DNA of 64,000 nt. Origin: Candidatus Nitrosotalea okcheonensis (GTDB taxonomy: Archaea; Thermoproteota; Nitrososphaeria; Nitrososphaerales; Nitrosopumilaceae). The position numbers and the translations under genes were made by a program. Shown piece by piece: positions 1 to 64,000 of this stretch. Where the stretch lies: contig NZ_LT841358.1 of the NCBI RefSeq assembly GCF_900177045.1, positions 1,797,559 to 1,861,558 on the forward strand, read 5' to 3'. Under the pieces are notes generated by a model. That model was not told the origin of the DNA. It saw nothing but the letters and a program-made list of their open reading frames with translations, and did no database searches. Every line of letters starts with the position of its first letter. The first letter of the stretch is position 1.

Positions 1-283
1 TAGGATCTCTGATATGTCCTGTCATGATTACCGTGTCACCTTGATTGTATGTAGGCAAATCTGTATTGATGGATAAAGGTGCAATTGTAGTTTGAATTAC
101 TCCAGTTCGATTTGCTTCCTGTTGTAAGAGTTTGTAAGCAGTAGTTACATTTGCATTTGGATTGGCTGGCCCTCCTCCAACTGTAGGACTTCCACTGGTT
201 TGTGCATAAACTGGTAATGCAATTACTGCAATGCTTACTGCGATTGTCAACAATATTATATAACAGATGCTTGATCTTCTCAT
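1..283 (-). CDS. Secreted Ig-like/MG2-like domain protein, 3' part cut by window edge
   Basis: Reading the minus strand from the ATG at 283 gives about 94 residues that run off the window. A positively charged start (MRRSS) and a hydrophobic stretch ending VYAQ form a signal peptide. A low-complexity linker (GGGPANPN) follows, then the start of a domain with the motif LPTYNQGDTVIMTGHIRDP. The same YxxGDxVxxxGxxR pattern opens the domain of each downstream paralog on this strand, so this is the first member of a tandem family. The C-terminus, and hence any PEFG sorting signal, lies outside the window. Function is unknown; a cell-surface role is inferred. Confidence 0.75.
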   Translation of the reverse strand, partial: MRRSSICYIILLTIAVSIAVIALPVYAQTSGSPTVGGGPANPNANVTTAYKLLQQEANRTGVIQTTIAPLSINTDLPTYNQGDTVIMTGHIRDP

Positions 284-351
284 GCTTGCTAGCCAATACT
301 CAAGGATCTTGAGTATTTATGTATTGATAAAAGAAAATTTGACTTGTAGTT

Positions 352-477
352 CTAGTATTTTGGCATAAATCTTAGTCCAGTCTTTGCTGATACTGCAATT
401 ATTGATATTATTGCAATAGCAAGTACTAGAGCTGCGATTGGGCCAAACTCTGGAACTATCTGTGTACCGATTATCTC
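352..477 (-). repeat. PEFG-tail coding repeat, copy A
   Basis: These 126 bases encode the sorting signal and stop codon. They are identical to 1268-1393, match 2469-2572 over its shorter length, and differ from 3097-3222 at one base. Synonymous sites are conserved too, which points to recent duplication or gene conversion. Confidence 0.9.
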
Positions 478-1197
478 TATATCTTGATCTCCTTGCAAGA
501 ATTGAACAGTTATGTTTCTAAAATTATTGTTTGCAGATTCACTTTGTGGTTTTACTTCTGCACCGTCTATTAGGATGATGAATGTGTCATCTTGACCTGA
601 ACTTGTCTTTGCATCGATCAAACTTCTTGGTAATTGCAGGGTGACTGTTCCGTCACTTGTGGAATTTATTGAAACAATTACTGATAAACTCTGGGCATCT
701 ATGGTCATTGTATTTATGGTTCCACCATTTATGGTGTAATTGACATTGAACGTCTGCTGGCTATTGGGGTCTTTGAGTTGAAATGCATTACTTATGATGG
801 TAGGTGTACTTTGAAAAGCAAAAGTAGTTTGTGCAGTTACATTTGGAGGGCCATATTGAACCTTGACTGTATAGATCCCATTTAATTTCCAGTATGGTCC
901 TACTGCCTTGATGGTGTCTGTGTACCTGCCGTCTTGCGATACGTCAATTTGTGCTATTTGAACCAAGCCATTGTTTGGATCAAAGATCTGTATGACTAGT
1001 GGAGTTCCAACTACTACTGCCCGCACTTGACCTGAGATGACAATTGTGTCCCCTAGAGTATATGATGACCTGTCAATATTTGTTGTAATTGATGCCGGTG
1101 CAGGTGGAGATGTCAATGGTGTGGTTTGTGCAAATACGGGAATTGATAATGCTGACAGAGATAAAATTAATGCCATGAGAATAGGAGTGTATTGCAT
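352..1197 (-). CDS. Secreted PEFG-CTERM protein with Ig-like domains (copy 1)
   Basis: The 281-residue protein has an N-terminal signal peptide (about 1-24, ending VFAQ). A beta-rich domain begins at YTLGDTIVISGQ, and a second domain covers roughly 150-240. The C-terminal tail is PEFGPIAALVLAIAI followed by a hydrophobic segment and a short basic end (KTGLRFMPKY). This PEFG plus membrane plus basic layout is the archaeal PEFG-CTERM sorting signal, thought to be processed by an archaeosortase to fix the protein at the cell surface. The Ig-like/MG2-like fold is inferred from the motif pattern. The last 126 coding bases are identical to those of the next copy. A TATA-like element lies at about 1219-1227. 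The molecular role is unknown. Confidence 0.8.
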   Translation of the reverse strand: MQYTPILMALILSLSALSIPVFAQTTPLTSPPAPASITTNIDRSSYTLGDTIVISGQVRAVVVGTPLVIQIFDPNNGLVQIAQIDVSQDGRYTDTIKAVGPYWKLNGIYTVKVQYGPPNVTAQTTFAFQSTPTIISNAFQLKDPNSQQTFNVNYTINGGTINTMTIDAQSLSVIVSINSTSDGTVTLQLPRSLIDAKTSSGQDDTFIILIDGAEVKPQSESANNNFRNITVQFLQGDQDIEIIGTQIVPEFGPIAALVLAIAIISIIAVSAKTGLRFMPKY

Positions 1198-1267
1198 ATC
1201 GAATTTGTCTTTCAGTTGTATATTTCCTTTGCTATGTCAGTAATAAAAAATGAAAAAGTAGAGCGTC

Positions 1268-1393
1268 CTAGTATTTTGGCATAAATCTTAGTCCAGTCTT
1301 TGCTGATACTGCAATTATTGATATTATTGCAATAGCAAGTACTAGAGCTGCGATTGGGCCAAACTCTGGAACTATCTGTGTACCGATTATCTC
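1268..1393 (-). repeat. PEFG-tail coding repeat, copy B
   Basis: Identical to 352-477. The 3' flank (taataaaaaatgaaaaagta, then gagcgtc) is also repeated just before the third copy and partly before the fourth, but not before the first. Confidence 0.9.
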
Positions 1394-2158
1394 AATTTTT
1401 TCAGATGCCATTTGGAATGGAATTGTGATTGTTCTTGTGTCTGTGGAAGGTGTTTCTGTGAATTGTTGTATTTGTTCACCGTCTACTAGAACTGCAAAGA
1501 CACTGTCACCTGTACCACTTTTTGCATCAAGCACTGATCTTGGAATGTTAAGAGTGATCTGACCATCGTTGGTTGCTTGTATGTTTACAACAAGGGCTTT
1601 TGATGCAGTATCCAATGTTGCTCCAGAAACTGTTCCACCGTTGATGGTGTAGTCGATACAATACATTTCACTACCAGTTGTAGCTGCAAGTTGTTGCGGT
1701 GTGCAACTTGACTGTCCGCCACCAGGTAGTGTGAACTGTGTTGTTGTCGATAGTAGTCCTTGTTGTGAGCCAGCTTGAACATAAATGGTATAAGTTCCAC
1801 CTGCTGTCCATAATGGGCTTGAGGTGTTGATTTTATCTTGAAAATCACCGTTGCTGTTCAATGTTATCTGATCTACTTCTACAACCTTTCCATTGGGGTC
1901 TGAAACTTTCATGGTAACAGCTTGTCCGCCTATGGAATTTTGGACATGTCCTGTAACAATTACTATTGACTGTCTGTCGTATGCACTTTTGTCTGTAGAC
2001 ACTGCAATTGGCAGAATTTGTTGAGATCCAGTACTGGGGCTGATTTGGCTTGAATTCATTGTTGTATCTGCCGGTGATAAAGCAAATGCCGGCATGATGC
2101 CTACTACAGCTGCCGTAGCAAGAATTGCGATCAACGCATATTCTTTATGAGTACTCAT
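1268..2158 (-). CDS. Secreted PEFG-CTERM protein with Ig-like domains (copy 2)
   Basis: The 296-residue paralog starts MSTHKEYALIAILATAAVVG, a signal peptide shared almost exactly with copy 3. Domain 1 opens at YDRQSIVIVTGHVQN. Domain 2 (about 165-260) contains DYTINGG and LNIPRSVLDAKSG, matching copies 1 and 4. The tail is the PEFG sorting signal. Two cysteines (SSCTPQ... MYCIDY) could form a disulfide after export. A TATA box 33-43 nt upstream of the start implies a very short leader. Likely a surface-layer-associated or adhesive protein by localisation only. Confidence 0.8.
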   Translation of the reverse strand: MSTHKEYALIAILATAAVVGIMPAFALSPADTTMNSSQISPSTGSQQILPIAVSTDKSAYDRQSIVIVTGHVQNSIGGQAVTMKVSDPNGKVVEVDQITLNSNGDFQDKINTSSPLWTAGGTYTIYVQAGSQQGLLSTTTQFTLPGGGQSSCTPQQLAATTGSEMYCIDYTINGGTVSGATLDTASKALVVNIQATNDGQITLNIPRSVLDAKSGTGDSVFAVLVDGEQIQQFTETPSTDTRTITIPFQMASEKIEIIGTQIVPEFGPIAALVLAIAIISIIAVSAKTGLRFMPKY

Positions 2159-2190
2159 CTTATTGGCGATTATGAAGTAAGACTATTTAT

Positions 2191-2201
2191 GTATATTTAA
2201 A
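2191..2201 (-). promoter_or_regulatory. TATA box of PEFG copy 2
   Basis: On the minus strand this reads TTTAAATATAC, close to the archaeal TATA consensus, 33-43 nt upstream of the start at 2158. The rest of 2159-2468 holds no recognisable gene: it contains this promoter, AT-rich DNA, and near its end the repeated 3' flank of the next copy. Confidence 0.65.
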
Positions 2202-2468
2202 AGACAACTAAAATTTAATGGGCAAATGTTATTTTAAAAGTGACTGCGGTTTAAAGTTCCAATTCTTGAGATGTCATAAGACTTGTATGATATACCATGC
2301 TTGTTTTCAATATTGAAATTATTGAATTGGTGAAACTTTGATCTGAAATACTCTTGACGTCGAATTATGTTTCCACGTCTTCTAATTGTATATTTTATTG
2401 CTGTACAAGATGTATGCGATCTGTGTTTGCACTAGATCCTGTAATAAAAAATGAAAAAGTAGAGCGTC

Positions 2469-2572
2469 CTAGTATTTTGGCATAAATCTTAGTCCAGTCT
2501 TTGCTGATACTGCAATTATTGATATTATTGCAATAGCAAGTACTAGAGCTGCGATTGGGCCAAACTCTGGAA
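2469..2572 (-). repeat. PEFG-tail coding repeat, copy C (shorter)
   Basis: About 104 bases are shared with the other tails. The match ends just upstream of the PEFG codons, where this gene carries a different linker. Confidence 0.88.
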
Positions 2573-3032
2573 TTGCTGGTGGTGTTTGTGCTTGTGCGCC
2601 TGTGAGTTGGAATACAGCTGAATTAACTCTTGCTTGCTGGTCTCCTTGTTGTACTGTAATTGCGTATTGTCCATTCTCAAACCAGAGACTTCCAGCAGTG
2701 CTTAATTTTGTAACAAAATTTCCACTGTTGTCTAAGGGTAATTGAGCCGCTGATACTACATTGCCTGATGGGCTTGTTACCTCTACGGTTACATCTTGTC
2801 CTGGGTATGGATTTGCAACATGTCCAGTGACCATAATTTGTGAATTGTGATCGTAAACTGGTTTGTCGGTTGTCACCGTTATTGCTATTGGTGGTATTTG
2901 TTGAATGTTGCTGGTGTCGTTACAGTCGGGGCATGCTAGATATGGGTTGGTTGCTGCAAAAGCAGGTACAACACCTACTACAGCTGCCGTAGCAAGAATT
3001 GCGATCAACGCATATTCTTTATGAGTACTCAT
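2469..3032 (-). CDS. Short secreted PEFG-CTERM protein, single Ig-like domain (copy 3)
   Basis: At 187 residues this is the shortest of the complete copies. The signal peptide (MSTHKEYALIAILATAAVVG) is nearly that of copy 2. A CPDC motif follows at about 34-37, then one domain opening at YDHNSQIMVTGHVANP. After a short linker (TGAQAQTPPA) the protein goes straight into PEFG and the membrane segment. The second domain present in copies 1, 2 and 4 is missing, and its DNA identity with them stops right after the PEFG-coding part. Promoter spacing matches copy 2, so copies 2 and 3 look like a recent duplication followed by internal loss. Confidence 0.8.
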   Translation of the reverse strand: MSTHKEYALIAILATAAVVGVVPAFAATNPYLACPDCNDTSNIQQIPPIAITVTTDKPVYDHNSQIMVTGHVANPYPGQDVTVEVTSPSGNVVSAAQLPLDNSGNFVTKLSTAGSLWFENGQYAITVQQGDQQARVNSAVFQLTGAQAQTPPAIPEFGPIAALVLAIAIISIIAVSAKTGLRFMPKY

Positions 3033-3064
3033 CTTATTGGCGATTAAGCATAATGGATATTTAT

Positions 3065-3075
3065 GTATATTTAAA
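3065..3075 (-). promoter_or_regulatory. TATA box of PEFG copy 3
   Basis: The same TTTAAATATAC as at copy 2, at the same distance from the start codon (3032). Promoter and signal-peptide region therefore duplicated together. Confidence 0.65.
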
Positions 3076-3096
3076 AAAATGAAAAAGTAGAGCGTC

Positions 3097-3222
3097 CTAG
3101 TACTTTGGCATAAATCTTAGTCCAGTCTTTGCTGATACTGCAATTATTGATATTATTGCAATAGCAAGTACTAGAGCTGCGATTGGGCCAAACTCTGGAA
3201 CTATCTGTGTACCGATTATCTC
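3097..3222 (-). repeat. PEFG-tail coding repeat, copy D
   Basis: 126 bases matching copy A except a C for T near the 3' end of the gene (tactttgg instead of tattttgg). Part of the same homogenised family. Confidence 0.88.
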
Positions 3223-3999
3223 TATTTCTTGAGTTCCATCAGTGAATGGAATTGATAGAGTTCTGTCGGTTGTTGTAGTGCTAGTCTCCTGGAAATTAGC
3301 TTCCTGACCGTCTACTAGTACATAGTACTTGTCATCCTGACCTGTTGGTAGTGTTGCATTAATCAGCGCTCTTGGGAGTGTTACTGTTAATACTCCATCC
3401 CCAGTAGTCTGTATTGATACAATCAGTGATTTTGATTGCATGTCAGCCTTTATGCCAAGGACTTTGCCATTGGTTATGCTGTATTTTACAGAAAGGCTTG
3501 TACCATCAACTGGTATAGTGTTTCCTAATGATGAACTGCCAGTAGAGCCGGCGAATTGGAAGGTTGTTTCAGCTGATCTATCCGGGCTACCAAATTGCAC
3601 TTTTACTGTATATGTGCCTGCTGCCTGCCAGAGAGTGCCTGTAGCCATTATAGATGTTGAAAAGGTTCTGTCCGATCCTAGATTCACTTGATCAATTTTG
3701 ACAATGTTTCCTATCGGGTTGATGATGATGACCGTGATTGGTGTATCGGAAATATAGTCTCGTGTACTTCCTGATATTGCAACCTTGTCTCCATCATTGT
3801 ATGAAGTCTTGTCGGTTGTTACGGTGATTTGACCTGTGGATGTAGAACCAACGAGCGTACCTGTATTTCTAGATGTAGCGTTTGTAGAATTTGAACCTGT
3901 TGGATTCTGTAGAGCATATGGAGAAGCAAAAACGGGCATTACTCCTATAGCACAAAGCAGAATTGCAAGTAACGCAAATCCTTTAAAGCGAGTACTCAT
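3097..3999 (-). CDS. Secreted PEFG-CTERM protein with Ig-like domains (copy 4)
   Basis: The 300-residue protein has a signal peptide ending VFASP and a Ser/Thr/Asn-rich linker (about 30-55) with several N-glycosylation-type sites. Domain 1 opens at YNDGDKVAISGSTRDY; domain 2 contains LTVTLPRALINATLPTGQ. The C-terminal PEFG signal differs from copy 1 by one base in the terminal 126. The TATA element lies about 24-35 nt before the start codon, so the mRNA is probably leaderless. This is the first gene transcribed in the array relative to the divergent RNA polymerase operon. Function beyond surface attachment is unknown. Confidence 0.8.
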   Translation of the reverse strand: MSTRFKGFALLAILLCAIGVMPVFASPYALQNPTGSNSTNATSRNTGTLVGSTSTGQITVTTDKTSYNDGDKVAISGSTRDYISDTPITVIIINPIGNIVKIDQVNLGSDRTFSTSIMATGTLWQAAGTYTVKVQFGSPDRSAETTFQFAGSTGSSSLGNTIPVDGTSLSVKYSITNGKVLGIKADMQSKSLIVSIQTTGDGVLTVTLPRALINATLPTGQDDKYYVLVDGQEANFQETSTTTTDRTLSIPFTDGTQEIEIIGTQIVPEFGPIAALVLAIAIISIIAVSAKTGLRFMPKY

Positions 4000-4022
4000 C
4001 CTGGTTGGAAGTGATTTTTTTT

Positions 4023-4034
4023 ACTATTTAAAGT
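4023..4034 (-). promoter_or_regulatory. TATA box of PEFG copy 4
   Basis: Minus strand ACTTTAAATAGT, about 24-35 nt upstream of the start at 3999. The transcription start would fall at or next to the ATG. Confidence 0.55.
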
Positions 4035-4087
4035 TGCGGAAAAAATTATTGACAAAAGATGCTAATTTTGACACACTTCCAATTAGA

Positions 4088-4097
4088 TATATATTAA
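4088..4097 (+). promoter_or_regulatory. Candidate TATA box of the RNA polymerase operon
   Basis: TATATATTAA lies about 80 nt upstream of rpoH. Unlike most genes here, this would give a leader of around 50 nt. That fits the clear Shine-Dalgarno element AAAGGAGA at 4156-4163, nine bases before the ATG at 4172. Confidence 0.5.
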
Positions 4098-4171
4098 CCT
4101 CTCGGTGGATGCATCTTAGTTTGTGGATTAGTCATACGTTTACAGCTAATGTTCAAAGGAGATTTTAAAAA

Positions 4172-4423
4172 ATGATTAGTAAAAAAGAGAAGATACTCAT
4201 TCCAGATCATATCTATGTTCCAAAACATGAGATAATAAATAAAGACGAAGCCGAAAAGGTTCTTGAAAAATATCATACCAAGCCTACTGAAATGCCGCTA
4301 ATCTATGTGAGTGATCCTGCCATCAGAGGTTTGGGGGTAAAGCCAGGAGATATGATAAAAATTACACGAAAGAGCCCAACTGCTGGTGAGAGTTTGTACT
4401 ATAGGTACGTGGTGGAAGAATAA
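4172..4423 (+). CDS. rpoH: DNA-directed RNA polymerase subunit H
   Basis: The 83-residue subunit Rpo5/RpoH is the archaeal counterpart of the C-terminal domain of eukaryotic RPB5. The sequence fits the family: an N-terminal LIPDHIYVPKHEI segment, then LIYVSDPAIRGLGVKPGDMIKI and the terminal YYRYVV strand. Length is typical for archaea. It heads the polymerase operon, and its stop codon shares a base with the rpoB start (TAATG). A strong ribosome binding site supports the chosen ATG. Confidence 0.96.
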   Translation: MISKKEKILIPDHIYVPKHEIINKDEAEKVLEKYHTKPTEMPLIYVSDPAIRGLGVKPGDMIKITRKSPTAGESLYYRYVVEE

Positions 4424-7400
4424 TGGCAAATATTTCAAACAAACGCTGGCCCATCGTTCAAGATATTCTAAAGAGAGAAGGAATTGCAAGACAACATCTT
4501 AATTCATATGATGAATTTCTTGAAAGGGGACTTCAAAGTATTATAGATGAAGTTGGACAAATTGAAATTGAAAGTGCTGAATATCCATACAAGATTCAAC
4601 TTGGAAAAGTAAAACTTCAACAGCCGCGTATGATGGAATTGGATGGCTCTATTACTCATATTGCACCAATGGAAGCACGACTGCGAAATGTTACATATGC
4701 ATCTCCTATCATGCTTGAAGCAAGTGTTGTAGAGGATGGAAAAATCCTAGAATCAAGGTATATTCACATCGGAGACATGCCTGTCATGGTTCGATCTAAT
4801 GCTTGTATATTGCATAATCTTTCTGAACAAAAATTAGTAGAACACGGTGAAGATCCAAGTGACCCCGGTGGTTACTTTATCATAAATGGTTCTGAACGAG
4901 TTATAGTCGGATTGGAAGATCTTTCTTACAATAAAATTATTGTAGATAGAGAAACAGTTGGTGGTAATACTGTTTTCAAAGCCAAGGTCTATTCTTCTAT
5001 TGTAGGCTATAGGGCAAAATTAGAATTAATAATGAAAAACGATGGCCTTATTGTTGCCAAGATTCCAGGTTCTCCTGTTGATATCCCGGTAGTTACATTA
5101 ATGCGAGCACTAGGTCTTGAATCTGACAGGGAAATAGCTGCCTCGGTATCATTGGTGGATGACATTCAAGATGAACTTGAAGGTTCATTTGAAAAGTCAG
5201 GTGATGTGCCAACCGCAAAAGATGCCATAGTCTACATCAGTAAAAGAATTGCACCTGGTATGCTAGAAGAATTCCAGATTAAGAGAGCTGAAACATTACT
5301 TGATTGGGGTCTTTTACCACATCTTGGTAAACATCCTGACAATAGAAAAGAAAAAGCACTATTTCTAGGGGAAGCTACATGCAAACTAATCGAACTAAAA
5401 TTGGGATGGATTGCTACTGATGACAAGGATCATTATGGAAATAAAGTAATAAAGTTCGCAGGTCAAATGCTCGCTGATCTTTTCAGAACAGCATTTAGAA
5501 ATCTAGTCCGAGATATGAAATATCAACTGGAAAGATCAGGCCAAAAAAGAGGCATAAACGCAGTAGCAGCTGCTGTTAGACCTGGAATTGTTACTGACAA
5601 AATGAATAATGCCATTGCAACTGGAAATTGGGGCAGGGGCAGAGTTGGTGTAACACAACTTCTTGATAGGACCAATTATCTTTCAACTATTAGTCATCTT
5701 AGAAGAATTCAGTCACCTCTGAGCAGAAGCCAACCTAACTTTGAAGCAAGAGATCTTCATGCTACACACTTTGGTAGAATATGTCCAAGCGAAACTCCTG
5801 AGGGTTCGAATTGTGGATTGGTAAAGAATCTTGCCTTGTCTGCAATAATTTCTGTTAATGTTCCATCTGAAGATATAATTGAGAAACTCTATGACTTGGG
5901 TGTAACTTATGTATCTGACGCAAAAGATGAATTGAAAAAAGAAGGTACTAGAGTTTTTGTTGACGGTAGATTAATTGGATACTTTAAGGACGGTCAACGA
6001 CTCGTTGACTCTCTACGAGATCTAAGGAGAAACTTCAAGATTCATCCACACGTTGGAATATTTCTGTACCAATCTAGCTTTGAGGGTTCTACTAAACGAC
6101 TTTATGTTAATTGCAATGCTGGAAGAGTTTTGCGTCCTCTCATTGTAATCAAAGATAATAAAATTCTCTTAACGCAAGAGTTAATCGATAAGGTAAGCAA
6201 AAAATTCCTTTCGTGGACAGATCTTTTGCATATGGGAATAATTGAGTTGGTAGATGCTAATGAAGAAGAAAACTCTTACATTGCAATTGATGAAACTGAC
6301 ATAAAGAAACATACTCACATGGAAGTATTCCCATCTGCAATTTTGGGAGCAGGCGCATCCATCATTCCATATCCAGAACATAACCAGTCTCCAAGAAATA
6401 CATATGAATCTGCAATGGCAAAACAAAGTCTTGGTTTTTCAACTCCACTCATGAATGCAAGTACATATGTGCGACAACATTTGATGTTGTACCCACAAAC
6501 TCCAATTGTTAATACCAAAGCAATGGGTCTTTTAGGATTGGAGGACAGACCTGCTGGTCAAAATTGTGTTGTTGCTGTATTGCCATTTGATGGATATAAT
6601 ATTGAAGACGCTATTGTCTTGAGCAAGTCGTCCATTGATAGAGGTCTTGGAAGAACGTTCTTCTACAGAATCTATGAAGCTGAAGCAAAACAATATCCTG
6701 GAGGTATGCGAGATAACTTTGAGATTCCAACTGCCGAAGGAAATATTCGAGGATTTAGAGGTGACAAGGCATACAGATTATTGGAGGAAGATGGAGTTAT
6801 TGCAACTGAATCAACAGCACAGGGTGGAGATATACTGATTGGAAAAACAAGCCCACCAAGATTTATGGAAGAGTATAGAGAATTTGAAGTAAAGGGGCCA
6901 TACAGAAGAGATACATCGATAGGAGTCAGACCATCTGAAAATGGAGTCGTTGACACAGTTGTTATGACTCAATCGCACGATGGAGGAAGAATGTACAAGA
7001 TCAGAGTTAGAGATCTTAGGATTCCCGAAATTGGAGACAAATTTGCGTCAAGACATGGTCAGAAGGGTGTTGTGGGATTACTTGTAAACCAAGAAGATCT
7101 TCCCTATACCGCAGATGGAGTAGTTCCAGACGTTTTGATTAATCCGCATGCTTTCCCGTCCAGAATGACAGTTGGAATGTTTTTGGAATCTGTAACAGGA
7201 AAAGCTGCCGCACTGCGTGGAAGTAAAATGGATGGCTCTGCTTTTGTCGGAGAGAAACTCGAAGATGTAAAAGGCGTTTTAGAGCAAAACGGATTCAAAT
7301 ATTCTGGGAAAGAAGTAATGTATGATGGAAGAACAGGAAAACCATTTGCAGTAGACGTATTCATTGGAGTTGTATATTATCAAAAACTTCATCACATGGT

Positions 7401-7770
7401 TGCAGACAAGATTCATGCAAGAGCAAGAGGTCAAGTCCAAATGTTGACAAAACAACCAACAGAAGGACGTGCAAGAGGTGGAGGTTTGCGATTTGGTGAA
7501 ATGGAAAGAGACTGCCTTATTGCGTATGGAGCATCAATGATGCTAAAAGATAGATTGTTAGATGAATCTGACAAGGCTGATATCTACATTTGTGAACGAT
7601 GTGGATTGGTTTCATATTATGATATCAAACAAAGAAGATTTGTATGCAGAGTATGTGGTGACAAAGCAAAAGTTACCTCCATTTCTGTTGCATATGCATT
7701 TAAACTACTTTTACAGGAAATGATGAGTCTTGATGTCGCACCTAGACTTTTGATAAAGGAGAGAGTATAA
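4423..7770 (+). CDS. rpoB: DNA-directed RNA polymerase subunit B (undivided)
   Basis: At 1115 residues this is the complete second-largest subunit (RPB2/beta homolog), not split into B'' and B' as in many euryarchaea. Visible hallmarks are the N-terminal protrusion/lobe, the central CPSETPEGSNCGLVKNLAL region, KASYEV-like switch and wall segments, GDKFASRHGQKGVVG near the active site, and a C-terminal zinc-binding clamp (CERCG...CRVCG). It forms the catalytic core with RpoA. It overlaps rpoA by one base (TAATG), so the two are probably translationally coupled. Confidence 0.97.
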   Translation: MANISNKRWPIVQDILKREGIARQHLNSYDEFLERGLQSIIDEVGQIEIESAEYPYKIQLGKVKLQQPRMMELDGSITHIAPMEARLRNVTYASPIMLEASVVEDGKILESRYIHIGDMPVMVRSNACILHNLSEQKLVEHGEDPSDPGGYFIINGSERVIVGLEDLSYNKIIVDRETVGGNTVFKAKVYSSIVGYRAKLELIMKNDGLIVAKIPGSPVDIPVVTLMRALGLESDREIAASVSLVDDIQDELEGSFEKSGDVPTAKDAIVYISKRIAPGMLEEFQIKRAETLLDWGLLPHLGKHPDNRKEKALFLGEATCKLIELKLGWIATDDKDHYGNKVIKFAGQMLADLFRTAFRNLVRDMKYQLERSGQKRGINAVAAAVRPGIVTDKMNNAIATGNWGRGRVGVTQLLDRTNYLSTISHLRRIQSPLSRSQPNFEARDLHATHFGRICPSETPEGSNCGLVKNLALSAIISVNVPSEDIIEKLYDLGVTYVSDAKDELKKEGTRVFVDGRLIGYFKDGQRLVDSLRDLRRNFKIHPHVGIFLYQSSFEGSTKRLYVNCNAGRVLRPLIVIKDNKILLTQELIDKVSKKFLSWTDLLHMGIIELVDANEEENSYIAIDETDIKKHTHMEVFPSAILGAGASIIPYPEHNQSPRNTYESAMAKQSLGFSTPLMNASTYVRQHLMLYPQTPIVNTKAMGLLGLEDRPAGQNCVVAVLPFDGYNIEDAIVLSKSSIDRGLGRTFFYRIYEAEAKQYPGGMRDNFEIPTAEGNIRGFRGDKAYRLLEEDGVIATESTAQGGDILIGKTSPPRFMEEYREFEVKGPYRRDTSIGVRPSENGVVDTVVMTQSHDGGRMYKIRVRDLRIPEIGDKFASRHGQKGVVGLLVNQEDLPYTADGVVPDVLINPHAFPSRMTVGMFLESVTGKAAALRGSKMDGSAFVGEKLEDVKGVLEQNGFKYSGKEVMYDGRTGKPFAVDVFIGVVYYQKLHHMVADKIHARARGQVQMLTKQPTEGRARGGGLRFGEMERDCLIAYGASMMLKDRLLDESDKADIYICERCGLVSYYDIKQRRFVCRVCGDKAKVTSISVAYAFKLLLQEMMSLDVAPRLLIKERV

Positions 7771-10700
7771 TGGCACTTGAAACAATAAAAGTAATTGATG
7801 GAATAAAATTCTCTGTCTGGTCTCCAACAGAGATTAGAAAATACTCTGTTGCTGAAATCACTGCACCCGAAACTTATGACGAAGATGGAATGTCTGTTCA
7901 AGGTGGATTGATGGATGGAAGACTTGGTACACTTGAACCCGGTCAGAAATGTCTTACCTGTGGAAATACTGCAGCAAGATGTCCGGGACACTTTGGACAC
8001 ATTGAACTTGCAGAACCTGTCTTACACATCGCATTCATAGATAATATCTACAAACTTTTGTTGACTACATGTAGATCCTGTGCTAGATTAAAAATTCCAC
8101 AGGAAGAGCTAGAAGAATATCACCAAATCATGAAAAAGGAAGCGGCGTATACCGTAATTTCAATTAAACATATTCCTACTGAAATAATTGAAAGAGCCAA
8201 GAAAGAAAAAACTTGTCCTCACTGTGGCAAGTCACAATATGAATTGATATTCACAAAACCAACAATTTTCATAGAAAGAACTGAACTTGGTGAGAACAGA
8301 TTGCTTCCAATTACAATTCGAGAGAGATTCTCACATATGATTGATGAAGATCTGAAATTGTTAGGATATGATCCTACAACAGCAAGACCAGAATGGTTTA
8401 TCTTACAAGTTCTACCGGTTCCACCAGTTACAGTAAGACCATCCATCATTCTAGAAACAGGAATCAGATCTGAGGATGATCTAACTCACAAACTAGTAGA
8501 TATCATAAGAGTGAATCAGAGACTAAAAGAAAGTAAAGAAGCTGGAACTCCTCCACTTATTGTACAAGACTTGGTTGATCTCTTGCAATATCATGTTACG
8601 ACTTATTTTGATAATGAAGTGTCAGGCATTCCACAAGCTCACCATAGATCAGGAAGACCTCTCAAAACTCTTACACAGAGACTAAAAGGAAAAGAAGGAA
8701 GATTCAGAGGTTCACTATCTGGAAAAAGGGTTGACTTTTCAAGTAGAACTGTTATTTCACCTGATCCAAGCTTACAAATCTCTGAGGTGGGAGTTCCAGA
8801 GGCTGTTGCAACTAAACTAACAATTCCGGAAGTTGTTACCGAATGGAACATTGAGAGGCTGAAAAAACTTGTCATAAACGGGCCAAGCAAATTTCCAGGT
8901 GCTAATTATATTGTAAGACCAGACGGGGTGAAAATTAGACTTGACTTTGTTGAAGACCGAGAAACCATTGCAAATAATATTGAAATAGGGTATCTTGTAG
9001 AACGACATCTCTCTGATGGGGATATAGTGATGTTCAACAGACAGCCATCATTACACCAAATGTCCATTATGGGTCATTATGTCAGAGTATTGCCTGGCAA
9101 GACTTTTAGATTGCATCCATCCGTCTGTCCTCCTTACAATGCTGATTTTGACGGAGATGAGATGAATCTTCATGTACCTCAAAGTGAAGAAGCACGAGCA
9201 GAAGCTATACTCTTAATGCGTGTACAAGACCAATTGATCTCTCCGAGATACGGCGGTCCTATAATTGGCGCATTACGTGATTTCATTACTGGTGCATATT
9301 TACTTACAAAAGATGATACTACATTAACACCTCAAGAATTTGCAAACCTTGCAATGTTGGGTGGTTATAATGGAACATTTCCAGAACCTGCAGTAAAAGC
9401 AAAAGGTGGATCACTTTATAGTGGTAAACAGTTATTCTCACTCTTCTTACCAAAAGACTTCAATTATGTCATAACATCAAAATGGTCTAAAGGTACAAAG
9501 GGCCCAGTAAAAGATGTAGTAATCAAAAACGGACAGCTAGTTAGTGGTGTGATTGATAAAGCGTCTATTGGAGCAGAAGAACCTGATAGTGTCCTACACA
9601 GAATCACAAAAGATTATGGATATGAAGAGGCCAAGAACTTCCTTAACTCTATTCTGATTATGCTAAAACAATTCATTACAGGTTATGGATTTAGTTATGG
9701 TTATGCTGATCTTGAACTTGCAACAAAGACAAAAGATGGAATTCTTGAAAATATCCAAGAATCATATGACAAAGTCTATGATTTCATTGCTCAAGCAAAG
9801 AAAGGTACCCTACAGCTTAGCAGGGGTCTTTCTGCTGAAGAAGCATTAGAAGCATACATTGTAAATGAACTTTCAAAAGCCAGAGACAAGGCAGGAAATT
9901 CGGCCGATAAATCTTTTGATGAAACCAATGCAGGTAGAATAATGGCAACTACTGGTGCTAGAGGTTCGTCGCTAAATATTGGTCAAATGGCTGGTGCATT
10001 GGGTCAACAGTCTATCAGAGGTAGAAGAATTCTCAAAGGTTATAGTAATAGAGCATTACCACACTTTAAAGAAAACGATGCCAACCCAGACGGTAAAGGG
10101 TTTGTCAAATCTAACTATAGGGAGGGATTGTCCACTCTGGAATTCTTCTTCCATGCTATGGGTGGAAGAGAAGGTCTTGTTGACACTGCGGTCAGAACAC
10201 AACAAAGTGGTTACATGCAGAGAAGACTCATCAATGCACTTGAACATCTTAAACTAGAATATGACGGAACAGTAAGAGATCCACACGGTCACATAATACA
10301 ATTTCTTTATGGAGAAGATGGTATCGATGTAGCAAAAAGTGATCATGGTGAGGCATTTAGGATTGCTAGATTGATAGAATCTGAGAGCATCATTGATTCT
10401 GGAAAGAAATCTACAAAAGAAGAGATAGCAGATTTGGCAAAAAAATATACAAAGACATTCAATCCACGTTTGTCAAAAACTGTGCTTGAGGCTCTACTTG
10501 AATCAAAACTTAGCAAAGAAGGTGTTGATAAAGTCTGTAAAAAAGCACTAGAGCTTTATGATAATGCTAAGGTTGAACCTGGTCAGGCAGTAGGTGTAGT
10601 AACAGCTCAATCAATAGGTGAGCCTGGTACTCAGATGACTCTTAGAACATTCCACTTTGCAGGTATAAGAGAAAGAAACGTAACACTGGGACTTCCTAGA

Positions 10701-11564
10701 TTGATTGAACTTGTTGATGCACGAAAGAAGCCTGTAACACCAACAATGGATATCTACTTGGAAGAAAATCACAAGAAATCAAAAGAAAAGGCAATCAAAG
10801 TAGCAAGAGAAATTCTACATACCAAAATTAGTGCATTAATTTCTAGTACTGAGACTGATTATTCTACAAAGATTAAGCTCAATCTTAACCAAGACAAACT
10901 GCGAGAAAGGGCATGTACAATTGAAGATGTGGTGGATGCATTACAATCTTCCAAGAAGAAATTTGAGATCGAGCCCAGTGGGAATTCAATTACGCTGACA
11001 CTGCCAGAGGAATCTGATACTCAAACGGTTCTTGCAATGAGAAACAAAATACTATCTACTACCGTAAAAGGTGTGACAGATGTAGAAAGAGTTACAATTG
11101 TACAACAGGGAGAAGAGTGGGTTATACAGACGTCTGGTTCAAACATAGCAAAAGTATGGGAAATTGATGGCATTGATAAGAAAAATATTCGAACTAATAA
11201 CATCTTTGAGATTGCAGGTACATTAGGTATTGAAGCTGCACGAAATTCACTGATAAATGAATTGAGTTCTACTCTTGAAGACCAAGGTCTCGAGGTGGAT
11301 GTACGATATATTATGTTGGTATCAGACCTGATGTGTTCTAAAGGCTATCTACAACAAATTGGGAGACATGGAATTGCTGGAACTAAGACTAGTGTGCTTG
11401 CAAGAGCCGCATTTGAAATTACCGTTCCAACAATTGCAGAAGCTGCACTAGCAGGAGAAGTTGAAGAACTTAAAGGTGTAACAGAAAATGTTATAGTAGG
11501 AGCAAACATCCCAATCGGTACAGGAACAGTAGATCTATACATGAGAGTGGTTCAAGATGGCTAA
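7770..11564 (+). CDS. rpoA: DNA-directed RNA polymerase subunit A (undivided A' + A'')
   Basis: 1264 residues comprise the whole largest subunit. The Mg-binding catalytic loop is visible (YNADFDGDEMNLH, about residue 463). N-terminal zinc motifs are present (CLTCGNTAARCPGHFGH and CPHCG), and the bridge helix/trigger loop lies in the second half (SIGEPGTQMTLRTFHFAG). Most archaea encode A' and A'' as two genes; here a single frame runs through the usual split point, which is a known thaumarchaeal trait. The 3' end overlaps rpl30e by 8 bases. Confidence 0.97.
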   Translation: MALETIKVIDGIKFSVWSPTEIRKYSVAEITAPETYDEDGMSVQGGLMDGRLGTLEPGQKCLTCGNTAARCPGHFGHIELAEPVLHIAFIDNIYKLLLTTCRSCARLKIPQEELEEYHQIMKKEAAYTVISIKHIPTEIIERAKKEKTCPHCGKSQYELIFTKPTIFIERTELGENRLLPITIRERFSHMIDEDLKLLGYDPTTARPEWFILQVLPVPPVTVRPSIILETGIRSEDDLTHKLVDIIRVNQRLKESKEAGTPPLIVQDLVDLLQYHVTTYFDNEVSGIPQAHHRSGRPLKTLTQRLKGKEGRFRGSLSGKRVDFSSRTVISPDPSLQISEVGVPEAVATKLTIPEVVTEWNIERLKKLVINGPSKFPGANYIVRPDGVKIRLDFVEDRETIANNIEIGYLVERHLSDGDIVMFNRQPSLHQMSIMGHYVRVLPGKTFRLHPSVCPPYNADFDGDEMNLHVPQSEEARAEAILLMRVQDQLISPRYGGPIIGALRDFITGAYLLTKDDTTLTPQEFANLAMLGGYNGTFPEPAVKAKGGSLYSGKQLFSLFLPKDFNYVITSKWSKGTKGPVKDVVIKNGQLVSGVIDKASIGAEEPDSVLHRITKDYGYEEAKNFLNSILIMLKQFITGYGFSYGYADLELATKTKDGILENIQESYDKVYDFIAQAKKGTLQLSRGLSAEEALEAYIVNELSKARDKAGNSADKSFDETNAGRIMATTGARGSSLNIGQMAGALGQQSIRGRRILKGYSNRALPHFKENDANPDGKGFVKSNYREGLSTLEFFFHAMGGREGLVDTAVRTQQSGYMQRRLINALEHLKLEYDGTVRDPHGHIIQFLYGEDGIDVAKSDHGEAFRIARLIESESIIDSGKKSTKEEIADLAKKYTKTFNPRLSKTVLEALLESKLSKEGVDKVCKKALELYDNAKVEPGQAVGVVTAQSIGEPGTQMTLRTFHFAGIRERNVTLGLPRLIELVDARKKPVTPTMDIYLEENHKKSKEKAIKVAREILHTKISALISSTETDYSTKIKLNLNQDKLRERACTIEDVVDALQSSKKKFEIEPSGNSITLTLPEESDTQTVLAMRNKILSTTVKGVTDVERVTIVQQGEEWVIQTSGSNIAKVWEIDGIDKKNIRTNNIFEIAGTLGIEAARNSLINELSSTLEDQGLEVDVRYIMLVSDLMCSKGYLQQIGRHGIAGTKTSVLARAAFEITVPTIAEAALAGEVEELKGVTENVIVGANIPIGTGTVDLYMRVVQDG

Positions 11565-11874
11565 ACTATTAGAAAAAATAATAAAAGATGCAATTGAGGA
11601 TGGAAAATACTCTTTTGGCACAAAAGAAGCAATCAACACCATAAAAAATTCAAAAGTTATCGTATTATCAAACTCTATCACAGAAAAAACACTCGAGCAA
11701 ATACAAGAAGCATCTAAAAATGCCAAGGTTCCTACACTACATTACAATGGTTCCTCAGTAGAACTTGGAAGACTATGTGGCACGCAATTTAGAATTTCTG
11801 CATTGTCACTTAAGACTCTAAGTGATACTAATCTCAAAGCAATAACAAAAGAACTTGAAACAGAGACGAAATAA
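11557..11874 (+). CDS. rpl30e: Ribosomal protein L30e
   Basis: The 105-residue protein of the L7Ae/L30e fold binds RNA kink-turns in the large subunit. It shows YSFGTKEAINTIKNSKVIVLSNS and the C-terminal LGRLCGTQFRISALSL motif. L30e directly after rpoA is the classic archaeal arrangement. The start overlaps the rpoA end, implying coupled translation. Confidence 0.93.
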   Translation: MAKLLEKIIKDAIEDGKYSFGTKEAINTIKNSKVIVLSNSITEKTLEQIQEASKNAKVPTLHYNGSSVELGRLCGTQFRISALSLKTLSDTNLKAITKELETETK

Positions 11875-11948
11875 CACAATGTGCTTTTCCCCATCTATTT
11901 TCTATCAAGATTTAAATGTCCCACCAAGAGATCGAGTTTAAAAACGGC

Positions 11949-12407
11949 ATGACGGAAACAATCAAACTATCAACAGATCAAATAAAACTGATGTCACTTT
12001 TTCAGAATGTGACAGGAGCTACAGCACGAGACTGTATTGAAGACGAGAAACAAGACCGAGTTATATTCGTGGTAAATCATGGTAAAATGGGGTTAGCCAT
12101 TGGAAAAGGCGGTTCTACAATAAAGAATCTGCAAAATGTAGTAAAACGAAATGTTGAGCTTGTAGAATATTCTGAAGAACCATCTGAATTTCTAAAAAAT
12201 ATGCTTAATCCAAAATTAGTTTCTGAAGTGAAAATAAATAAGAGACTTGATGGTTCACTTCAAGCAATTATTCTAGTTGATGCAAAAAAGAAAGGAATTG
12301 TAGTGGGCAGAGAAGGCCGCAATGCAGAAAAAGCAAGACTCTTAGCAAAGAGATACTTTCAAATTTCCAGTGTTCTTATTCAAAGTCCGGAGAAAATAAT
12401 GGAGTAA
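11949..12407 (+). CDS. nusA: NusA-like KH-domain transcription factor
   Basis: Archaeal NusA consists of two KH domains only, without the bacterial N- and C-terminal parts. The KH GxxG signature is visible as GKGG ([11 protein letters not shown]) and as [13 protein letters not shown]. An in-frame ATG 33 nt upstream (11916) would add MSHQEIEFKNG. The start at 11949 was preferred because [18 protein letters not shown] resembles the usual family N-terminus; neither start has a convincing ribosome binding site. It lies between L30e and S12, as in other archaea. Confidence 0.88.
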
Positions 12408-12411
12408 TGGT

Positions 12412-12849
12412 ATGGCAAAATCACCTTTAGGTCTATTTGCAGGGAGAGTTCTCAAAGATAAGAGAAAGCGACAGAAATGGTCTATTGGTACCTATAAAAG
12501 AAGAGAATTAGGTCTTGATAAGAAAGCAAGTCCTCTTGGAGGCGCTCCACAAGCTAGAGGTATAGTTTTAGAAAAAGTTGGAATAGAAGCAAAGCAGCCA
12601 AACTCTGCTGTAAGAAAATGTGTTAGAGTTCAACTAATAAAAAATGGTAAAACGGTTACAGCCTTCCTTCCTAGGGACGGTGCCCTTAACTTTGTTGATG
12701 AACATGACGAAGTACATGTAGAAGGCATGGGTGCATCCATGGGAGGAGCACTAGGTGATATTCCTGGTGTAAGGTGGAAGGTTTTCAAAGTAAATGGTAC
12801 TTCACTTAAGGAACTTGTCTATGGAAAGAAGGAAAAACCAAGGAGATAA
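12412..12849 (+). CDS. rps12: Ribosomal protein S12 (uS12/S23e)
   Basis: The 145-residue decoding-centre protein has the conserved [20 protein letters not shown] stretch and the [12 protein letters not shown] region. Archaeal uS12 is longer at the N-terminus than the bacterial one, as here ([21 protein letters not shown]). The gene begins 4 bases after nusA and is followed closely by rps7. Confidence 0.96.
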
Positions 12850-12852
12850 AAA

Positions 12853-13452
12853 ATGACAGAAACACAAAATCTTCTACTTTTCAGAAAATGGGATATCTCA
12901 AATATAGATGTCAAAGATCCGGGATTGAAAAATGTAATATCTCTTAAACAAGAGATAATGCCGTTGTCATTTGGCAGATCAGCTCTTAAAAGATTCAACA
13001 AGGCTGAAGTTAACATAGCTGAGCGACTCATTAACAAATTATCTCATTTTGGAAAAAAATATGCAAAAAATACAGGTAGGATGGGTGGAAAAAAAATTCG
13101 AGCGATAAATACAGTCAAGGCTGCATTTGATATAATCCATCTAAAAACTGGTAAGAATCCTGTTGAAGTTTTGATAAGAGCTGTAGAATATTCAGCACCG
13201 AACGAAGATACTACTAGAATAGTATATGGTGGAACTGTTTATCATGTTTCAGTAGATGTTGCGCCACTACGGAGAGTTGATCTTGCATTACGATTCATTG
13301 CAGAAGGTGTCAGAGATGCATCATTTTCCAATCCAAAGGCAGTTGAGGAAAATCTTGCAGAACACTTGATACTTGCTTCAGCAAATGACATGAATGCGCC
13401 GTCTGTCAAGAAAAAGAATGAACTAGAACGAATTGCAATGGCTTCTAGGTAA
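12853..13452 (+). CDS. rps7: Ribosomal protein S7 (uS7)
   Basis: The 199-residue small-subunit protein binds the 3' major domain of 16S rRNA. Recognisable are the helix NTVKAAFDIIHLKTGKNPVEVL, the AVEYSAPNEDTTRI segment and RRVDLALRFIAEG. It is the last gene of the rpoH-rps7 cluster. EF-1 alpha and S10, which often follow, are absent; a tRNA on the opposite strand comes next. Confidence 0.95.
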   Translation: MTETQNLLLFRKWDISNIDVKDPGLKNVISLKQEIMPLSFGRSALKRFNKAEVNIAERLINKLSHFGKKYAKNTGRMGGKKIRAINTVKAAFDIIHLKTGKNPVEVLIRAVEYSAPNEDTTRIVYGGTVYHVSVDVAPLRRVDLALRFIAEGVRDASFSNPKAVEENLAEHLILASANDMNAPSVKKKNELERIAMASR

Positions 13453-13478
13453 AGAAATTATTTTTTAAAAATAATAGA

Positions 13479-13581
13479 TAGCCCGAGGCAGATTCGAACT
13501 GCCGTCCCCAGGTGTCCTCTCATAAGATCCAGAGCCTGAGATCCCTAACCCAAAATTGTTTGGCCACTAGACTATCGGGCT
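13479..13581 (-). tRNA. tRNA-Gln(CTG) with two putative introns
   Basis: The minus strand folds as a tRNA: acceptor AGCCCGA/TCGGGCT with discriminator A, T arm GGCAG-TTCGAAT-CTGCC, and anticodon stem TCAGG/CCTGG around the loop CTCTGGA, giving anticodon CTG. The gene is 103 nt, about 30 nt too long. A 15-nt insertion (about 13514-13528) sits at the canonical intron position 37/38. The D loop (13545-13568) is 24 nt instead of about 9, consistent with a second 15-nt intron there. Removing both leaves 73 nt. Exact intron borders are inferred from pairing. Confidence 0.88.
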
Positions 13582-13612
13582 ACCGAGACGACTGGTATTT
13601 CTTGAGAATATA

Positions 13613-13933
13613 TTATTTTGTACTGGCTTCACGAACTGCAGTGGCATAATCGCAATTTGCACCAAGTCTCATGTAAGGAATCAATCTGTAATGAATGGAG
13701 TACAGATCATTTTCTTTGTACAAAATTCCCTTTAACAACAATGATACAAAACCTCCTGCAATTCGAGAAGCTGGTATGTTAAGTTCCTTGCATACTTGAT
13801 CACGCCTCTTCTTGTATTGTTGATTGGTGAAATTAGTTGTATTCAATTCTAAGATTAATGGCCACATGACCTTCTCCCAGACAAATCTTCGATTTTGAGT
13901 GGCAGAGGCATATTTTCCCTTTTCTTCTAGCAT
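13613..13933 (-). CDS. Conserved-looking protein of unknown function
   Basis: 106 residues, mostly helical in appearance and rich in basic residues (QQYKKRRDQVCKELNIPASRIAGG). No catalytic motif is recognised. The layout could suit a small winged-helix or RNA-associated protein, but nothing decides this. It is divergent from the YkgJ-type gene, and the 40-base gap between them must hold both promoters. Codon use resembles its neighbours, so it is likely a real gene. Confidence 0.6.
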   Translation of the reverse strand: MLEEKGKYASATQNRRFVWEKVMWPLILELNTTNFTNQQYKKRRDQVCKELNIPASRIAGGFVSLLLKGILYKENDLYSIHYRLIPYMRLGANCDYATAVREASTK

Positions 13934-13973
13934 TGATAACGTTCAAAAAGTTCCGATCTCAATTTATTAGTTG

Positions 13974-14672
13974 ATGAAATCAAATATCGAAGAGGCCCTA
14001 GAGCTATTATCTAAAAACTGGAAAATTGAACCGGTAATTCAAGATTTTATTTTGGGCAAAAAAACAAATGTTTCAGATTTCCAGATAAAAGTTAACGGCG
14101 TAATTTTTCATATTCCTTATTTGACAGATGAAGACGGTTATGTCTTGTGGAAATGCTATTGGCCTGACTGTCATAATTGCTGTAATAGACAGGGACGATT
14201 ACCACTTACAAGCAGCGATCTGATAATAATAAGTAAAAATCTAAAATATGACAAAGTATCGGATTTTGTAAAGAAAGAGACTAACATAGCCACATGGGAA
14301 GAAAAAGGACCTGCGGGAAACTCTGTGGTAATGACCATGATTAATCTAAAACGTAAAGATGATGAAAAAGAGACAGATGATGGGACTCATATCAAGTGCA
14401 GATTTCTTGATGAAAGAGGCTACTGTGGACTTCATCCCTCTAGACCGGGAGTATGCTATCTGTATCCATTTTCATCATGGCTTGAAAATGAAAAAGGAAA
14501 AGCTCGGGTCCATGCTACATTTCAGTTCACAGGTGATTGTCCAGGATTTTATTTTGCAAAATCCCACGACGCAATGAAAGATGTTCTGTTAGAGTATTCC
14601 AAAATGATCTATGACTATACCATGAACTCAAACAGAACAACAAGAGAAAATTTTGGCTATGTAAGTATGTAA
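13974..14672 (+). CDS. YkgJ-family cysteine cluster protein
   Basis: About 232 residues with the cysteine-cluster signature of the YkgJ (zinc- or iron-chelating) family: CYWPDCHNCCNRQGRLPLT near the N-terminal third, then KCRFLDERGYCGLHPSRPGVCYLYPF and a final CPGF. The eight or so cysteines probably bind a metal or Fe-S cluster. Biochemical roles are poorly known for the family. The ATG at 13974 is preferred to a TTG one codon earlier. It is convergent with the oxidoreductase, whose stop codon lies only 2 bases away. Confidence 0.75.
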   Translation: MKSNIEEALELLSKNWKIEPVIQDFILGKKTNVSDFQIKVNGVIFHIPYLTDEDGYVLWKCYWPDCHNCCNRQGRLPLTSSDLIIISKNLKYDKVSDFVKKETNIATWEEKGPAGNSVVMTMINLKRKDDEKETDDGTHIKCRFLDERGYCGLHPSRPGVCYLYPFSSWLENEKGKARVHATFQFTGDCPGFYFAKSHDAMKDVLLEYSKMIYDYTMNSNRTTRENFGYVSM

Positions 14673-14674
14673 CT

Positions 14675-15682
14675 CTAGGCCTTTGCTACTTTCATCATGT
14701 CTGTCATCTTGATTTCCATTCCAAATCTTTTCTCATTTCTCTTCATGTATCTATAAATCGATAACATGTCTACAAAATTTTTCATGATGCCGAACTTGCT
14801 TTCCATTTTGTTTCTTACAAATGATAAAACCTTTGAATAGATTGCAAATTTTTCAAGAACCATTTGTCTGTATCTCTCATTGTTACCCAAAGTATCCACA
14901 AAAATGTCTCCGCATGTCATACTTGGAATTATTCCCTCTCCAAGCAGTGGGTACACTGTACCAATGGATTCGCCTACTCCGACTACCTTTCCATGGTAAA
15001 ATGGCTCACAAAGGTCTGGGGTGGCAAGACGTATTGGTCTTCCAACAGTCTTTAGGATCTTTCCCCCATATTTATTCAAGAATGCATTGGTTTCTACAAT
15101 GTGATTTCTATTTTTATCTCCTGCACCAATATGGGCAATTTTATCTCCTAGTGGAAAATACCAGAAATATCCGCTAATCGAGGAAAATGGTTTGAGATAA
15201 AAATCGTCAAAAGGCACTCCATTTTCATATTCTACCTTGTATTGATATGTTGGCAGATGAAAGTCTTTTTCAAGTCTTGGAAGATATGATCTATGAAAAC
15301 CTGTGGAATCCACAATTATGTCAAATTCTGATTCTAGATCTTGTAATTTTGGCACAGTACCATGATGTACCTTGCATCCCTTTGCCATGTCTTTTATCAA
15401 TCCAATCTTGTTGTATGTACAAAGTCCCTTGAGCTTGATTTGAAATCTTTCTAAACCCATGTCCACATACATTTGCTTTCCATCATGTATTACATAATCG
15501 CTAAAATCAAGTCCGGCCTTTTTTGCAAATTCCTCCATTGGTGCCTTTGATGTACCCCAAGCACATATGGAATCATGATTTTCTTGTGTAGATCTCTCAA
15601 AACCTACTACCTCGTGTTGATTTTTCAATCTTGCAAGCAGATATGCTCCGGCAACTCCTATGCCAACTATAGCTATTTTCAA
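14675..15682 (-). CDS. FAD-dependent oxidoreductase, geranylgeranyl reductase-like
   Basis: The 335-residue protein begins with a Rossmann FAD-binding motif (IVGIGVAGAYLLARL) followed by an acidic strand end (VVGFER). A mid-protein DSTGFHRS motif and a C-terminal VVGVGESIGTVYPLLGEGI match the second FAD contact of the geranylgeranyl reductase/lycopene cyclase family. Such enzymes saturate archaeal isoprenoid lipids, but substrate cannot be read from sequence. The protein is slightly short for a geranylgeranyl reductase. Confidence 0.7.
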   Translation of the reverse strand: MKIAIVGIGVAGAYLLARLKNQHEVVGFERSTQENHDSICAWGTSKAPMEEFAKKAGLDFSDYVIHDGKQMYVDMGLERFQIKLKGLCTYNKIGLIKDMAKGCKVHHGTVPKLQDLESEFDIIVDSTGFHRSYLPRLEKDFHLPTYQYKVEYENGVPFDDFYLKPFSSISGYFWYFPLGDKIAHIGAGDKNRNHIVETNAFLNKYGGKILKTVGRPIRLATPDLCEPFYHGKVVGVGESIGTVYPLLGEGIIPSMTCGDIFVDTLGNNERYRQMVLEKFAIYSKVLSFVRNKMESKFGIMKNFVDMLSIYRYMKRNEKRFGMEIKMTDMMKVAKA

Positions 15683-15727
15683 ACAATCTTATACGAAAAA
15701 TTACCTAATAAAAACATGTGGCAATTA

Positions 15728-18598
15728 CTATTCAATTAAGATGGCAGGTTTGTATGGTCTTGCTGTTCTTGATTTATTTTTTGGATCATACTTGTCTTGA
15801 TCTGATTCAGAAAATATTTGCGATGTAATTCCAAATTCTGCTTGCACAAGTGAATCAAGTTCTAAGAGAATTTTTTTTTCATCAATAAGACCGATCTTGT
15901 TCTTTGATTCTCTTTCTTCTTGTGATTCTGATAATATGTCATTGACTGTTTTTTTCACAAAATCAGGATCTTTTTTTATCTCTTCTGTTTCCTTGTCTGC
16001 AATAAGAGATTTTATAAGAAAACCTATGTTGACCTCACCTGCTACCACGCTGGACAAAATTTTCTGGTATGCCTTTACTTTCCATTGGGCCGACGTGTAT
16101 ATTGTTATTTTATTTGGAATAATTTTCGTGACCTTGATTATGTTTTTTATGTCATCAACTGTATTTTTTAACAGGTTTTCCGATTGAATTGATCCCAAGT
16201 CAATCACATCCTCATGATATGTTGGCCATGCAGACTTTGATACAATACCTGTATTTCCAAGTCTAGACCACATCTCTTCTGATGCATATGGCGCAAAGGG
16301 TGACATCATTGCTATTCTCGTAGAAAATATGTCGTGCAAGATTCCGGCAAAATTATCACGTTTTTTTGCCAAAGCTCGTTTGATATACCACTGAAGATCT
16401 GATTCAAAATCATAGAGAATAAAGTGTAATGCTTCTCTCAGTCTCATTTTTTGTATTGAAGATGTTGCTTTAAGAATTAACTGCTCGGTCTTGCTTTTTA
16501 TCCACTTGTCCTCTTGTTCAAGTTTTACATTGTGAGAGGCTCTATATCTTGAACACTCCTCTAACATGCTCTCTAATTTGTTTTTTATTCCCTTTACTGC
16601 ATCTTGGTTGAAATCTGCATCCTGTAGCAACTCTGCAGAAATCAAAATTGTAAGCCTGATTGAATCAGCACCATGTTTTCTTATGGCGTCTCTTAATGGA
16701 ATTATGTTTCCCTCTGATTTGGACATTTTCTTTCCGTCCATGAGGACTGATCCATTAACTACAATCTCTTCAGGCCAGTATTCTCTTGGAAATATTGCTA
16801 TATGATTGAAGATGAAAAATGTTAGATGATTTGGAACTAGATCTCTTCCAGAATGTCTTGCATTTACTGGATAAAAATATTGAAACTCTTTTTTTATTCT
16901 TTCCAAAAGATCAGGTGCTATTTTACATTGAGATGATGTGTCCTCTAATCTCCCCTTGCTCAAAAATATATAATCAAAAAAAGTATCTGATACATTTTCT
17001 GGAACGATTTCCTTGTTGTTGACATATTTTGCTATGGTGTAATATGCCATGTAAATTACGGAATCAGAAAGACTTTCTATTATCCAGTTTTTATCCCATG
17101 GTAATTTTGTTCCCAATCCATGCTGTCTTGCACATGCTCTCTCTCTGAGCCAATCTACTACATTGTTGAATTCATTTCTAATCTCTTCTGGGAGAATCTT
17201 CATCTCATTTATCCATGCGTGTACTTTTGTCTTCCATTCCGGATCTGAATAGTTGAGAAACCATTGGTTGCTGAGAATCTTTACTACGCATTCTGCACCA
17301 CATCTGCATCTTATGGGAATCTCGTTTAACTCGTATAGGATATCTGCATTTTTTTCTTGCAACAGCCATTTTTTTACTTCGTCCTTTGCCTCTACAACTG
17401 TCTTGCTTGCAAACTTCCCAGTGTTCTGCTTTAATCTGCCACCGTAAAACTCCTTTGAGTATATTTCCTTGGTAGCCTCTTCTAATTTTGAACTATTTTG
17501 ATTTTCAATTTGGAATTTGGTTATGACATCCAACGCAGGAATTTGGCTGTAACCTTCTGTTTCAATTATTGATATTGCCTTGACATTTTGAATGCCTGAT
17601 ATGTTGGGATACTTCATAATCTCTTTTTTGAGATCTTCAAGGGCCTGATAATCAAAAGGGGCATGTGCAGGAACAGACATTACAATACCAGTACCATTCC
17701 CACTTTTGACAAAACTTGCTGGCAACATCAAAACCTGATCGTCTCTTTCAGGAACTCTGACTTGTTTTCCAACCAGTTCCTTGCCTGATATCTTCCCTAG
17801 TCTTGTTATTGTTTTATTATGAAACTCTAACTTTCTTGCACATTCGCTAGTTACTATCCATTGCTCGTCATCAACCTGTATTATTTCATAAACAAACTCT
17901 GGATTTATCCAGATATTTGTTACACCAAAAATAGTCTCAGGTCGTAATGTTGCAGTGGGAATGATGTACTTGTCATATCTGAATTTGATAATTGTATATT
18001 CTGTAAAACTTGGTTCTACATCACCTTGTGTGTCATGCTGAGATACTGGATTCTGATCCTTTGGACACCATCCTACTGGATGAGTGCCCTGAATTATGAG
18101 ATTTTTTTCTTTTAGTTTTCTAAACTGCCACTCGATAAACTTGTTGTATACTGGATCTATTGTAGTAAATTCTCTTCTCCAGTCTATAGAATATCCCATC
18201 TCAATCATCCCTGTCTTTATCTCTTGATGAAAATAATCTGCAATCTTCACTGGTTCCGTAAATTCTCTTATTTTGTCGTCTGGTACCTTGTACAAAGTGC
18301 GAAACGTTTCCAGTAGTTTCATGTCATTATCTTGAACCCTTCTGGCCATGCCCAAAATTGGCGTTCCAGTGTAATGAAATCCCATTGGAAATAATACGTT
18401 GTAACCTAACATGCGCATGAACCTGGCATGTACATCTGCTAGTGTGTATGTTCTTCCATGTCCCACATGCTGAGGGGAGTTGGGATAAGGATATGCCACT
18501 GTAACGAAGAATTTTTTGTTACTATTTGGATCAGCCTCAAAGTATTTTTCTTCATCCCACCTATGTCTCCATTTTTCTTCAAGTGATACCCAGTCCAT
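15728..18598 (-). CDS. leuS: Leucyl-tRNA synthetase, archaeal type
   Basis: A 956-residue class I synthetase. The HIGH-type motif is PQHVGHGR near residue 41 and the KMSKS loop reads DGKKMSKSEGN. The large CP1 editing insertion lies between, with a TATLRPETIFGVTN threonine-rich region that clears mischarged tRNA. Length and an anticodon-binding C-terminus fit the archaeal/eukaryotic LeuRS. Three bases separate it from alaS upstream, so the two synthetases form an operon. Confidence 0.96.
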   Translation of the reverse strand: MDWVSLEEKWRHRWDEEKYFEADPNSNKKFFVTVAYPYPNSPQHVGHGRTYTLADVHARFMRMLGYNVLFPMGFHYTGTPILGMARRVQDNDMKLLETFRTLYKVPDDKIREFTEPVKIADYFHQEIKTGMIEMGYSIDWRREFTTIDPVYNKFIEWQFRKLKEKNLIIQGTHPVGWCPKDQNPVSQHDTQGDVEPSFTEYTIIKFRYDKYIIPTATLRPETIFGVTNIWINPEFVYEIIQVDDEQWIVTSECARKLEFHNKTITRLGKISGKELVGKQVRVPERDDQVLMLPASFVKSGNGTGIVMSVPAHAPFDYQALEDLKKEIMKYPNISGIQNVKAISIIETEGYSQIPALDVITKFQIENQNSSKLEEATKEIYSKEFYGGRLKQNTGKFASKTVVEAKDEVKKWLLQEKNADILYELNEIPIRCRCGAECVVKILSNQWFLNYSDPEWKTKVHAWINEMKILPEEIRNEFNNVVDWLRERACARQHGLGTKLPWDKNWIIESLSDSVIYMAYYTIAKYVNNKEIVPENVSDTFFDYIFLSKGRLEDTSSQCKIAPDLLERIKKEFQYFYPVNARHSGRDLVPNHLTFFIFNHIAIFPREYWPEEIVVNGSVLMDGKKMSKSEGNIIPLRDAIRKHGADSIRLTILISAELLQDADFNQDAVKGIKNKLESMLEECSRYRASHNVKLEQEDKWIKSKTEQLILKATSSIQKMRLREALHFILYDFESDLQWYIKRALAKKRDNFAGILHDIFSTRIAMMSPFAPYASEEMWSRLGNTGIVSKSAWPTYHEDVIDLGSIQSENLLKNTVDDIKNIIKVTKIIPNKITIYTSAQWKVKAYQKILSSVVAGEVNIGFLIKSLIADKETEEIKKDPDFVKKTVNDILSESQEERESKNKIGLIDEKKILLELDSLVQAEFGITSQIFSESDQDKYDPKNKSRTARPYKPAILIE

Positions 18599-18601
18599 CT
18601 G

Positions 18602-21313
18602 TTATCGTTCTCCAAGAATTGATTTTTCTATGGTTAACAAGGCATCTTTTATCTTTGATAGGTCTTTTCCTCCTCCCTGACCAAATGCGTCTCTTCCACC
18701 GCCTGAACCTCCGAGTACTTTGGAAACTTCTTTTACTAAATCTCCTGCTTTCTTGATAGGAATGGCATCAGCACCAGAGAATGATATTATCTTGATTGAT
18801 TCATTTTTTACTATGAACGCACAATAGATGAGAGATTTGTCTATCTTGGTTGCCATTTCTCCAACTGATATGTGGAATTCCTCATCGAGTTCTTCGTCTA
18901 CTGTAGAGTACAACTTTATTTTTCCAATACTTTTTGCCTGAGAAATGGCCTCTCTCGCCGAAGCCTCAGATGTTCTTTTGATTATATGTCGCAATCTTTT
19001 TTTTGCATCATCAGAATCTTTCATTACATGTTCAAATGATTCTAACATCTTTTCTTTACTTGAGCCAAGGGATTTTACTATGTGTGAAATTTTTTGGTCT
19101 TGATTTTGGGTGTACTTGAGTGCTGACTTGCTGGATACAAATTCTAATCTGACTACCCCATCCTGAATTCTCTCGGCTTTTGTGATTTTTATTAATCCAA
19201 TCTCTCCAGTTTTTTGTACATGTGTTCCACCACATGCTTCCACATCGAATCCCTCTATGTTCACAATTCGTACTAATTTTACTGGCACTACTCCTCCCTG
19301 ATAAATTCTAAAACCATATTCTTGTTCTGCCTCGCCTCTCTCAAACTGGTTGATCAAAACTGGAATGTTTTTTCTTATGGTAGTGTTTGCAAGATCCTCT
19401 ATTTTCATTATCTCGTCTTCTGTGAGGTTTGAATGATGGGTGATGTCAAGTCTTGCATATTCCACATCCTTGAAAGCAGAATGCTGCCAGATCCAAGAGC
19501 CCAGAATATTTCTTGCAGACGCATTTAGTACGTGAGTACTTGTGTGATTTCGTGTTATTCCATATCTTCTAGCTGAATCGATTTTACAACTTGCAACTAT
19601 ACCTTCTTTTGGTACCTCTCCTTCTCTGACCTCATGTAATACAACATTTCCATGCTTGCTTACATCTATCACATCAAACTCTTCGATTTTTCCATGATCT
19701 GGCTCTTGACCTCCACCTCTTGCATAAAATGATGTCTTGTCAAGTATGACAAATTTGTTTTTTATTATTTTGAGTACTTTGGCCTTGAACTCGTGTGGAT
19801 CATCTTTGTAATATAGTAAATCTGTATCAGGTATTCCCTCCAGGTCTAGTTCTTCTTTCTTCTCTGTCTTCTCTGACTGGTGCAAATCTGATAGTCTTTC
19901 GTAAAATGTAGAGGGAATTTCCTGTATTATATGAGATTCTTTGAGAAAGTCTGGAGTTATACCATCTGATTCATACAGGCGGATGAGATCATCCACTGAT
20001 AATTTCTTGTTTTGTGTCTTGAATGTAGTTGCCATGTTTTTCATTCTGACTTTTGACTCGTTGTAACGATTCTTCTCTATCTCGATTATTGTTTTTACAT
20101 CATTACGAGTTTGTTCAAGTTCTGGATATGTAGATTTTAGATAATCTATGTGAAGATCAATTAGATTGTTAAGGTCAAAATTCCAGCCAAATCTATCAAT
20201 AGTTGCCAACGTCCTTCTGAGAATCATCCTCAAGTTGTAGCCACCTCCCACATTGCTTGGTAATGCACCATCAGAAATTGCAAAGACCAGCGTTCTCAAG
20301 TGATCTGCTATCATGTAGATCCCTTCAAGTGGAGAAATTATTTTATCTTGTTTTGTTTCATCCAACCCTGCAATTTTTGCAGCCATCTTTCTGACTATGG
20401 CAATATCGTTTGATTCTGAGAGGGCCTTTGCCACTGACATGAAATATTTGGATATTGTGCCAGAATCTATGTCGATACCTATCTTGGTTATCATATGTTT
20501 TGTTATGGGTCCAAAACAGCAATCATAAGCAGTAGGGGTTCCCATTGTAATCCATGCAAACCTCTCAAGACCGGCACCCATGTCTATGATCTTTTGATCC
20601 AATACGGAATAATTGGTCAGATCGCCTTGAAATTCCGTGAATACTGCATTGCCAAGTTCTAATCCTCTTACAAAGTACTCAAGTGATGATCCAAAGGATC
20701 CTCCACCGGCCCACACATCTTCTACAAACACTATCTCCTTTTTGTTGATTCCAAATCTTTCTGTAAGTAATTTGAAATCAAGCTCCACGCATTTATCCTT
20801 CCAATATCCTTGTGAGTTTGGTATGCTATGTTGTCCTATCATACAAAAACTGGAAAAATGTCTACCGGTTACTCCTACATTTTCAATGTCTTTGAATCTA
20901 AGACAAGTTTGTGGAACAATCAGTGGGTTGGCAGGAAATTCAAAGACAACTTTGGAACCCATTACTCTTTGAAAGTCCACAATGGATGCAATTGTAAAAT
21001 AAAGATCATCCCGCCATCTGCAAACTACTGGATATCTCCCAACTGATTTGTGATTATTTTGTACAAAAAACGATTCTACTTCCTTCCATGCTTGCGTATA
21101 ATCAAATCTCTTGTTTGTAGGAGGGTCTCCAATAAACGAATAACTGTTTTCTATATGATCAGGACACATGCTAATATTGTCATCCAAAGTCCAGAAAAAC
21201 CTGCGACACTTGATACATGATTTCCTCCTAAATCCTTCATTTTCAAATAATGCGACCTTGTAGTATCTGTCTGGATCAGTAGAAAACTTTGAAAGGATCT
21301 GGTCCTTGTCCAT
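18602..21313 (-). CDS. alaS: Alanyl-tRNA synthetase, archaeal type
   Basis: A 903-residue class II synthetase with the archaeal N-terminal extension holding a zinc-like site (CIKCRRFFW...CPDH). The editing domain has the HTSTHVLNA and CGGTHV metal-binding motifs. The C-terminus contains a glycine-rich LGGSGGGRDAFGQGGG typical of AlaRS DHHA1 domains. It charges tRNA-Ala and removes Ser/Gly. First gene of the alaS-leuS pair. Confidence 0.96.
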   Translation of the reverse strand: MDKDQILSKFSTDPDRYYKVALFENEGFRRKSCIKCRRFFWTLDDNISMCPDHIENSYSFIGDPPTNKRFDYTQAWKEVESFFVQNNHKSVGRYPVVCRWRDDLYFTIASIVDFQRVMGSKVVFEFPANPLIVPQTCLRFKDIENVGVTGRHFSSFCMIGQHSIPNSQGYWKDKCVELDFKLLTERFGINKKEIVFVEDVWAGGGSFGSSLEYFVRGLELGNAVFTEFQGDLTNYSVLDQKIIDMGAGLERFAWITMGTPTAYDCCFGPITKHMITKIGIDIDSGTISKYFMSVAKALSESNDIAIVRKMAAKIAGLDETKQDKIISPLEGIYMIADHLRTLVFAISDGALPSNVGGGYNLRMILRRTLATIDRFGWNFDLNNLIDLHIDYLKSTYPELEQTRNDVKTIIEIEKNRYNESKVRMKNMATTFKTQNKKLSVDDLIRLYESDGITPDFLKESHIIQEIPSTFYERLSDLHQSEKTEKKEELDLEGIPDTDLLYYKDDPHEFKAKVLKIIKNKFVILDKTSFYARGGGQEPDHGKIEEFDVIDVSKHGNVVLHEVREGEVPKEGIVASCKIDSARRYGITRNHTSTHVLNASARNILGSWIWQHSAFKDVEYARLDITHHSNLTEDEIMKIEDLANTTIRKNIPVLINQFERGEAEQEYGFRIYQGGVVPVKLVRIVNIEGFDVEACGGTHVQKTGEIGLIKITKAERIQDGVVRLEFVSSKSALKYTQNQDQKISHIVKSLGSSKEKMLESFEHVMKDSDDAKKRLRHIIKRTSEASAREAISQAKSIGKIKLYSTVDEELDEEFHISVGEMATKIDKSLIYCAFIVKNESIKIISFSGADAIPIKKAGDLVKEVSKVLGGSGGGRDAFGQGGGKDLSKIKDALLTIEKSILGER

Positions 21314-21390
21314 TTCACAATTTTTCCTTCTGACTGATATTAAGCATTCTGAAGCAACACATTAAATATGATTTACTAGGAAAGTTTCTC

Positions 21391-21897
21391 ATGTTTACAA
21401 AAAAAGGTTGGAAGGAAGGAGACCATGTATTTGCATCACAGCCAAATGGCGAACATAGGGATATTGTTATAGGAATTGTAACTGGAGTAGAGAATTCCAA
21501 CATTGGAGTTAATGGTATGATAATAAATCCTGTAGGGCTGAAGAATAAAGTATCTCAAGGAAAAGCTGGACCTCAATCGTTAGAACTTTTGAAGAATCCC
21601 GATCCAAAAGAATGCATATTTGCTTTGATCTACAGGGTAGAACACAATAATTTTACTGGAGTTTTTGATATCACCACTGATCATGTTGAAAAAATACACA
21701 AAAACATTCACAATATTATTTCTGGCTGGGTTAGAGAATCTATACCTGAATTGATTAACAACGTACTCTCTCTGCCAGATGGTGTAGAAAAGGAGCAAGC
21801 AAAGCGAATCTTAAAACAAAGAATGGATACACTTTATGACAAGGACTTGAAGAAATACATGTATTCTATTTGTCGAGGTCTTAAAATCTTAAACTAG
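21391..21897 (+). CDS. Protein of unknown function
   Basis: 168 residues. The N-terminal half is beta-rich with a small-domain look ([12 protein letters not shown]...[19 protein letters not shown]). The C-terminal half is helical and charged ([16 protein letters not shown]... [22 protein letters not shown]). No known motif is recognised. A TATA-like TTAAATATG lies about 25 nt before the ATG, supporting expression from its own promoter, divergent from alaS. Likely a lineage-specific gene. Confidence 0.65.
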
Positions 21898-21936
21898 AGA
21901 AATCATTTTAGATTTATTTTTTACATGCCTCCATAG

Positions 21937-21944
21937 TTTTATAT
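21937..21944 (+). promoter_or_regulatory. TATA box of rpl12
   Basis: TTTTATAT about 27-34 nt before the chosen ATG at 21971. This places transcription start next to the start codon and argues against the upstream TTG (21953) as start. Confidence 0.55.
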
Positions 21945-21970
21945 TATGCCTCTTGCAAAATTTGTTTACA

Positions 21971-22270
21971 ATGGAATACGTATACGCTGCGTTGCTTTTG
22001 CACAAACAAAAGAAGGAAATCAACGAAGCAAATATTGCTAATGTTGTCAAGGCTTCAGGTGCTGAAGTTAATGAGGCACAAGTAAAGGCACTTGTTGCTG
22101 CACTCGCAGATGTAAACATTGAGGAAGCAATAAAGGCTGCCCCAGTAGCAGTTGCTGCACCTGCAGCACCATCAGGTGGAGGCGCATCGGAAGCAAAGAA
22201 AGAGGCTGATCTGCCATCTGCAAAGACAGAAGAACAGGCAATGGAAGGTCTTTCTGCACTATTTGGTTAA
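21971..22270 (+). CDS. rpl12: Ribosomal protein P1 (archaeal L12)
   Basis: About 99 residues of the stalk protein that recruits translation factors. N-terminal helices ([22 protein letters not shown]) form the dimer and P0-binding part. An Ala/Pro/Gly-rich hinge follows ([11 protein letters not shown]). The C-terminal [12 protein letters not shown] is the factor-binding tail. The gene is usually cotranscribed after rpl10; here it stands alone on the opposite strand, with the rpl1-rpl10 pair beyond a membrane-protein gene. A poly-T run follows at 22288-22295. Confidence 0.94.
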
Positions 22271-22284
22271 AACTGTAAATCTAT

Positions 22285-22296
22285 TCCCTTTTTTGT
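22285..22296 (+). terminator. T-rich terminator after rpl12
   Basis: A pyrimidine/T run (ttcccttttttg) about 15-25 bases after the rpl12 stop resembles archaeal oligo-T termination signals. Supported only by sequence and position. Confidence 0.4.
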
Positions 22297-22340
22297 AATC
22301 TCTTAAACGTTATTTACTATAGTTCTGGTTACTTTGTTAT

Positions 22341-22970
22341 TTGACTGAACTATCATCTCCAATTCAAACTATTGTGTTGATATTGGATTTGTTTGGAACG
22401 ATGGCTTTTGCAGTTACTGGGGCATTCAAGGCAATTGAACACAAAGCAGACATTGTAGGAATTATAATTCTTGCAACTATCACTGGTGTAGCTGGAGGTA
22501 CTATGAGGGACATAATACTTGGACATTTTCCACCCCATTCTATATCTGATCCAAATTATGTGATAATTACTACTGTTACTGGCATTGTCATATTCTTTCT
22601 TTATCCTAGAATGCAAAAACACTGGAATTTGTTTTTAAAATTCGATGCTCTCGGATTGGGTGTCTTTACTGCCATCGGGGCAACTCTGGCATATCAATTG
22701 TTTGGGATGAATTTTCTAGCGATGGCCATGGCTGGAATGATAACTGCAGTAGGTGGGGGAATCTTGAGGGATATGTTTGTAAATGAAGTACCTATGGTTT
22801 TTGTCAAAGAACTGTATGCATCAGCAAGTTTTCTAGGCGTTGTTGTTTTTTACATTCTTCTAATAGTCCAACTTCAAATAGAAGTGGCAACAGTCGGCTC
22901 AATACTAGTTACAACAATACTGCGATTGGTTGCCATGAAATACAACTGGAATCTGCCCAAAGTACGCTAA
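22341..22970 (+). CDS. TRIC/UPF0126 family membrane protein
   Basis: A 209-residue integral membrane protein with about seven hydrophobic segments in two similar halves. Each half has the family signature: GGTMRDIILG and GGGILRDMF. Bacterial and archaeal UPF0126 proteins are homologs of trimeric intracellular cation channels and conduct K+ in studied cases. The start is TTG at 22341; the next Met, 20 residues on, would cut the first helix. Stop is 17 bases from the convergent rpl10 stop. Confidence 0.85.
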   Translation: MTELSSPIQTIVLILDLFGTMAFAVTGAFKAIEHKADIVGIIILATITGVAGGTMRDIILGHFPPHSISDPNYVIITTVTGIVIFFLYPRMQKHWNLFLKFDALGLGVFTAIGATLAYQLFGMNFLAMAMAGMITAVGGGILRDMFVNEVPMVFVKELYASASFLGVVVFYILLIVQLQIEVATVGSILVTTILRLVAMKYNWNLPKVR

Positions 22971-22987
22971 AATATTATCTTGCTAAT

Positions 22988-23854
22988 TTATTGAGGACTG
23001 TAACCCTTTAGTTTGCCTGATAATGATTTTGCCTGTCCATGTGCTCTTTGTATTGTTGCATCCTTGGTATCATCAGTAAGGAAGCCTGCTTCTATCGCAA
23101 GTGATCTTGCCTGTTGAGCAGCCTTTGCAAGTATCATGTTGACGTTTTCTTTAGTTACGTATCCTATCGCTATGGATAGTGATAATGCTTCTTGGTGTGC
23201 CTTGGCAAATGCAGCCCTGTATTGTTCTACATCTACTGTCAATTCTTCTTGATTGTAAATTACCTTGTCTTCCAAAGCCGAGTTTAGTACTATGCCTGCC
23301 TCTACCGCCTTGACATCTAGTTTGCTCAGCAGGGTAGCTAATTTTCCGGATATGGTATCGCCTTTCTTTGCTGCTATAGAGTCTTTTGTTATCCAAACAG
23401 TTCCTTGATCAATCTTGGTTGATACTCCCGCTTCTTTAAAATCAGTAAGAATTGGTCCTGGGGTAATTCCAGTGTTGCCAGCTTTGATGACTACATCTAT
23501 GCTTGCCTTGTCTCCTCCTCTTGCTGCCATCATTATTTTATTTTTACCAAGTAAAATGTTCAGTTTGATTGGGCTCATGTTTGTAAACATCAATACACAT
23601 TGTCCCACTAGATTTGCCGCAAGTTTTTCAATTCCAGGAATCTTTAGTGTAGAAAGTGATTTCTGTGCAACCTTGTCTTTGATACTTACAATTTCTACTT
23701 CACCTTTGAATTTTTTTCTTAACGGCAATAATTGCGAAGATCTTACCTTTTCCATCCTTACAAGTGCTATGACTTTGTACTTGCTTGGTAGTTCTTGTAA
23801 CTGTTGATACATCTGAGCTTTCTTTTGAGGATATTTTGTTCTATTCTGGTGCAT
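22988..23854 (-). CDS. rpl10: Ribosomal protein L10 / acidic P0
   Basis: 288 residues with the archaeal P0 layout: an N-terminal rRNA-binding domain (about 1-110, with MKNKIMMAARGG-like NKIMMAARGGDKAS), an insertion domain, and C-terminal stalk helices that bind P1 dimers. The terminal acidic tail found in many P0 proteins is absent (it ends AKSLSGKLKGYSPQ). One base separates it from rpl1, so they are cotranscribed. Confidence 0.93.
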   Translation of the reverse strand: MHQNRTKYPQKKAQMYQQLQELPSKYKVIALVRMEKVRSSQLLPLRKKFKGEVEIVSIKDKVAQKSLSTLKIPGIEKLAANLVGQCVLMFTNMSPIKLNILLGKNKIMMAARGGDKASIDVVIKAGNTGITPGPILTDFKEAGVSTKIDQGTVWITKDSIAAKKGDTISGKLATLLSKLDVKAVEAGIVLNSALEDKVIYNQEELTVDVEQYRAAFAKAHQEALSLSIAIGYVTKENVNMILAKAAQQARSLAIEAGFLTDDTKDATIQRAHGQAKSLSGKLKGYSPQ

Positions 23855-23855
23855 G

Positions 23856-24512
23856 TTACTTCGTTCCTGGTTGGATTGGTTTGATGATCTTTCCCATGCT
23901 GGTCTTGATCATTATTTTCTTGATGTTCTTATCACCACTAGGTAATTTCTTTTCGATTGTACCAATTACTGCGTTAGCATTTGCAACTAGATCTTCATCA
24001 GACATTGTCTCATCGCCTATCTTGCATGCCAAAGAAAGAGAATTTTTCAGTCTAACTCTTATTGAAGATCTAAATCTTTCCAATATCGACTCTATTGGAG
24101 CATTGAACGGAAGTGGTGTTGGCATCTTTCCTCTAGGACCCATGAATTGACCCAGAGTCTTACCAACGTTTGCCATTACTGAAGTGTCTGCAAGGAAAAA
24201 GTCATAACCATTGATTAGTTTACGAGACTCTCTTTTGTTTGATCCCATCTGTGATACTTGTGTACTGTCTACTACCAAGTCTGCATTGGCACTCTTTGCT
24301 TTTACACCAAGATCTCCTGACGCAATAACGCATATTGAAGATGACTGGTTCATTTTTTTTGGTAACTGAACTGTCTCATTTATCGCAAATCCTTTCTTTA
24401 CATCAATATCTCTGAAAACCATGATTAGCTCTACTGCCTGCTTGAATTTTCTCTCCTTTGTGCTCTTTTTGGCATCGGTTATCATTTGAGCTATCTGGGA
24501 CTCGGTAATCAT
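23856..24512 (-). CDS. rpl1: Ribosomal protein L1 (uL1)
   Basis: The 218-residue L1-stalk protein has VNETVQLPKK-like ETVQLPKKMNQ early. The central LGQFMGPRGKMPTPLPFN signature is unmistakable. The C-terminal IKTSMGKIIKP matches the family. It can autoregulate its mRNA in archaea, but no target hairpin was identified here. First gene of the rpl1-rpl10 unit. Confidence 0.95.
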   Translation of the reverse strand: MITESQIAQMITDAKKSTKERKFKQAVELIMVFRDIDVKKGFAINETVQLPKKMNQSSSICVIASGDLGVKAKSANADLVVDSTQVSQMGSNKRESRKLINGYDFFLADTSVMANVGKTLGQFMGPRGKMPTPLPFNAPIESILERFRSSIRVRLKNSLSLACKIGDETMSDEDLVANANAVIGTIEKKLPSGDKNIKKIMIKTSMGKIIKPIQPGTK

Positions 24513-24643
24513 TACGAAAGCATTCTGATTTGCCTATTTAAAATCCTTTAGCGACAAAATCCCTCGAGAATTACACGACTAGGAAAATTTCTTATGGTGA
24601 TGCTAGCCTTGAAATAAGAATACTTTTGGAAAAGTAACTTACA

Positions 24644-24655
24644 TTTATTAAATAG
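24644..24655 (+). promoter_or_regulatory. TATA box of the first Lrp regulator
   Basis: TTTATTAAATAG about 22-33 nt before the TTG at 24677, consistent with a leaderless transcript beginning at that TTG. Confidence 0.5.
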
Positions 24656-24676
24656 TAATAAAAACAAGTCGCAAAG

Positions 24677-25135
24677 TTGCACAAATTCGATGAATTAGAT
24701 ATGAAAATAATTACCGAGCTTAGCAGAGATGGTAACACGTCAGTTCCAAATCTTTCAAAAAAACTCGGTGTCAACACGTCAGTTCTCTATAGCAGAGTAA
24801 AACGACTTGTCAAGAAAAAACTAATCAAGAAATTCACAATTGTAGTTGACGAGTCTCTGATAGGCATTGGAGTGAGGGCAACTATGGGTATTAACCGGGA
24901 TCCAAAGTTGAAAGATCAGATTCACAAGGCATTGTTGAAAACTCCTGAAATAGTTGTAATATCTGAAGTAACTGGAAGATTTGATATATTGTTGACTCTG
25001 AGAGCGCGGAACCTTGAGGAATTACATACTGTGGCTATAGAAAAGATAGGAAAAATTGACGGAATACAAAATACGGAAACTTTTGTTGAGTTACAGAAGA
25101 CCGATAAAGATCCAATCTATTCCATGACTGGATAA
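24677..25135 (+). CDS. Lrp/AsnC family transcriptional regulator
   Basis: 152 residues. The N-terminal winged-helix HTH reads DELDMKIITELSRDGNTSVPNLSKKLGVNTSVLYSRVKRL. The C-terminal RAM domain has VTGRFDILLTLRARNLEELH, the fold that senses amino acids and forms octamers. TTG is taken as start because it restores the usual D-x-x-D start and fits the promoter. It is inserted between rpl11 and rpl1 on the opposite strand, and its stop directly abuts the rpl11 stop. Target unknown. Confidence 0.88.
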   Translation: MHKFDELDMKIITELSRDGNTSVPNLSKKLGVNTSVLYSRVKRLVKKKLIKKFTIVVDESLIGIGVRATMGINRDPKLKDQIHKALLKTPEIVVISEVTGRFDILLTLRARNLEELHTVAIEKIGKIDGIQNTETFVELQKTDKDPIYSMTG

Positions 25136-25618
25136 TTACTTGAATTTGTCGTCCCATTTGCCCGATTCTAGATCGGCTGTTGCTTCTTTTGGATTCTTGC
25201 CGCTTATCTTGATTCCTAGTGCAAGACATGTTCCGATTATTTCTTTTGATGCTGATTTTATATTAAGTGCATATGACGAATCTATTTTCAATTTGGCAAC
25301 CTTGACAACTGCATCTGGTGAAATATCTCCTACCCATGTAGCACCAGAAGTTCCTGATCCTTTCTGAATACCAGCTTCTTTTAAAATTAGGGCTGCTGCC
25401 GATGGAATTCCAACCTCTACAGTCCATTTCTTTGTTCCTTTGTCGACATTAACTGTGACAGGTACCTTCATTCCTTCAAAATCTTTAGTCTTCTCATTTA
25501 TGGCAGTGACTATTTGTAAAATGTTTACACCAAGAGGTCCCAATGTTGGACCCAAAGGAGGACCTGCACTGGCCTGGCCTCCTGTTACTAGTGCAGAAAC
25601 GGTTTGTATGTCTGCCAT
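25136..25618 (-). CDS. rpl11: Ribosomal protein L11 (uL11)
   Basis: 160 residues. The N-terminal GGQASAGPPLGPTLGPLGVNI motif is diagnostic. The C-terminal domain binds the GTPase-associated centre of 23S rRNA (IGTCLALGIKISGKNP). A purine-rich AAGAGGGAAG Shine-Dalgarno element lies about 5 nt upstream of the ATG. It belongs with secE-nusG upstream across a 155-base gap that may carry its own promoter. Confidence 0.95.
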   Translation of the reverse strand: MADIQTVSALVTGGQASAGPPLGPTLGPLGVNILQIVTAINEKTKDFEGMKVPVTVNVDKGTKKWTVEVGIPSAAALILKEAGIQKGSGTSGATWVGDISPDAVVKVAKLKIDSSYALNIKSASKEIIGTCLALGIKISGKNPKEATADLESGKWDDKFK

Positions 25619-25773
25619 ATTTTTTCTTCCCTCTTAAATGTAAATTTAATCCTTGCTAATAAGGACACCAAGTTATCATGGCATGTCATAATTGTCACGA
25701 ATTTCTTAAGAAATTATCTTTTTGGTCACACAATGAAAGTAATCGATGTATTCTGATAAAACTTGGCAGTACC

Positions 25774-26229
25774 CTAATGCGTTGATGGTTTTAGATAATT
25801 CGCATCTACTGTAACTGGCAATTGGTAAGGTGCATCAAGTAAAATCACTGTAGCTTCTTCCTTGTCGTGATCTACTCGTGTGACTGTGGCCTTCATGCCT
25901 TTGAACGGACCGCCAATAATCTCTACTACTTGATCCACAACCAATTCTGAAACAGTGGATTTCTTTACAAGATAACCTTCTATGTCCTTGAATGTCAATT
26001 CTCCTCTCAGTTGACCTCTAATATGTCTGATTCCTTGTAGTGCATCAAATGCTGCATTTGCATCTATGGCTTCCACCACTACATACCCTTTGAGGTTCTC
26101 TAACAAAAGAACTGATTGTATGTTAAGTTTTTTTAATTTAATTCTGTTTTCCAATAGGCCCATGACAACCTTTTCTTGACCTCCGGTGGTCCTAACAGCA
26201 AAAAAGTGTGATTTTGTCTCCTGAGCCAT
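25774..26229 (-). CDS. spt5: Transcription elongation factor Spt5 (NusG)
   Basis: 151 residues comprise the NGN domain (FFAVRTTGGQEKVVMGLLENR) and one KOW domain (VDQVVEIIGGPFKGMKATVTRVD). With Spt4 it clamps RNA polymerase and raises processivity. It follows secE by one base, the conserved secE-nusG pair of archaea and bacteria. Confidence 0.94.
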   Translation of the reverse strand: MAQETKSHFFAVRTTGGQEKVVMGLLENRIKLKKLNIQSVLLLENLKGYVVVEAIDANAAFDALQGIRHIRGQLRGELTFKDIEGYLVKKSTVSELVVDQVVEIIGGPFKGMKATVTRVDHDKEEATVILLDAPYQLPVTVDANYLKPSTH

Positions 26230-26230
26230 T

Positions 26231-26416
26231 CTATCTATGTCCTAAATTGATAACAGCAAATGTAAACTGAATTATGAATCCAATGGCTCCAAGTGTAGCC
26301 ATTCCAAGAGATACCAGTCTCAAATGTTCCATGTAGTCTTCTTTATCTGACTTTCTGGCAAGTTTCATTGTATTGACCATGTCCTTGAGCATCTGCTTTG
26401 GGTTTATCTTTACCAT
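26231..26416 (-). CDS. secE: Preprotein translocase subunit SecE (Sec61 gamma)
   Basis: 61 residues: an amphipathic N-terminal helix (KQMLKDMVNTMKLARKSDKEDY) and a single C-terminal membrane helix (LATLGAIGFIIQFTF region). This is the archaeal SecE form that braces SecY. Identity rests on size, topology and position before spt5. A TATA-like element (GAATTATAAGG on the minus strand) lies about 30 nt upstream. Confidence 0.88.
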   Translation of the reverse strand: MVKINPKQMLKDMVNTMKLARKSDKEDYMEHLRLVSLGMATLGAIGFIIQFTFAVINLGHR

Positions 26417-26529
26417 TGGAGGACTTTTCCCAAAGTGTCCTTATAATTCTTATTTTGGAGGTTATGTCGGGTTATCAAGACCTGCCATAAATAATTAATA
26501 CCGACTTTACAATATTTCATCGATAAACA

Positions 26530-26537
26530 AGGAGATG
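26530..26537 (+). promoter_or_regulatory. Shine-Dalgarno of tnpB
   Basis: AAGGAGAT, six bases before the ATG at 26543. It is one of the strongest ribosome binding sites in the window and fixes the start of the transposon gene. Confidence 0.6.
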
Positions 26538-26542
26538 GCATA

Positions 26543-27709
26543 ATGACCATAAAATCAGTAAAGCAGATTCACACATTTCCTGATGAAATCCAGTCCATGA
26601 TGGAAACATTCAAGGACATGGTAAATTATTGCATACGAATAGGGATATCTGAAAACATATCAAACCTGAATAAATTCTCGTCATTGCACTACAAGGATTT
26701 GTCCCAATTCAATATACAGTCCTACTACAAACTTACTGCCATGTCTCAGGCAATGGGCAGGCTGGCACAGAGGAAAAAAGACATGAAAAAAGGAAGAATA
26801 GTAAAATCACCATACATCTCAAAACCATATCTGGTCTCATGCTATGGTTTTAAAATAACAGGCATGTTGCTTTCATTTCCAATGTACCATGGTGACAAGT
26901 TCTTGGTAAGACTGGACAGCCACACCATGTCACAATTGGAAAATGCAGAACCAAGGTCATTTGTGATAACACCTGATTCAGTATCAATCTCAGTAAGAAA
27001 ACAAGTAGAGCAAATCATTCCAGAAAACGTGATTGGGATAGACAGGAACCTCAGAAACATCACAATATCAACTCCAAATCAAACTGTGATGTACAAGACT
27101 AGCAAGTTATTATCAATAAAGGAAAACATGTCTCATGTGATATCATCTTTTAAAAGATTTGACGTAAGAAAAAAGAAACATTTCCAGAAAAGATTGGGCA
27201 ACAGGCGTGCAAGACGTATACAGCAACACCTGCACAAGATATCAAAGGATATCATATCAAGGGCGGTACAATCAAAGTCAATGATAGTATTAGAAGATAT
27301 CAAGTGCATCAGAAAATTATACAGAAAGGGAAACGGTCAGGGAACAAAATATAGAAGAAGATTAAACTCATGGTCGTTCTATGAACTGCAAAGACAGATA
27401 CAATACAAGGCAGAATGGGAAGGAATTCCTGTTGGTTTCATAGATCCTAAACGCACAAGCCAACTCTGTCCAATATGCGGAGAAAGACTCCAAGAGGACA
27501 GGTTTCACAGACGAAAATTGTTGTGCAATAATTGTAAGAGATCAATAGACAGGGATGTAGTTGCATCCATGAACATATCTTACAAGGGGTGGAGTAGGTT
27601 TTGCCATCCTAGAGGGCTTTTAGTTGAAGCGGTGAACGGGAATCTGGAAAACTTTCGGCCAGTAATCCTGCAAGTAGATGGAAGCAAGTTGGTTGAGACT
27701 CGAAAATGA
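26543..27709 (+). mobile_element. tnpB: IS200/IS605-type TnpB, RNA-guided nuclease, without TnpA
   Basis: The 388-residue protein is a full TnpB. RuvC catalytic residues are in place: Asp in GIDRNLRN (about 167), Glu in VLEDIK (about 251) and Asp in SIDRDVVASMN (about 338). A four-cysteine zinc finger is intact (CPICG at 309-312, CNNC at 328-331). The usual Asn after the last Asp motif (RDxNAA) is Val. No TnpA transposase is nearby, so mobility would need help in trans. The C-terminal VDGSKLVETRK part typically overlaps the guide-RNA scaffold in this family. Neighbours are housekeeping genes. Confidence 0.9.
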
Positions 27710-27760
27710 TCAAGATCTCGATAATCCGACAGAACCTTTTGGATGCAAATTGCTACATTT
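27590..27760 (+). ncRNA. Candidate omega/reRNA region of TnpB
   Basis: In characterised IS605 elements the guide RNA comes from the 3' end of tnpB and the adjacent right end. Here that would be the last ~120 bases of the gene plus about 50 bases beyond (containing gatcaagatctcgat). No fold was computed, and the exact element end, where the guide would start, could not be fixed by eye. Confidence 0.35.
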
Positions 27761-27932
27761 TGAACATGTTGTAATGTTTATTCTCGCTCACGTTTTTTCA
27801 TTCTGATTCATGGTATTTTATAAAGTAAATCAGACAAACTTTTAGCAACTAAAATACAGACACTTTTGCACATGTTATGATAAAACCAGATTTTCCTCTA
27901 CGATAATAAAGTAGTACCATGACTATTTTTTT

Positions 27933-28712
27933 ATGGATCTACTAGTAGCATACGAATCTGATCCTGCAGGTTTTAACATGGCTACATTTCTTTCAAAACA
28001 AATGAACAAAAACGATGATGGGGTTTTTCATGGAAGTAATTTTGATCTTGTAATAATACCGACTCCGGCAATATCTGCCGATTGGCTTGAAGAAAAATAT
28101 CCTTATGATGGTTATGTATTTTTATCAAAACACGCTGCTGAAAGTGGAGATCTTGCACTGACTTGTCACAGTACGGGAAACTTTGGCGATGCCATGTTTG
28201 GCGGATTTGCAAGACAAGTTGCAATACCTCATCCTTATAGACAAAAGTCATACATGAAACGATTATGGGAACAACGAGATCTCTTTTCAAAATTTGACAT
28301 AACAATAGAGGCTACTCATCATGGACCTACTGCCTTGAACAAGCCAACACTGTTCATTGAAATAGGTACAACTGAAAGAGAATGGGCAGATACTGTGCTA
28401 TGTGAAAATGTGGCAAAAGTTGTCTTAAAAGAAATGTCAGAATCTCCAAGCAAACATGATGTGGCCATCTGTTTTGGTGGCACTCATTATCCAAGAAAAT
28501 TCAACAAGGAACTTCTCGAGGGTGATTTTGCATTAGGTACTGTTGTTCCAAAACATGGTCTTGACAATATGGATTCAGATCTTTTTGATCACATTGTAGA
28601 ACGAAATAATGAAGCTAAATTTGCACTGGTGGATTGGAGCGGACTTGGAAAGAGTAAACAAAAAATAGTTGAGATGATAAGTACAAGTAATCTAGAGATG
28701 GTAAAAATTTGA
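27933..28712 (+). CDS. dtdA: D-aminoacyl-tRNA deacylase, archaeal DtdA/DTD2
   Basis: The 259-residue zinc enzyme hydrolyses D-aminoacyl-tRNAs, keeping D-amino acids out of proteins. The archaeal/plant (GEK1) family is recognised by FLSKHAAESGDLALTCHSTGNFGDA, EATHHGPT and CFGGTHYPRKFN, whose His/Cys residues are probable metal ligands. It is unrelated to bacterial Dtd. The stop overlaps the next start (TTGA), so the two genes are coupled. Confidence 0.92.
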   Translation: MDLLVAYESDPAGFNMATFLSKQMNKNDDGVFHGSNFDLVIIPTPAISADWLEEKYPYDGYVFLSKHAAESGDLALTCHSTGNFGDAMFGGFARQVAIPHPYRQKSYMKRLWEQRDLFSKFDITIEATHHGPTALNKPTLFIEIGTTEREWADTVLCENVAKVVLKEMSESPSKHDVAICFGGTHYPRKFNKELLEGDFALGTVVPKHGLDNMDSDLFDHIVERNNEAKFALVDWSGLGKSKQKIVEMISTSNLEMVKI

Positions 28713-29005
28713 AACTTGAACACAGAGTATATGAAAAACTTTTGAAAGTTCCAAAAGGAAAGGTTACTACATACTCTGAACTTGCAAAGGCAGTTGGTAT
28801 AAAAAACGGGCAAAGATCTATAGGGCAAATGATGAAAAAAAATCCCTTTCCTGTTATTGTTCCATGTCATAGGGTGATTCTGTCCACTGGTAAAATCGGA
28901 GGCTATGCATGGGGTGAGAAAGTAAAAACTAACATGCTTTCTAAAGAAGGAATAACAATCAAGAAAGGGAAAATTCTTGACAAGGACAGAATCTTTAGAT
29001 TCTAA
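28709..29005 (+). CDS. ogt: Methylated-DNA-protein cysteine methyltransferase (Ogt/MGMT domain)
   Basis: 98 residues comprise the DNA-binding/methyl-acceptor domain only. The acceptor motif PCHR is intact (VIVPCHRVI), so direct O6-alkylguanine repair is plausible rather than an alkyltransferase-like protein with Trp at this position. The helix-turn-helix with GKVTTYSELAKAVG and the GQMMKKNP arginine-finger region match the family. The start is TTG overlapping the dtdA stop. Confidence 0.9.
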   Translation: MKLEHRVYEKLLKVPKGKVTTYSELAKAVGIKNGQRSIGQMMKKNPFPVIVPCHRVILSTGKIGGYAWGEKVKTNMLSKEGITIKKGKILDKDRIFRF

Positions 29006-29007
29006 AT

Positions 29008-29457
29008 TTATTTCTTGGAATGAACTTCTTCTATCAAGCTACGAAGATGTGCCAAGTTTCTTACTTGATTTCCACCAACTTGTTTGTACAATTTCCAATA
29101 ACTTTCGTTTGGTATTTCTTTTCTTGATTTTGATACTTTTAGTTGATGTCTCATTGCTCTTATTCTCTTGACATACACTTCCTTCTTTCCTACTCTTGAT
29201 CCTTTTCTTCCCTTTTTGGAACCTTGTTTAGTTCCACGTTTGCGTTTCTGGGATTTCTTGAAATGTGCTCTTCCTTTTGAAGTTCCTATGATTGGCTTTA
29301 CCTGAATTGTTCCAGCGGTTATCAAGCTTCTAATGTTGTCACGAGTAATTGCATCTGTTATGTCATCCAAGTATTCTGGATCAAATCTTACTCTACCTAC
29401 TCCTACTCCAAGAATTCTGGAGACTAGCTGTCTTTTAGACTTAAGATTTACTACCAC
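29008..29457 (-). CDS. rpl19e: Ribosomal protein L19e
   Basis: About 149 residues of archaeal/eukaryotic L19e: VVNLKSKRQLVSRILGVG at the start, then a highly basic middle (KKSQKRKRGTKQGSKKGRKGSR) and the helix ESYWKLYKQVGGNQVRNLAHLRSLI. The GTG at 29457 is chosen because it gives the normal family N-terminus. A longer frame from ATG 29475 would add MQGCQL. Either way it overlaps the rpl32e end. Confidence 0.92.
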   Translation of the reverse strand: MVVNLKSKRQLVSRILGVGVGRVRFDPEYLDDITDAITRDNIRSLITAGTIQVKPIIGTSKGRAHFKKSQKRKRGTKQGSKKGRKGSRVGKKEVYVKRIRAMRHQLKVSKSRKEIPNESYWKLYKQVGGNQVRNLAHLRSLIEEVHSKK

Positions 29458-29842
29458 TAGCTGACACCCTTGCATTGAATACTTTGAAGTTTTTTTCCAT
29501 TGCTTTTGTAATCATCTCTGATCTCTTCTTTTTCCCTACTCCGTGACCAAATCTGATGCCATCTTTCTTAGGATCGAGCTTTTCCAAGTCTTTTAAATTG
29601 TAAACTAAATTATCCGTAAATCCTGATGGGTGTAATCCTCTTGCAATCTTTGGCCCTCCATATCCGACTCGTACTAGAGCTGGCCATCCCTTTTTCTGTT
29701 TTCTTTGATGGTTGTCCATGCCTTTTGGCTTTCTCCATGATTCTGCAAGTTTTGAATATCTCCAGCTTTCCTGTCTAACAAAATCTGGCCTGTGCTCTGC
29801 TACCTTTTTTCTAAGTTCAAGAGCTTCTTTATTGATTGGCAT
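29441..29842 (-). CDS. rpl32e: Ribosomal protein L32e
   Basis: About 133 residues. RRPDFVRQESWRYSKL-like PDFVRQESWRYSKLAESWRKPKGMDNHQRKQ and RVGYGGPKIARGLHPSG are diagnostic. ATG 29842 is preferred to a TTG six codons upstream because the TATA-like CGTATTTATT lies about 28 nt before it. In most archaea L32e-L19e precede L18-S5-L30-L15; here the pair is about 7 kb away and on the opposite strand. Confidence 0.93.
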   Translation of the reverse strand: MPINKEALELRKKVAEHRPDFVRQESWRYSKLAESWRKPKGMDNHQRKQKKGWPALVRVGYGGPKIARGLHPSGFTDNLVYNLKDLEKLDPKKDGIRFGHGVGKKKRSEMITKAMEKNFKVFNARVSASGSKS

Positions 29843-29943
29843 GTATACGACTCTGACCAAATTTTACAATAAATACGTTTCTTGCTTGGGCTCACGTGAT
29901 CCGAAGAGATAATAAGGATTTTCATAGGGAATCGTCTTACTAG

Positions 29944-31548
29944 ATGATAGAGGATTTGGAACCTACAATCACTCGTCACGTTGTATTACAATTGGAACAA
30001 ATGGGAATAAAACCTGCCAAGATACAGAGGAATCTACAGGTCAAAAATCTCATTGATCTAATAGAAGAAAGAAACGAGGGTATTTTGACTGCCAGCGGCG
30101 CATTGGCTGTGAAAACCGGAAAATATACTGGAAGATCACCTGATGACCGTTTTATAGTAGATGATGAACAAACTCACAATACCGTTGACTGGGGCAAAAT
30201 TAATCACCCGTTTCCAGAAGACAAGTTTGATAAAATATTTGAAAAGATGAGAAAATACGTTGTAGATAAAGAAATCTTCATCTTTGATGGATTTGTAGGT
30301 GCAGACCCCGAACATCGATTACCCATCAGAATTATAACTGATCATCCATGGCAAAGCCTCTTTGTAAGACAACTCTTCATTAGACCTACTGCCTCGGAAC
30401 TAGAGTCTCACAAACCAGAGTATACTGTTATCGCACTAAATGATTTCAAAGCAATACCAGAAGCAGATGGGACAAAAACTGATACATTCATTCTTCTTAA
30501 TTATACAAAGAAAATTGTCTTGATTGGAGCAACGTCATATGCCGGAGAAATAAAAAAGGCAATGTTTTCTGTAATGAATTACATTTTACCATCACGAGGT
30601 GTCTTTCCAATGCACTGTTCTGCTAATATAGGAAAGAACGGGGACACTTCTCTGTTCTTTGGTCTCTCGGGTACTGGAAAAACTACACTATCTGCTGACT
30701 CTAATAGGAAATTGATAGGCGATGATGAACACGGATGGTCTGATAGAGGCATCTTTAATTTTGAAGGAGGATGTTATGCAAAGTGTATCAATCTAAACAA
30801 AGATGCAGAACCACAAATCTGGGATGCGATAAGGTCTGGTGCAGTTCTAGAAAATGTTGTAATTGACAAGAAAACCATGATGCCAGATTTCAATGATGGG
30901 AGTCTAACTGAAAATACTAGAGCTGCATATCCTCTTGATTACATTCCAGGTGCAGTGATACCAAGTCTTGGCGGGAATCCACAGATCATAATATTTCTAA
31001 CAGCTGACGCATTTGGTGTATTGCCGCCCATCTCCAGACTCACAAAAGAAGGGGCTATGTATCATTTCATGTCTGGATATACAAGTAAGCTTGCAGGTAC
31101 TGAAAGAGGAATAACCGAACCCAAGGCAACATTTTCTGAATGTTTTGGTGCACCCTTCATGTCACGACACGCATCAGTTTATGCAAAATTGCTGGGAGAA
31201 AAAATAGTCAAACACAAGGCAGTGGTATATTTGATAAACACAGGTTGGTCAGGCGGACCATATGGAATTGGAAAAAGGATGAATATTCATCATACGAGAA
31301 GTATGGTCACAGCTGCACTCTCAGGAGAATTGGATAAGGTGCAATATAGACACGATGAGGTATTTAATGTGGATGTCCCAATTACATGTCCTGATGTTCC
31401 TTCTGAGGTTTTGAATCCAAGAAATACTTGGTCTGACAAAGACGCATATGATTTGTCTGCCAAAAAACTAGCCCAAATGTTTGTTGATAATTTCAAAAAA
31501 TTTGGAAATGTAGCTCAGGAAATAAAAAATGCTGGACCACACATCTGA
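29944..31548 (+). CDS. pckA: Phosphoenolpyruvate carboxykinase (ATP)
   Basis: The 534-residue ATP-dependent PEPCK converts oxaloacetate to phosphoenolpyruvate. The kinase-1a P-loop is visible (GLSGTGKTTLSAD, about 240-252). Also visible are the kinase-2 region (LIGDDEHGWSD), the metal-binding MHCSAN segment and an ENTRAAYPLDYI specificity loop. Length is normal for the ATP form. In an autotroph using the hydroxypropionate/hydroxybutyrate cycle it would feed gluconeogenesis; that context is inferred. Confidence 0.95.
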   Translation: MIEDLEPTITRHVVLQLEQMGIKPAKIQRNLQVKNLIDLIEERNEGILTASGALAVKTGKYTGRSPDDRFIVDDEQTHNTVDWGKINHPFPEDKFDKIFEKMRKYVVDKEIFIFDGFVGADPEHRLPIRIITDHPWQSLFVRQLFIRPTASELESHKPEYTVIALNDFKAIPEADGTKTDTFILLNYTKKIVLIGATSYAGEIKKAMFSVMNYILPSRGVFPMHCSANIGKNGDTSLFFGLSGTGKTTLSADSNRKLIGDDEHGWSDRGIFNFEGGCYAKCINLNKDAEPQIWDAIRSGAVLENVVIDKKTMMPDFNDGSLTENTRAAYPLDYIPGAVIPSLGGNPQIIIFLTADAFGVLPPISRLTKEGAMYHFMSGYTSKLAGTERGITEPKATFSECFGAPFMSRHASVYAKLLGEKIVKHKAVVYLINTGWSGGPYGIGKRMNIHHTRSMVTAALSGELDKVQYRHDEVFNVDVPITCPDVPSEVLNPRNTWSDKDAYDLSAKKLAQMFVDNFKKFGNVAQEIKNAGPHI

Positions 31549-31550
31549 TT

Positions 31551-33581
31551 TTATCTACGTTTTACCAGTACCGCAATAACTGCGATTATTATGATGGAAA
31601 AAATAATGGCTGTCTGTTTAATTGGAATATGTAAAATATCTTCAATATCTGGATAGCCTTTTGTGACGTGATTTATCGTTAATATCTCATATGCATGATC
31701 CGTTTCATTTCCAACCTTGATATCAGCTTGAACCCAATATTCTCCTGTATTGTGAATGGTGATAGTCTTTGTATTTTGTGGAGTGATGCCAATTGTTTTC
31801 ATATCCTGTGAGCCAGCTTTCATTAAAGAAATCTTTGCATATGACCATTTGCCAGGATAGTCTATAGTAAAATTAAGCTGCGCGTCATTCTGGTTTTCCT
31901 TTATTGTTCCCTTTGTAACGTGTACTATGACTGGAATACGGTACAAAGTTTTTGAATCATCAATTATTATAAATCCGTCATAATCACCCAGATTTCTTGC
32001 ATTATCTGTAATTTGCACATTTAGTGTATTGTTACTTGCTGTGTAATTGAAAACAAGTCTTGGTTCATTCGATAAGAATTGTACTTTTAATTTTGGGATT
32101 ACGGTGTTGTTAATTGAATGCAAATGTAATGTCCTAGTCTCATTGGAATTTTCATAAGAGAGATTAAAAACTAGGCTATGTGGTGAGATGATCAAACCGG
32201 CAGAAGTCGCTCTTGTAATGTTCAATCTTCCACTACCTGCAACATTGATTGGAAATGTTTCACCATACGCATCTGTAACGGGATCGGTTGTTGTAGTTAT
32301 TATGGACGCTATGGATGATGGATCTAAACTTGGGTATTTTTGTAGTAGTATTGCTACTGCACCTGTAACATGTGGTGCTGCTATGCTTGTACCACTAGTT
32401 AAATTATATCCGCCGCCAATTGTCGTGGTGTTTACGTAAACTCCAGGTGCAACAAGATCTGGTTTTATGTAAAATGGGGAAACTGGTCCACGTGAGCTAA
32501 ATGGCGCTACAAAGTCTGGGTGATAAAATATGTTCAACCTACCCACAGTGTTATTTTTCAACATCGCTTTTAATCCAATACCGTCTTCTCTTGATATTGA
32601 AATTACGGGAATCCTGGGATGATAGTCTTTGGTTGAATTGGGTCCTATGAGTTCACCAAAGAAAATTCCACTCTGATTGTTGTATATTATTAATCCCTTT
32701 GCACCACGGTCTGCTGCATTTTTCTCTTTTTCAGAAAAAAATACCTTTTCACCAGTTGTATTGCTACCCCGTTGTTCCAGTAGTATGGAATTTTTGACAT
32801 TGATTCCCTGAAGATCTTTGACTCTTCCATATCCACCATAAATTATTTTACCCTCAATTGGGTTTTCTGAAACATTCGTACCAAGCATCGGAGCAGCACT
32901 GTATTGCTTGTTTCCAATTTCTAAAGTGGATGCAAGACTTGATGTTATATTGTTGTACGAAGCTCCCACCGTTATCACATTGAAATCTCTGCCTGGGCTA
33001 CCAATGCTTTTTTCATCTGGTCCATTGTTTCCCGCTGCTACAACTACTACAATTCCTTTTTTTACTGCGTTATCAACTGCACTTTCTAATTCATCATTAG
33101 TTCTATTTACTCCAAGGCTGATGTTAATTACATTCATCTTATCTTTTATAGCACGAGAGATAGCCTGTATGATGTATTCTGATGAGACTGCCTCTCCAGT
33201 AGATGAAACCTTGTATGAAAATAACTGAGACTTTGGAGCAATGCCGGAAAAATTTCCATTGGCACCAATTATGCCTGCAATCTCTGTACCGTGACCATTT
33301 ACATCCATTGGCTTTTCATTCATGTTGACATAATCATATCCGCCTGTGATTCGCCCTGATGGTCCGTAACCGTGCAAGTCTGGATGATCAAAATCTATTC
33401 CAGTGTCTATTATTCCAATTTTAATTCCCTGACCACTCAAGCCATGCTGTCGCGGAACTTGAGTACCGACTAGTTGTATGCTTCTTGAAAGTATATTCTG
33501 TTTTTCTTCATTGGAGTATGAAATAAAACACATGCTACATAAAATTAAAACAAGAGAAAAAATTAGTAATTTCTCTATCAC
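31551..33581 (-). CDS. Membrane-anchored subtilisin-like serine protease (S8) with PA domain
   Basis: 676 residues. A signal peptide (about 1-22) precedes the S8 catalytic domain. The triad is visible: Asp59 (IIDTGIDFDHPDLHG), His97 (NGHGTEIAG) and Ser399 (SGTSIAAPHVTG), with oxyanion Asn in AAGNNGP. A protease-associated insertion lies at about 215-350. C-terminal beta domains (450-640) and a final membrane helix ending VLVKRR anchor it outside the cell. No propeptide is obvious. Several NxS/T sequons suit a glycosylated surface enzyme. Confidence 0.92.
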   Translation of the reverse strand: MIEKLLIFSLVLILCSMCFISYSNEEKQNILSRSIQLVGTQVPRQHGLSGQGIKIGIIDTGIDFDHPDLHGYGPSGRITGGYDYVNMNEKPMDVNGHGTEIAGIIGANGNFSGIAPKSQLFSYKVSSTGEAVSSEYIIQAISRAIKDKMNVINISLGVNRTNDELESAVDNAVKKGIVVVVAAGNNGPDEKSIGSPGRDFNVITVGASYNNITSSLASTLEIGNKQYSAAPMLGTNVSENPIEGKIIYGGYGRVKDLQGINVKNSILLEQRGSNTTGEKVFFSEKEKNAADRGAKGLIIYNNQSGIFFGELIGPNSTKDYHPRIPVISISREDGIGLKAMLKNNTVGRLNIFYHPDFVAPFSSRGPVSPFYIKPDLVAPGVYVNTTTIGGGYNLTSGTSIAAPHVTGAVAILLQKYPSLDPSSIASIITTTTDPVTDAYGETFPINVAGSGRLNITRATSAGLIISPHSLVFNLSYENSNETRTLHLHSINNTVIPKLKVQFLSNEPRLVFNYTASNNTLNVQITDNARNLGDYDGFIIIDDSKTLYRIPVIVHVTKGTIKENQNDAQLNFTIDYPGKWSYAKISLMKAGSQDMKTIGITPQNTKTITIHNTGEYWVQADIKVGNETDHAYEILTINHVTKGYPDIEDILHIPIKQTAIIFSIIIIAVIAVLVKRR

Positions 33582-33657
33582 GGTTTATCTGCATTGAGAC
33601 TAGATAAAATGCATTTGCAACCAAAGCCATAAATTGCAAGAAAGACGTGTAACTTTT

Positions 33658-34281
33658 ATGGCAAAATATGAACTTCCAAAAGTACCATACACGTATGATT
33701 CCTTGGAACCACACATTGATGCTAAAACAATGGAAATTCACCACACAAAGCATCATCAAGCATATACTGATGGCTTGAATAATGCATTGGCAAATCTGAG
33801 TCCAGAACTACAAAATATGGAACTGACCAAGTTACTTTCAAACTTGAATCAAGTCCCAGAAAATGTTCGAGGTGCAGTGAATTTCCATGGAGGCGGTTAT
33901 GAAAACCATGCCTTGTTTTGGAATAGTATGAAATCAGGTGGCGGCGGAAAACCCGGAGGTAGCTTGGAGGAAGCTATTAATTCGGTGTTTGGAAACTTTG
34001 ACAGCTTCAAAGAAAAATTCATCAAGGATACCATTGCTATACAGGGAAGTGGCTGGGGTTGGTTAGCTTACAATCCTCAGACAAAGAAAGTTGAGTTTAC
34101 TACCATGCCAAATCAGACAAGCCCACGTACCAAAAATCTTATTCCATTGATGGGATTGGATGTTTGGGAGCACGCATATTATCTGAAATACCAAAATCGA
34201 CGTGCAGACTATGTCAATGCATGGTGGAACGTAATAAACTGGGACGAAATAGATTCACGACTTTCAAAGATAAAAGCATAA
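33658..34281 (+). CDS. sod: Superoxide dismutase (Fe/Mn)
   Basis: About 207 residues. Metal ligands are recognisable: His in MEIHHTKHHQ, His in GGYENHALFW, and Asp/His in GLDVWEHAYY. The active-site Trp region is GSGWGWLAY. Metal choice cannot be set with certainty from sequence. ATG 33658 was chosen over a TTG eight codons earlier because it gives the typical MAKYELPKVPY start and has a TATA-like CATAAATTG about 28 nt before it. Confidence 0.94.
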   Translation: MAKYELPKVPYTYDSLEPHIDAKTMEIHHTKHHQAYTDGLNNALANLSPELQNMELTKLLSNLNQVPENVRGAVNFHGGGYENHALFWNSMKSGGGGKPGGSLEEAINSVFGNFDSFKEKFIKDTIAIQGSGWGWLAYNPQTKKVEFTTMPNQTSPRTKNLIPLMGLDVWEHAYYLKYQNRRADYVNAWWNVINWDEIDSRLSKIKA

Positions 34282-34282
34282 T

Positions 34283-34303
34283 TCCTTTCTTCTTTTTGTT
34301 TTA
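34283..34303 (+). terminator. T-rich terminator after sod
   Basis: Repeated T runs (cctttcttctttttgtttta) start two bases after the sod stop. They resemble archaeal intrinsic oligo-T terminators and separate sod from the pfdA-ftsY-argF unit. Confidence 0.45.
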
Positions 34304-34352
34304 TTTGATATTTTCAGAATGAATTTATAGTCAACAAGTGAATTTTTTGCAG

Positions 34353-34775
34353 ATGAGTGAAGAACAGGCTCAGTCTTTGTTGCAACAGATGCAGGCTCTT
34401 GAATCATATCTGAATGATTTGGTACAACGTGAGGAAACAGTAATGAGACTTTTACAGGAGGCAACAAATGCGGTCGAATCAATGAAGGGGATGGTCGGTA
34501 ATGTTGATTGTGAAACACTCGTACCAATTGGTTTGGGAGTTTATGTTAAAGCAAAAATAAATCCTGAACAAAAAATGATTGTAAATATAGGTGCTGGAGC
34601 TTCTGTGGAACAAGATAAAAATTTAGCAATAAACTATATGGAATCTAGAATTAAGGAACTAGAGATGGTGTTGCAACAATTAGCGTCACAGCGACATGAA
34701 GTCTCTATGAAGCTTGAACAGGGACAACATGAAATGAACAGACTTATACAATCTAATCATAGTTCAACGCAGTAA
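34353..34775 (+). CDS. pfdA: Prefoldin subunit alpha
   Basis: About 140 residues. Two long coiled-coil helices (about 5-50 and 90-135) flank a beta hairpin containing VPIGLGVYVKAKI and KMIVNIGAGASVE. This is the alpha-type prefoldin architecture, which forms a hexameric chaperone with the beta subunit. The ATG at 34353 lies about 28 nt after a TTTATAG element. Adjacent ftsY is a conserved archaeal partner gene. Confidence 0.93.
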   Translation: MSEEQAQSLLQQMQALESYLNDLVQREETVMRLLQEATNAVESMKGMVGNVDCETLVPIGLGVYVKAKINPEQKMIVNIGAGASVEQDKNLAINYMESRIKELEMVLQQLASQRHEVSMKLEQGQHEMNRLIQSNHSSTQ

Positions 34776-34786
34776 GGCAGTATAAC

Positions 34787-36088
34787 ATGTTTGAAAAATT
34801 AAGAAATGCATTTTCTATAGCCGCAAAAAGTTTTGGAGAAAAAGAGCTAAAGGAAAAAGACATTGACGAAGTTTTATTTGAACTTGAAATTGCGCTTTTA
34901 GAATCTGATGTTGCAACAGAAGTTATTGACGCACTAAAAGGTGATTTGAAAAAACAACTGATTGGTTCTACAGTTAGCAAGGACACAGTAGATGAAGTTG
35001 TAAAACAGGAATTAAGAAAAAGTATATCAAATATGTTTGATAACGCCGGCAAGGTAGATATTCTCTCTAATATTCAAACAAAGAAGGAAAAAGGCGAATC
35101 TTACATCATATCATTTATGGGAATAAATGGTACGGGAAAAACTACAACAATAGCAAAAATTGCAAATTTTCTACGTGAAAACAAATATTCGGTTGTAATT
35201 GCAGCAGCTGATACCTATAGAGCAGGTGCAATAGAACAAATAAGTGAACATGGGAAACGGCTCAACATCAAAGTTATTGCTCAAAACTATGGCTCTGATC
35301 CAGCTGCAGTTGCACGAGATGCAGTTCTTTATGCTAAATCGCACAAAATAGACTGTATACTTATTGATACAGCTGGTAGAATGCAAACTAGCAAAAATTT
35401 AATGGATCAAATATCTAAAATTAACAAGGTAGTAAATCCTGATCTTAAACTATTTGTTGGAGATGCATTAGCTGGAAATGATACTGTGAGCCAAGCAAGA
35501 GAGTTTTATAATTATACTACATTTGATGGGGCAATACTTACAAAAAGTGATGCAGATGCACGTGGTGGGGCTGCAATATCAATAGTAAAAGTAACATCTA
35601 GTCCAATTCTTTACTTAGGTGTTGGACAAGAATACAAGGATCTGAAACCTTTTGATAAAGATGTGTTTTTAGAAACACTCTTTGGTCCAGAGGAGGTTGT
35701 TGAGGGTGTTAAGAAAAAAGTACCAGAACCTAAGGTTGAACTAAAACCAGAACCTAAGGTTGAACTAAAACCAGAACCTAAGGTTGAACTAAAACCATTT
35801 TCTGAACAAGAAATGTCAGAAGATCCGTTTACTGGAATATCCACAAATGATATAGAAACATATTCTGCTCTATTTGATGTACCGCCTCCAGAAAATGATA
35901 ACCAGGCAAGAAAACTTGCATCTGATATTCAAAAATGGATTTCTACAGGACGACCAAAAACTAAACAGACAGATGAACCAAAATCAGAACCTGAATCTGA
36001 ATTAGAAACTGAAAAAGAAACAATTGAAGAGTCAAAAGATGAGAAGCCTATAAAGAAACGTTCGTTGTTTGGATGGATGAAGAAATGA
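34787..36088 (+). CDS. ftsY: Signal recognition particle receptor FtsY with C-terminal acidic extension
   Basis: 433 residues. The N domain helices (1-95) and G domain (100-300) are complete: P-loop GINGTGKTTTIAK, DTYRAGA, DTAGRMQ, TKSDADARGG and the closing LYLGVGQEYKDL. It delivers SRP-ribosome complexes to SecY. Unusual is a tail of about 130 residues after the G domain. It starts with three exact copies of an 8-residue unit (PEPKVELK), is rich in Glu/Lys/Pro, and ends KKRSLFGWMKK. FtsY proteins usually carry their acidic region at the N-terminus. Confidence 0.94.
   Translation: MFEKLRNAFSIAAKSFGEKELKEKDIDEVLFELEIALLESDVATEVIDALKGDLKKQLIGSTVSKDTVDEVVKQELRKSISNMFDNAGKVDILSNIQTKKEKGESYIISFMGINGTGKTTTIAKIANFLRENKYSVVIAAADTYRAGAIEQISEHGKRLNIKVIAQNYGSDPAAVARDAVLYAKSHKIDCILIDTAGRMQTSKNLMDQISKINKVVNPDLKLFVGDALAGNDTVSQAREFYNYTTFDGAILTKSDADARGGAAISIVKVTSSPILYLGVGQEYKDLKPFDKDVFLETLFGPEEVVEGVKKKVPEPKVELKPEPKVELKPEPKVELKPFSEQEMSEDPFTGISTNDIETYSALFDVPPPENDNQARKLASDIQKWISTGRPKTKQTDEPKSEPESELETEKETIEESKDEKPIKKRSLFGWMKK
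35723..35794 (+). repeat. 3 x 24-bp tandem repeat in ftsY
   Basis: Three perfect copies of a 24-base unit beginning ccagaacctaagg, each encoding PEPKVELK. Perfect identity at synonymous sites indicates recent expansion, probably variable between strains. Confidence 0.95.
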
Positions 36089-36999
36089 AAGTAAAAACAA
36101 AAGATCTACTCACATTAAACGAGTTGAATAAAAATGAATTACTTGGAATAATAAATGATGCCATAAAACTAAAACAAGATCTAAAAAAGGGAATTTCTAA
36201 ACCGCTTCTAAAAAATAAAACACTTGCCATGATTTTTCAAAAGCCTTCAACTCGTACACGAGTAAGCTTTGAAACTGGAATGTTTCAATTGGGCGGACAT
36301 GCTCTCAGTTTGTCTGCTGATGATTTACAGCTAAAAAGAGGTGAAACAATAGAAGATACGGCCAAGACTCTATCAAGATATGTTGATGTAATTATGGCTA
36401 GGGTGTATTCTCATGATGAATTAGAAATGTTGGCAAAAAACTCAACCATTCCTGTAATAAATGGGCTCTCAGATTCTTTTCATCCCTGTCAAATATTGGC
36501 AGATCTTATGACGATCAAAGAGAAAAAGAAAAAGCTTGATGGATTAAAAATTGCATGGATAGGAGATGGAAATAATGTGTGCAATTCTATGATTTATGGG
36601 TGCGCAAAAGCATCAGTAGACATTAACATTGCAACTCCTAAAGGATACGAGCCAAATCGCGAGGTAATAAAAGAATCAAAAAAATTCATCAATATTCAAT
36701 TACTTAGCGATCCAGTATTGGCAGTAAAAAATGCCGATGTTGTGGTAACTGACACATTTGTTTCAATTCATCACCAGGCAACGGATAGGACAAAGGATTT
36801 TCTACCTCGTTTTCAAGTAAACTCTAATTTGATGAAAAAAGCAAATCATGATGCAATTTTCTTGCATTGTCTTCCTGCAAAACGAGGTCAAGAGGTTACA
36901 GGTGAAGTAATAGATGGCACACAATCTGTAGTATGGGATGAAGCAGAAAATAGACTTCATGCGCAAAAGGCATTGATGGCTTCTTTGCTCAGAGTCTAA
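36085..36999 (+). CDS. argF: Ornithine carbamoyltransferase
   Basis: About 304 residues. The carbamoyl-phosphate motif is STRTRVSFETG. Ornithine-binding and catalytic segments are FHPCQILADL, DTFVS and HCLPAKRGQEV. It makes citrulline for arginine synthesis. ATG 36085 overlaps the ftsY stop as ATGA; an in-frame ATG four codons upstream is possible but less usual for the family. It is interesting next to a urea-using gene set downstream, but no direct link is shown. Confidence 0.93.
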   Translation: MKVKTKDLLTLNELNKNELLGIINDAIKLKQDLKKGISKPLLKNKTLAMIFQKPSTRTRVSFETGMFQLGGHALSLSADDLQLKRGETIEDTAKTLSRYVDVIMARVYSHDELEMLAKNSTIPVINGLSDSFHPCQILADLMTIKEKKKKLDGLKIAWIGDGNNVCNSMIYGCAKASVDINIATPKGYEPNREVIKESKKFINIQLLSDPVLAVKNADVVVTDTFVSIHHQATDRTKDFLPRFQVNSNLMKKANHDAIFLHCLPAKRGQEVTGEVIDGTQSVVWDEAENRLHAQKALMASLLRV

Positions 37000-37001
37000 C
37001 G

Positions 37002-37009
37002 TTTATAAG
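37002..37009 (+). promoter_or_regulatory. TATA box of the rpl18-secY operon
   Basis: TTTATAAG about 37-44 nt before the rpl18 ATG, directly after the argF stop. It probably drives the tightly packed run from rpl18 through cbf5. Confidence 0.5.
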
Positions 37010-37045
37010 AGCTTCACCAAAATTTTTTGTAAATAGGTTTAGCAG

Positions 37046-37534
37046 ATGGCATATTCACAAATATTACGTAGATCTCGGGACGAGAAGACCAACTATAAGA
37101 AAAGAAGGCATCTTCTTATGGGTAGACGAGACTTTATCACAGTTCAGATATCTAACGAAAATACACTTGTACAAATTCATAAACCTGAAATGGCAGGTGA
37201 TAAGGTTCTTTCATCAGCTCATTCCAGATCGCTTCTAAATAAAGGTTGGAAGGGATCTAGAAAGAGTATACCTGCAGCATATCTGACTGGTTACTTGGCA
37301 GGTAAGAAAGCACTTGCGAGCGGAACCAAGAACGCTGTACTTTATACTGGTACTAGAAAATATACTCAAAGAATTGCGGCAGCATTGAAAGGAATAATAG
37401 ATGCAGGTCTAGAAGTACCGGCAGACGCAGAAACTTTTCCATCTGATGAAAGGATTAGTGGTAAGCATCTTAAAGTTGCAAATGAAATCGATAAAGTAAA
37501 ATCTGCAATAGATAGTGAGGTTAAATCCAAATGA
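37046..37534 (+). CDS. rpl18: Ribosomal protein L18 (uL18)
   Basis: The 162-residue 5S rRNA-binding protein of archaeal/eukaryotic (L5) type: YKKRRHLLMGRRDFITVQISNEN, then GYLAGKKAL and AVLYTGTRKYTQRIAAALKGIIDAGLEVP. It overlaps rps5 by four bases. Usual upstream partners L32e-L19e are elsewhere. Confidence 0.94.
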   Translation: MAYSQILRRSRDEKTNYKKRRHLLMGRRDFITVQISNENTLVQIHKPEMAGDKVLSSAHSRSLLNKGWKGSRKSIPAAYLTGYLAGKKALASGTKNAVLYTGTRKYTQRIAAALKGIIDAGLEVPADAETFPSDERISGKHLKVANEIDKVKSAIDSEVKSK

Positions 37535-38166
37535 GTAGAACAGAACAGAGAACAAGACCGCCAAGAAGAGAGCCAGAACAAGTGTGGACTCCAAGAACAA
37601 AATTGGGAACACTAGTGGCAACTGAGAAAATTACATCCATGAAAGAAATTTATGAAAATGGTTATAGAATTCAAGAGGCTGGAATTATTAAAAAATTATT
37701 GCCGGGAATTAAAACTGAAGTAATAGATGTTGGAATTGTTCAAAAACAAACAACCAATGGTGAGTATACTAGATTCAAGGCACTTGTTGCAGCAGGCGAT
37801 GAAAATGGCTGGTTAGGAATAGGACAAGGAAAATCAAAGCAAATGAGAATCGCAATTGAAAAAGCAACAAATCAAGCTTATCTTAATGTAAGTCCAGTAA
37901 AACTTGGTTGTGGAAGTTGGGAATGCAGATGTGAACAACCTCATTCAGTTCCATTTAAAATTAGAGGAAGGGGTGGAAGTGTGACAGTGGAAGTTATACC
38001 AGGTCCAAGAGGCCTTGGTCTTGTAGCAGGTGGAAATATTAGAAATCTTCTAAAATTAGCCGGTTTAAAGGACGCATGGACAAAAAGTACGGGGTCAACA
38101 AACACCATGACCTCTACATCACGAGCTGTTTTGGATTGTTTGAGACAAACATTTAGTCAGGGTTGA
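37531..38166 (+). CDS. rps5: Ribosomal protein S5 (uS5)
   Basis: 211 residues: the double-stranded RNA-binding domain includes ALVAAGDENGWLGIGQGKSKQMRIAIEKAT and the C-terminal half contains VEVIPGPRGLGLVAGGNIRNLLKLAGLKD. It shapes mRNA entry and accuracy. Overlaps both neighbours at start and stop, indicating coupled translation. Confidence 0.95.
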   Translation: MSRTEQRTRPPRREPEQVWTPRTKLGTLVATEKITSMKEIYENGYRIQEAGIIKKLLPGIKTEVIDVGIVQKQTTNGEYTRFKALVAAGDENGWLGIGQGKSKQMRIAIEKATNQAYLNVSPVKLGCGSWECRCEQPHSVPFKIRGRGGSVTVEVIPGPRGLGLVAGGNIRNLLKLAGLKDAWTKSTGSTNTMTSTSRAVLDCLRQTFSQG

Positions 38167-38174
38167 ATGAAGAT

Positions 38175-38642
38175 ATGGGTAAAGCTTTCTTAATAGTTAG
38201 AATGAAGGGAACCGTAAATGTTCCTTATTGGGCTACTACAACAATGGATCTCCTAAACTTGGACAAAAGATTCAGAGCTACAATAATTCCCGAGAAAGAT
38301 AATACAAAAGGAATGCTTGACAAGATTAAACATTATGTATCGTGGCAGGAAATTGATGTGTCCACCACAAAAGAATTGTTGGAGAAGAAGGCACGCAAAG
38401 GTGGATATCAAAAAATTACCGAGGCAGATATGGCTCAATTAGGATTCAAAAATACCGACGAACTTGCAAAATCACTTGCTGAAGGTTCTGTTACATTATC
38501 TAAACTAAAGCCACTCAAGCCATGGTTTGCTTTATCGCCTCCCAAACATGGTTTCAAACGAAACACCAAGAAGATGTATGGAGAGGGAGGAATTCTTGGT
38601 AGTCATAAAGAACTCTTAGCACAAGTGAGGTTAATGATGTAA
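38175..38642 (+). CDS. rpl30: Ribosomal protein L30 (uL30, archaeal L7-like)
   Basis: About 155 residues, the long archaeal form of L30: MGKAFLIVRMKGTVNVPYWATTTMDLL and the C-terminal FALSPPKHGFKR. ATG 38175 gives the standard start. A TTG at 38163 overlapping the rps5 stop would add four residues. Confidence 0.92.
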   Translation: MGKAFLIVRMKGTVNVPYWATTTMDLLNLDKRFRATIIPEKDNTKGMLDKIKHYVSWQEIDVSTTKELLEKKARKGGYQKITEADMAQLGFKNTDELAKSLAEGSVTLSKLKPLKPWFALSPPKHGFKRNTKKMYGEGGILGSHKELLAQVRLMM

Positions 38643-38643
38643 A

Positions 38644-39066
38644 ATGCCAACAAGAACTAGAAAAACAAGAAAATATAGAGGAAGTAGACACTGTGGCTGG
38701 GGACAAATAGGTCAACACAGAGCAAGTGGCCATAAGGGTGGACTTGGTCAATCTGGTTTACACAAACATCATTTCATAAGAATGCTAATGACTGATCCCA
38801 AACATTTCGGTCATGATTCTACTCACCCACCACATCCAAATCTTGTCCGTAAATGGGTCAGCGTAAGAGATTTGGATGATATCTTCGCAAAATCTGGAAA
38901 ACAGGAAGGTGGAAAGAAATTGATAGACCTTACTGAACTAGGCTACGACAAGCTGTTAGGAGGAGGACAGACTGAAAATGCTTATGTTGTTAAGGTGGAA
39001 AAATTCTCTGCTTCCGCCGAAGAAAAGGTAAAACAATCTGGTGGCGAGGTGCAAGCAGTAGCGTGA
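38644..39066 (+). CDS. rpl15: Ribosomal protein L15 (uL15)
   Basis: 140 residues with a basic N-terminus (TRTRKTRKYRGSRHCGWGQIGQHRASGHKGG) typical of archaeal L15/L27a, which threads through 23S rRNA. Starts two bases after rpl30, and its stop overlaps the secY GTG start (GTGA). Confidence 0.94.
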   Translation: MPTRTRKTRKYRGSRHCGWGQIGQHRASGHKGGLGQSGLHKHHFIRMLMTDPKHFGHDSTHPPHPNLVRKWVSVRDLDDIFAKSGKQEGGKKLIDLTELGYDKLLGGGQTENAYVVKVEKFSASAEEKVKQSGGEVQAVA

Positions 39067-40502
39067 CAGCAGAAGAAGGTACATCCTCTGCCGGTTTTTT
39101 AAAAACTATCATCTCAAAAGCTGAAGTCTATATTCCTCAAGTACCAAAGCCAAAAAAGAAAATTTCACTTCAAGTTCGTTTGATGTGGTGTGGAATTGCA
39201 TTATTCATTTACATGATAATGGGTCAAACTCCTCTATACGGGGCATCTACACCATCTTTTGATTTTCTTGCATTTGCTAGAGTAATTTTTGCCTCACAGC
39301 AGGGTACATTGATAGAACTTGGAATAGGACCTATTGTTACTGCTGGACTCTTGATGCAGCTTCTAAAAGGTTCTGAGATATTTCATCTTGATTTTAAAAA
39401 GCCAGAGGACAGAGAACTGTATCAAACAGCAACTAAGATTGTTACTTACATAGTAATCATAGCCGAGTCTTCCTTGTATGGGATGGCAGTTTATGGACCA
39501 AGAATGCCAAATCATGAAGCTATATTCATTTTGATAGGGCAACTAATAGGCGCATCCGTGATAATTATGCTATTAGATGAATTGGTGCAAAAAGGGTGGG
39601 GACTTGGAAGTGGAATTAGTTTGTTCATTGCAGCAGGTGTGGCTCAACAGGTGGTTTGGAGCTTGTTCAGTCCTATACCTGCAGGAGATGGAGGTCCAGT
39701 AGGTGTATTTGCAAATATTATACATGGCGCACTGAATCATGACTTTTCTAATCTCTTTTTCAGGTCTAATCAGCTACCTGGCATATTTGGTCTACTGATA
39801 ACAGCTGGAGTCTTACTGATTCTTGTATATACACAAGGAATTAAGATCGAAATACCGATAGTATCTACCAAATATCGAGGATTTTCTGCAGTATATCCAA
39901 TCAAGTTGATGTATGTTTCCAACATTCCAGTGATTTTGGCTTCTGCACTTACTGCTAATGCTGTATTTGTAGGGCAAATCATGTGGGCTAACTTTAACCC
40001 GCGAAATGCAAATCCATTTATGAATTTCTTGGGAATGTTTGATCCTACTTCTCCATCCACTCCTACTGGAGGTATACTTTACTATGTTACAGCACCGCGT
40101 GGCCTTGACATTATTGCATTAGATCCAACTAGAGCTGTTTTGTATATTTTGTTCATGGTGGGAATAGTTGTCTTATTTGGTAGATTATGGATTGAGCTTG
40201 GAGGTCTTTCTGCAAAGAGTGCAGCTAAAAACTTGCTTGATGCAGAGGTGCAGATTCCAGGTTTCAGGCGTTCAAACCAACCTGTTGAAAACCTGCTCCA
40301 AAAATACATCCCATCTGTCACTATAATTGGTTCTATCATCTTGGGATTATTAGCTGGTACTTCTGATGTACTAGGAACATTTGGATCAGGGACAGGAATG
40401 TTGTTAACAGTTGATATCTTGATTAACTATTACAATTTACTTGTTCGAGAAAAAGTCGAAGAAGTAATGCCTACCCTAGGTGCATTGCTTGGCAGAAAGT
40501 AA
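39063..40502 (+). CDS. secY: Preprotein translocase subunit SecY (Sec61 alpha)
   Basis: 479 residues with ten membrane helices. It is the protein-conducting channel. Visible landmarks are the plug-side VRLMWCGIALFIYMIMGQTPLYG, EDRELYQTATK, GLGSGISLFIAAGVAQQ, and the cytosolic loop GIKIEIPIVSTKYRGFSAVYPIKLMY that contacts the ribosome. GTG start. Its 3' end overlaps adkA. SecE and FtsY, its partners, are also in this window. Confidence 0.95.
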   Translation: MTAEEGTSSAGFLKTIISKAEVYIPQVPKPKKKISLQVRLMWCGIALFIYMIMGQTPLYGASTPSFDFLAFARVIFASQQGTLIELGIGPIVTAGLLMQLLKGSEIFHLDFKKPEDRELYQTATKIVTYIVIIAESSLYGMAVYGPRMPNHEAIFILIGQLIGASVIIMLLDELVQKGWGLGSGISLFIAAGVAQQVVWSLFSPIPAGDGGPVGVFANIIHGALNHDFSNLFFRSNQLPGIFGLLITAGVLLILVYTQGIKIEIPIVSTKYRGFSAVYPIKLMYVSNIPVILASALTANAVFVGQIMWANFNPRNANPFMNFLGMFDPTSPSTPTGGILYYVTAPRGLDIIALDPTRAVLYILFMVGIVVLFGRLWIELGGLSAKSAAKNLLDAEVQIPGFRRSNQPVENLLQKYIPSVTIIGSIILGLLAGTSDVLGTFGSGTGMLLTVDILINYYNLLVREKVEEVMPTLGALLGRK

Positions 40503-41079
40503 GCACATCATAATTGTGGGAATTCCAGGTGTTGGAAAAACCACAGTTGTATCACGAGTAGTAGAATTGTTAAAAGAAAAAAGCATCAGAGTAAGTGTAT
40601 CCATTTTTGGAACAGTAATGTTTGATGAGGCAAAAAAGAAAGGAATACAAAATCGAGATGATCTTCGAAAACTTTCTGTCAAGGAACAAAAAGAATTACA
40701 ATCAATGGCTGCACGAACTATATCTTCTATTGATGACGATGTAATAATTGTAGATACACATGCATTCATTTCAACAAAAGAGGGCTTTTACCCTGGACTT
40801 CCACATAATGTTCTAGAAATTCTCAATCCTGACAGTTTTATTATGATAACTGCTCGACCTGAAGAGATCTATAATCGTAGAATGACTGATACGACTAGAA
40901 CTAGAGACATTGTATCAATTGATGAAATAAAAAAAGAACTTGATGTCACAAGTGCGATGTTGTCTACTTGTTCAATATTGTGCGGTTCTCCAATTAAGAT
41001 GGTTCTTAACACAGAAGGTAAAGTTGATGAAGCAGCAAGAGGTATTCTTAATGCAATGGGGTATGACAATGGAACCTAA
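40489..41079 (+). CDS. adkA: Adenylate kinase, archaeal AdkA type
   Basis: About 196 residues with the P-loop GIPGVGKTTV at the start. The rest follows archaeal AdkA (trimeric type in studied species), not bacterial Adk: ELQSMAARTI, DTHAFISTKEGFYPGLP and TTRTRDIVS. It balances AMP, ADP and ATP. The chosen TTG at 40489 lies inside the secY end; a GTG three codons upstream is an alternative. Confidence 0.9.
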   Translation: MAESKHIIIVGIPGVGKTTVVSRVVELLKEKSIRVSVSIFGTVMFDEAKKKGIQNRDDLRKLSVKEQKELQSMAARTISSIDDDVIIVDTHAFISTKEGFYPGLPHNVLEILNPDSFIMITARPEEIYNRRMTDTTRTRDIVSIDEIKKELDVTSAMLSTCSILCGSPIKMVLNTEGKVDEAARGILNAMGYDNGT

Positions 41080-41701
41080 CATATTTCTTGATTTCATAAA
41101 TTCAATAGTACTTCAAATCCCTGGCCTGAGCAAGGGACCGTTGGGTAGTGCTAACCCGATAATAAAAGGAATGATTCCATCTGCCTTTGGCATAATGAGC
41201 ATATCTATAGGTCTCAACCTACTTAATGCAATAATAAAACGAAAAATGGTTGATCAAGAAAAACTGAAAAGATTGCTCAAGGAAACAAAGGCCTGGCAAA
41301 AGGAAAGAATGGCAGCATTCAAGGCAAAAGATCAAGCAAAAACAGATGAGCTCAACAAAAAATCTGCATACATGAACAAGATGAACATGGAAGTAATGCA
41401 GATGAACATGAGACCAATGATGTTTACATTTCTTCCACTAATTCTTGTATTTTACTTTGTACTTCCTCCACTATTCTCCTACACTGTTGCCATATCACCA
41501 ATATCACTAAACTTCATACCTGGAGGATTTTTTGAATTAACTTGTACTGCAGCCAAAGTTGCAGAATCTCAACTTCCAGGACATCTAGATGTATGTCATC
41601 ATGTAAACGAATTGTATTTCTGGGCGTGGTACTTCCTTTCCTCTGCTTCCTTTAGCGGTATCATAATGAGAGTTACAAAAACTACAATGGATACAAGCTA
41701 A
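41063..41701 (+). CDS. EMC3/DUF106 family protein (Oxa1/YidC superfamily)
   Basis: About 212 residues. An N-terminal membrane helix (IMSISIGLNLLNAII) precedes a charged coiled-coil cytosolic region (KLKRLLKETKAWQKERMAAFKAK), a methionine-rich stretch (MNKMNMEVMQMNMRPMM) and two or three C-terminal helices. This is the archaeal DUF106 layout, now placed with EMC3, GET1 and YidC as membrane insertases. Its place just after secY-adkA supports a role in protein insertion. ATG 41063 overlaps adkA; the frame extends further upstream but is not coding-like there. Confidence 0.87.
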   Translation: MTMEPNIFLDFINSIVLQIPGLSKGPLGSANPIIKGMIPSAFGIMSISIGLNLLNAIIKRKMVDQEKLKRLLKETKAWQKERMAAFKAKDQAKTDELNKKSAYMNKMNMEVMQMNMRPMMFTFLPLILVFYFVLPPLFSYTVAISPISLNFIPGGFFELTCTAAKVAESQLPGHLDVCHHVNELYFWAWYFLSSASFSGIIMRVTKTTMDTS

Positions 41702-41702
41702 A

Positions 41703-42287
41703 TTGCTTCGCTCAGTAATAATTTCTGGTCCACCGGCCATTGGAAAGACTACAATAGCAAAAGGACTTGGAGATGAATTTGATTTGAAATATCTAAGCGG
41801 GGGTGATGTGTTAAAAGAAATGGCACACGATCAAGGCTTTGAGACTGACCGGGATGATTTCTGGGATACGGCAGAAGGGATGCATTTTTTGAATATAAGA
41901 AAAGGAAATCCTGAATTTGATAAGGAGGTAGATGAAAAACTGAAAAAAATATTTCTAACAGAGGATGTGATCATAACAAGCTATACATTGCCTTGGTTAG
42001 TCAAAGACGGCATTAAAATTTGGCTTGCCGGTTCACATGAAAATAGTGCAAAAAGAATGACAACACGGGATGACATATCTATACAAGATGCACTTGAAAT
42101 AGTCAGAAAAAGATATGATGAAAACAAGACACTGTACCACAAGCTTTACGGTTTTAATTTTGGCGAGGATCTATCTGTGTTTAACACTATCATTAACACA
42201 GATAATCTCGGACCAGAACAAGTACTAACACAAGCAAAAAATGCGGTGAAAAATTACTATGACGCTCAAACAATTACAAAATCTTAG
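41703..42287 (+). CDS. cmk: Cytidylate kinase, archaeal type
   Basis: 194 residues with P-loop ISGPPAIGKTTIAKGL, then YLSGGDVLKEMA and a lid region (GSHENSAKRMTTRDD). This is the small archaeal CMP kinase family, found beside secY-adk-DUF106 in many archaea. The start is TTG one base after the preceding stop. Overlaps cbf5 by 29 bases. Confidence 0.86.
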   Translation: MLRSVIISGPPAIGKTTIAKGLGDEFDLKYLSGGDVLKEMAHDQGFETDRDDFWDTAEGMHFLNIRKGNPEFDKEVDEKLKKIFLTEDVIITSYTLPWLVKDGIKIWLAGSHENSAKRMTTRDDISIQDALEIVRKRYDENKTLYHKLYGFNFGEDLSVFNTIINTDNLGPEQVLTQAKNAVKNYYDAQTITKS

Positions 42288-43257
42288 AGTGGTAGACCAA
42301 GACATCACAAATGATGCCTATGGTACATATTATGACAAAAGATCAATCGAACAACTTTTAGAATATGGTTTTATTTTGCTTGACAAGCCAAATGGCCCGA
42401 CAAGCCATGAAACTGTGTCCTGGGTAAAAAAAATATTACATATTCCAAAGGCAGGTCATAGCGGTACCCTTGATCCTCAAGTTTCTGGACTTTTACCAAT
42501 AGGGCTGGGAGAAGCTACTAAAGCTCTCATAGTTCTATTACTTGGACCAAAAGAATATCATGCTCTTGGAAGACTGCATACGCTTCCACCACAAGAAAAA
42601 CTGAATGATGTACTTAAACAACTCACAGGTAAGATATTCCAAAAGCCTCCACAAAGGTCTGCGGTATCTAGGCAAACTAGGATTAGACATGTGTATGAAA
42701 TCGAAATAATAGAACAAAAGGAACGACTCCTGCTTCTCCGAATTTTATGTGAAGCGGGAACATATGTCAGAAAAATTTTCTACGACATGGGAGAAATTCT
42801 TAGTGAAGGAGCAACTATGATTGAGCTCAGAAGGACTAGGGTAGGGCACTTTAATGAATATTCTAATCTGGTAAAAATGCATGACCTTGTTGATGCATAT
42901 GCGCTGTGGAAAGAAAATGGCGACGATACTAAACTACGAAGAATAATGATGCCAATAGAAATTACTCTAAGTGAGATAAAATCTGTCGTAATACGAGACT
43001 CTGCAGTTGATGCCCTATGTCATGGAGCTCAGCTTGCGATACCTGGCATTCTTGAAATATCCCCTGGACTAAAGCGTGGAGATTTTGTTGCGATATATAC
43101 ACAAAAAGGCGAAATCGTGGCTCTTGCAGAAGCAACCTTGAGTGAGGATGAAATTGTTGAAAACACGAAAGGCTTTGCCTTTAAGATCAAGAGAATCATC
43201 ATGGCTCCAAACACATATCCCAAAAGTTGGAGATCAAAGGCTGTAGTTAACAATTAA
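42259..43257 (+). CDS. cbf5: tRNA/rRNA pseudouridine synthase Cbf5 (TruB family)
   Basis: 332 residues. The catalytic Asp lies in HSGTLDPQVSGLLPIGLG. LLDKPNGPTSHETVSWVKK and the C-terminal PUA domain (IPGILEISPGLKRGDFVAIYTQKGEIVALAEA) complete the dyskerin-like architecture. It works with H/ACA guide RNAs, and alone at U55 of tRNA. Last gene of the long ribosomal-secY operon. Confidence 0.94.
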   Translation: MTLKQLQNLRVVDQDITNDAYGTYYDKRSIEQLLEYGFILLDKPNGPTSHETVSWVKKILHIPKAGHSGTLDPQVSGLLPIGLGEATKALIVLLLGPKEYHALGRLHTLPPQEKLNDVLKQLTGKIFQKPPQRSAVSRQTRIRHVYEIEIIEQKERLLLLRILCEAGTYVRKIFYDMGEILSEGATMIELRRTRVGHFNEYSNLVKMHDLVDAYALWKENGDDTKLRRIMMPIEITLSEIKSVVIRDSAVDALCHGAQLAIPGILEISPGLKRGDFVAIYTQKGEIVALAEATLSEDEIVENTKGFAFKIKRIIMAPNTYPKSWRSKAVVNN

Positions 43258-43284
43258 AAAGGAATCAAACCTGAATTTTTCAAG

Positions 43285-43734
43285 TTGATTCCAAAAGGCG
43301 CAGCCATATTTTTTATAGTAGGGTTAGTAGCTGCTGGATTGTTAGGATCCTATCTCTTGCAAGTTGCAAATCAAATTCCTACACTTGTCTATGAAAATGG
43401 ACCGTCTCTTACTATTATTCCAGAAAAAATAAACTATCGTCCAGGTGAATTAATCCATATACGAATAATAAATTCTGGAACAGTACCACTCACATTTGAA
43501 GATTCATCATACGGCTTGAAAATTGTACAACTTGATGGTACTGTAATATATTCTCCAATATCTACTCATGTAGTCTCCAAGTTGGATCCAAAAGAAGAAA
43601 AAAACTTTGTGTGGAATCAGATAAAGAGTGATGGAAGCAAGATATACCAGGGAAGGTATAAAATAATTTCAAATGCATCTTTAGATAATGGAAATGTACT
43701 ACAACGATCTGTTACCATAAATATACTGACATAG
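43285..43734 (+). CDS. Membrane-anchored protein with BsuPI-like domain
   Basis: 149 residues. An N-terminal membrane helix (AAIFFIVGLVAAGLLGSYLL) is followed by an extracellular beta domain. YRPGELIHIRIINSG, DSSYGLKIVQLDG, LDPKEEKNFVWNQIKSDG and YQGRYKI match the pattern of the BsuPI (intracellular proteinase inhibitor) domain family, whose role outside Bacillus is unclear. The TTG at 43285 is the likely start. It may be read through from cbf5, 27 bases upstream. Confidence 0.65.
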   Translation: MIPKGAAIFFIVGLVAAGLLGSYLLQVANQIPTLVYENGPSLTIIPEKINYRPGELIHIRIINSGTVPLTFEDSSYGLKIVQLDGTVIYSPISTHVVSKLDPKEEKNFVWNQIKSDGSKIYQGRYKIISNASLDNGNVLQRSVTINILT

Positions 43735-44129
43735 TTTGGTCTACCCATAAACTCTGTTAATAATTACTTTATGTGGAATGTGTCCTTTGACAATATGTTG
43801 GATCTCCACATCTGATTTATTTTCTTGCCTACTTTTATTATCTATCGTGTTGATGTTGAATTCTCTTTACTTGATATGAAACACAATATTGATTTTCCAT
43901 TCTCAAGCCTGCAATTTTACATTGTTTTAATGCTCTAAAGGTGATGCGATACTAATCTGATCTTTGGTGCATGTAATAGTGCGTGACTGTATCAATGATC
44001 TGGGCGTACTAGCACTTTTCATAGGTTCTGCAATGGTGGTCATATTTCCAACAAAGAAGTTTGTAAAATGATTGTCTCTTACAGTAATATATGGTAGATT
44101 TTACAACGAAAATGAATTGGCGAAATGAT
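43735..44129. other. Intergenic region without a recognised gene
   Basis: About 395 AT-rich bases between the BsuPI-like gene and tRNA-Ser. The only ORF of note is a 30-codon one at 43979-44071 (+, GTG start) encoding a hydrophobic peptide with a possible membrane helix. No promoter was seen at the right distance. No RNA family was recognised. Confidence 0.5.
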
Positions 44130-44228
44130 GCCGGGGTCGCCTAGCCTGGTAGGGCGCGCGCCTGGAAATTAGTATACCATAAAGCGCGTACTCGCAAGGG
44201 TTCGAGAGTTCAAATCTCTCTCCCGGCG
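44130..44228 (+). tRNA. tRNA-Ser(GGA) with intron
   Basis: A type II tRNA: acceptor GCCGGGG/TCCCGGC with discriminator G, D stem GCCT/GGGC, anticodon stem CGCGC/GCGCG, long variable arm (TACTCGCAAGGGTTC) and T arm GAGAG-TTCAAAT-CTCTC. The anticodon loop CTGGAAA gives anticodon GGA. A 15-nt insertion at 44168-44182 (attagtataccataa) sits at position 37/38, the canonical archaeal intron site. CCA is not encoded. Borders may shift by a base. Confidence 0.93.
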
Positions 44229-44388
44229 CCTTAATTTAGTTTAAAGTCCACCTTCTTCATTATATCGTACCATGAGACAAGAGCGTAGAAAACCAAAACT
44301 TGCATCAATCTATGATTATGATGATAGGATAGAGTGAACCTACAAGCTCATGGAAAAAGATCTCTCTCGGCAAATAATTGATAATCAC

Positions 44389-44606
44389 CTAAATTTCTTT
44401 CAGAAATTCTTCTCTTGTTATATTACAATCTTTTAAAATAACCCAGAGTAATCATATGCTAATCTCCTTTAGTGGAACAGTAATGTATGTGATGTCGTTT
44501 GTTATGGTTACATGGCTTCCTTTCTCTACCTTATTGTCCTAAAACCAAACTTATTGCATAAAATCTTGACAAGCTCTTTTCCATCTATGGGAGAAAGTTT
44601 TTTCAA
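44389..44606 (-). pseudogene. hicA: hicA toxin pseudogene (frameshift plus nonsense)
   Basis: From a TTG overlapping the hicB stop, the first frame reads LKKLSPIDGKELVKILCNKFGFRTIR and then hits TAG. One frame over, the rest of HicA continues: VEKGSHVTITNDITYITVPLKEISI, an in-frame TGA where Gly is expected, then LLWVILKDCNITREEFLKEI and a stop. The SPIDGKELVKIL start and the GSH motif, holding the catalytic His, mark HicA, an mRNA interferase. One frameshift near 44527 and one nonsense codon near 44453 inactivate it. The sequence is otherwise well preserved, so the loss looks recent. Confidence 0.8.
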
Positions 44607-44797
44607 ACCGTAATAGCTTCTGTAGCTTTTTCTCTTAATACTGATAAATGAAGCCTGACAGCTTTCAGATAGTTCTTTTTGGCATCTTGCAAGTTTTTAC
44701 CCGTACTGTAAACACCCAGTGCAGAACATGCAATAGAGTACGTTCCATCATCTTCTTTGATTATTTTAGCTTTAACATCCTTTACTTTCACAGACAT
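44603..44797 (-). CDS. hicB: HicB-like antitoxin, partner toxin broken
   Basis: 64 residues with the HicB/UPF0150 partial RNase H-like fold: KAKIIKEDDGTYSIACSALGVYSTGKNLQDAKKNYLKAVRLHL. The DGTY...S...G..T.G.....A..N pattern is typical. There is no added C-terminal HTH or AHH domain, so autoregulation by this protein alone is doubtful. The downstream hicA copy is a pseudogene, leaving an orphan antitoxin. Confidence 0.82.
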   Translation of the reverse strand: MSVKVKDVKAKIIKEDDGTYSIACSALGVYSTGKNLQDAKKNYLKAVRLHLSVLREKATEAITV

Positions 44798-44959
44798 GTA
44801 TAGTCAAATACTGTTTTTAATTATTTGTGCCCAAGGCTCAACTAATTGGGCAATTCCCCCAGTAAGTCTTGCAGAGCAAACCTTTAGTGGGTTTTGAACT
44901 AAAATTACAATGCACATCAAAGGTATGGATAAAATATTTTTAAAAAAATAAGTGGTAAA

Positions 44960-46303
44960 TCAAAGTTGATTTGCAGTTCTTTTTGAAATCTTACCCAAAT
45001 CTATGGTTGTGATTATTACCGTTGCAACTATTATGATAAATACGATCTCTGGGTAGACCTTTGCATGAGGAACTGCAAAGGTTAACGCAAATGTGGCAAG
45101 GACTGCTGCTGCTAAACCTCTTGGTATCATTGTTCTCACTACTTTTTTATCAAATTCAGAAAACTTTGAAGTAAGACAAACTTTTGTGATTCCCCTCCTT
45201 GATATGTAAATTACTATTGCCATAACAATTCCCACTACGAGATATCTTAACTCTCCAAATTCTGCAATTAACCCAACAAATACAAAAAAGAACGATCTTA
45301 CAAGAAATGTCACTTCATCATGGAATGTATCATCCATGGAAATTTCAGGCATTTTAAACTTGAGATATCTTGATAGTGTTTTCCTATTGCCAAGTACCAA
45401 GCCAAAGACCAGAGCAGTAAGCGCACCTGACTCTCCTAATGATTTAGCAAAGAAAAAGAGTACAAACAAGATTGCAAGTGTAAGCATGTATGCATGTTTG
45501 ACATTTGAAATCTTGGAGAAAACATAAAGCCATGGAATTCCAATTCCAAGTCCGAGCCCAAAGCCTACTGCTAACTCTCTTCCAAAATCTAATCCCAGTA
45601 TTCCATAGCTAAATTGTCCAGATGTAATCACATTGAACAATAAGAAAGCACCAATTGTGGCCATGACATCGGTCAGAGCAGATTCCAAAATTAGAATTGA
45701 CTTTGTTTCTTCAGATATTGGTAATCTCTTTGCTATCGCAAAGACCACTATGGGACTAATTCCGCCAAGGATTGAACCAAGAAGTATTGCGTTGATCCAT
45801 TCCCAGCCCAAGACAAATACAGCAAGAGCGGATACTATGGCTATTGTAGCTGTAAAGCTTAGTATTGCAAGCAAAAGAGAATAATGTGCTGTTCTAATCA
45901 CTGTCTTTATGTCAAGGCTCAAGCCTCCATCAAACATAATTATGATAAGAGCCAGTGATGCAAAATATGGTATAATCTTGAAAGCTGCAGAGGCATCAAT
46001 TACACCAAAGATTGGTCCCAAAACAAAGCCTACTACTATAAGAAAAAGTATCTCTGGAATGCCGGTCTTCCTAAAGAAGGCTTCTCCTGCCACACCCACA
46101 AAAACTATGACTGCAATTGCCAAAAGGATAACTTGTGGGGATGTAAGATTAGTGTTTTGAAATATCATCAGAGCTAGGTTGTGATTGAGTTTGGAAATCT
46201 CTGTTTTTATAATATTAGAATGTAGGACATTGTTTATTGGTCCTGAAACATCTGCTGTTCCTACCAGTGATTTTGCATATTCTATCAAATTTTGAAAGGC
46301 CAT
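44960..46303 (-). CDS. Cation/proton antiporter (CPA family)
   Basis: 447 residues with about 12-13 membrane helices. The N-terminal FRKTGIPEILFLIVVGFVLGP, the MFDGGLSLDIKTV segment and GGISPIVVFAIAKRLPISEE match the Na+(K+)/H+ exchanger family. Ion choice cannot be read from sequence. It probably serves pH or sodium balance, relevant also to Na+-coupled SSS transporters nearby. Transcribed away from the KamA-like gene. Confidence 0.88.
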   Translation of the reverse strand: MAFQNLIEYAKSLVGTADVSGPINNVLHSNIIKTEISKLNHNLALMIFQNTNLTSPQVILLAIAVIVFVGVAGEAFFRKTGIPEILFLIVVGFVLGPIFGVIDASAAFKIIPYFASLALIIIMFDGGLSLDIKTVIRTAHYSLLLAILSFTATIAIVSALAVFVLGWEWINAILLGSILGGISPIVVFAIAKRLPISEETKSILILESALTDVMATIGAFLLFNVITSGQFSYGILGLDFGRELAVGFGLGLGIGIPWLYVFSKISNVKHAYMLTLAILFVLFFFAKSLGESGALTALVFGLVLGNRKTLSRYLKFKMPEISMDDTFHDEVTFLVRSFFFVFVGLIAEFGELRYLVVGIVMAIVIYISRRGITKVCLTSKFSEFDKKVVRTMIPRGLAAAVLATFALTFAVPHAKVYPEIVFIIIVATVIITTIDLGKISKRTANQL

Positions 46304-46478
46304 ATTTTTTCACATTGAAAATTTTGTAGTGTAAATTATTTTTCAAGGATTATTCGAACAAGAATAATTTTTCTCTGTCATACAAAAAACTAGTACAATT
46401 TTCATTTTATTTTTTTGTTTTCATCATTGTTAAGTCTTTTCCAATAAAAATAATAATCATGAAAAAATTTTTGCGAAC

Positions 46479-46490
46479 GAAATAAATATG
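46479..46490 (+). promoter_or_regulatory. TATA box of the KamA-like gene
   Basis: GAAATAAATATG about 20-31 nt before the ATG at 46510. A leaderless transcript is implied. Confidence 0.5.
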
Positions 46491-46509
46491 ATAAACGATA
46501 TCATGAAAT

Positions 46510-47910
46510 ATGGTTTTACAGCAATTTGATGATTCCTGGGGCAGATTTAGTTCTCCGTTATTCAAAACATATACACTAACGAATTTTCGCGATATTCTAC
46601 AAATAAAAAAATTATCACAGGAAAAACAATTCGAGATTGAGGTTGTAGGAAACGTCCTACCTTTTAAAACCAATAATTATGTAGTAGAACAACTCATAGA
46701 CTGGAAAAATGTGCCAAATGACCCAATCTTTGCTCTAAATTTTCCACAAAGAGACATGCTAAAACCAAAACACTATCGCAAGATGGAAAATGCCTTAAAA
46801 AAAGGTCTAGAGAAAAAAGAGATTCAAAGAATTGCTAACGAAATACGATTACAATTAAATCCCCATCCTGCAGGTCAGATGGAACATAACGTTCCACAAT
46901 TAAGAGACGGAACCAAACTTTATGGAATGCAACACAAGTACAAAGAAACTGTTCTTTTTTTTCCAAGCCAAGGACAAACATGCCACGCCTACTGTAGTTT
47001 TTGTTTCAGATGGCCACAATTTGTTGGCATGGAAGATCTCAAATTTGCCATGCGTGAGACGAGCTCTTTAATACAATACTTGAAAGAACATCCAGAAATC
47101 ACAGATATTCTCTTTACTGGAGGAGATCCCATGATCATGAAAGCAAAATTGCTTTCACGGTACATTGATTCCATACTTGATGCAGATCTGCCAAATCTAC
47201 AGACTATTCGCATAGGCTCAAAAGCACTAGCTTATTGGCCTTACAAATTCACATCAGATGACGATTCACAGGAAACACTTGATTTGTTCAACAGGGTGAC
47301 TAGAAGAGGAATACATCTTTCGTTCATGGCTCACTTTAATCATCCGGTAGAACTTTCTACAGATGCTGTCAAGGCTGCAATTCGTGCTGTTCGTGGAACA
47401 GGTGCACAGATTAGGACTCAATCCCCAGTTCTAAAGCATATCAACGATGATCCTAATCTTTGGGCAGAAATGTGGAAAAAACAAGTATCTTTAGGATTGA
47501 TTCCATACTACATGTTTGTCGTAAGGGATACCGGAGCACAACATTACTTTGGTGTTCCACTAATACGAGCACAGGAAATATTTCGAGATGCATATCAACA
47601 AGTAGGTGGATTGTGCAGGACAGTTAGAGGGCCAAGCATGTCTTCCACCCCCGGCAAGATCCAAGTTTTAGGGGTTACCAATGTAGGCAAACTCAAAGCT
47701 ATTGTTATGAGATTTCTACAGGGAAGAGATCCAAAATGGGTTCAGATACCATTTCTTGCAAAGTATGATAAAAAAGCAATTTGGATTGATGATCTAAAAC
47801 CATTCTCTGATAAGAAATTCTTTTTCGAAGATGGGTTGGAGAAGATATTATCTAAAGATATGAAAAGTTCTGGGAGCGATGACAGCACAGTCCATGGCGG
47901 ACCTCCATAA
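46510..47910 (+). CDS. kamA: KamA-family radical SAM aminomutase (lysine 2,3-aminomutase-like)
   Basis: 466 residues. The radical SAM cluster motif CxxxCxxC is visible (CHAYCSFCFRW), followed by FTGGDPMIMK, the SAM-binding GGDP element. The fold and the later TQSPVLKHINDDP segment, with PLP-lysine expected near the C-terminus, match KamA proteins. Lysine would give beta-lysine, precursor of the osmolyte N-acetyl-beta-lysine, but the acetyltransferase AblB is not adjacent, so substrate is open. Followed by glnA after 18 bases. Confidence 0.85.
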   Translation: MVLQQFDDSWGRFSSPLFKTYTLTNFRDILQIKKLSQEKQFEIEVVGNVLPFKTNNYVVEQLIDWKNVPNDPIFALNFPQRDMLKPKHYRKMENALKKGLEKKEIQRIANEIRLQLNPHPAGQMEHNVPQLRDGTKLYGMQHKYKETVLFFPSQGQTCHAYCSFCFRWPQFVGMEDLKFAMRETSSLIQYLKEHPEITDILFTGGDPMIMKAKLLSRYIDSILDADLPNLQTIRIGSKALAYWPYKFTSDDDSQETLDLFNRVTRRGIHLSFMAHFNHPVELSTDAVKAAIRAVRGTGAQIRTQSPVLKHINDDPNLWAEMWKKQVSLGLIPYYMFVVRDTGAQHYFGVPLIRAQEIFRDAYQQVGGLCRTVRGPSMSSTPGKIQVLGVTNVGKLKAIVMRFLQGRDPKWVQIPFLAKYDKKAIWIDDLKPFSDKKFFFEDGLEKILSKDMKSSGSDDSTVHGGPP

Positions 47911-47928
47911 CAATTTTCAATAAAGAAC

Positions 47929-49368
47929 ATGTCAGAAATTAACATAATTGAGAAAATACAAGAACAACAAGTTGATTTTGTAGATTTTTGGTTTGTGGAT
48001 ATTTTTGGAGAACTTCACAGTGTAGGAATACCATCTTATTCACTTACTGAGGATCATTTCAAAAACGGTCTTGAAAAACTAGATGCAAGTTCTATTCGCG
48101 GATTCAAATCAGTCAATAGATCAGACATGATACTTCTTCCTGATGTGACAACTTTTAGAATATTGCCGCCCGATTATGATGACAATAAAAGAAAAAACGC
48201 CCGAGTCTTTGTTGAACTTTGCGAGATTTCGGATTCCGCTCATCAACGATATAATCGAGATTCCAGAGTAATAGCTACAAAAGCAACAAATGAATTAAAA
48301 AATTTTGGATTAACAAAGGCAGTATGGGGACCTGAACTTGAGTTTTTCATATTTGATAAAATTAATTTATTCCCATCATCCATCGGTGCTATCCAATCAT
48401 ATGGTGGTTCTGGATATTCAATAGAATCCAGTGAAGCCCCATGGACTAGAAATGCAGGTAGAATAGATCTAAAAGGTGGATATTATCCTGCACAACCAAA
48501 GGATACGCTTGAATCTATAAGAAAAGATATCTGCGATGATTTGTACAAGTATTTTCAGATAAAGGTAGAAGCACAGCATCACGAAGTTGCTACTTCTGGT
48601 CAATGCGAGATAAATCTTTTACATGGTGAGACAATTATTGCAGCAGATAATGTTGTTACTGCAAAAAATCTGGTAAAGGTAAAATCCAAGAAAAATGGAA
48701 AGGTTGCGACATTTATGCCAAAACCGATCTATGGTGACAACGCATCAGCAATGCATATGCATCAAAGTATCTGGAATAAAGAAAATAATATGATGTATGA
48801 TCCAAATGATAAAGTAGCTGAGATTAGTCAATTGGGCCGATATTATATCGGAGGTTTACTTGATCACGCAGATGCACTATGTGCGATATCAAATCCTACG
48901 ACTAATTCATACAAAAGACTAGTACCTGATTTTGAAGCACCGGTAAATGTATGCTGGGGAATAGGGAACAGATCATCTGCAGTCAGAATACCAATTTATT
49001 CAAGAGGAAACGAAAAAAATAAAAGAGTAGAATATCGGGTTCCAGATCCTACTGCAAACATATATCTTCTTGAAGCTGCCTTGCTCTTGGCAGGTCTTGA
49101 CGGAATAAAAAATAAAAAAGATCCAGGTGATCCTGTTGAGGAAAATGTCTATAGGCTTACCTCAGAACAAAAAAGAAATTACAAAATAAGATCACTTCCA
49201 AGTACACTAAAGGATGCCTTGGAATCCCTAAAAAGTGACCAAAAGTTCCTGGAGCATGTATTCACCAAGGATTTTCTTGACACTTACATATCGATGAAAT
49301 ATTTAGAGCATGATGCCTTTGCACAAACTCCAACTCCATGGGAAATTGCAATGTATAGCGATGTGTAA
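47929..49368 (+). CDS. glnA: Glutamine synthetase, type I
   Basis: 479 residues. The beta-grasp N-terminus (DFWFVDIFGELHSVGIP), the ATP/Glu site (WGPELEFFIFD; KPIYGDNASAMHMHQSIW) and NRSSAVRIP are all present. It assimilates ammonia into glutamine. No clear adenylylation-site Tyr region of the bacterial type stands out. It sits at the left edge of the urease/urea-transport island and probably takes up the ammonia released. Confidence 0.94.
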   Translation: MSEINIIEKIQEQQVDFVDFWFVDIFGELHSVGIPSYSLTEDHFKNGLEKLDASSIRGFKSVNRSDMILLPDVTTFRILPPDYDDNKRKNARVFVELCEISDSAHQRYNRDSRVIATKATNELKNFGLTKAVWGPELEFFIFDKINLFPSSIGAIQSYGGSGYSIESSEAPWTRNAGRIDLKGGYYPAQPKDTLESIRKDICDDLYKYFQIKVEAQHHEVATSGQCEINLLHGETIIAADNVVTAKNLVKVKSKKNGKVATFMPKPIYGDNASAMHMHQSIWNKENNMMYDPNDKVAEISQLGRYYIGGLLDHADALCAISNPTTNSYKRLVPDFEAPVNVCWGIGNRSSAVRIPIYSRGNEKNKRVEYRVPDPTANIYLLEAALLLAGLDGIKNKKDPGDPVEENVYRLTSEQKRNYKIRSLPSTLKDALESLKSDQKFLEHVFTKDFLDTYISMKYLEHDAFAQTPTPWEIAMYSDV

Positions 49369-49588
49369 CTAGGCATTTGAAACAAACCCCTCAAGGGAAT
49401 CTAAATCACTAACATCTGAATTTGAACCTAAAACTTAAATCAAAAAATCTTTACTGTATTTTGTTCTTGAATATGATTAGTAGATGGAATGATAAAATGG
49501 GGCCATGTGATCTGACATCCAATAAAATTTGATTGACTCTTTCTTGCATAGCTGACAATTCATTCTTAATTCTCTATAGTTGATAGGA

Positions 49589-50491
49589 TTATTTTTGTAA
49601 GATTATCTGCCTTGAGGAATCAGTGATCGAATGTATGACATCCTTGATGTCATCTATTGAATCTGATAGCATTTTTACAATTAATCCTGCTTGGTTGGGA
49701 AGGGTAGACCAACTTACATATAGTTTACCCTTTCTCACTATTCTATCAAATTCTAATTCTATCTTTCTTGATCTCTCTGGCGAGGTAATCAAATAGACTA
49801 TGGAATAGATTGTTTTATTTCCAAAGATGAATTCTGTGCCGCTAAAATTAGCAGTAGGTTCTAGATTCATAAAATCCGAAAAAAGAATTCTATCATTATT
49901 ATCATAAACATTTATTCGTAACCCACATACTTGAAACTGAAATTTTTCATCTGAAGCTATTCTCCCAGCTGAAATTATTTCACTGTAGATCAGAGTTGAA
50001 CCTTCTTCAACTTTTAATCTAGTCTCCTGATAGAATCTTGATGATCTAAAAGGTATTATTTGATTTGGTATAAACTCCAAGTAAGAATTATTTTCAATGT
50101 GGATATCTACAAGTTGTTTAGAAAGTTTTCCTGTGCATTTGTATATTTTAGTCGCAGCTTGATTTGTTATATGGGATACAGTATTTTTTCCTGCTATAAT
50201 TCTAGTCTCTAAAGTATCTCCTTCCAAAATCCCTCCGGATGATGACATCAAGTATATGTATGCCATTTGTGGAAATTGTGTGTCAGGATAAATGGCTCGT
50301 TGAACTAACATTGGTGCCTTTGTTCTAAGATCTCGTATTATGGTCCTTGAATGCTCATTTGTATCAAGGAAGATTCCTATAAATCCATATGTGCTAGGTG
50401 TAGGATATTTTTTGTGAACAGGAAAGAGTCTTGAGACCGAATATTTTATTTCAGTCACTCTTTTTTTTCTTTTTCTCAAATAATAAATCAT
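49589..50491 (-). CDS. ureD: Urease accessory protein UreD (UreH)
   Basis: 300 residues of the UreD family, the scaffold on urease that channels nickel from UreG. Family features include YLMSSSGGILEGDTL, NQAATKIYKCTGK, LEFIPNQIIPFRSSRFYQET and SEIISAGRIASDE. It is last in the ureE-F-G-D unit and overlaps ureG by 41 bases. The annotated start is the longest frame; a shorter start inside is possible. Confidence 0.92.
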   Translation of the reverse strand: MIYYLRKRKKRVTEIKYSVSRLFPVHKKYPTPSTYGFIGIFLDTNEHSRTIIRDLRTKAPMLVQRAIYPDTQFPQMAYIYLMSSSGGILEGDTLETRIIAGKNTVSHITNQAATKIYKCTGKLSKQLVDIHIENNSYLEFIPNQIIPFRSSRFYQETRLKVEEGSTLIYSEIISAGRIASDEKFQFQVCGLRINVYDNNDRILFSDFMNLEPTANFSGTEFIFGNKTIYSIVYLITSPERSRKIELEFDRIVRKGKLYVSWSTLPNQAGLIVKMLSDSIDDIKDVIHSITDSSRQIILQK

Positions 50492-51101
50492 TGATTATGC
50501 GGTCTGCTATAAGGTCTACTCCTTGACCCGTGCTGCAATTTACAAATTGATATGGTTTATTGGGTCTTATTCGCTCTGCGTCAGATTGCATGACAGCAAG
50601 GTTTGCTCCTACATATGGTGCCAAGTCTATCTTGTTTATTACTAGAAGATCACAACTTTCTATTCCTAATCCTCCCTTCCTTGGATACTTGTCTCCACCT
50701 GAGACATCTATGATATAAATAAAATAATCTGCTAAAGCTGGACTGAAAGTAGTCATGATATTATCCCCGCCACTTTCTATTATTATCAAGTCAAGAGACG
50801 AATCTTTCTCTTGGATTTCATTGACAACTGCTAAATTCATTGATGGATCCTCTCGGATTGCAGTATGAGGACAACCTCCTGTTGCTAATCCTATTATGAG
50901 TTCCTCAGGCATCAGATTGGTTTCAGTTGAAAGTGTTCTTCTCATCCTTTCTGCATCTTCCTTTGAAATAACATCATTGGAAATTATGCAACAACGATAA
51001 CCTCTACCATATAAAATTGGGACTAGCTTTTCTATGAGGCGAGTCTTTCCAGAACCTACTGGACCTCCTATGCCAAGCTTAGGAATTGATTTTGTCTTCA
51101 T
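50451..51101 (-). CDS. ureG: Urease accessory GTPase UreG
   Basis: 216 residues. The P-loop GIGGPVGSGKTRLIEKL and the nickel site motif CPH (GGCPHTAIREDPS) are visible, as are ESGGDN and VINKIDLAPYVGA (guanine base recognition NKID). It delivers nickel in a GTP-dependent way. Confidence 0.96.
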   Translation of the reverse strand: MKTKSIPKLGIGGPVGSGKTRLIEKLVPILYGRGYRCCIISNDVISKEDAERMRRTLSTETNLMPEELIIGLATGGCPHTAIREDPSMNLAVVNEIQEKDSSLDLIIIESGGDNIMTTFSPALADYFIYIIDVSGGDKYPRKGGLGIESCDLLVINKIDLAPYVGANLAVMQSDAERIRPNKPYQFVNCSTGQGVDLIADRIINDLLFEKKKKKSD

Positions 51102-51118
51102 ATCAAATTAGCCAAAAA

Positions 51119-51814
51119 TCAAGTAATAAACATTCTATTATCGCTATGTTCATGCATCATCTGAAAAATATCTGTCATTGGAGTCAACTGCCAAATATTC
51201 TCTATGGACTTCTTCTTAATGGATTTGATGATGTGATTTGCATACTCTGACACACGCATCAAAATTCTCTGGCCAGCAAAATGTTCAATTATTCCAAGTC
51301 TTACTGCTGCTGCTACAACGCTGGTACTGTATGAATAGATCATCATCCTGACTGAACTTGTACCGGATATTCCTAAAGATGCTGTCACTATTCCAAAACA
51401 TACTGGATACGTCCCATGAGATTTCTTGGCTTGAATCTTTTTTAGGAATTTACGCATTAACAAATTTTTGTTACCAACCATATCTGATCCACAATAAAGA
51501 ATTTGATGACCAGATCTAGTTGATGCTATACTTACTTCTTTTATCAATTTAAGGGAATAATATTTATCATCCAATTCTATTATTTTCTGAAGATCGTTTT
51601 GTTTTACAGCCTTTATGACATGCAATAAAAATGGACAATCACAGGGAGCAAGCTGAAAATAAATCTGATTTTCAATGAATTTCAAAACATTTTCTTCTTT
51701 TTTTATATGGCCCGATCTGACAAGAGATTCTAAACCCCATGACATACCAAACATTCCAGATGGAAAAAAAGAGTCAGATAACTGCATTATATGAAATTCT
51801 GAATTAATGTTCAT
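51119..51814 (-). CDS. ureF: Urease accessory protein UreF
   Basis: About 231 residues, mostly helical. MQLSDSFFPSGMFGMSWGLES is the standard UreF start, and ASLGISGTSSVRMMIYSY and VRLGIIEHFAGQRIL follow. It acts with UreD as a checkpoint for UreG. The start at 51814 is chosen since it gives the family N-terminus and overlaps the ureE stop by 11 bases; a longer frame adds 25 residues with no homology. Confidence 0.9.
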   Translation of the reverse strand: MNINSEFHIMQLSDSFFPSGMFGMSWGLESLVRSGHIKKEENVLKFIENQIYFQLAPCDCPFLLHVIKAVKQNDLQKIIELDDKYYSLKLIKEVSIASTRSGHQILYCGSDMVGNKNLLMRKFLKKIQAKKSHGTYPVCFGIVTASLGISGTSSVRMMIYSYSTSVVAAAVRLGIIEHFAGQRILMRVSEYANHIIKSIKKKSIENIWQLTPMTDIFQMMHEHSDNRMFIT

Positions 51815-52313
51815 GGACGTTAAGACTATCTTCTGGTTCAAAAATTCTTTCCTGTATGTTGATATCCATATGATTAACAAGGTTTCCAAAAAGGTGACTA
51901 AAGGTCTCTATTTCAGACTCTGCCATAACTGGAAAGTAAATAACTCCCTCATCATCAATCTGGATTGGTCTATGTCTATTTCCAATTATATGGCCAACTA
52001 CTGGCATAATTTTTTTTACCATGTTTAAATCTCCTCTAATATTAATCGAAATTACTTTCTCAGGCATTTGTTCCACTATGATAAATTTGTCTATTTCATC
52101 TAACAACACATCACCATTATGTAATTTTTTATCTGACTCGAGAGCAATTCCAACATCAGTTCCTTTATCGGTATTTCTACGAAATCTATTTTTTTCAAGT
52201 TCGATTCTCGAAATTTTTATTCTTTCACATTTTTCTGTAGATAACTTTTTGAATTTATCTCTCAAAAAAGGATCTTGGAAAATATTTCCAACAATGGAAT
52301 TTATCAAAAGCAT
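51804..52313 (-). CDS. ureE: Urease accessory protein UreE (nickel chaperone)
   Basis: 169 residues. The N-terminal peptide-binding domain has RRNTDKGTDVGIALESDKKLHNGDVLL, and the metal-binding domain includes VVGHIIGNRHRPIQIDDEGVIYFPV. It ends in HVEH-like NVHEH, a short His-containing tail instead of a long His-rich one. First gene of the minus-strand accessory unit, sharing a divergent promoter region with ureA. Confidence 0.92.
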   Translation of the reverse strand: MLLINSIVGNIFQDPFLRDKFKKLSTEKCERIKISRIELEKNRFRRNTDKGTDVGIALESDKKLHNGDVLLDEIDKFIIVEQMPEKVISINIRGDLNMVKKIMPVVGHIIGNRHRPIQIDDEGVIYFPVMAESEIETFSHLFGNLVNHMDINIQERIFEPEDSLNVHEH

Positions 52314-52382
52314 GAAATGATACCATAATGATGTAATTGAAATGTGTTACTTATCTTTTTTTGGCATTGTAATCACAAGTCA

Positions 52383-52392
52383 ATTATAAATA
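52383..52392 (+). promoter_or_regulatory. TATA box of ureABC
   Basis: ATTATAAATA centred about 27 nt before the ureA ATG at 52415, fitting a leaderless mRNA. The 101-base divergent region also drives ureEFGD on the other strand; no shared palindrome was found in it. Confidence 0.6.
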
Positions 52393-52414
52393 GCTTGATC
52401 AACTAAGAATACTG

Positions 52415-52717
52415 ATGATGCTTACTCCTAAAGATTTTGATAAATTGTATATTTTTATGATTGCAGAGCTTGCAAGAAAAAGAATGGCAAAGGGATTGAA
52501 ACTGAATTATCCGGAAGCAATTGCTATAATATCTGATCACATTGTTGAAGGAGCAAGAGAAGGAAAATCTGTTTCTCAACTTATGCAGTCTGGCAGAAAG
52601 GTCTTGTCAAATATGGATGTTCTACCAGGAGTAAGTGATATGATAAAATCAGTTCAAGTAGAGGCAACGTTTGAAGATGGAACAAAACTTGTGACGGTAC
52701 ATGATCCTATAGTGTGA
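52415..52717 (+). CDS. ureA: Urease subunit gamma
   Basis: 100 residues of Ure[52 protein letters not shown] is the family core, and the end [18 protein letters not shown] is normal. It forms the structural urease with UreB and UreC. A second ATG directly follows the first. The stop overlaps the ureB GTG (GTGA). Confidence 0.96.
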
Positions 52718-53085
52718 TTGTAATGAAACCCGGAGAATATCTCATTTCTAAAGAACCAATAATTGCTAATGTGGGAAGGAAAATTGTTAATCTTAAGGTA
52801 AGCAATACTGGAGACCGTCCAATTCAGGTAGGATCACATACTCACTTTTTTGAAGTAAACAAATTTCTTTTATTTCAAAGAGAAAAAGCCTATGGTTTTC
52901 ATCTTAACGTCCCATCTGGATTGTCTGTTAGATTCGAACCAGGTGAGACAAAGGTGGTAGAACTGGTCGAGTATGGGGGCAAGAAGATTGTTTACGGTTT
53001 TAATGGTCTTGTCAACGGAGAGTTGCAGAAAAATAAAACAATGTCTTTAGAAAAAGCAAAATTAAAAGGATTCAAAGGAGCCTAG
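52714..53085 (+). CDS. ureB: Urease subunit beta
   Basis: 123 residues. [50 protein letters not shown] is diagnostic of UreB, as is [17 protein letters not shown]. Separate UreA and UreB genes show the bacterial-like three-subunit urease. GTG start overlapping ureA; ureC begins at the next base after the stop. Confidence 0.96.
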
Positions 53086-54798
53086 ATGCCTCTTACAATT
53101 CCAAGAAAACAATATGTTGATTTGTATGGTCCTACAGTTGGCGACAAAGTAAGACTTGGGGACACTGATCTGATTGTTGAGATTGAAAAAGATCTGATAA
53201 TCTATGGGGATGAAATAGTCTTTGGTGGAGGAAAAAGTGTACGTGATGGAATGGGACAAGCAAGTGGAGTAACTAGAAAAGATTCAGTTGATCTTGTAAT
53301 TACAAACGCGATAATAATGGATCCAATTTTAGGCATAATCAAAGCTGACATTGGGATTAAGGACGGACGTATTGCTGCAATAGGAAAAGCCGGAAACCCA
53401 AACATAATGGACGGGATAAATATGATAATTTCCTCGGGTACCGAAATTATTGCAGGAGAACATACAATTTGTACTCCCGGTGCTATAGATACACACATTC
53501 ATTTTATTTCCCCACAACAGGCGATCGAAGCAATTTGTAGTGGCACAACTACAATGATAGGGGGAGGAACAGGACCTGCAGATGGTACAAATGCTACTAC
53601 TTGTACCCCTGGGCCTTGGAATCTGGGAATGATGTTGCAGGCTATAGAAGATCTTCCATTAAACTTTGGCTTTCTTGGAAAAGGAAATGATGCTCTGGAG
53701 CCTGCATTAATGGAACAAATCGAATCTGGAGCATGTGGGTTAAAGTTACATGAAGACTGGGGGTCTACTCCAGCTACTATAGATTCGGCATTAAAGGTGG
53801 CGGATAAGACTGATACCCAAGTTGCAATACATTCGGATACGCTAAACGAATGTGGCTTTGTTGATGATACCATTGAAGCAATTTCTGGGAGAACGATTCA
53901 TACATATCATACAGAGGGTGCAGGAGGAGGTCATGCCCCAGACATAATGAAAATTGCCTCAGAGAAAAATATACTTCCATCATCAACTAATCCGACCAGA
54001 CCATTTACTGTAAATACAATTGAAGAGCATCTAGATATGATGATGGTATGTCATCATCTAAACCCATCAATTCCGGAAGATGTTGCATTTGCTGAATCAA
54101 GGATAAGAAGTGAAACGATTGCAGCAGAAGATGTACTTCACGATATTGGAGCATTGAGTATGTTTTCCTCAGACTCACAAGCAATGGGTAGGGTAGGAGA
54201 AGTTACAACAAGATTGTGGCAAACTGCAGATAAAATGAAAAAAATGGTAGGCAGACTGAAAGAAGAAAGTGGAGACAATGATAATTTTAGAGTAAAGCGA
54301 TATCTCTCAAAACTCACAATAAATCCCGCAATAACACACGGAATTTCTGATCATGTGGGTTCATTACAAAATGGCAAAATTGCCGATATTGTAATATGGA
54401 CACCAGCCTTTTTTGGAATAAAACCAAAAATGATCATCAAAGGTGGGTTTATAGCATATTCCTTAATGGGCGATCCAAACGCATCAATTCCAACACCAGA
54501 GCCAGTTTACTATCGTCCTATGTTTGGTGCACTTGGAAGAGCCAAGTACGCAACTTCATTTACTTTTACATCGCAATTAGCTATGCAAAATAAAATATCT
54601 GAAAAGTTGAATTTGCAAAAAAAATTATTGCCAGTTGGGAGATGCCGAAAAATAAGTAAAAAAGACATGCTGTATAATGATCTCACTCCCAAAATTGAGA
54701 TAGATCCAGAGACGTATGTAGTTAAAGTAAACGGAAAATTGGCAACAACACAAGCCTCTGAAAAGGTCCCACTTGCAAGGCTGTACAACCTATTTTAG
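53086..54798 (+). CDS. ureC: Urease subunit alpha (catalytic)
   Basis: 570 residues with an intact nickel site: His137 and His139 (DTHIHF), the carbamylated Lys220 (GLKLHEDWG), His249, His275 ([16 protein letters not shown]) and Asp363 ([10 protein letters not shown]). The mobile flap holds Cys322 and His323 (MVCHHLNPS). It hydrolyses urea to ammonia and carbamate. Every catalytic residue is present, so the enzyme should be active once matured by UreDEFG. Confidence 0.98.
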
Positions 54799-54921
54799 AT
54801 TCATATTTCATTCATTACAATTTTTAGATCTCATCATGAATTGTGAAAATAATATATGATTAGGTTTTCCGTATATCATAAAATCTAAAAAATAAACTAA
54901 TAAAACATAAGTATTGGATTT

Positions 54922-54934
54922 GCGCTTCTAGCGC
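54922..54934 (+). promoter_or_regulatory. GCGC inverted repeat before parB-like gene
   Basis: GCGC-TTCTA-GCGC directly precedes the GTG start at 54935. In this AT-rich setting a GC inverted repeat is conspicuous and could be an autoregulatory site. It does not match the bacterial parS consensus. Function is a guess. Confidence 0.3.
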
Positions 54935-55822
54935 GTGGAATTTTTAGACACAAGCGTTGTCGAGAAAATAGACCTTAAAATGATTCGACCTTCAAAATTT
55001 TTAGTTCGTGGTGAATTTGACCAAAAAAGACCAGAAATAGAGTCTTTGGCAAGGAGCATAAGAGAGCATGGCCTATTGCAACCTATACTGATACGGCCGC
55101 TAGATCATGGATTTGAGGTTGTAGCAGGTCACAGAAGATTGCAAGCTTGCAGACATCTTAGAAGTAGGTTTATCTCCTGTACGATACGTGAAATTTCCGA
55201 TAAACAAGCATACGAAATCCAACTCATAGAAAATCTGCAGAGACAATCTATGTCTCCGTTAGAAGAAGCAGAGGCTTTTAGAAAATATGTAGATGAATTT
55301 GGATGGGGTGGTGTAACAGAACTCTCAAAGAAAATTGGAAAAAGTATTGAATATGTATCACATAGGATGCAATTACTAAAACTACCGGAAAATGTAAAAA
55401 TAGAACTTGTTCAAAACAAAATAAGCACAAGTCATGCAATAGAACTCTCTACGCTTGATTTTGATGATCAAGTAGGAGTCATAAAAGAAGTAATACGAGA
55501 TAATCTCACAATCAAAGAAATCCGTCAACTAAAATCAAACATTCGTTCACACCCAAAAGAGAATGATTCATCATATCTCAACTCTGTAAATAAACGAGAT
55601 ATGCCTCCTCCTTCAATAAAGTTGGCACAAAAAATATCTATTACATTTAAAATAACTCTTGCTAGGGTTGATCAAATAATATCTGAGGTCGATAAGATAC
55701 AAGATATTGAAAACAAGGAAAGAACAAAAGAACTTTTGATGGATATGCGATTGCGTATACACTCCATGATTGATGAAATCATTCATTTTAAAAAATCCGA
55801 ATTAAATTATAAAATTAAATAA
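54935..55822 (+). CDS. ParB/Spo0J-like DNA-binding protein
   Basis: 295 residues. The ParB N-terminal CTPase-type domain is recognisable: SIREHGLLQPILIRPL, VVAGHRRLQACRHL (GERR-type box with His for Glu) and LIENLQRQSMSPLEEAEAF. A KorB-like HTH follows (GVTELSKKIGKSIEYVSHRMQLLKLPENV). The C-terminal 90 residues are helical and lineage-specific. No parA is nearby, so chromosome partition, nucleoid organisation or gene regulation are all possible. GTG start. Confidence 0.85.
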   Translation: MEFLDTSVVEKIDLKMIRPSKFLVRGEFDQKRPEIESLARSIREHGLLQPILIRPLDHGFEVVAGHRRLQACRHLRSRFISCTIREISDKQAYEIQLIENLQRQSMSPLEEAEAFRKYVDEFGWGGVTELSKKIGKSIEYVSHRMQLLKLPENVKIELVQNKISTSHAIELSTLDFDDQVGVIKEVIRDNLTIKEIRQLKSNIRSHPKENDSSYLNSVNKRDMPPPSIKLAQKISITFKITLARVDQIISEVDKIQDIENKERTKELLMDMRLRIHSMIDEIIHFKKSELNYKIK

Positions 55823-55823
55823 A

Positions 55824-56417
55824 TTATTTTCCAAGAAAAGGTGGAATCCATTCATCAAGAAATTTCTTATATTCTCTTTTTGTATGTGTTAGGGCTTGGT
55901 GGGAAGGCTCCTTCATTGGAACGAAATCGTATATTTCATATGATTGGATTATGTCTCCAAACAAATTACGATATATGTCGCTTTCATCATCTGCCATCTC
56001 TTCATTGAAAAAGCTCTGTATGGTAATCCAATCATATCCTCCTCTTGTTTTTCCAGAAAAAATCACAAATGGTGCATCTGCCAAATATTTTCTCAAACCT
56101 TCTAGTCTCTTTGGTAGATGTTGTGAGGTTCTAAAAGTAACAAGTGATACTCGTATAGTACGTCGAGGTATTTTTTTAAGATCCACTGATATTGTATACC
56201 CTGTAATTACACCTGAATCTTCAAGATTGGTAATTCTTGATTCTATCTCTGACTCGGTTAAATTATAACCACTATCCATCAAATTTTCCAATATTTCTCT
56301 AGTGTCATTTTTGGCGTTTTTACTCAGAGAAGAAAGTATCACTTCATCTATGGTGTCAATCAACAGGTGGATTATCACTAATCTATCAGTTATAGGTTTT
56401 GCAAAGATATTGTCCAT
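55824..56417 (-). CDS. Lrp/AsnC-like transcriptional regulator beside urea transporter
   Basis: 197 residues. A winged-helix region (about 20-75: ILSSLSKNAKNDTREILENLMDSGYNLTESEIESRITNLEDSGVITGYTISVD) is followed by a RAM-like domain (RTIRVSLVTFRTSQHL... FVIFSGKTRGGYDWITIQSFF) and a helical tail. It is longer than standard Lrp. It is divergent from the SSS-USP transporter with only 86 bases between, and a perfect palindrome sits right before its start, so control of itself and the transporter is likely. Confidence 0.75.
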   Translation of the reverse strand: MDNIFAKPITDRLVIIHLLIDTIDEVILSSLSKNAKNDTREILENLMDSGYNLTESEIESRITNLEDSGVITGYTISVDLKKIPRRTIRVSLVTFRTSQHLPKRLEGLRKYLADAPFVIFSGKTRGGYDWITIQSFFNEEMADDESDIYRNLFGDIIQSYEIYDFVPMKEPSHQALTHTKREYKKFLDEWIPPFLGK

Positions 56418-56419
56418 TT

Positions 56420-56438
56420 AATATTTTTCAAAAATATT
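56420..56438. promoter_or_regulatory. Perfect 19-bp palindrome, candidate Lrp operator
   Basis: AATATTTTT-C-AAAAATATT starts three bases upstream of the regulator's ATG. The left arm plus CA (AATATTTTTCA) recurs at 56461-56471, touching the transporter's TATA box. The position suits autoregulation and control of the transporter. Confidence 0.55.
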
Positions 56439-56470
56439 CAACAAGCAGACTAATTTTTACAATATTTTTC

Positions 56471-56482
56471 ATAGATAAATAC
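56471..56482 (+). promoter_or_regulatory. TATA box of the SSS-USP transporter
   Basis: ATAGATAAATAC about 22-33 nt before the ATG at 56504. It directly adjoins a repeat of the candidate operator half-site. Confidence 0.5.
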
Positions 56483-56503
56483 TTGGACAAACCTAACTAT
56501 CCA

Positions 56504-58840
56504 ATGAATTCCATTCTTTCTGAGAATGTAGGGTATGTAATTCTTCTTGGATTTGGTTCGATGATGGCTATTCTAGTCACTCTGATAGTCAAGATTGAAA
56601 CAAGATGGAATAAGATAAGAAAAACATTCGAATGGTTCAACACTGCGGGTAGAAGTGTAAAGACTGGAATTTTGGCATCATCCGTAGTGTCTGCATGGAC
56701 CTGGGCTGCTACTTTTCTTCAATCATCTAGTGTAACATATCAATATGGCCTAGGTGGTTCCTATTGGTATGCAGCAGGTGCAAGCATACAGATTGTTCTT
56801 TTTGCCATTCTTGCAATCGAATTAAAAAGAAAATCTGCTACAGCGCATACGTTTACAGAAATTATAAACGCCAGATTTGGCTCAACTGCTCACAAGATAT
56901 TTCTCTTTTTTGGATTTTTGACAAATAGCATAATTACTGCAATGCTTGTAATTGGAGGTGCGGCGGTTTTAAATTCATTAACAGGTATCAACATATACGC
57001 TGCAGCTTTTCTGATACCTGTAGGGGTTGTCATCTATACATTTTTTGGAGGTCTTAGGGCAACTTTTATTGCAGAATATTTTAACTCAACCCTAATTTTC
57101 ATTGTTATCTTGATTTTTGTTACAACTGTATATTTCGTCAATGGCAATATAGGGGGTATTTCTGGAATGTATGAAAAGATAGTCCATTCAGCAGTAATCA
57201 AACCTGTTGCTGAAAATAGTGGAGGTTCCTACCTCACACTTGCCTCATCAGGAGCACTACTCTTTGGAATAATAAACATTGTAGGAAACTTTGGAACAGT
57301 ATTTGTGAACCAATCCTACTATCAACGAGCTATTGCTGCTAGACCAAAGTCTGCTGTGAAGGGCTTTCTTATTGGTGGTTTAGCGTGGTTTTCTATTCCG
57401 TTTACTCTTGCAACAACACTCGGTCTTGCAGCAATAGCTATGGGAATGACGTTTTCTGCAGATCAGATAAGCATGGGTTTGATAGCCCCATCTGTAGCAT
57501 CGAGTCTGCTTGGTAATATTGGCGCAATTTTACTTTTGACAATAATATTTACTGCGGTAACATCTGCAGGCTCTGCCGAATTGACTGCAGTCTCCTCGCT
57601 TTTTACCTATGATGTATATCGGACTTATCTAAATCCGTCTGCAAGCGGCAGACAACTTGTAAAAATTTCTAGAATGGTGATTCTATTTTTTGGTTGTGGA
57701 ATGGGATTGTTGGGAATATCGATCATACAATTTGGGGTTAGCCTACAATTTGTCTATCTTACAATGGGAATAATCATAGGTTCAGCAGTCATACCTATCG
57801 CCTTAACTCTAACTTGGAAAAAGACTAACAAAATTGCTGCATCGTCAGGTGCAATAATTGGATTGTTTCTAGGAGTCAGTATGTGGTTATATTCAGCATA
57901 TGTCTTATTTGGACAAGTATCTCTATCTTCAACTTCCCAAAACATACCACTGCTTTTAGGAAATGTTATTTCAATATCCTCTGGAGGGCTGATTGTTTTT
58001 CTTGGGAGTCTAATTAACCCATCTAATTTCAATTTCAAGATTATGAAACAAAAAATTATAGTAGTCGATGAGCGAATACGGGCTATAATTGAACGTGACA
58101 ATGATGAGAATTTTCTAAAAAATGCTGCCAAATTTACCTATAGGTACAGTATTGTTCTTTCAATCGTATTGATTGTAGTTATTCCGATCCCACTTTATGT
58201 TTCAGGATATGTCTTTTCTGAAATGTCATATAGAATATGGATAATAGCTGGTATAGTCTGGGTTTCTGTTTCTACAGTAGTTATAATAGGTATGCCTATT
58301 TTTGAGGCAAAAAGTTTTGTAAAAAGAATCATTCTTTCTATTTCAAATAGATTTCTTTATGAAACCAGGTATTTTGATGAACAAAATAATAAAAAATCAG
58401 ACAACAAACATTCTGGTGATTTAACAAATCTGGATGAATATAAAAAAATTCTTGTGGCAGTTGATGGATCAAGCATGTCAATTAGAGCCCTGCGTTATGT
58501 AGAAAATTATTTTGGGAATCTCAACTCGAAAATTTTCATTGTGTATGTAATCGAGTGGGAAGAAACTGACGAGATTTTGGATTCTGTCATCATGAATAAA
58601 ATGGAGATAGAGGGAAAGCAGATGTTGCGTGGTATACTTTTGGCCAAACATGAAGACAAGTATCAAAGATTTGTCAAAGTTGGAGATCCTGCATCTAAAA
58701 TACATGAAATTGCCGAAAAAACAGAAACCGACATAATAGTAATGGGTCTCAAAGGACTTGGAAATACATACCATGAGATGGGACATGTGGGTCAAAAGGT
58801 CTTAAATCTGACGTCAAAACCTGTGCTCTTTCTAAAATAA
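56504..58840 (+). CDS. Sodium:solute symporter (DUR3-like urea transporter) fused to a USP domain
   Basis: About 778 residues. The first ~560 form an SSS transporter with 13-15 helices: FNTAGRSVKTGILASSVVSAWTWAATFLQSSS is the substrate-path region, close to DUR3 proteins. After two extra helices and a charged linker, residues about 646-778 are a universal-stress (UspA) domain (KKILVAVDGSSMSIRALRYV... DIIVMGLKGLGNTYHEMGHVGQKVL). Its nucleotide motif G-x2-G-x8-G-H deviates from the usual G-x2-G-x9-G-S/T. Proximity to urease supports urea as substrate. ATG 56504 was chosen; the longer frame is unsupported. Confidence 0.88.
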   Translation: MNSILSENVGYVILLGFGSMMAILVTLIVKIETRWNKIRKTFEWFNTAGRSVKTGILASSVVSAWTWAATFLQSSSVTYQYGLGGSYWYAAGASIQIVLFAILAIELKRKSATAHTFTEIINARFGSTAHKIFLFFGFLTNSIITAMLVIGGAAVLNSLTGINIYAAAFLIPVGVVIYTFFGGLRATFIAEYFNSTLIFIVILIFVTTVYFVNGNIGGISGMYEKIVHSAVIKPVAENSGGSYLTLASSGALLFGIINIVGNFGTVFVNQSYYQRAIAARPKSAVKGFLIGGLAWFSIPFTLATTLGLAAIAMGMTFSADQISMGLIAPSVASSLLGNIGAILLLTIIFTAVTSAGSAELTAVSSLFTYDVYRTYLNPSASGRQLVKISRMVILFFGCGMGLLGISIIQFGVSLQFVYLTMGIIIGSAVIPIALTLTWKKTNKIAASSGAIIGLFLGVSMWLYSAYVLFGQVSLSSTSQNIPLLLGNVISISSGGLIVFLGSLINPSNFNFKIMKQKIIVVDERIRAIIERDNDENFLKNAAKFTYRYSIVLSIVLIVVIPIPLYVSGYVFSEMSYRIWIIAGIVWVSVSTVVIIGMPIFEAKSFVKRIILSISNRFLYETRYFDEQNNKKSDNKHSGDLTNLDEYKKILVAVDGSSMSIRALRYVENYFGNLNSKIFIVYVIEWEETDEILDSVIMNKMEIEGKQMLRGILLAKHEDKYQRFVKVGDPASKIHEIAEKTETDIIVMGLKGLGNTYHEMGHVGQKVLNLTSKPVLFLK

Positions 58841-58866
58841 TTCTGCCGATGTCGACAAAAAACTTG
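58653..58866 (+). repeat. Direct repeat, left copy (USP tail and 3' flank)
   Basis: The last ~62 codons of the SSS-USP gene and about 26 bases beyond recur at 59670-59879 with only a handful of substitutions and one 4-base deletion. The two copies bracket the PII gene. Confidence 0.93.
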
Positions 58867-59042
58867 ACGAGATGCAAAAATACAATGATATGTAATACCA
58901 TGAGATAAAACTTGAATTAGAAGTTCCTATGGAATTAGATTTCATAATTCCAACACTTTCAATTCTAGTAAAATAAACATCTCTGAATATCTTCTAGCAG
59001 ATCATAACATATGGAAATATCCTAGACAATAATCTAATAACT

Positions 59043-59051
59043 ACTTAAATA
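59043..59051 (+). promoter_or_regulatory. TATA box of the PII gene
   Basis: ACTTAAATA, about 23-31 nt before the GTG start at 59074; leaderless mRNA likely. The 233 bases between the transporter and this gene hold no other recognised feature except the end of the direct repeat. Confidence 0.55.
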
Positions 59052-59073
59052 GAATTTTACATCTTCTTATGTT

Positions 59074-59403
59074 GTGAAGAGAATTGATGCCATAATTCCC
59101 GAAAAAAATCTGCATGTTGTGAATATCGCATTAAAACACGCTGGCATTACTGGTATGACAATCTTTAACACAAAGGGTCGTGGTGAACTTACACCGGAAC
59201 CAATGCAGTTAGGTGGACCTGCTGGATTCTTTATTCCTACATTCACTGAAACTTTCACCATTATGATTCTAGCAAAAGACAGTGATGTTGAGAGTATAAT
59301 TAAATCTCTAATAGAAAGTGCAAGTGCAGGAAAGATAATTGTTACCAATGTGGAGATTTTAATAGATATTCACAAAAATAAAAAAAATGAGGAAGCGCTT
59401 TAG
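59074..59403 (+). CDS. Non-canonical PII signalling protein (GlnB/GlnK family)
   Basis: 109 residues with PII family framework: MKRIDAIIPEKNLHVVNIALKHAGITGMTIFNTKGRGE, then beta strands and the closing EEAL. The T-loop (ELTPEPMQLGGPAGFFIPTF) lacks the Tyr uridylylated in bacteria and is Pro/Gly-rich. The B-loop is shortened: SAGKIIVTNVE instead of TGxxGDGKIFV. Nucleotide/2-oxoglutarate binding may therefore differ. It lies between two urea-type transporters and not beside an ammonium transporter, the usual PII partner. Confidence 0.85.
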   Translation: MKRIDAIIPEKNLHVVNIALKHAGITGMTIFNTKGRGELTPEPMQLGGPAGFFIPTFTETFTIMILAKDSDVESIIKSLIESASAGKIIVTNVEILIDIHKNKKNEEAL

Positions 59404-59951
59404 CCGACCTCTTTTATATATTAAAGCCTAATTGAAACGTTATTTTCATTATGGTTTCATGATCAAACAATTTTTGATAACTCACATATCGTCAAAGTAA
59501 ATAAAAAATTACTGGCAATCAAATTTCTGAATAATTCTTCTTACAAGATTATACTGCTCATTTTACATTCATCTTTAATCATTATAATTTTAAAATCTAT
59601 TCGAGAATTGAAAAAATAATTTCACAATTGAATTTTCTATGTATTATAAAATTATAAAAATAAAATGATAAGACAAGTATCAAAGATTTGTCAAAGTTGG
59701 AGATCCTGCATCCAAAATACATGAAATTGCCGAAAAAACAGAAGCCGACATAATAGTAATGGGTCTCAAAGGACTTGGAAATACATACCGTGAGATGGGA
59801 CATGTGGGTCAAAAGGTCCTAAATCTGACGTCAAAACCGGTACTCTAAAATAATTCTGCCGATGTCGACAAAAAACTTGGTCACAATGACTGTCTTAATA
59901 AATAAATTAAAATCTTGAAAATCATATGAAATACTTGACTAATACCAATTC
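59404..59951. other. AT-rich intergenic region containing the USP-tail copy
   Basis: The first ~265 bases are strongly AT-rich and hold no recognised gene. 59670-59879 is the right direct-repeat copy, and the remaining ~70 bases lead to the second transporter, with AT-rich stretches (ttaataaataaatt near 59894) but no well-spaced TATA box. Confidence 0.6.
59670..59879 (+). pseudogene. Truncated USP-domain fragment (right copy of direct repeat)
   Basis: In the original frame this reads DKYQRFVKVGDPASKIHEIAEKTEADIIVMGLKGLGNTYREMGHVGQKVLNLTSKPVL and then stops early because of a 4-base deletion. A stop codon lies directly upstream and there is no start, so it is not a gene. It is a recent copy of the SSS-USP 3' end, with the same 3' flank, placed about 70 bases before the second transporter. 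Confidence 0.9.
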
Positions 59952-61874
59952 GTGGCAGGTTTAATCGAATCCACTGTGTTGCCAGAACAAGTTGGATGGA
60001 TTATAGTGCTGGGGTTTGGTCTATTCTTCGCAGTACTTGTTTCTTTTCTGATAAAAGCAGAAAAAAAATATCTGGGAGAGAAAATCACATCTGAATTTTT
60101 TGCCACTGCTGGAAGAACAATAAAGACAGGTCTGACAGCTGCTGCAATTGTATCGGCATGGACTTGGGCTGCTACACTACTCCAGTCATCTTCAGTAGCA
60201 TACAAGTTTGGCATCAGTGGACCTTTTTGGTATGCGTCTGGTGCAACTATTCAAGTATTACTTTTTGCAATGCTTGCAATAGAAACCAAGCGAAAGGCTC
60301 CTCATGCCCATACCTTCTTGGAAATAATTAGAGCGAGATATGGTAATGGTGGTCACAAAGTCTTTCTTACTTTTGCCTTGATGACAAACATGATAGTAAC
60401 TGCAATGTTACTTCTTGGTGGTGCAGCTGTGATTAACGGACTCACTGGTATGGACATTTCACTGGCAGCATTTCTAATTCCTATAGGAGTGATAATATAC
60501 ACTCTGGCAGGTGGTTTACGTGCTACTTTTATTGCAGATTATCTTCATACTACAATTATCTTTATTGTACTTCTGATCTTTGTAACTACTGTATACTTTA
60601 CCAGCGGCATGACCGGAGGAGTTCCCGGAATGTATGACAAACTCACAGCTGCTGCACATTTACATCCGGTTGACGGTAATGCAGCTGGAGCCTATCTAAC
60701 AATGGTTTCACTTGGTGGATTAATCTTTGGAATAATCAACATAGTCGGTAACTTTGGTACTGTCTTTGTGGATCAAGCCTATTGGCAAAGAGCTATTGCA
60801 GCAAAGCCAAGCTCTGCTGTAAAAGGATATTTACTTGGAGGAATGGCCTGGTTTGCAATTCCATTTACCCTTGCAACAACACTTGGGTTGGCTGCTGTTG
60901 CTATGAATGTAGATCTTACACCTCAACAAGTAAATCTTGGTTTGGTTGCTCCCTCTGCAGCAGCTGCCTTGCTTGGGCCAGCAGGTGCTATACTGATCTT
61001 GACTATGTTATTCATGGCAGTAACATCTGCAGGTTCAGGAGAACTTGTAGCTGTCTCATCTTTGATTACATATGATATCTATAGAACTTACAAAAATCCG
61101 GAGGCTACGGGAAAACAATTACTCAGGGTTTCACACTGGACAATCGGAATATTTGGCGTAGGCATGGGTGCATTAGCTATCATATTATTAAAAGCTGGCT
61201 TGAGCTTAGGATATGTCTATTTGGCAATGGGTGTGATAATTGGATCCGCAGTGGTACCTATTGCATTAACAATTTTGTGGAAAAAGACAAACAAGAATGC
61301 TGCTATCGCAGGTGCCATAATAGGTCTATTTGCTGGATTGATTGCGTGGTTTGGAACTGCAATGTTCATGTATGGTAATATTTCGCTTGATAGTACTGGC
61401 AAAGATTTTCCAATGTTATTTGGAAACATCGCTGCAATACTAGTTGGTGGATTTATTGTATGGATTGGAAGTGTAGTAACGCCTGCAAACTTTGACTGGA
61501 AGAGAATGCGGGAAGAAATCACACTTGTAGATGAAAGGGAGGTACAATATACTGATCCAAAGGATACAGATCCAGTAATCCTTGAAAAAGCATCCAAGTT
61601 TAGTGTGAAGTCTGGAATCGCACTCACACTTATTCTAGTTGTTGGTTGGCCTATGCCGATGTATTTTTCTGGTTATGTCTTTGATTTGGGATTCTATGAG
61701 TTTTGGGTGGGAATTGCAGTTGTATGGGCAGCATTTGCTTCAGGATCTATAATCTTACTTCCGATAATAGAAGGAAGAGGAGGTATTACTAGAGTACTTC
61801 TAGGTATGGCAGGAAAAACAAATGTAAAAATTATAGATGAAAGAAAAAGGGGGGAACAATCTGATGATGTGTAA
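59952..61874 (+). CDS. Sodium:solute symporter (DUR3-like urea transporter), no USP domain
   Basis: 640 residues with 13-15 helices. It is strongly similar to the first transporter along its whole membrane part: FFATAGRTIKTGLTAAAIVSAWTWAATLLQSSS and IFGIINIVGNFGTVFVDQAYWQRAIAA. It stops after a short hydrophilic tail (DERKRGEQSDDV) with no USP domain. Probably a Na+- or H+-driven urea importer, by family and context. GTG start. The following zinc-ribbon gene overlaps its end by 11 bases. Confidence 0.9.
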   Translation: MAGLIESTVLPEQVGWIIVLGFGLFFAVLVSFLIKAEKKYLGEKITSEFFATAGRTIKTGLTAAAIVSAWTWAATLLQSSSVAYKFGISGPFWYASGATIQVLLFAMLAIETKRKAPHAHTFLEIIRARYGNGGHKVFLTFALMTNMIVTAMLLLGGAAVINGLTGMDISLAAFLIPIGVIIYTLAGGLRATFIADYLHTTIIFIVLLIFVTTVYFTSGMTGGVPGMYDKLTAAAHLHPVDGNAAGAYLTMVSLGGLIFGIINIVGNFGTVFVDQAYWQRAIAAKPSSAVKGYLLGGMAWFAIPFTLATTLGLAAVAMNVDLTPQQVNLGLVAPSAAAALLGPAGAILILTMLFMAVTSAGSGELVAVSSLITYDIYRTYKNPEATGKQLLRVSHWTIGIFGVGMGALAIILLKAGLSLGYVYLAMGVIIGSAVVPIALTILWKKTNKNAAIAGAIIGLFAGLIAWFGTAMFMYGNISLDSTGKDFPMLFGNIAAILVGGFIVWIGSVVTPANFDWKRMREEITLVDEREVQYTDPKDTDPVILEKASKFSVKSGIALTLILVVGWPMPMYFSGYVFDLGFYEFWVGIAVVWAAFASGSIILLPIIEGRGGITRVLLGMAGKTNVKIIDERKRGEQSDDV

Positions 61875-62361
61875 TGGTTGTGGAATACAACTTGGATTTA
61901 CAAAATACAAGTTTCGAGGAATGTGGAGAATTCAAGGTCTTTTTTGTAAATCTTGTATGAAAAAGATTGGTGAAAATATTGACAAATCACATACTGGAAC
62001 CACTAATTTAGAAAAACAACAATGTACTCTATGCAAAAGTGAATTTTATTTTCTTCAATCCAAGGTACAAGGAGAAAAATTCTGCAAGTTTTGTTATGAC
62101 GTGGTTGCTAATGATAAATCAATTTCTAATTCCAATTCTTCCATGACCCAAAAATTGCCCAAAGTAAACATGATCTGGGGCATTTTTGGATTGGCTTTAA
62201 TGCTAGCAGGCTTGGTATTTACCTTTGTAAACACGTCACAAGCGGGTGGTAATCTACTTAGTATCATTTTTGGTTCAATGACAACTGCTACTGGATTTAT
62301 TGTTTTTAGAAAGACACTGTATTCACGGAGAGTGCTTTATGGAAAAAAAATACATGCATAA
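61864..62361 (+). CDS. Zinc-ribbon membrane protein of unknown function
   Basis: About 165 residues. Two CxxC pairs form one ribbon (CNGCGIQ...CKSC), and a second ribbon follows (CTLCKS...CKFC). Two membrane helices near the C-terminus (IWGIFGLALMLAGLVFTFV; LLSIIFGSMTTATGFIVF) precede a basic end. A purine-rich AAAGGGGGGAA lies upstream of the ATG. Overlap with the transporter suggests coupled expression; an accessory role for it is conceivable. Not a known family to me. Confidence 0.65.
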   Translation: MMCNGCGIQLGFTKYKFRGMWRIQGLFCKSCMKKIGENIDKSHTGTTNLEKQQCTLCKSEFYFLQSKVQGEKFCKFCYDVVANDKSISNSNSSMTQKLPKVNMIWGIFGLALMLAGLVFTFVNTSQAGGNLLSIIFGSMTTATGFIVFRKTLYSRRVLYGKKIHA

Positions 62362-62623
62362 TAGAGTGATACGAAAAATAACTAGTCAAACACTATCGTA
62401 GCTTGAGCAATTAACACGTGGTATCATTAGAAATACTATCATTGATCTTTTTCCATCAAAATCATTCTACAAGGAACAACAACATTCTACATTATGAGCG
62501 AATGGAATTAATTAGCAGAGAGGGTCTTACAGACAAAATTTTTGCATTAATACTTTACTCACGAATCTTACTGAGAAATCCTGCTAGATGATTATATGCA
62601 ATTGTTTGTTCCAGTCTTATAAC

Positions 62624-63583
62624 GTGCTAAACAAACATTTCTCGTACGCATTGATTCTCCTTGCAGGCACGATGATCTTTCCAGCAACTTCATCGTTTGC
62701 ATTGCCTGCTCCTGTGGCAAAAAGTGACTCTTACAAGATTCTTGAAAATGGAATTTTGGAAATTCCTGCGCCGGGTATTCTTGCCAATGATATATCTAAT
62801 GGAAAGACATTATCTGCATTACTTGTATCTGATGTGAAGAATGGTACACTGATGCTAAACGCCAATGGTAGCCTTGTTTATGTTCCTGATCCGAACTTTC
62901 ACGGTACTGACATCTTTAGATATGTTGCAAGTGATGGTACTGCAATTAGCAATGTAGAAAATGTTACAATTTCAGTTGGTCAAATAGTTCAATCTCCAGT
63001 TGCACGAAATGATTCCTATATGATAAATGAAAATTCTACTCTTTCGGTAAGTGGTAGCGGGGTATTGTCAAATGATACAAATCCTAATGACAGACAGATG
63101 CAAGCTATTCTTGTGACCAATACCATTAACGGTCATTTATCACTAAACCAAAATGGAAACTTTACCTACATTCCAAACTCTGGGTTTTATGGTATGGATT
63201 CATTTACCTATGAGGCATCCGATGGACTTGTTACAAGTAATGTCGCTACTGTCACTATCATAGTAAAGGAGACAGGCACACAGTCTGGCGGAAATCCATT
63301 CCTTGTCTTGCTTGCCCAGATTCAGGACCTTATCTCTAGAATTACTGGTATTGAAAATAAGATAAGCACATTAGAGCAACAAAATAGTGCTCTAGACAGT
63401 CGTGTTAACCAACTGGAACAAGAAATACAAAAAATTCAGTCTAATCCAGGAATCATAAACAATCAACAAAATGACAGTCAAGGCGATGACCTGAATAATG
63501 GCGATAATCCAGGTAATGGTGAACATCATGATAATGGTAAACACCTAGGAAATGGCAACAATCGGAAAAATCACGAAGACTAG
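62624..63583 (+). CDS. Secreted protein with two cadherin-like/Big_9 repeats and coiled-coil tail
   Basis: About 319 residues. A signal peptide (ALILLAGTMIFPATSSFA) leads into two repeats of roughly 90 residues: APVAKSDSYKILENG...GILANDIS... LVYVPDPNFHGTDIFRYVASDG, and SPVARNDSYMINENS...GVLSNDT... FTYIPNSGFYGMDSFTYEASDG. This is the tandem-95/VCBS-like surface repeat, often Ca-binding. A coiled coil follows (LISRITGIENKISTLEQQNSALDSRVNQLEQEI), then an Asn/Gly/Asp/His-rich end. GTG 62624 lies 27 nt after ATTATATG; ATG 62588 is the alternative start. Confidence 0.78.
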   Translation: MLNKHFSYALILLAGTMIFPATSSFALPAPVAKSDSYKILENGILEIPAPGILANDISNGKTLSALLVSDVKNGTLMLNANGSLVYVPDPNFHGTDIFRYVASDGTAISNVENVTISVGQIVQSPVARNDSYMINENSTLSVSGSGVLSNDTNPNDRQMQAILVTNTINGHLSLNQNGNFTYIPNSGFYGMDSFTYEASDGLVTSNVATVTIIVKETGTQSGGNPFLVLLAQIQDLISRITGIENKISTLEQQNSALDSRVNQLEQEIQKIQSNPGIINNQQNDSQGDDLNNGDNPGNGEHHDNGKHLGNGNNRKNHED

Positions 63584-63897
63584 GGTGTTAAACTGATTCA
63601 CAAGATCCCTTAGTGGATGTGAAACTAATGTTGTAATGCCTATCAAAGGTCTCAAGGTTCCTCCGATATTTTTTGGGTTTCGAATCATTTACGAACGGAT
63701 CCCCCTACATCAAAAAGAAGCATGTCAGAATCCATTCACAGGGTTTCAAATCTTAGGTGCTGAATCCTCCCTAAAACACAGATGTTTCAGAGCTTGTACG
63801 ATGTCCAATTCTTGGCTTTCTGCAATTGTATCCAACAGAATCTTGACCCACTTGCATATGGGTGACGTTCATTATCACCCAATTTGTAATGACATAT
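63584..63897. other. Intergenic region with possible gene remnants
   Basis: No complete gene is supported. On the minus strand a stretch around 63735-63840 reads WVKILLDTIAESQELDIVQALKHLCFREDSAPKI and stops, which looks protein-like but has stop codons just upstream and no start. It may be a decayed gene end. The plus-strand frame over the same bases has poor coding character. Confidence 0.4.
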
Positions 63898-64000
63898 TCA
63901 TGCACTGTTGTCTCTGCCATAGAGATTCTTGTGGTCATCAAGGTCAACTAGTTGGATGATTTTCTTTTCCTCGAAGATCCTGTAAAGTAGCGTATGCGAT
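63898..64000 (-). CDS. Possible RelE-like toxin, C-terminal end only
   Basis: The minus strand entering from the right edge reads SHTLLYRIFEEKKIIQLVDLDDHKNLYGRDNSA and stops at 63898. The YRI-x(8)-I-x-LVDLDDH-x2-LYGR pattern resembles the last strands of RelE/ParE-type mRNA interferases. Only 34 residues are visible, so this is a weak family call; the start and any antitoxin lie beyond the window. Confidence 0.4.
   Translation of the reverse strand, partial: SHTLLYRIFEEKKIIQLVDLDDHKNLYGRDNSA

Follow-up and report, generated by a model that had tools for sequence, protein, structure and literature searches.

An archaeal DUR3-type urea transporter with a C-terminal universal-stress domain: architecture, kin and candidate roles of the tail

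Why should an ammonia-oxidizing archaeon (AOA) carry a urea-type symporter of the SSS family that ends in a universal-stress (USP) domain, next to a paralog without one, and what might such a domain do? The question arises from a window of 64,000 nucleotides (the whole stretch of DNA analysed here; G+C 37%) in the 1.97-Mb, single-contig genome of an AOA, which we assigned to a Nitrosopumilaceae-like family (f1) by its kinship with named records. The gene and its two domains are as follows.

56504..58840, + strand: DUR3-USP, SSS-family urea symporter with a C-terminal universal-stress domain, 778 aa (Pfam domains, full-length orthologs)
56636..57862, + strand: SSF (sodium:solute symporter) Pfam domain, residues 45-453 (E 2.6e-24)
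58439..58834, + strand: USP domain, residues 646-777 (Pfam Usp, E 1.1e-18)

The initial annotation had read this gene as an SSS symporter with a USP domain fused to its C-terminus, and that reading stands. Positions 56504-58840 (+) hold a single uninterrupted frame of 778 codons, in which SSF and Usp both lie above the curated Pfam cut-offs against which they were judged (68.5 bits against a cut-off of 24 for Usp). The AF2 model of the USP domain (pLDDT 81) confirmed a five-stranded alpha/beta fold of the Usp type, with TeaD and MJ0577 as its best fold matches (1mjh and 3hgm were matched); the full-length model is of moderate confidence (pLDDT 66) and does not fix the contact between USP domain and transporter. 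Chance fusion and assembly error were both rejected because the fusion recurs across genomes: it is found at full length, in two families and free of internal stops, in 20 of the 201 sampled genomes of the order (five in f1 and 15 in f8, the latter being Nitrososphaeraceae by named matches). Dozens of named AOA records carry it as well, including those of Nitrosopelagicus, Nitrosopumilus, Nitrosarchaeum, Cenarchaeum, Nitrososphaera and Nitrosocosmicus. We regard the orthology and the architecture given here as virtually beyond doubt.

Genes for urease lie upstream in the same window.

52415..54798, + strand: ureABC, urease gamma, beta and alpha subunits (Pfam)

A true urease is encoded in all 20 genomes with DUR3-USP, so that the fusion, which the annotation had proposed to seek in other ammonia oxidizers, is both present there and anything but absent from their urease-bearing members. 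Urease also occurs without DUR3 in several genomes, including one (G200) of the window's own genus. A plasmid search returned only distant SSS proteins and SulP/USP neighbours. Two AOA DUR3 contigs (L103 and L116) are filed under bacterial metagenome-assembled genomes ('bacterium Ust_3' and the Pelagibacteraceae NORP275), probably through binning contamination.

The substrate assignment rests on several lines of comparison. DUR3 homology covers residues 3-613, and plant DUR3 proteins are the closest solved relatives (E 3.5e-181, phmmer against the PDB), with sugar, iodide and choline symporters far behind; six plant DUR3 chains also took ranks 1-6 in a Foldseek search with the full-length model (E 2.4e-30). 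The urea pocket of Aspergillus UreA has been assigned to W82, W84, N279 and T282 by mutagenesis and to Y289 by docking (PMC9783183), positions which correspond to W65, W67, N262, T265 and Y272 of DUR3-USP. Among representatives at 90% identity (26 USP-fused, 17 plain and two fused to a histidine kinase, HK), the first three residues are invariant in all 26 USP-fused and 17 plain copies, and T265 and Y272 are found in nearly all of these, the remainder having Ser and Phe. The case for urea as the predicted substrate is strong, as the annotation's "urea-type" label implied, because plant DUR3 is closest by both sequence and fold and the pocket residues are kept. The window protein thus resembles the DUR3 urea symporters of plants and fungi (SSS family TC 2.A.21) in residues 3-613, pocket and fold, but plant DUR3 sequences match the transporter part only, after which DUR3-USP adds its USP domain.

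The paralog without a USP domain that had been noted nearby is indeed there, across a 1.1-kb gap.

59952..61874, + strand: unfused DUR3 paralog, plain clade (SSF only by Pfam; tree)

The two genes had also been offered as a natural pair of regulated and unregulated transporters. One member does lack the domain, but they make no clean with/without-domain pair, since they belong to two old clades, are 55% identical and have different neighbours. In a maximum-likelihood tree of 103 transporter parts (tails excluded; a quick run under a simple model), archaeal DUR3 splits into two clades. All 48 rows of the plain clade end without a tail domain, and the tailed clade (clade B, support 100) holds 46 copies with USP, four with HK, one with a broken HK and three cut by contig ends. 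The three cut copies (L100, L102 and L110), considered as domain-less exceptions, all stop at the contig end, and the seemingly different tail of L028 is really that of a DUR3-HK with broken reading frames, its HK-like frame lying downstream. That locus (L028 635-3541, from the Nitrosocosmicus-like genome G149) comprises three overlapping frames, which reflect either a pseudogene or assembly frameshifts. On the sequences compared, tail presence is a clade trait without true exception, every complete clade B copy being tailed, and the fused and plain clades would have parted before the families within clade B diverged.

Plain DUR3 accompanies DUR3-USP in all five f1 fusion genomes and occurs without it in three more of that family; in f8 a plain copy beside the fusion was seen in one genome (G089), most Nitrososphaeraceae having fused DUR3 only. 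Two plain copies from Nitrososphaeraceae (L031 and L077) nest within those of Nitrosopumilaceae, a placement that makes lateral transfer of plain DUR3 into Nitrososphaeraceae possible.

Between the two transporters of the window lie a further gene and a gene fragment.

59074..59403, + strand: P-II-like gene between the two transporters (Pfam P-II, 1e-13)
59670..59879, + strand: broken copy of the DUR3-USP 3' end, 210 bp, 95% identical to its source at 58653-58866

The P-II-like gene was considered as part of the system and set aside because its linkage is confined to this window, the gene being absent from the other cassettes, one weak match aside. Viewed by eye, the T-loop region of its product is unusual and the B-loop seems shortened; the protein may be a divergent P-II that does not bind ATP as others do. 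The broken 3' duplicate, which was also matched, with stops, when genomes were searched for the fusion, is evidence of recent rearrangement around this gene. Together with its source it forms direct repeats flanking the P-II-like gene, which homologous recombination could delete.

The surroundings of the two clades differ more consistently, and the relevant features of the window are these.

54935..55822, + strand: ParB-like gene, outer neighbour of the Lrp/DUR3-USP cassette (ParB_N and HTH_ParB)
55824..56417, - strand: Lrp/AsnC-like regulator, divergent from DUR3-USP (weak NCBIfam Lrp matches, weak HTH_24 below cut-off)
56418..56503, no strand: 86-bp divergent intergenic region, candidate shared control region (sequence)
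61837..62361, + strand: zinc-ribbon-like membrane protein following the unfused DUR3 (context)

The cassette is ordered ParB-like (+), Lrp-like (-), DUR3-USP (+). The Lrp-like gene is divergent and <600 bp away in 39 of the 45 DUR3-USP copies whose flanking sequence is long enough; the remaining six have it on the same locus, with an insertion between the genes, a slight overlap or a rearrangement. It neighbours none of 44 plain copies. A zinc-ribbon plus membrane-helix protein follows 46 of the 48 plain DUR3 copies and not a single DUR3-USP; the representative at 61837-62361 matched no Pfam family above cut-off. These neighbourhood counts are inflated by near-identical genomes and include some genomes that entered by two routes. 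The ParB-like gene adjoins fused DUR3 in both its USP and HK forms. We infer that the Lrp-like gene would control DUR3-USP expression from the shared divergent promoter. No convincing shared operator motif was seen by eye in the intergenic region, and a recurring string near the Lrp start, considered as an operator, is coding sequence.

The HK forms bear directly on what the tail may do. HisKA and HATPase were not found by Pfam in the window protein, and were found in orthologs (L023 and L027). HK copies of the Nitrosocaldaceae (L021-L023) lie at the base of clade B, and the long-branched L027 lies beside L028, in the same quick tree. Two Nitrosocaldaceae loci have DUR3-HK followed by a convergent response regulator (L039 10003-10539, Pfam Response_reg 4.7e-12; L074 8783-9316, judged homologous by eye), beyond which lies the ParB-like gene. 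No Lrp-like neighbour accompanies the HK form, and one accompanies the USP form in nearly all copies. A DUR3-HK of the Nitrosopumilaceae family (L040 6352-9096, genome G009) lies away from urease with no Lrp or response regulator nearby; its branch is long and it is possibly repurposed. The Nitrosocaldus DUR3-HK has the architecture of the SLC5/STAC histidine kinases (CbrA, CrbS), an SSS transporter with a C-terminal HK, whereas in most AOA the tail is a USP domain, not an HK, and the neighbouring gene is Lrp-like, not a response regulator. An SSS-kinase of Nitrosocaldus cavascurensis figures in the list of a review (PMC7918813), in which the entry carries no apparent tie to DUR3-USP.

These arrangements invite a reading of clade B DUR3 as a transceptor, which would both carry and sense urea and pass the signal outward via its tail, by a phosphorelay from HK to response regulator in Nitrosocaldaceae and elsewhere by protein contact of the USP domain, perhaps with the Lrp-like regulator. 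HisKA and HATPase occur within the one clade in Nitrosocaldaceae and G009, with a response regulator adjacent in the two Nitrosocaldaceae loci, and tail and neighbouring regulator change together; USP domains, however, are not established as output domains. All five sampled genomes of the Nitrosopumilaceae family that bear the USP fusion also retain a plain DUR3 to take up urea in bulk, but most Nitrososphaeraceae have fused DUR3 alone, which must then transport unless a UT-type channel suffices. Known SLC5 kinases include CbrA (PMC7096432, PMC13022988), whose transporter part modulates its kinase (PMC7096432). We regard outward signalling as doubtful, if far from negligible. Equally tentative is the notion of an AOA urea transceptor family, a DUR3 clade specialised for urea sensing in which tail and regulator are swapped jointly (HK and response regulator in Nitrosocaldaceae against USP and Lrp in most other AOA) and plain DUR3 serves bulk uptake where present.

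What the USP domain might bind is constrained by its loop.

58745..58786, + strand: shortened nucleotide loop, G748-x2-G751-x8-G760-H761 (loop comparison with standalone USPs)

The altered nucleotide loop reported in the annotation is borne out, and its shortening is common to all fused USPs. In the window it reads G748-LK-G751-LGNTYHEM-G760-H, or G-2X-G-8X-G-H against the usual G-2X-G-9X-G-(S/T). We compared the fused domains with 45 standalone USPs from AOA and related genomes and with MJ0577. Spacing between the second and third glycines is 7-8 residues in fused and 9-10 in standalone USPs, a split that holds after removal of redundancy at 90% (30/30 fused against 42/42 standalone). The loop ends in His in 31 of 42 fused USPs and in Ser in all 45 standalone ones; among non-redundant fused copies, Ser takes this last position in 4/31 and Thr in 0/31. 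The strand-1 Asp that serves adenine is kept in 42/42 fused USPs, and both first loop glycines in nearly all. Fused USPs form a single clade against the 45 standalone AOA USPs (support 99), which points to a single fusion and to a loop change that arose once and was inherited.

Where a USP binds ATP, ribose is contacted by the first Gly, and the beta and gamma phosphates are held by the later Gly and the Ser/Thr; the USP domain of KdpD is without the triphosphate-loop motif, does not prefer ATP and binds c-di-AMP (PMC8214093). Gating of uptake by ATP or energy charge, as first proposed for this gene, draws on membership of the USP family and on ATP-binding MJ0577 being among the best sequence and fold relatives. 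The G-2X-G-9X-G-(S/T) motif of the ATP-binding subfamily (MJ0577/UspFG type) is, however, found in no fused copy, mean net loop charge is -0.95 in fused against +1.6 in standalone USPs, and no fused USP has a beta/gamma-phosphate loop of full length, a loss that recalls the KdpD USP domain; the proposal was not borne out, and we consider such gating very unlikely. With the ribose and adenine residues kept and the triphosphate part lost, a mononucleotide-type ligand, or none, is predicted. Being a conserved trait, the altered loop speaks against ATP as the molecule sensed; a mononucleotide ligand or contact with a protein fits it better. That the ligand is not ATP is quite probable, although the retained D654, G748, G751 and G760 could still permit weak ATP binding.

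Gating by c-di-AMP, as in KimA or KdpD, would fit the shared plan of a membrane transporter with a C-terminal USP-like domain, and the loop loss resembles that of the KdpD USP domain (PMC8214093). Yet no diadenylate cyclase (DAC domain) was found in the window's own genome or in any of 22 genomes with fused DUR3, and 11 of 14 control genomes score in the same search, which makes this ligand exceedingly improbable. The window's own genome does encode class III cyclase homologs, which make cAMP a fair candidate; CYTH-type cyclases were looked for and not found. The USP domain could also be a structural or dimerization module without ligand, given a triphosphate loop degraded in all fused copies and plant DUR3 structures described as dimeric in their titles. 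USPs commonly dimerize. The adenine Asp and the first loop glycines, conserved in nearly all copies, would nevertheless be needless for a purely structural role, which we hold to be improbable.

The explanation we favour, at slightly better than an even chance, is that the protein imports urea as a DUR3-type transporter, carries a regulatory USP domain on the cytoplasmic side and, derived from one fusion in AOA, represents one of two DUR3 types. The USP domain would adjust transport or dimer state allosterically through helix 603-630; it would not read ATP via its phosphates, and would either bind an adenine mononucleotide (AMP, ADP or cAMP) or act as a docking or dimer module. A regulatory rather than inert tail is likely. 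Whether it acts inward or outward is a closer call, and an effect on uptake seems only somewhat better supported than a signal sent outward, by analogy with KimA, a KUP-family transporter that likewise joins a membrane part to a C-terminal USP-like regulatory domain; there the nucleotide c-di-AMP binds the cytosolic domain and inhibits, and the transporter is trapped in an inward-occluded state (PMC10284832). KimA was among the matches of the full-length model in the fold search; DUR3, however, belongs to a different transporter family, and no c-di-AMP cyclase was found in these archaea. TeaD, the top fold match of the window's USP domain, is similarly tied to a solute importer, the TRAP transporter TeaABC, but as a separate protein where the window's domain is fused. 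Against modulation of uptake, HK-fused orthologs hold an output domain at the same place, which favours signalling over gating.

The components of this system are known. In the open-access literature searched (subscription papers lying outside its scope), we found no description of USP-fused DUR3, its loop, its linkage or its exchange with kinase tails, all of which are apparently undescribed. The AOA dur3 'Copy 1' and 'Copy 2' of an earlier study (PMC10753782) are the same two genes; judging from its text, its two clusters are probably our plain and fused clades, and the tail domain goes unmentioned. Marine copy 2 is attributed there to lateral transfer out of soil AOA; the tail domains and gene cassettes suggest instead that the dur3 copies are two old orthologous types.

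Urea is a main alternative source of nitrogen and energy in marine and soil AOA, and the dominant marine genera are set apart by its use (PMC12686405). In surveys, dur3 has been treated as a single gene (PMC12686405) or divided into copies 1 and 2 with no tail distinguished (PMC10753782). Under either reading, gating or signalling, the fused DUR3 would be the regulated or regulating form and the plain DUR3 the bulk importer. The tail-bearing copy type offers a gene-level handle on the control of urea use in AOA and alters how dur3 counts are to be read, and a DUR3 clade in which kinase and USP tails are exchanged provides a testable case.

Follow-up and report, generated by a model that had tools for sequence, protein, structure and literature searches.

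Between two DUR3-type urea symporter genes of an ammonia-oxidizing archaeon lies a gene for a true PII-family protein that has lost its B-loop. It belongs to a monophyletic subfamily that is associated with urease and with urea or biuret-type genes. With moderate confidence, we read its product as a dedicated PII that would dock on urea or ureide symporters and whose read-out would not run via the classical pocket. The window is the whole stretch of 64,000 nucleotides that was analysed; all window coordinates refer to it, and "window PII" denotes the open reading frame at 59074-59403. That the organism is an ammonia oxidizer is indicated by two archaeal AmoA matches.

Table 1. Features of the urea island and of the window PII (window coordinates)
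Feature	Position	Strand	Evidence
Urease accessory genes ureD, ureG, ureF, ureE	49589..52313	-	Pfam UreD, UreF; NCBIfam UreG, UreE
Urease structural genes ureA, ureB, ureC	52415..54798	+	NCBIfam
DUR3-type SSS urea symporter with a Usp domain fused at its C terminus; true start probably later than annotated	56399..58840	+	PF00474, PF00582, PDB DUR3
First copy of a 214-nt segment (3'-terminal part of the first DUR3-Usp gene), with PII between it and the second copy	58653..58866	+	find_repeats 97%, 100%
PII-family protein, B-loop deleted, Pro/Gly-rich T-loop	59074..59403	+	PF00543, residue table, AF2, PDB fold match
T-loop region of the window PII, about residues 37-57, GELTPEPMQLGGPAGFFIPTF	59182..59244	+	alignments
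Position at which five B-loop residues are missing; residues 85-88 are AGKI	59326..59337	+	alignment to 3n5b, residue table
Second copy of the 214-nt segment, shortened remnant of the DUR3-Usp 3' end just before the second DUR3	59670..59879	+	repeat search
Second DUR3-type SSS urea symporter	59952..61874	+	PDB DUR3 4.5e-205 (plant DUR3 chain)
Small CxxC-motif protein downstream of DUR3, no Pfam match	61837..62361	+	similar gene after DUR3 in L062, L109, L112

The frame has a GTG start and encodes 109 amino acids. Residues 1-101 match the whole PF00543 domain (1e-13, 51.9 bits, cut-off 25), and the best solved relative by phmmer is the PII of Anabaena (3n5b; 3.3e-9). An AlphaFold2 model built on a 28-row alignment (mean pLDDT 89.4, pTM 0.77) predicts the double ferredoxin-like fold of the family, with 3n5b as its best fold match (Z 16.2, rmsd 1.3 over 107 residues). 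All matches listed in two fold searches with this model (50 each) are PII or GlnK proteins; neither SbtB nor CutA is among the matches listed, which excludes nothing. The nearest solved structures are classical PII/GlnK, and the identification as PII in the earlier note, which was made from the sequence alone, holds. The model is of a single chain, and the homotrimeric state of the family is presumed for the window PII. With canonical PII/GlnK proteins (3n5b, archaeal GlnK1 and GlnK2) it shares the whole-domain profile, the fold (Z ~16), the length class and the linkage to a nitrogen transporter.

The window PII differs from these proteins in its ligand positions, its T-loop and its genomic neighbours. 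Alignment with the PII of Anabaena shows a gap at residues 84-88 (AGKII in place of TGEIGDGKIF), which takes out the B-loop turn containing G87-D88 and leaves only the G-K behind it. The residues R9, Q39, K58, G87, R101 and R103 take part in binding ATP or 2-oxoglutarate in archaeal GlnKs, according to the accessible text of the source (PMC8395244). At these positions the window PII has P, L, T, a gap, D and H (0/6 kept). T29, G89 and K90 (Anabaena numbering) are retained. The T-loop, GELTPEPMQLGGPAGFFIPTF, is rich in Pro and Gly and has Phe at position 51 in place of Tyr; in the seven subfamily members, window PII included, this column holds Tyr in five and Phe in two, and T-loop indels make the column uncertain. 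The missing modified Tyr, the Pro/Gly-rich T-loop and the absence of the GDG element of the B-loop had all been pointed out in the earlier note and are seen here too. With neither the GDG B-loop nor the ATP/2-oxoglutarate side chains, the protein falls outside the canonical GlnB/GlnK subgroup. Judged by its residues, the classical pocket looks unusable, and binding of ATP and 2-oxoglutarate has probably been lost. With all six canonical positions lost, a different ligand, as proposed earlier, is plausible, but the evidence points to no particular one.

The neighbours are urea-type transporters rather than an ammonium transporter, as had been recognized. The window PII lies 233 bp after the first, Usp-fused DUR3 gene and 548 bp before the second, and the urease cluster upstream of it is complete. 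The first DUR3 (56399-58840, as window 56507-58837) matches the chain of a plant DUR3 structure at 3.7e-181, and the second is 66-68% identical to the SSS proteins of five other urea islands. Instead of the gene next to amt that characterizes the canonical GlnK subgroup, the window PII has DUR3-type SSS genes beside it; the Amt-linked PIIs of this genome are elsewhere on the contig, at ~397 kb compared with 1,857 kb for the window PII. A ParB-like protein (PF02195; window 54935-55822) is also encoded near the urea island, and frames similar to it were seen by eye near urease in two other genomes, G184 and G206 (L112:17985-18842, L110:5228-5974).

Of 250 Nitrosopumilaceae genomes, 7 encode a subfamily member. 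Against the family profile, the six full-length copies reach 165-187 bits, values that are raised by construction since the profile was built from these same copies; a contig-end fragment scores 111 bits and the next PII 95. When the window protein alone serves as query, the other members score 95-112 bits (the fragment 53) compared with 65 for the next PII. The gap to the next PII bounds the subfamily sharply. No orthologues were found outside the Nitrosopumilaceae in the order sample (400 genomes) or the phylum sample (398 genomes), and scanning viral sequences with the profile of the orthologues confirmed no virus-borne copies at that sensitivity. A further contig search for close relatives returned one locus only, apparently from the genome of G184. 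A member is present in only 2 of the 37 genomes of the window's genus. The subfamily is monophyletic, with clade support of 100/99 when the B-loop columns are removed; the first tree was built from 96 of the 103 rows, without fragments and divergent sequences, and for the second 12 of the 103 rows were dropped and the remainder was thinned at 85% identity to 60. Since the six full-length orthologues carry the same deletion and form one clade, the deletion is not a chance event.

Residue losses of this kind lead one to expect that nucleotide binding is lost as well, but they are no proof of it, and SbtB illustrates that proteins of the PII fold have more than one way to hold adenyl nucleotides. 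The PII-like protein SbtB binds AMP between its subunits, in the same cleft, according to the available part of the source (PMC8352866), and this counts against our preferred reading. It is possible, if rather unlikely, that the window PII retains adenyl-nucleotide binding in an altered pocket, after the manner of SbtB, and senses energy on DUR3 or another target. The intact fold and the retention of T29, G89 and K90, the last two in 7/7 orthologues, would be compatible with such binding. However, R101 is replaced by Asp and R103 is lost in all seven, residues 84-88 are deleted, and F92, which flanks adenine in the accessible text of PMC8395244, is Ile or Met in six of the seven.

Orthologues lie within 1 kb of DUR3 in three of the seven members (the window, L062 and L066). 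In G121 (L062) and G175 (L066), the gene is located behind urease, 768 bp and ~533 bp after DUR3. In the genus mate G206, the orthologue is divergent from an NCS1 permease gene (PF02133) 183 bp away, and the permease is followed by a BiuH-like hydrolase; its top NCBIfam hit, the model for biuret amidohydrolase, scores 279 bits and misses the cut-off of 370. The copies of G033 and G173 are at contig edges. In G184, the gene is flanked by a weak GAPDH-type match and a CNNM gene, and DUR3 sits on a separate contig; this counts against the docking on DUR3. The next PII in G173, ~0.4 kb from the orthologue, is of a different type with an intact B-loop, and is related to one in G112 that follows DUR3, a CxxC protein and a Usp gene in a urea island (L109:6226-6558, minus strand). 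We count the presence of these intact-B-loop proteins in favour of our preferred reading. Any PII within 5 kb of DUR3 was seen by eye in 4 of 60 DUR3 genomes (G000, G121, G175 and G112), many of whose contigs are short.

Urease is encoded in all seven subfamily genomes compared with 99 of 250 (hypergeometric 0.0013), and DUR3 in six of the seven compared with 60 of 250 (0.0009), both values ignoring shared ancestry. The subfamily PII is thus associated with urease and urea or biuret-type genes. At the cut-off used, 54 of the 60 DUR3-bearing genomes lack a subfamily PII, so DUR3 can do without it. The higher count for urease than for DUR3, together with G206, which has urease (on another contig than the PII) and no DUR3-type SSS at the cut-off used, would fit a PII that makes no contact with a transporter, regulates urease, ammonium assimilation or transcription, and sits in the island through joint gene use only. 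We consider this doubtful, because the PII gene is within 1 kb of some transporter gene in four of the seven members and the transporter of G206 is an NCS1 permease, of another family than DUR3. The action on urea uptake suggested in the earlier note is supported in part: recurrent neighbourhood and co-occurrence speak for a putative link of the protein to urea or ureide uptake.

The PII gene is flanked by direct repeats (97% identity over 177 nt, 100% over 36 nt), which suggest that two DUR3 genes formerly stood side by side and were recently separated by an insertion or duplication event. DUR3 genes in direct succession, with no intervening PII, occur, e.g., in G096 and G234. The PII and its spacers (58867-59669) have a GC content of 28.5%, compared with 37% for the window. 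A recently acquired or decaying gene of little function would agree with the repeats, the AT-rich cassette and the patchy distribution, but is very unlikely given the intact frame, the 25 columns that are invariant across the six full-length orthologues and a TATA-like stretch ~27 nt upstream of the start (read by eye).

For the preferred reading, a dedicated PII on urea or ureide symporters, T-loop docking on DUR3 would be the most economical version. A trimeric PII with a re-purposed T-loop would dock on the DUR3-type SSS in the window genome and on the NCS1 permease in G206, and once docked would modulate uptake, in the manner of GlnK on Amt and SbtB on SbtA. In view of the missing B-loop and ATP/2-oxoglutarate side chains, the switch would be something other than the classical ATP/ADP/2-oxoglutarate site, either another ligand or simply the amount of PII. 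We infer the docking on the symporter, the direction of regulation and the new signal. SSS and NCS1 permeases have the LeuT-type fold in common, and this would explain how one PII family could serve both DUR3 and NCS1.

Cyanobacterial SbtB, which regulates the bicarbonate transporter SbtA, is likewise a PII-fold protein encoded with a sodium/solute symporter. Its T-loop docks in SbtA, and it senses AMP or cAMP (PMC8352866, in the part available); the T-loop docking is our model, although SbtA is not a DUR3-type SSS. The C-terminal CGPxGC motif that the same text describes for some SbtB members is absent from the window PII. Cyanobacterial PII is also tied to urea uptake, and controls UrtABCDE via UrtE, apparently without the T-loop, as far as the accessible text goes (PMC6603209). 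In that system the PII is canonical and its target is a subunit of an ABC transporter, whereas in the window a dedicated atypical PII is encoded beside a symporter. The apparent disuse of the T-loop on UrtE counts against T-loop docking, and contact with the transporter without the T-loop may be an alternative mode. In the literature on PII with urea or DUR3 in ammonia-oxidizing archaea, for which subscription journals were mostly outside the search and some sources were available in part, neither a B-loop-less PII nor a PII-DUR3 pair is described.

The oddity of the window PII stressed in the earlier note is real, but it does not set this gene apart: among the sampled PIIs of ammonia-oxidizing archaea, a deleted B-loop and missing ligand residues are common. 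We compared 131 distinct Nitrososphaeria PII domain sequences, plus that of Anabaena, in a biased set (gathered by similarity to the window PII and PF00543, with a few fragments among them), and 106 of the 131 keep at most one of the six ligand positions. In most of them, position 9 is Pro and position 101 is Asp. The B-loop is missing in 37 further rows of the 103-row set, which comprise Amt-linked tandem pairs, a cyclase-fused PII and their relatives. With four rows set apart (Anabaena, two canonical and one Nitrososphaeraceae-type), R101 is Asp in 7/7 subfamily members, 37/37 other B-loop-less rows and 54/55 rows of a third group. The 37 rows share the place of the deletion with the window PII, but differ in a T-loop of the type IHASKGTE.FTPEF, in K58 or R58, and in forming a separate clade (100/98). 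A common origin of the two deletions is neither supported nor rejected (p-AU 0.414).

The window genome encodes one such B-loop-less PII as a fusion with a nucleotide cyclase domain (PF00211, 6.4e-11; L005:526-1797, minus strand, contig stretch 512695-515988). PII-matching frames of 426-439 amino acids occur in seven genomes including this one, and the domain architecture given here is that of the frame in the window genome. Two tandem B-loop-less PIIs (L108:3249-3952, plus strand) are divergent from Amt (PF00909; 1888-3294, minus strand), and several genus mates are alike. N. devanaterra has a PII beside Amt and no urease, according to the accessible text of PMC4836417, and a closed 1.8-Mb genus mate also lacks urease; from these two points we tentatively take the genus to be Nitrosotalea. 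Canonical PIIs exist in Nitrososphaeria and in some ammonia oxidizers. We rejected ligand-residue loss as a strict mark of ammonia oxidation: amoA-positive G138 and G135 each encode a PII that keeps 6/6 positions and G148 one that keeps 5/6, and a PII with 6/6 is also encoded in each of the amoA-negative genomes G015, G017, G423 and G446.

A review ascribes classical GlnK/GlnB regulation by uridylylation to ammonia-oxidizing archaea, in the part of its text that is available (PMC10432482). The sequences speak against a classical read-out for most of the sampled PIIs of these archaea, and the 2-oxoglutarate/ATP read-out looks to have been lost well beyond the window PII. Only tentatively do we extend this to the view that ammonia-oxidizing archaea have largely given up that read-out and that the subfamily may be a B-loop-free regulator of DUR3/NCS1 urea or biuret symporters with a signal new for PII, which we think improbable as a whole. 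Ammonia-oxidizing archaea are major nitrifiers, and the finding bears on the choice between ammonium and urea in these organisms. If true, the partnership of a PII with symporters of the DUR3 type would add a class of transporter that is new to PII control.
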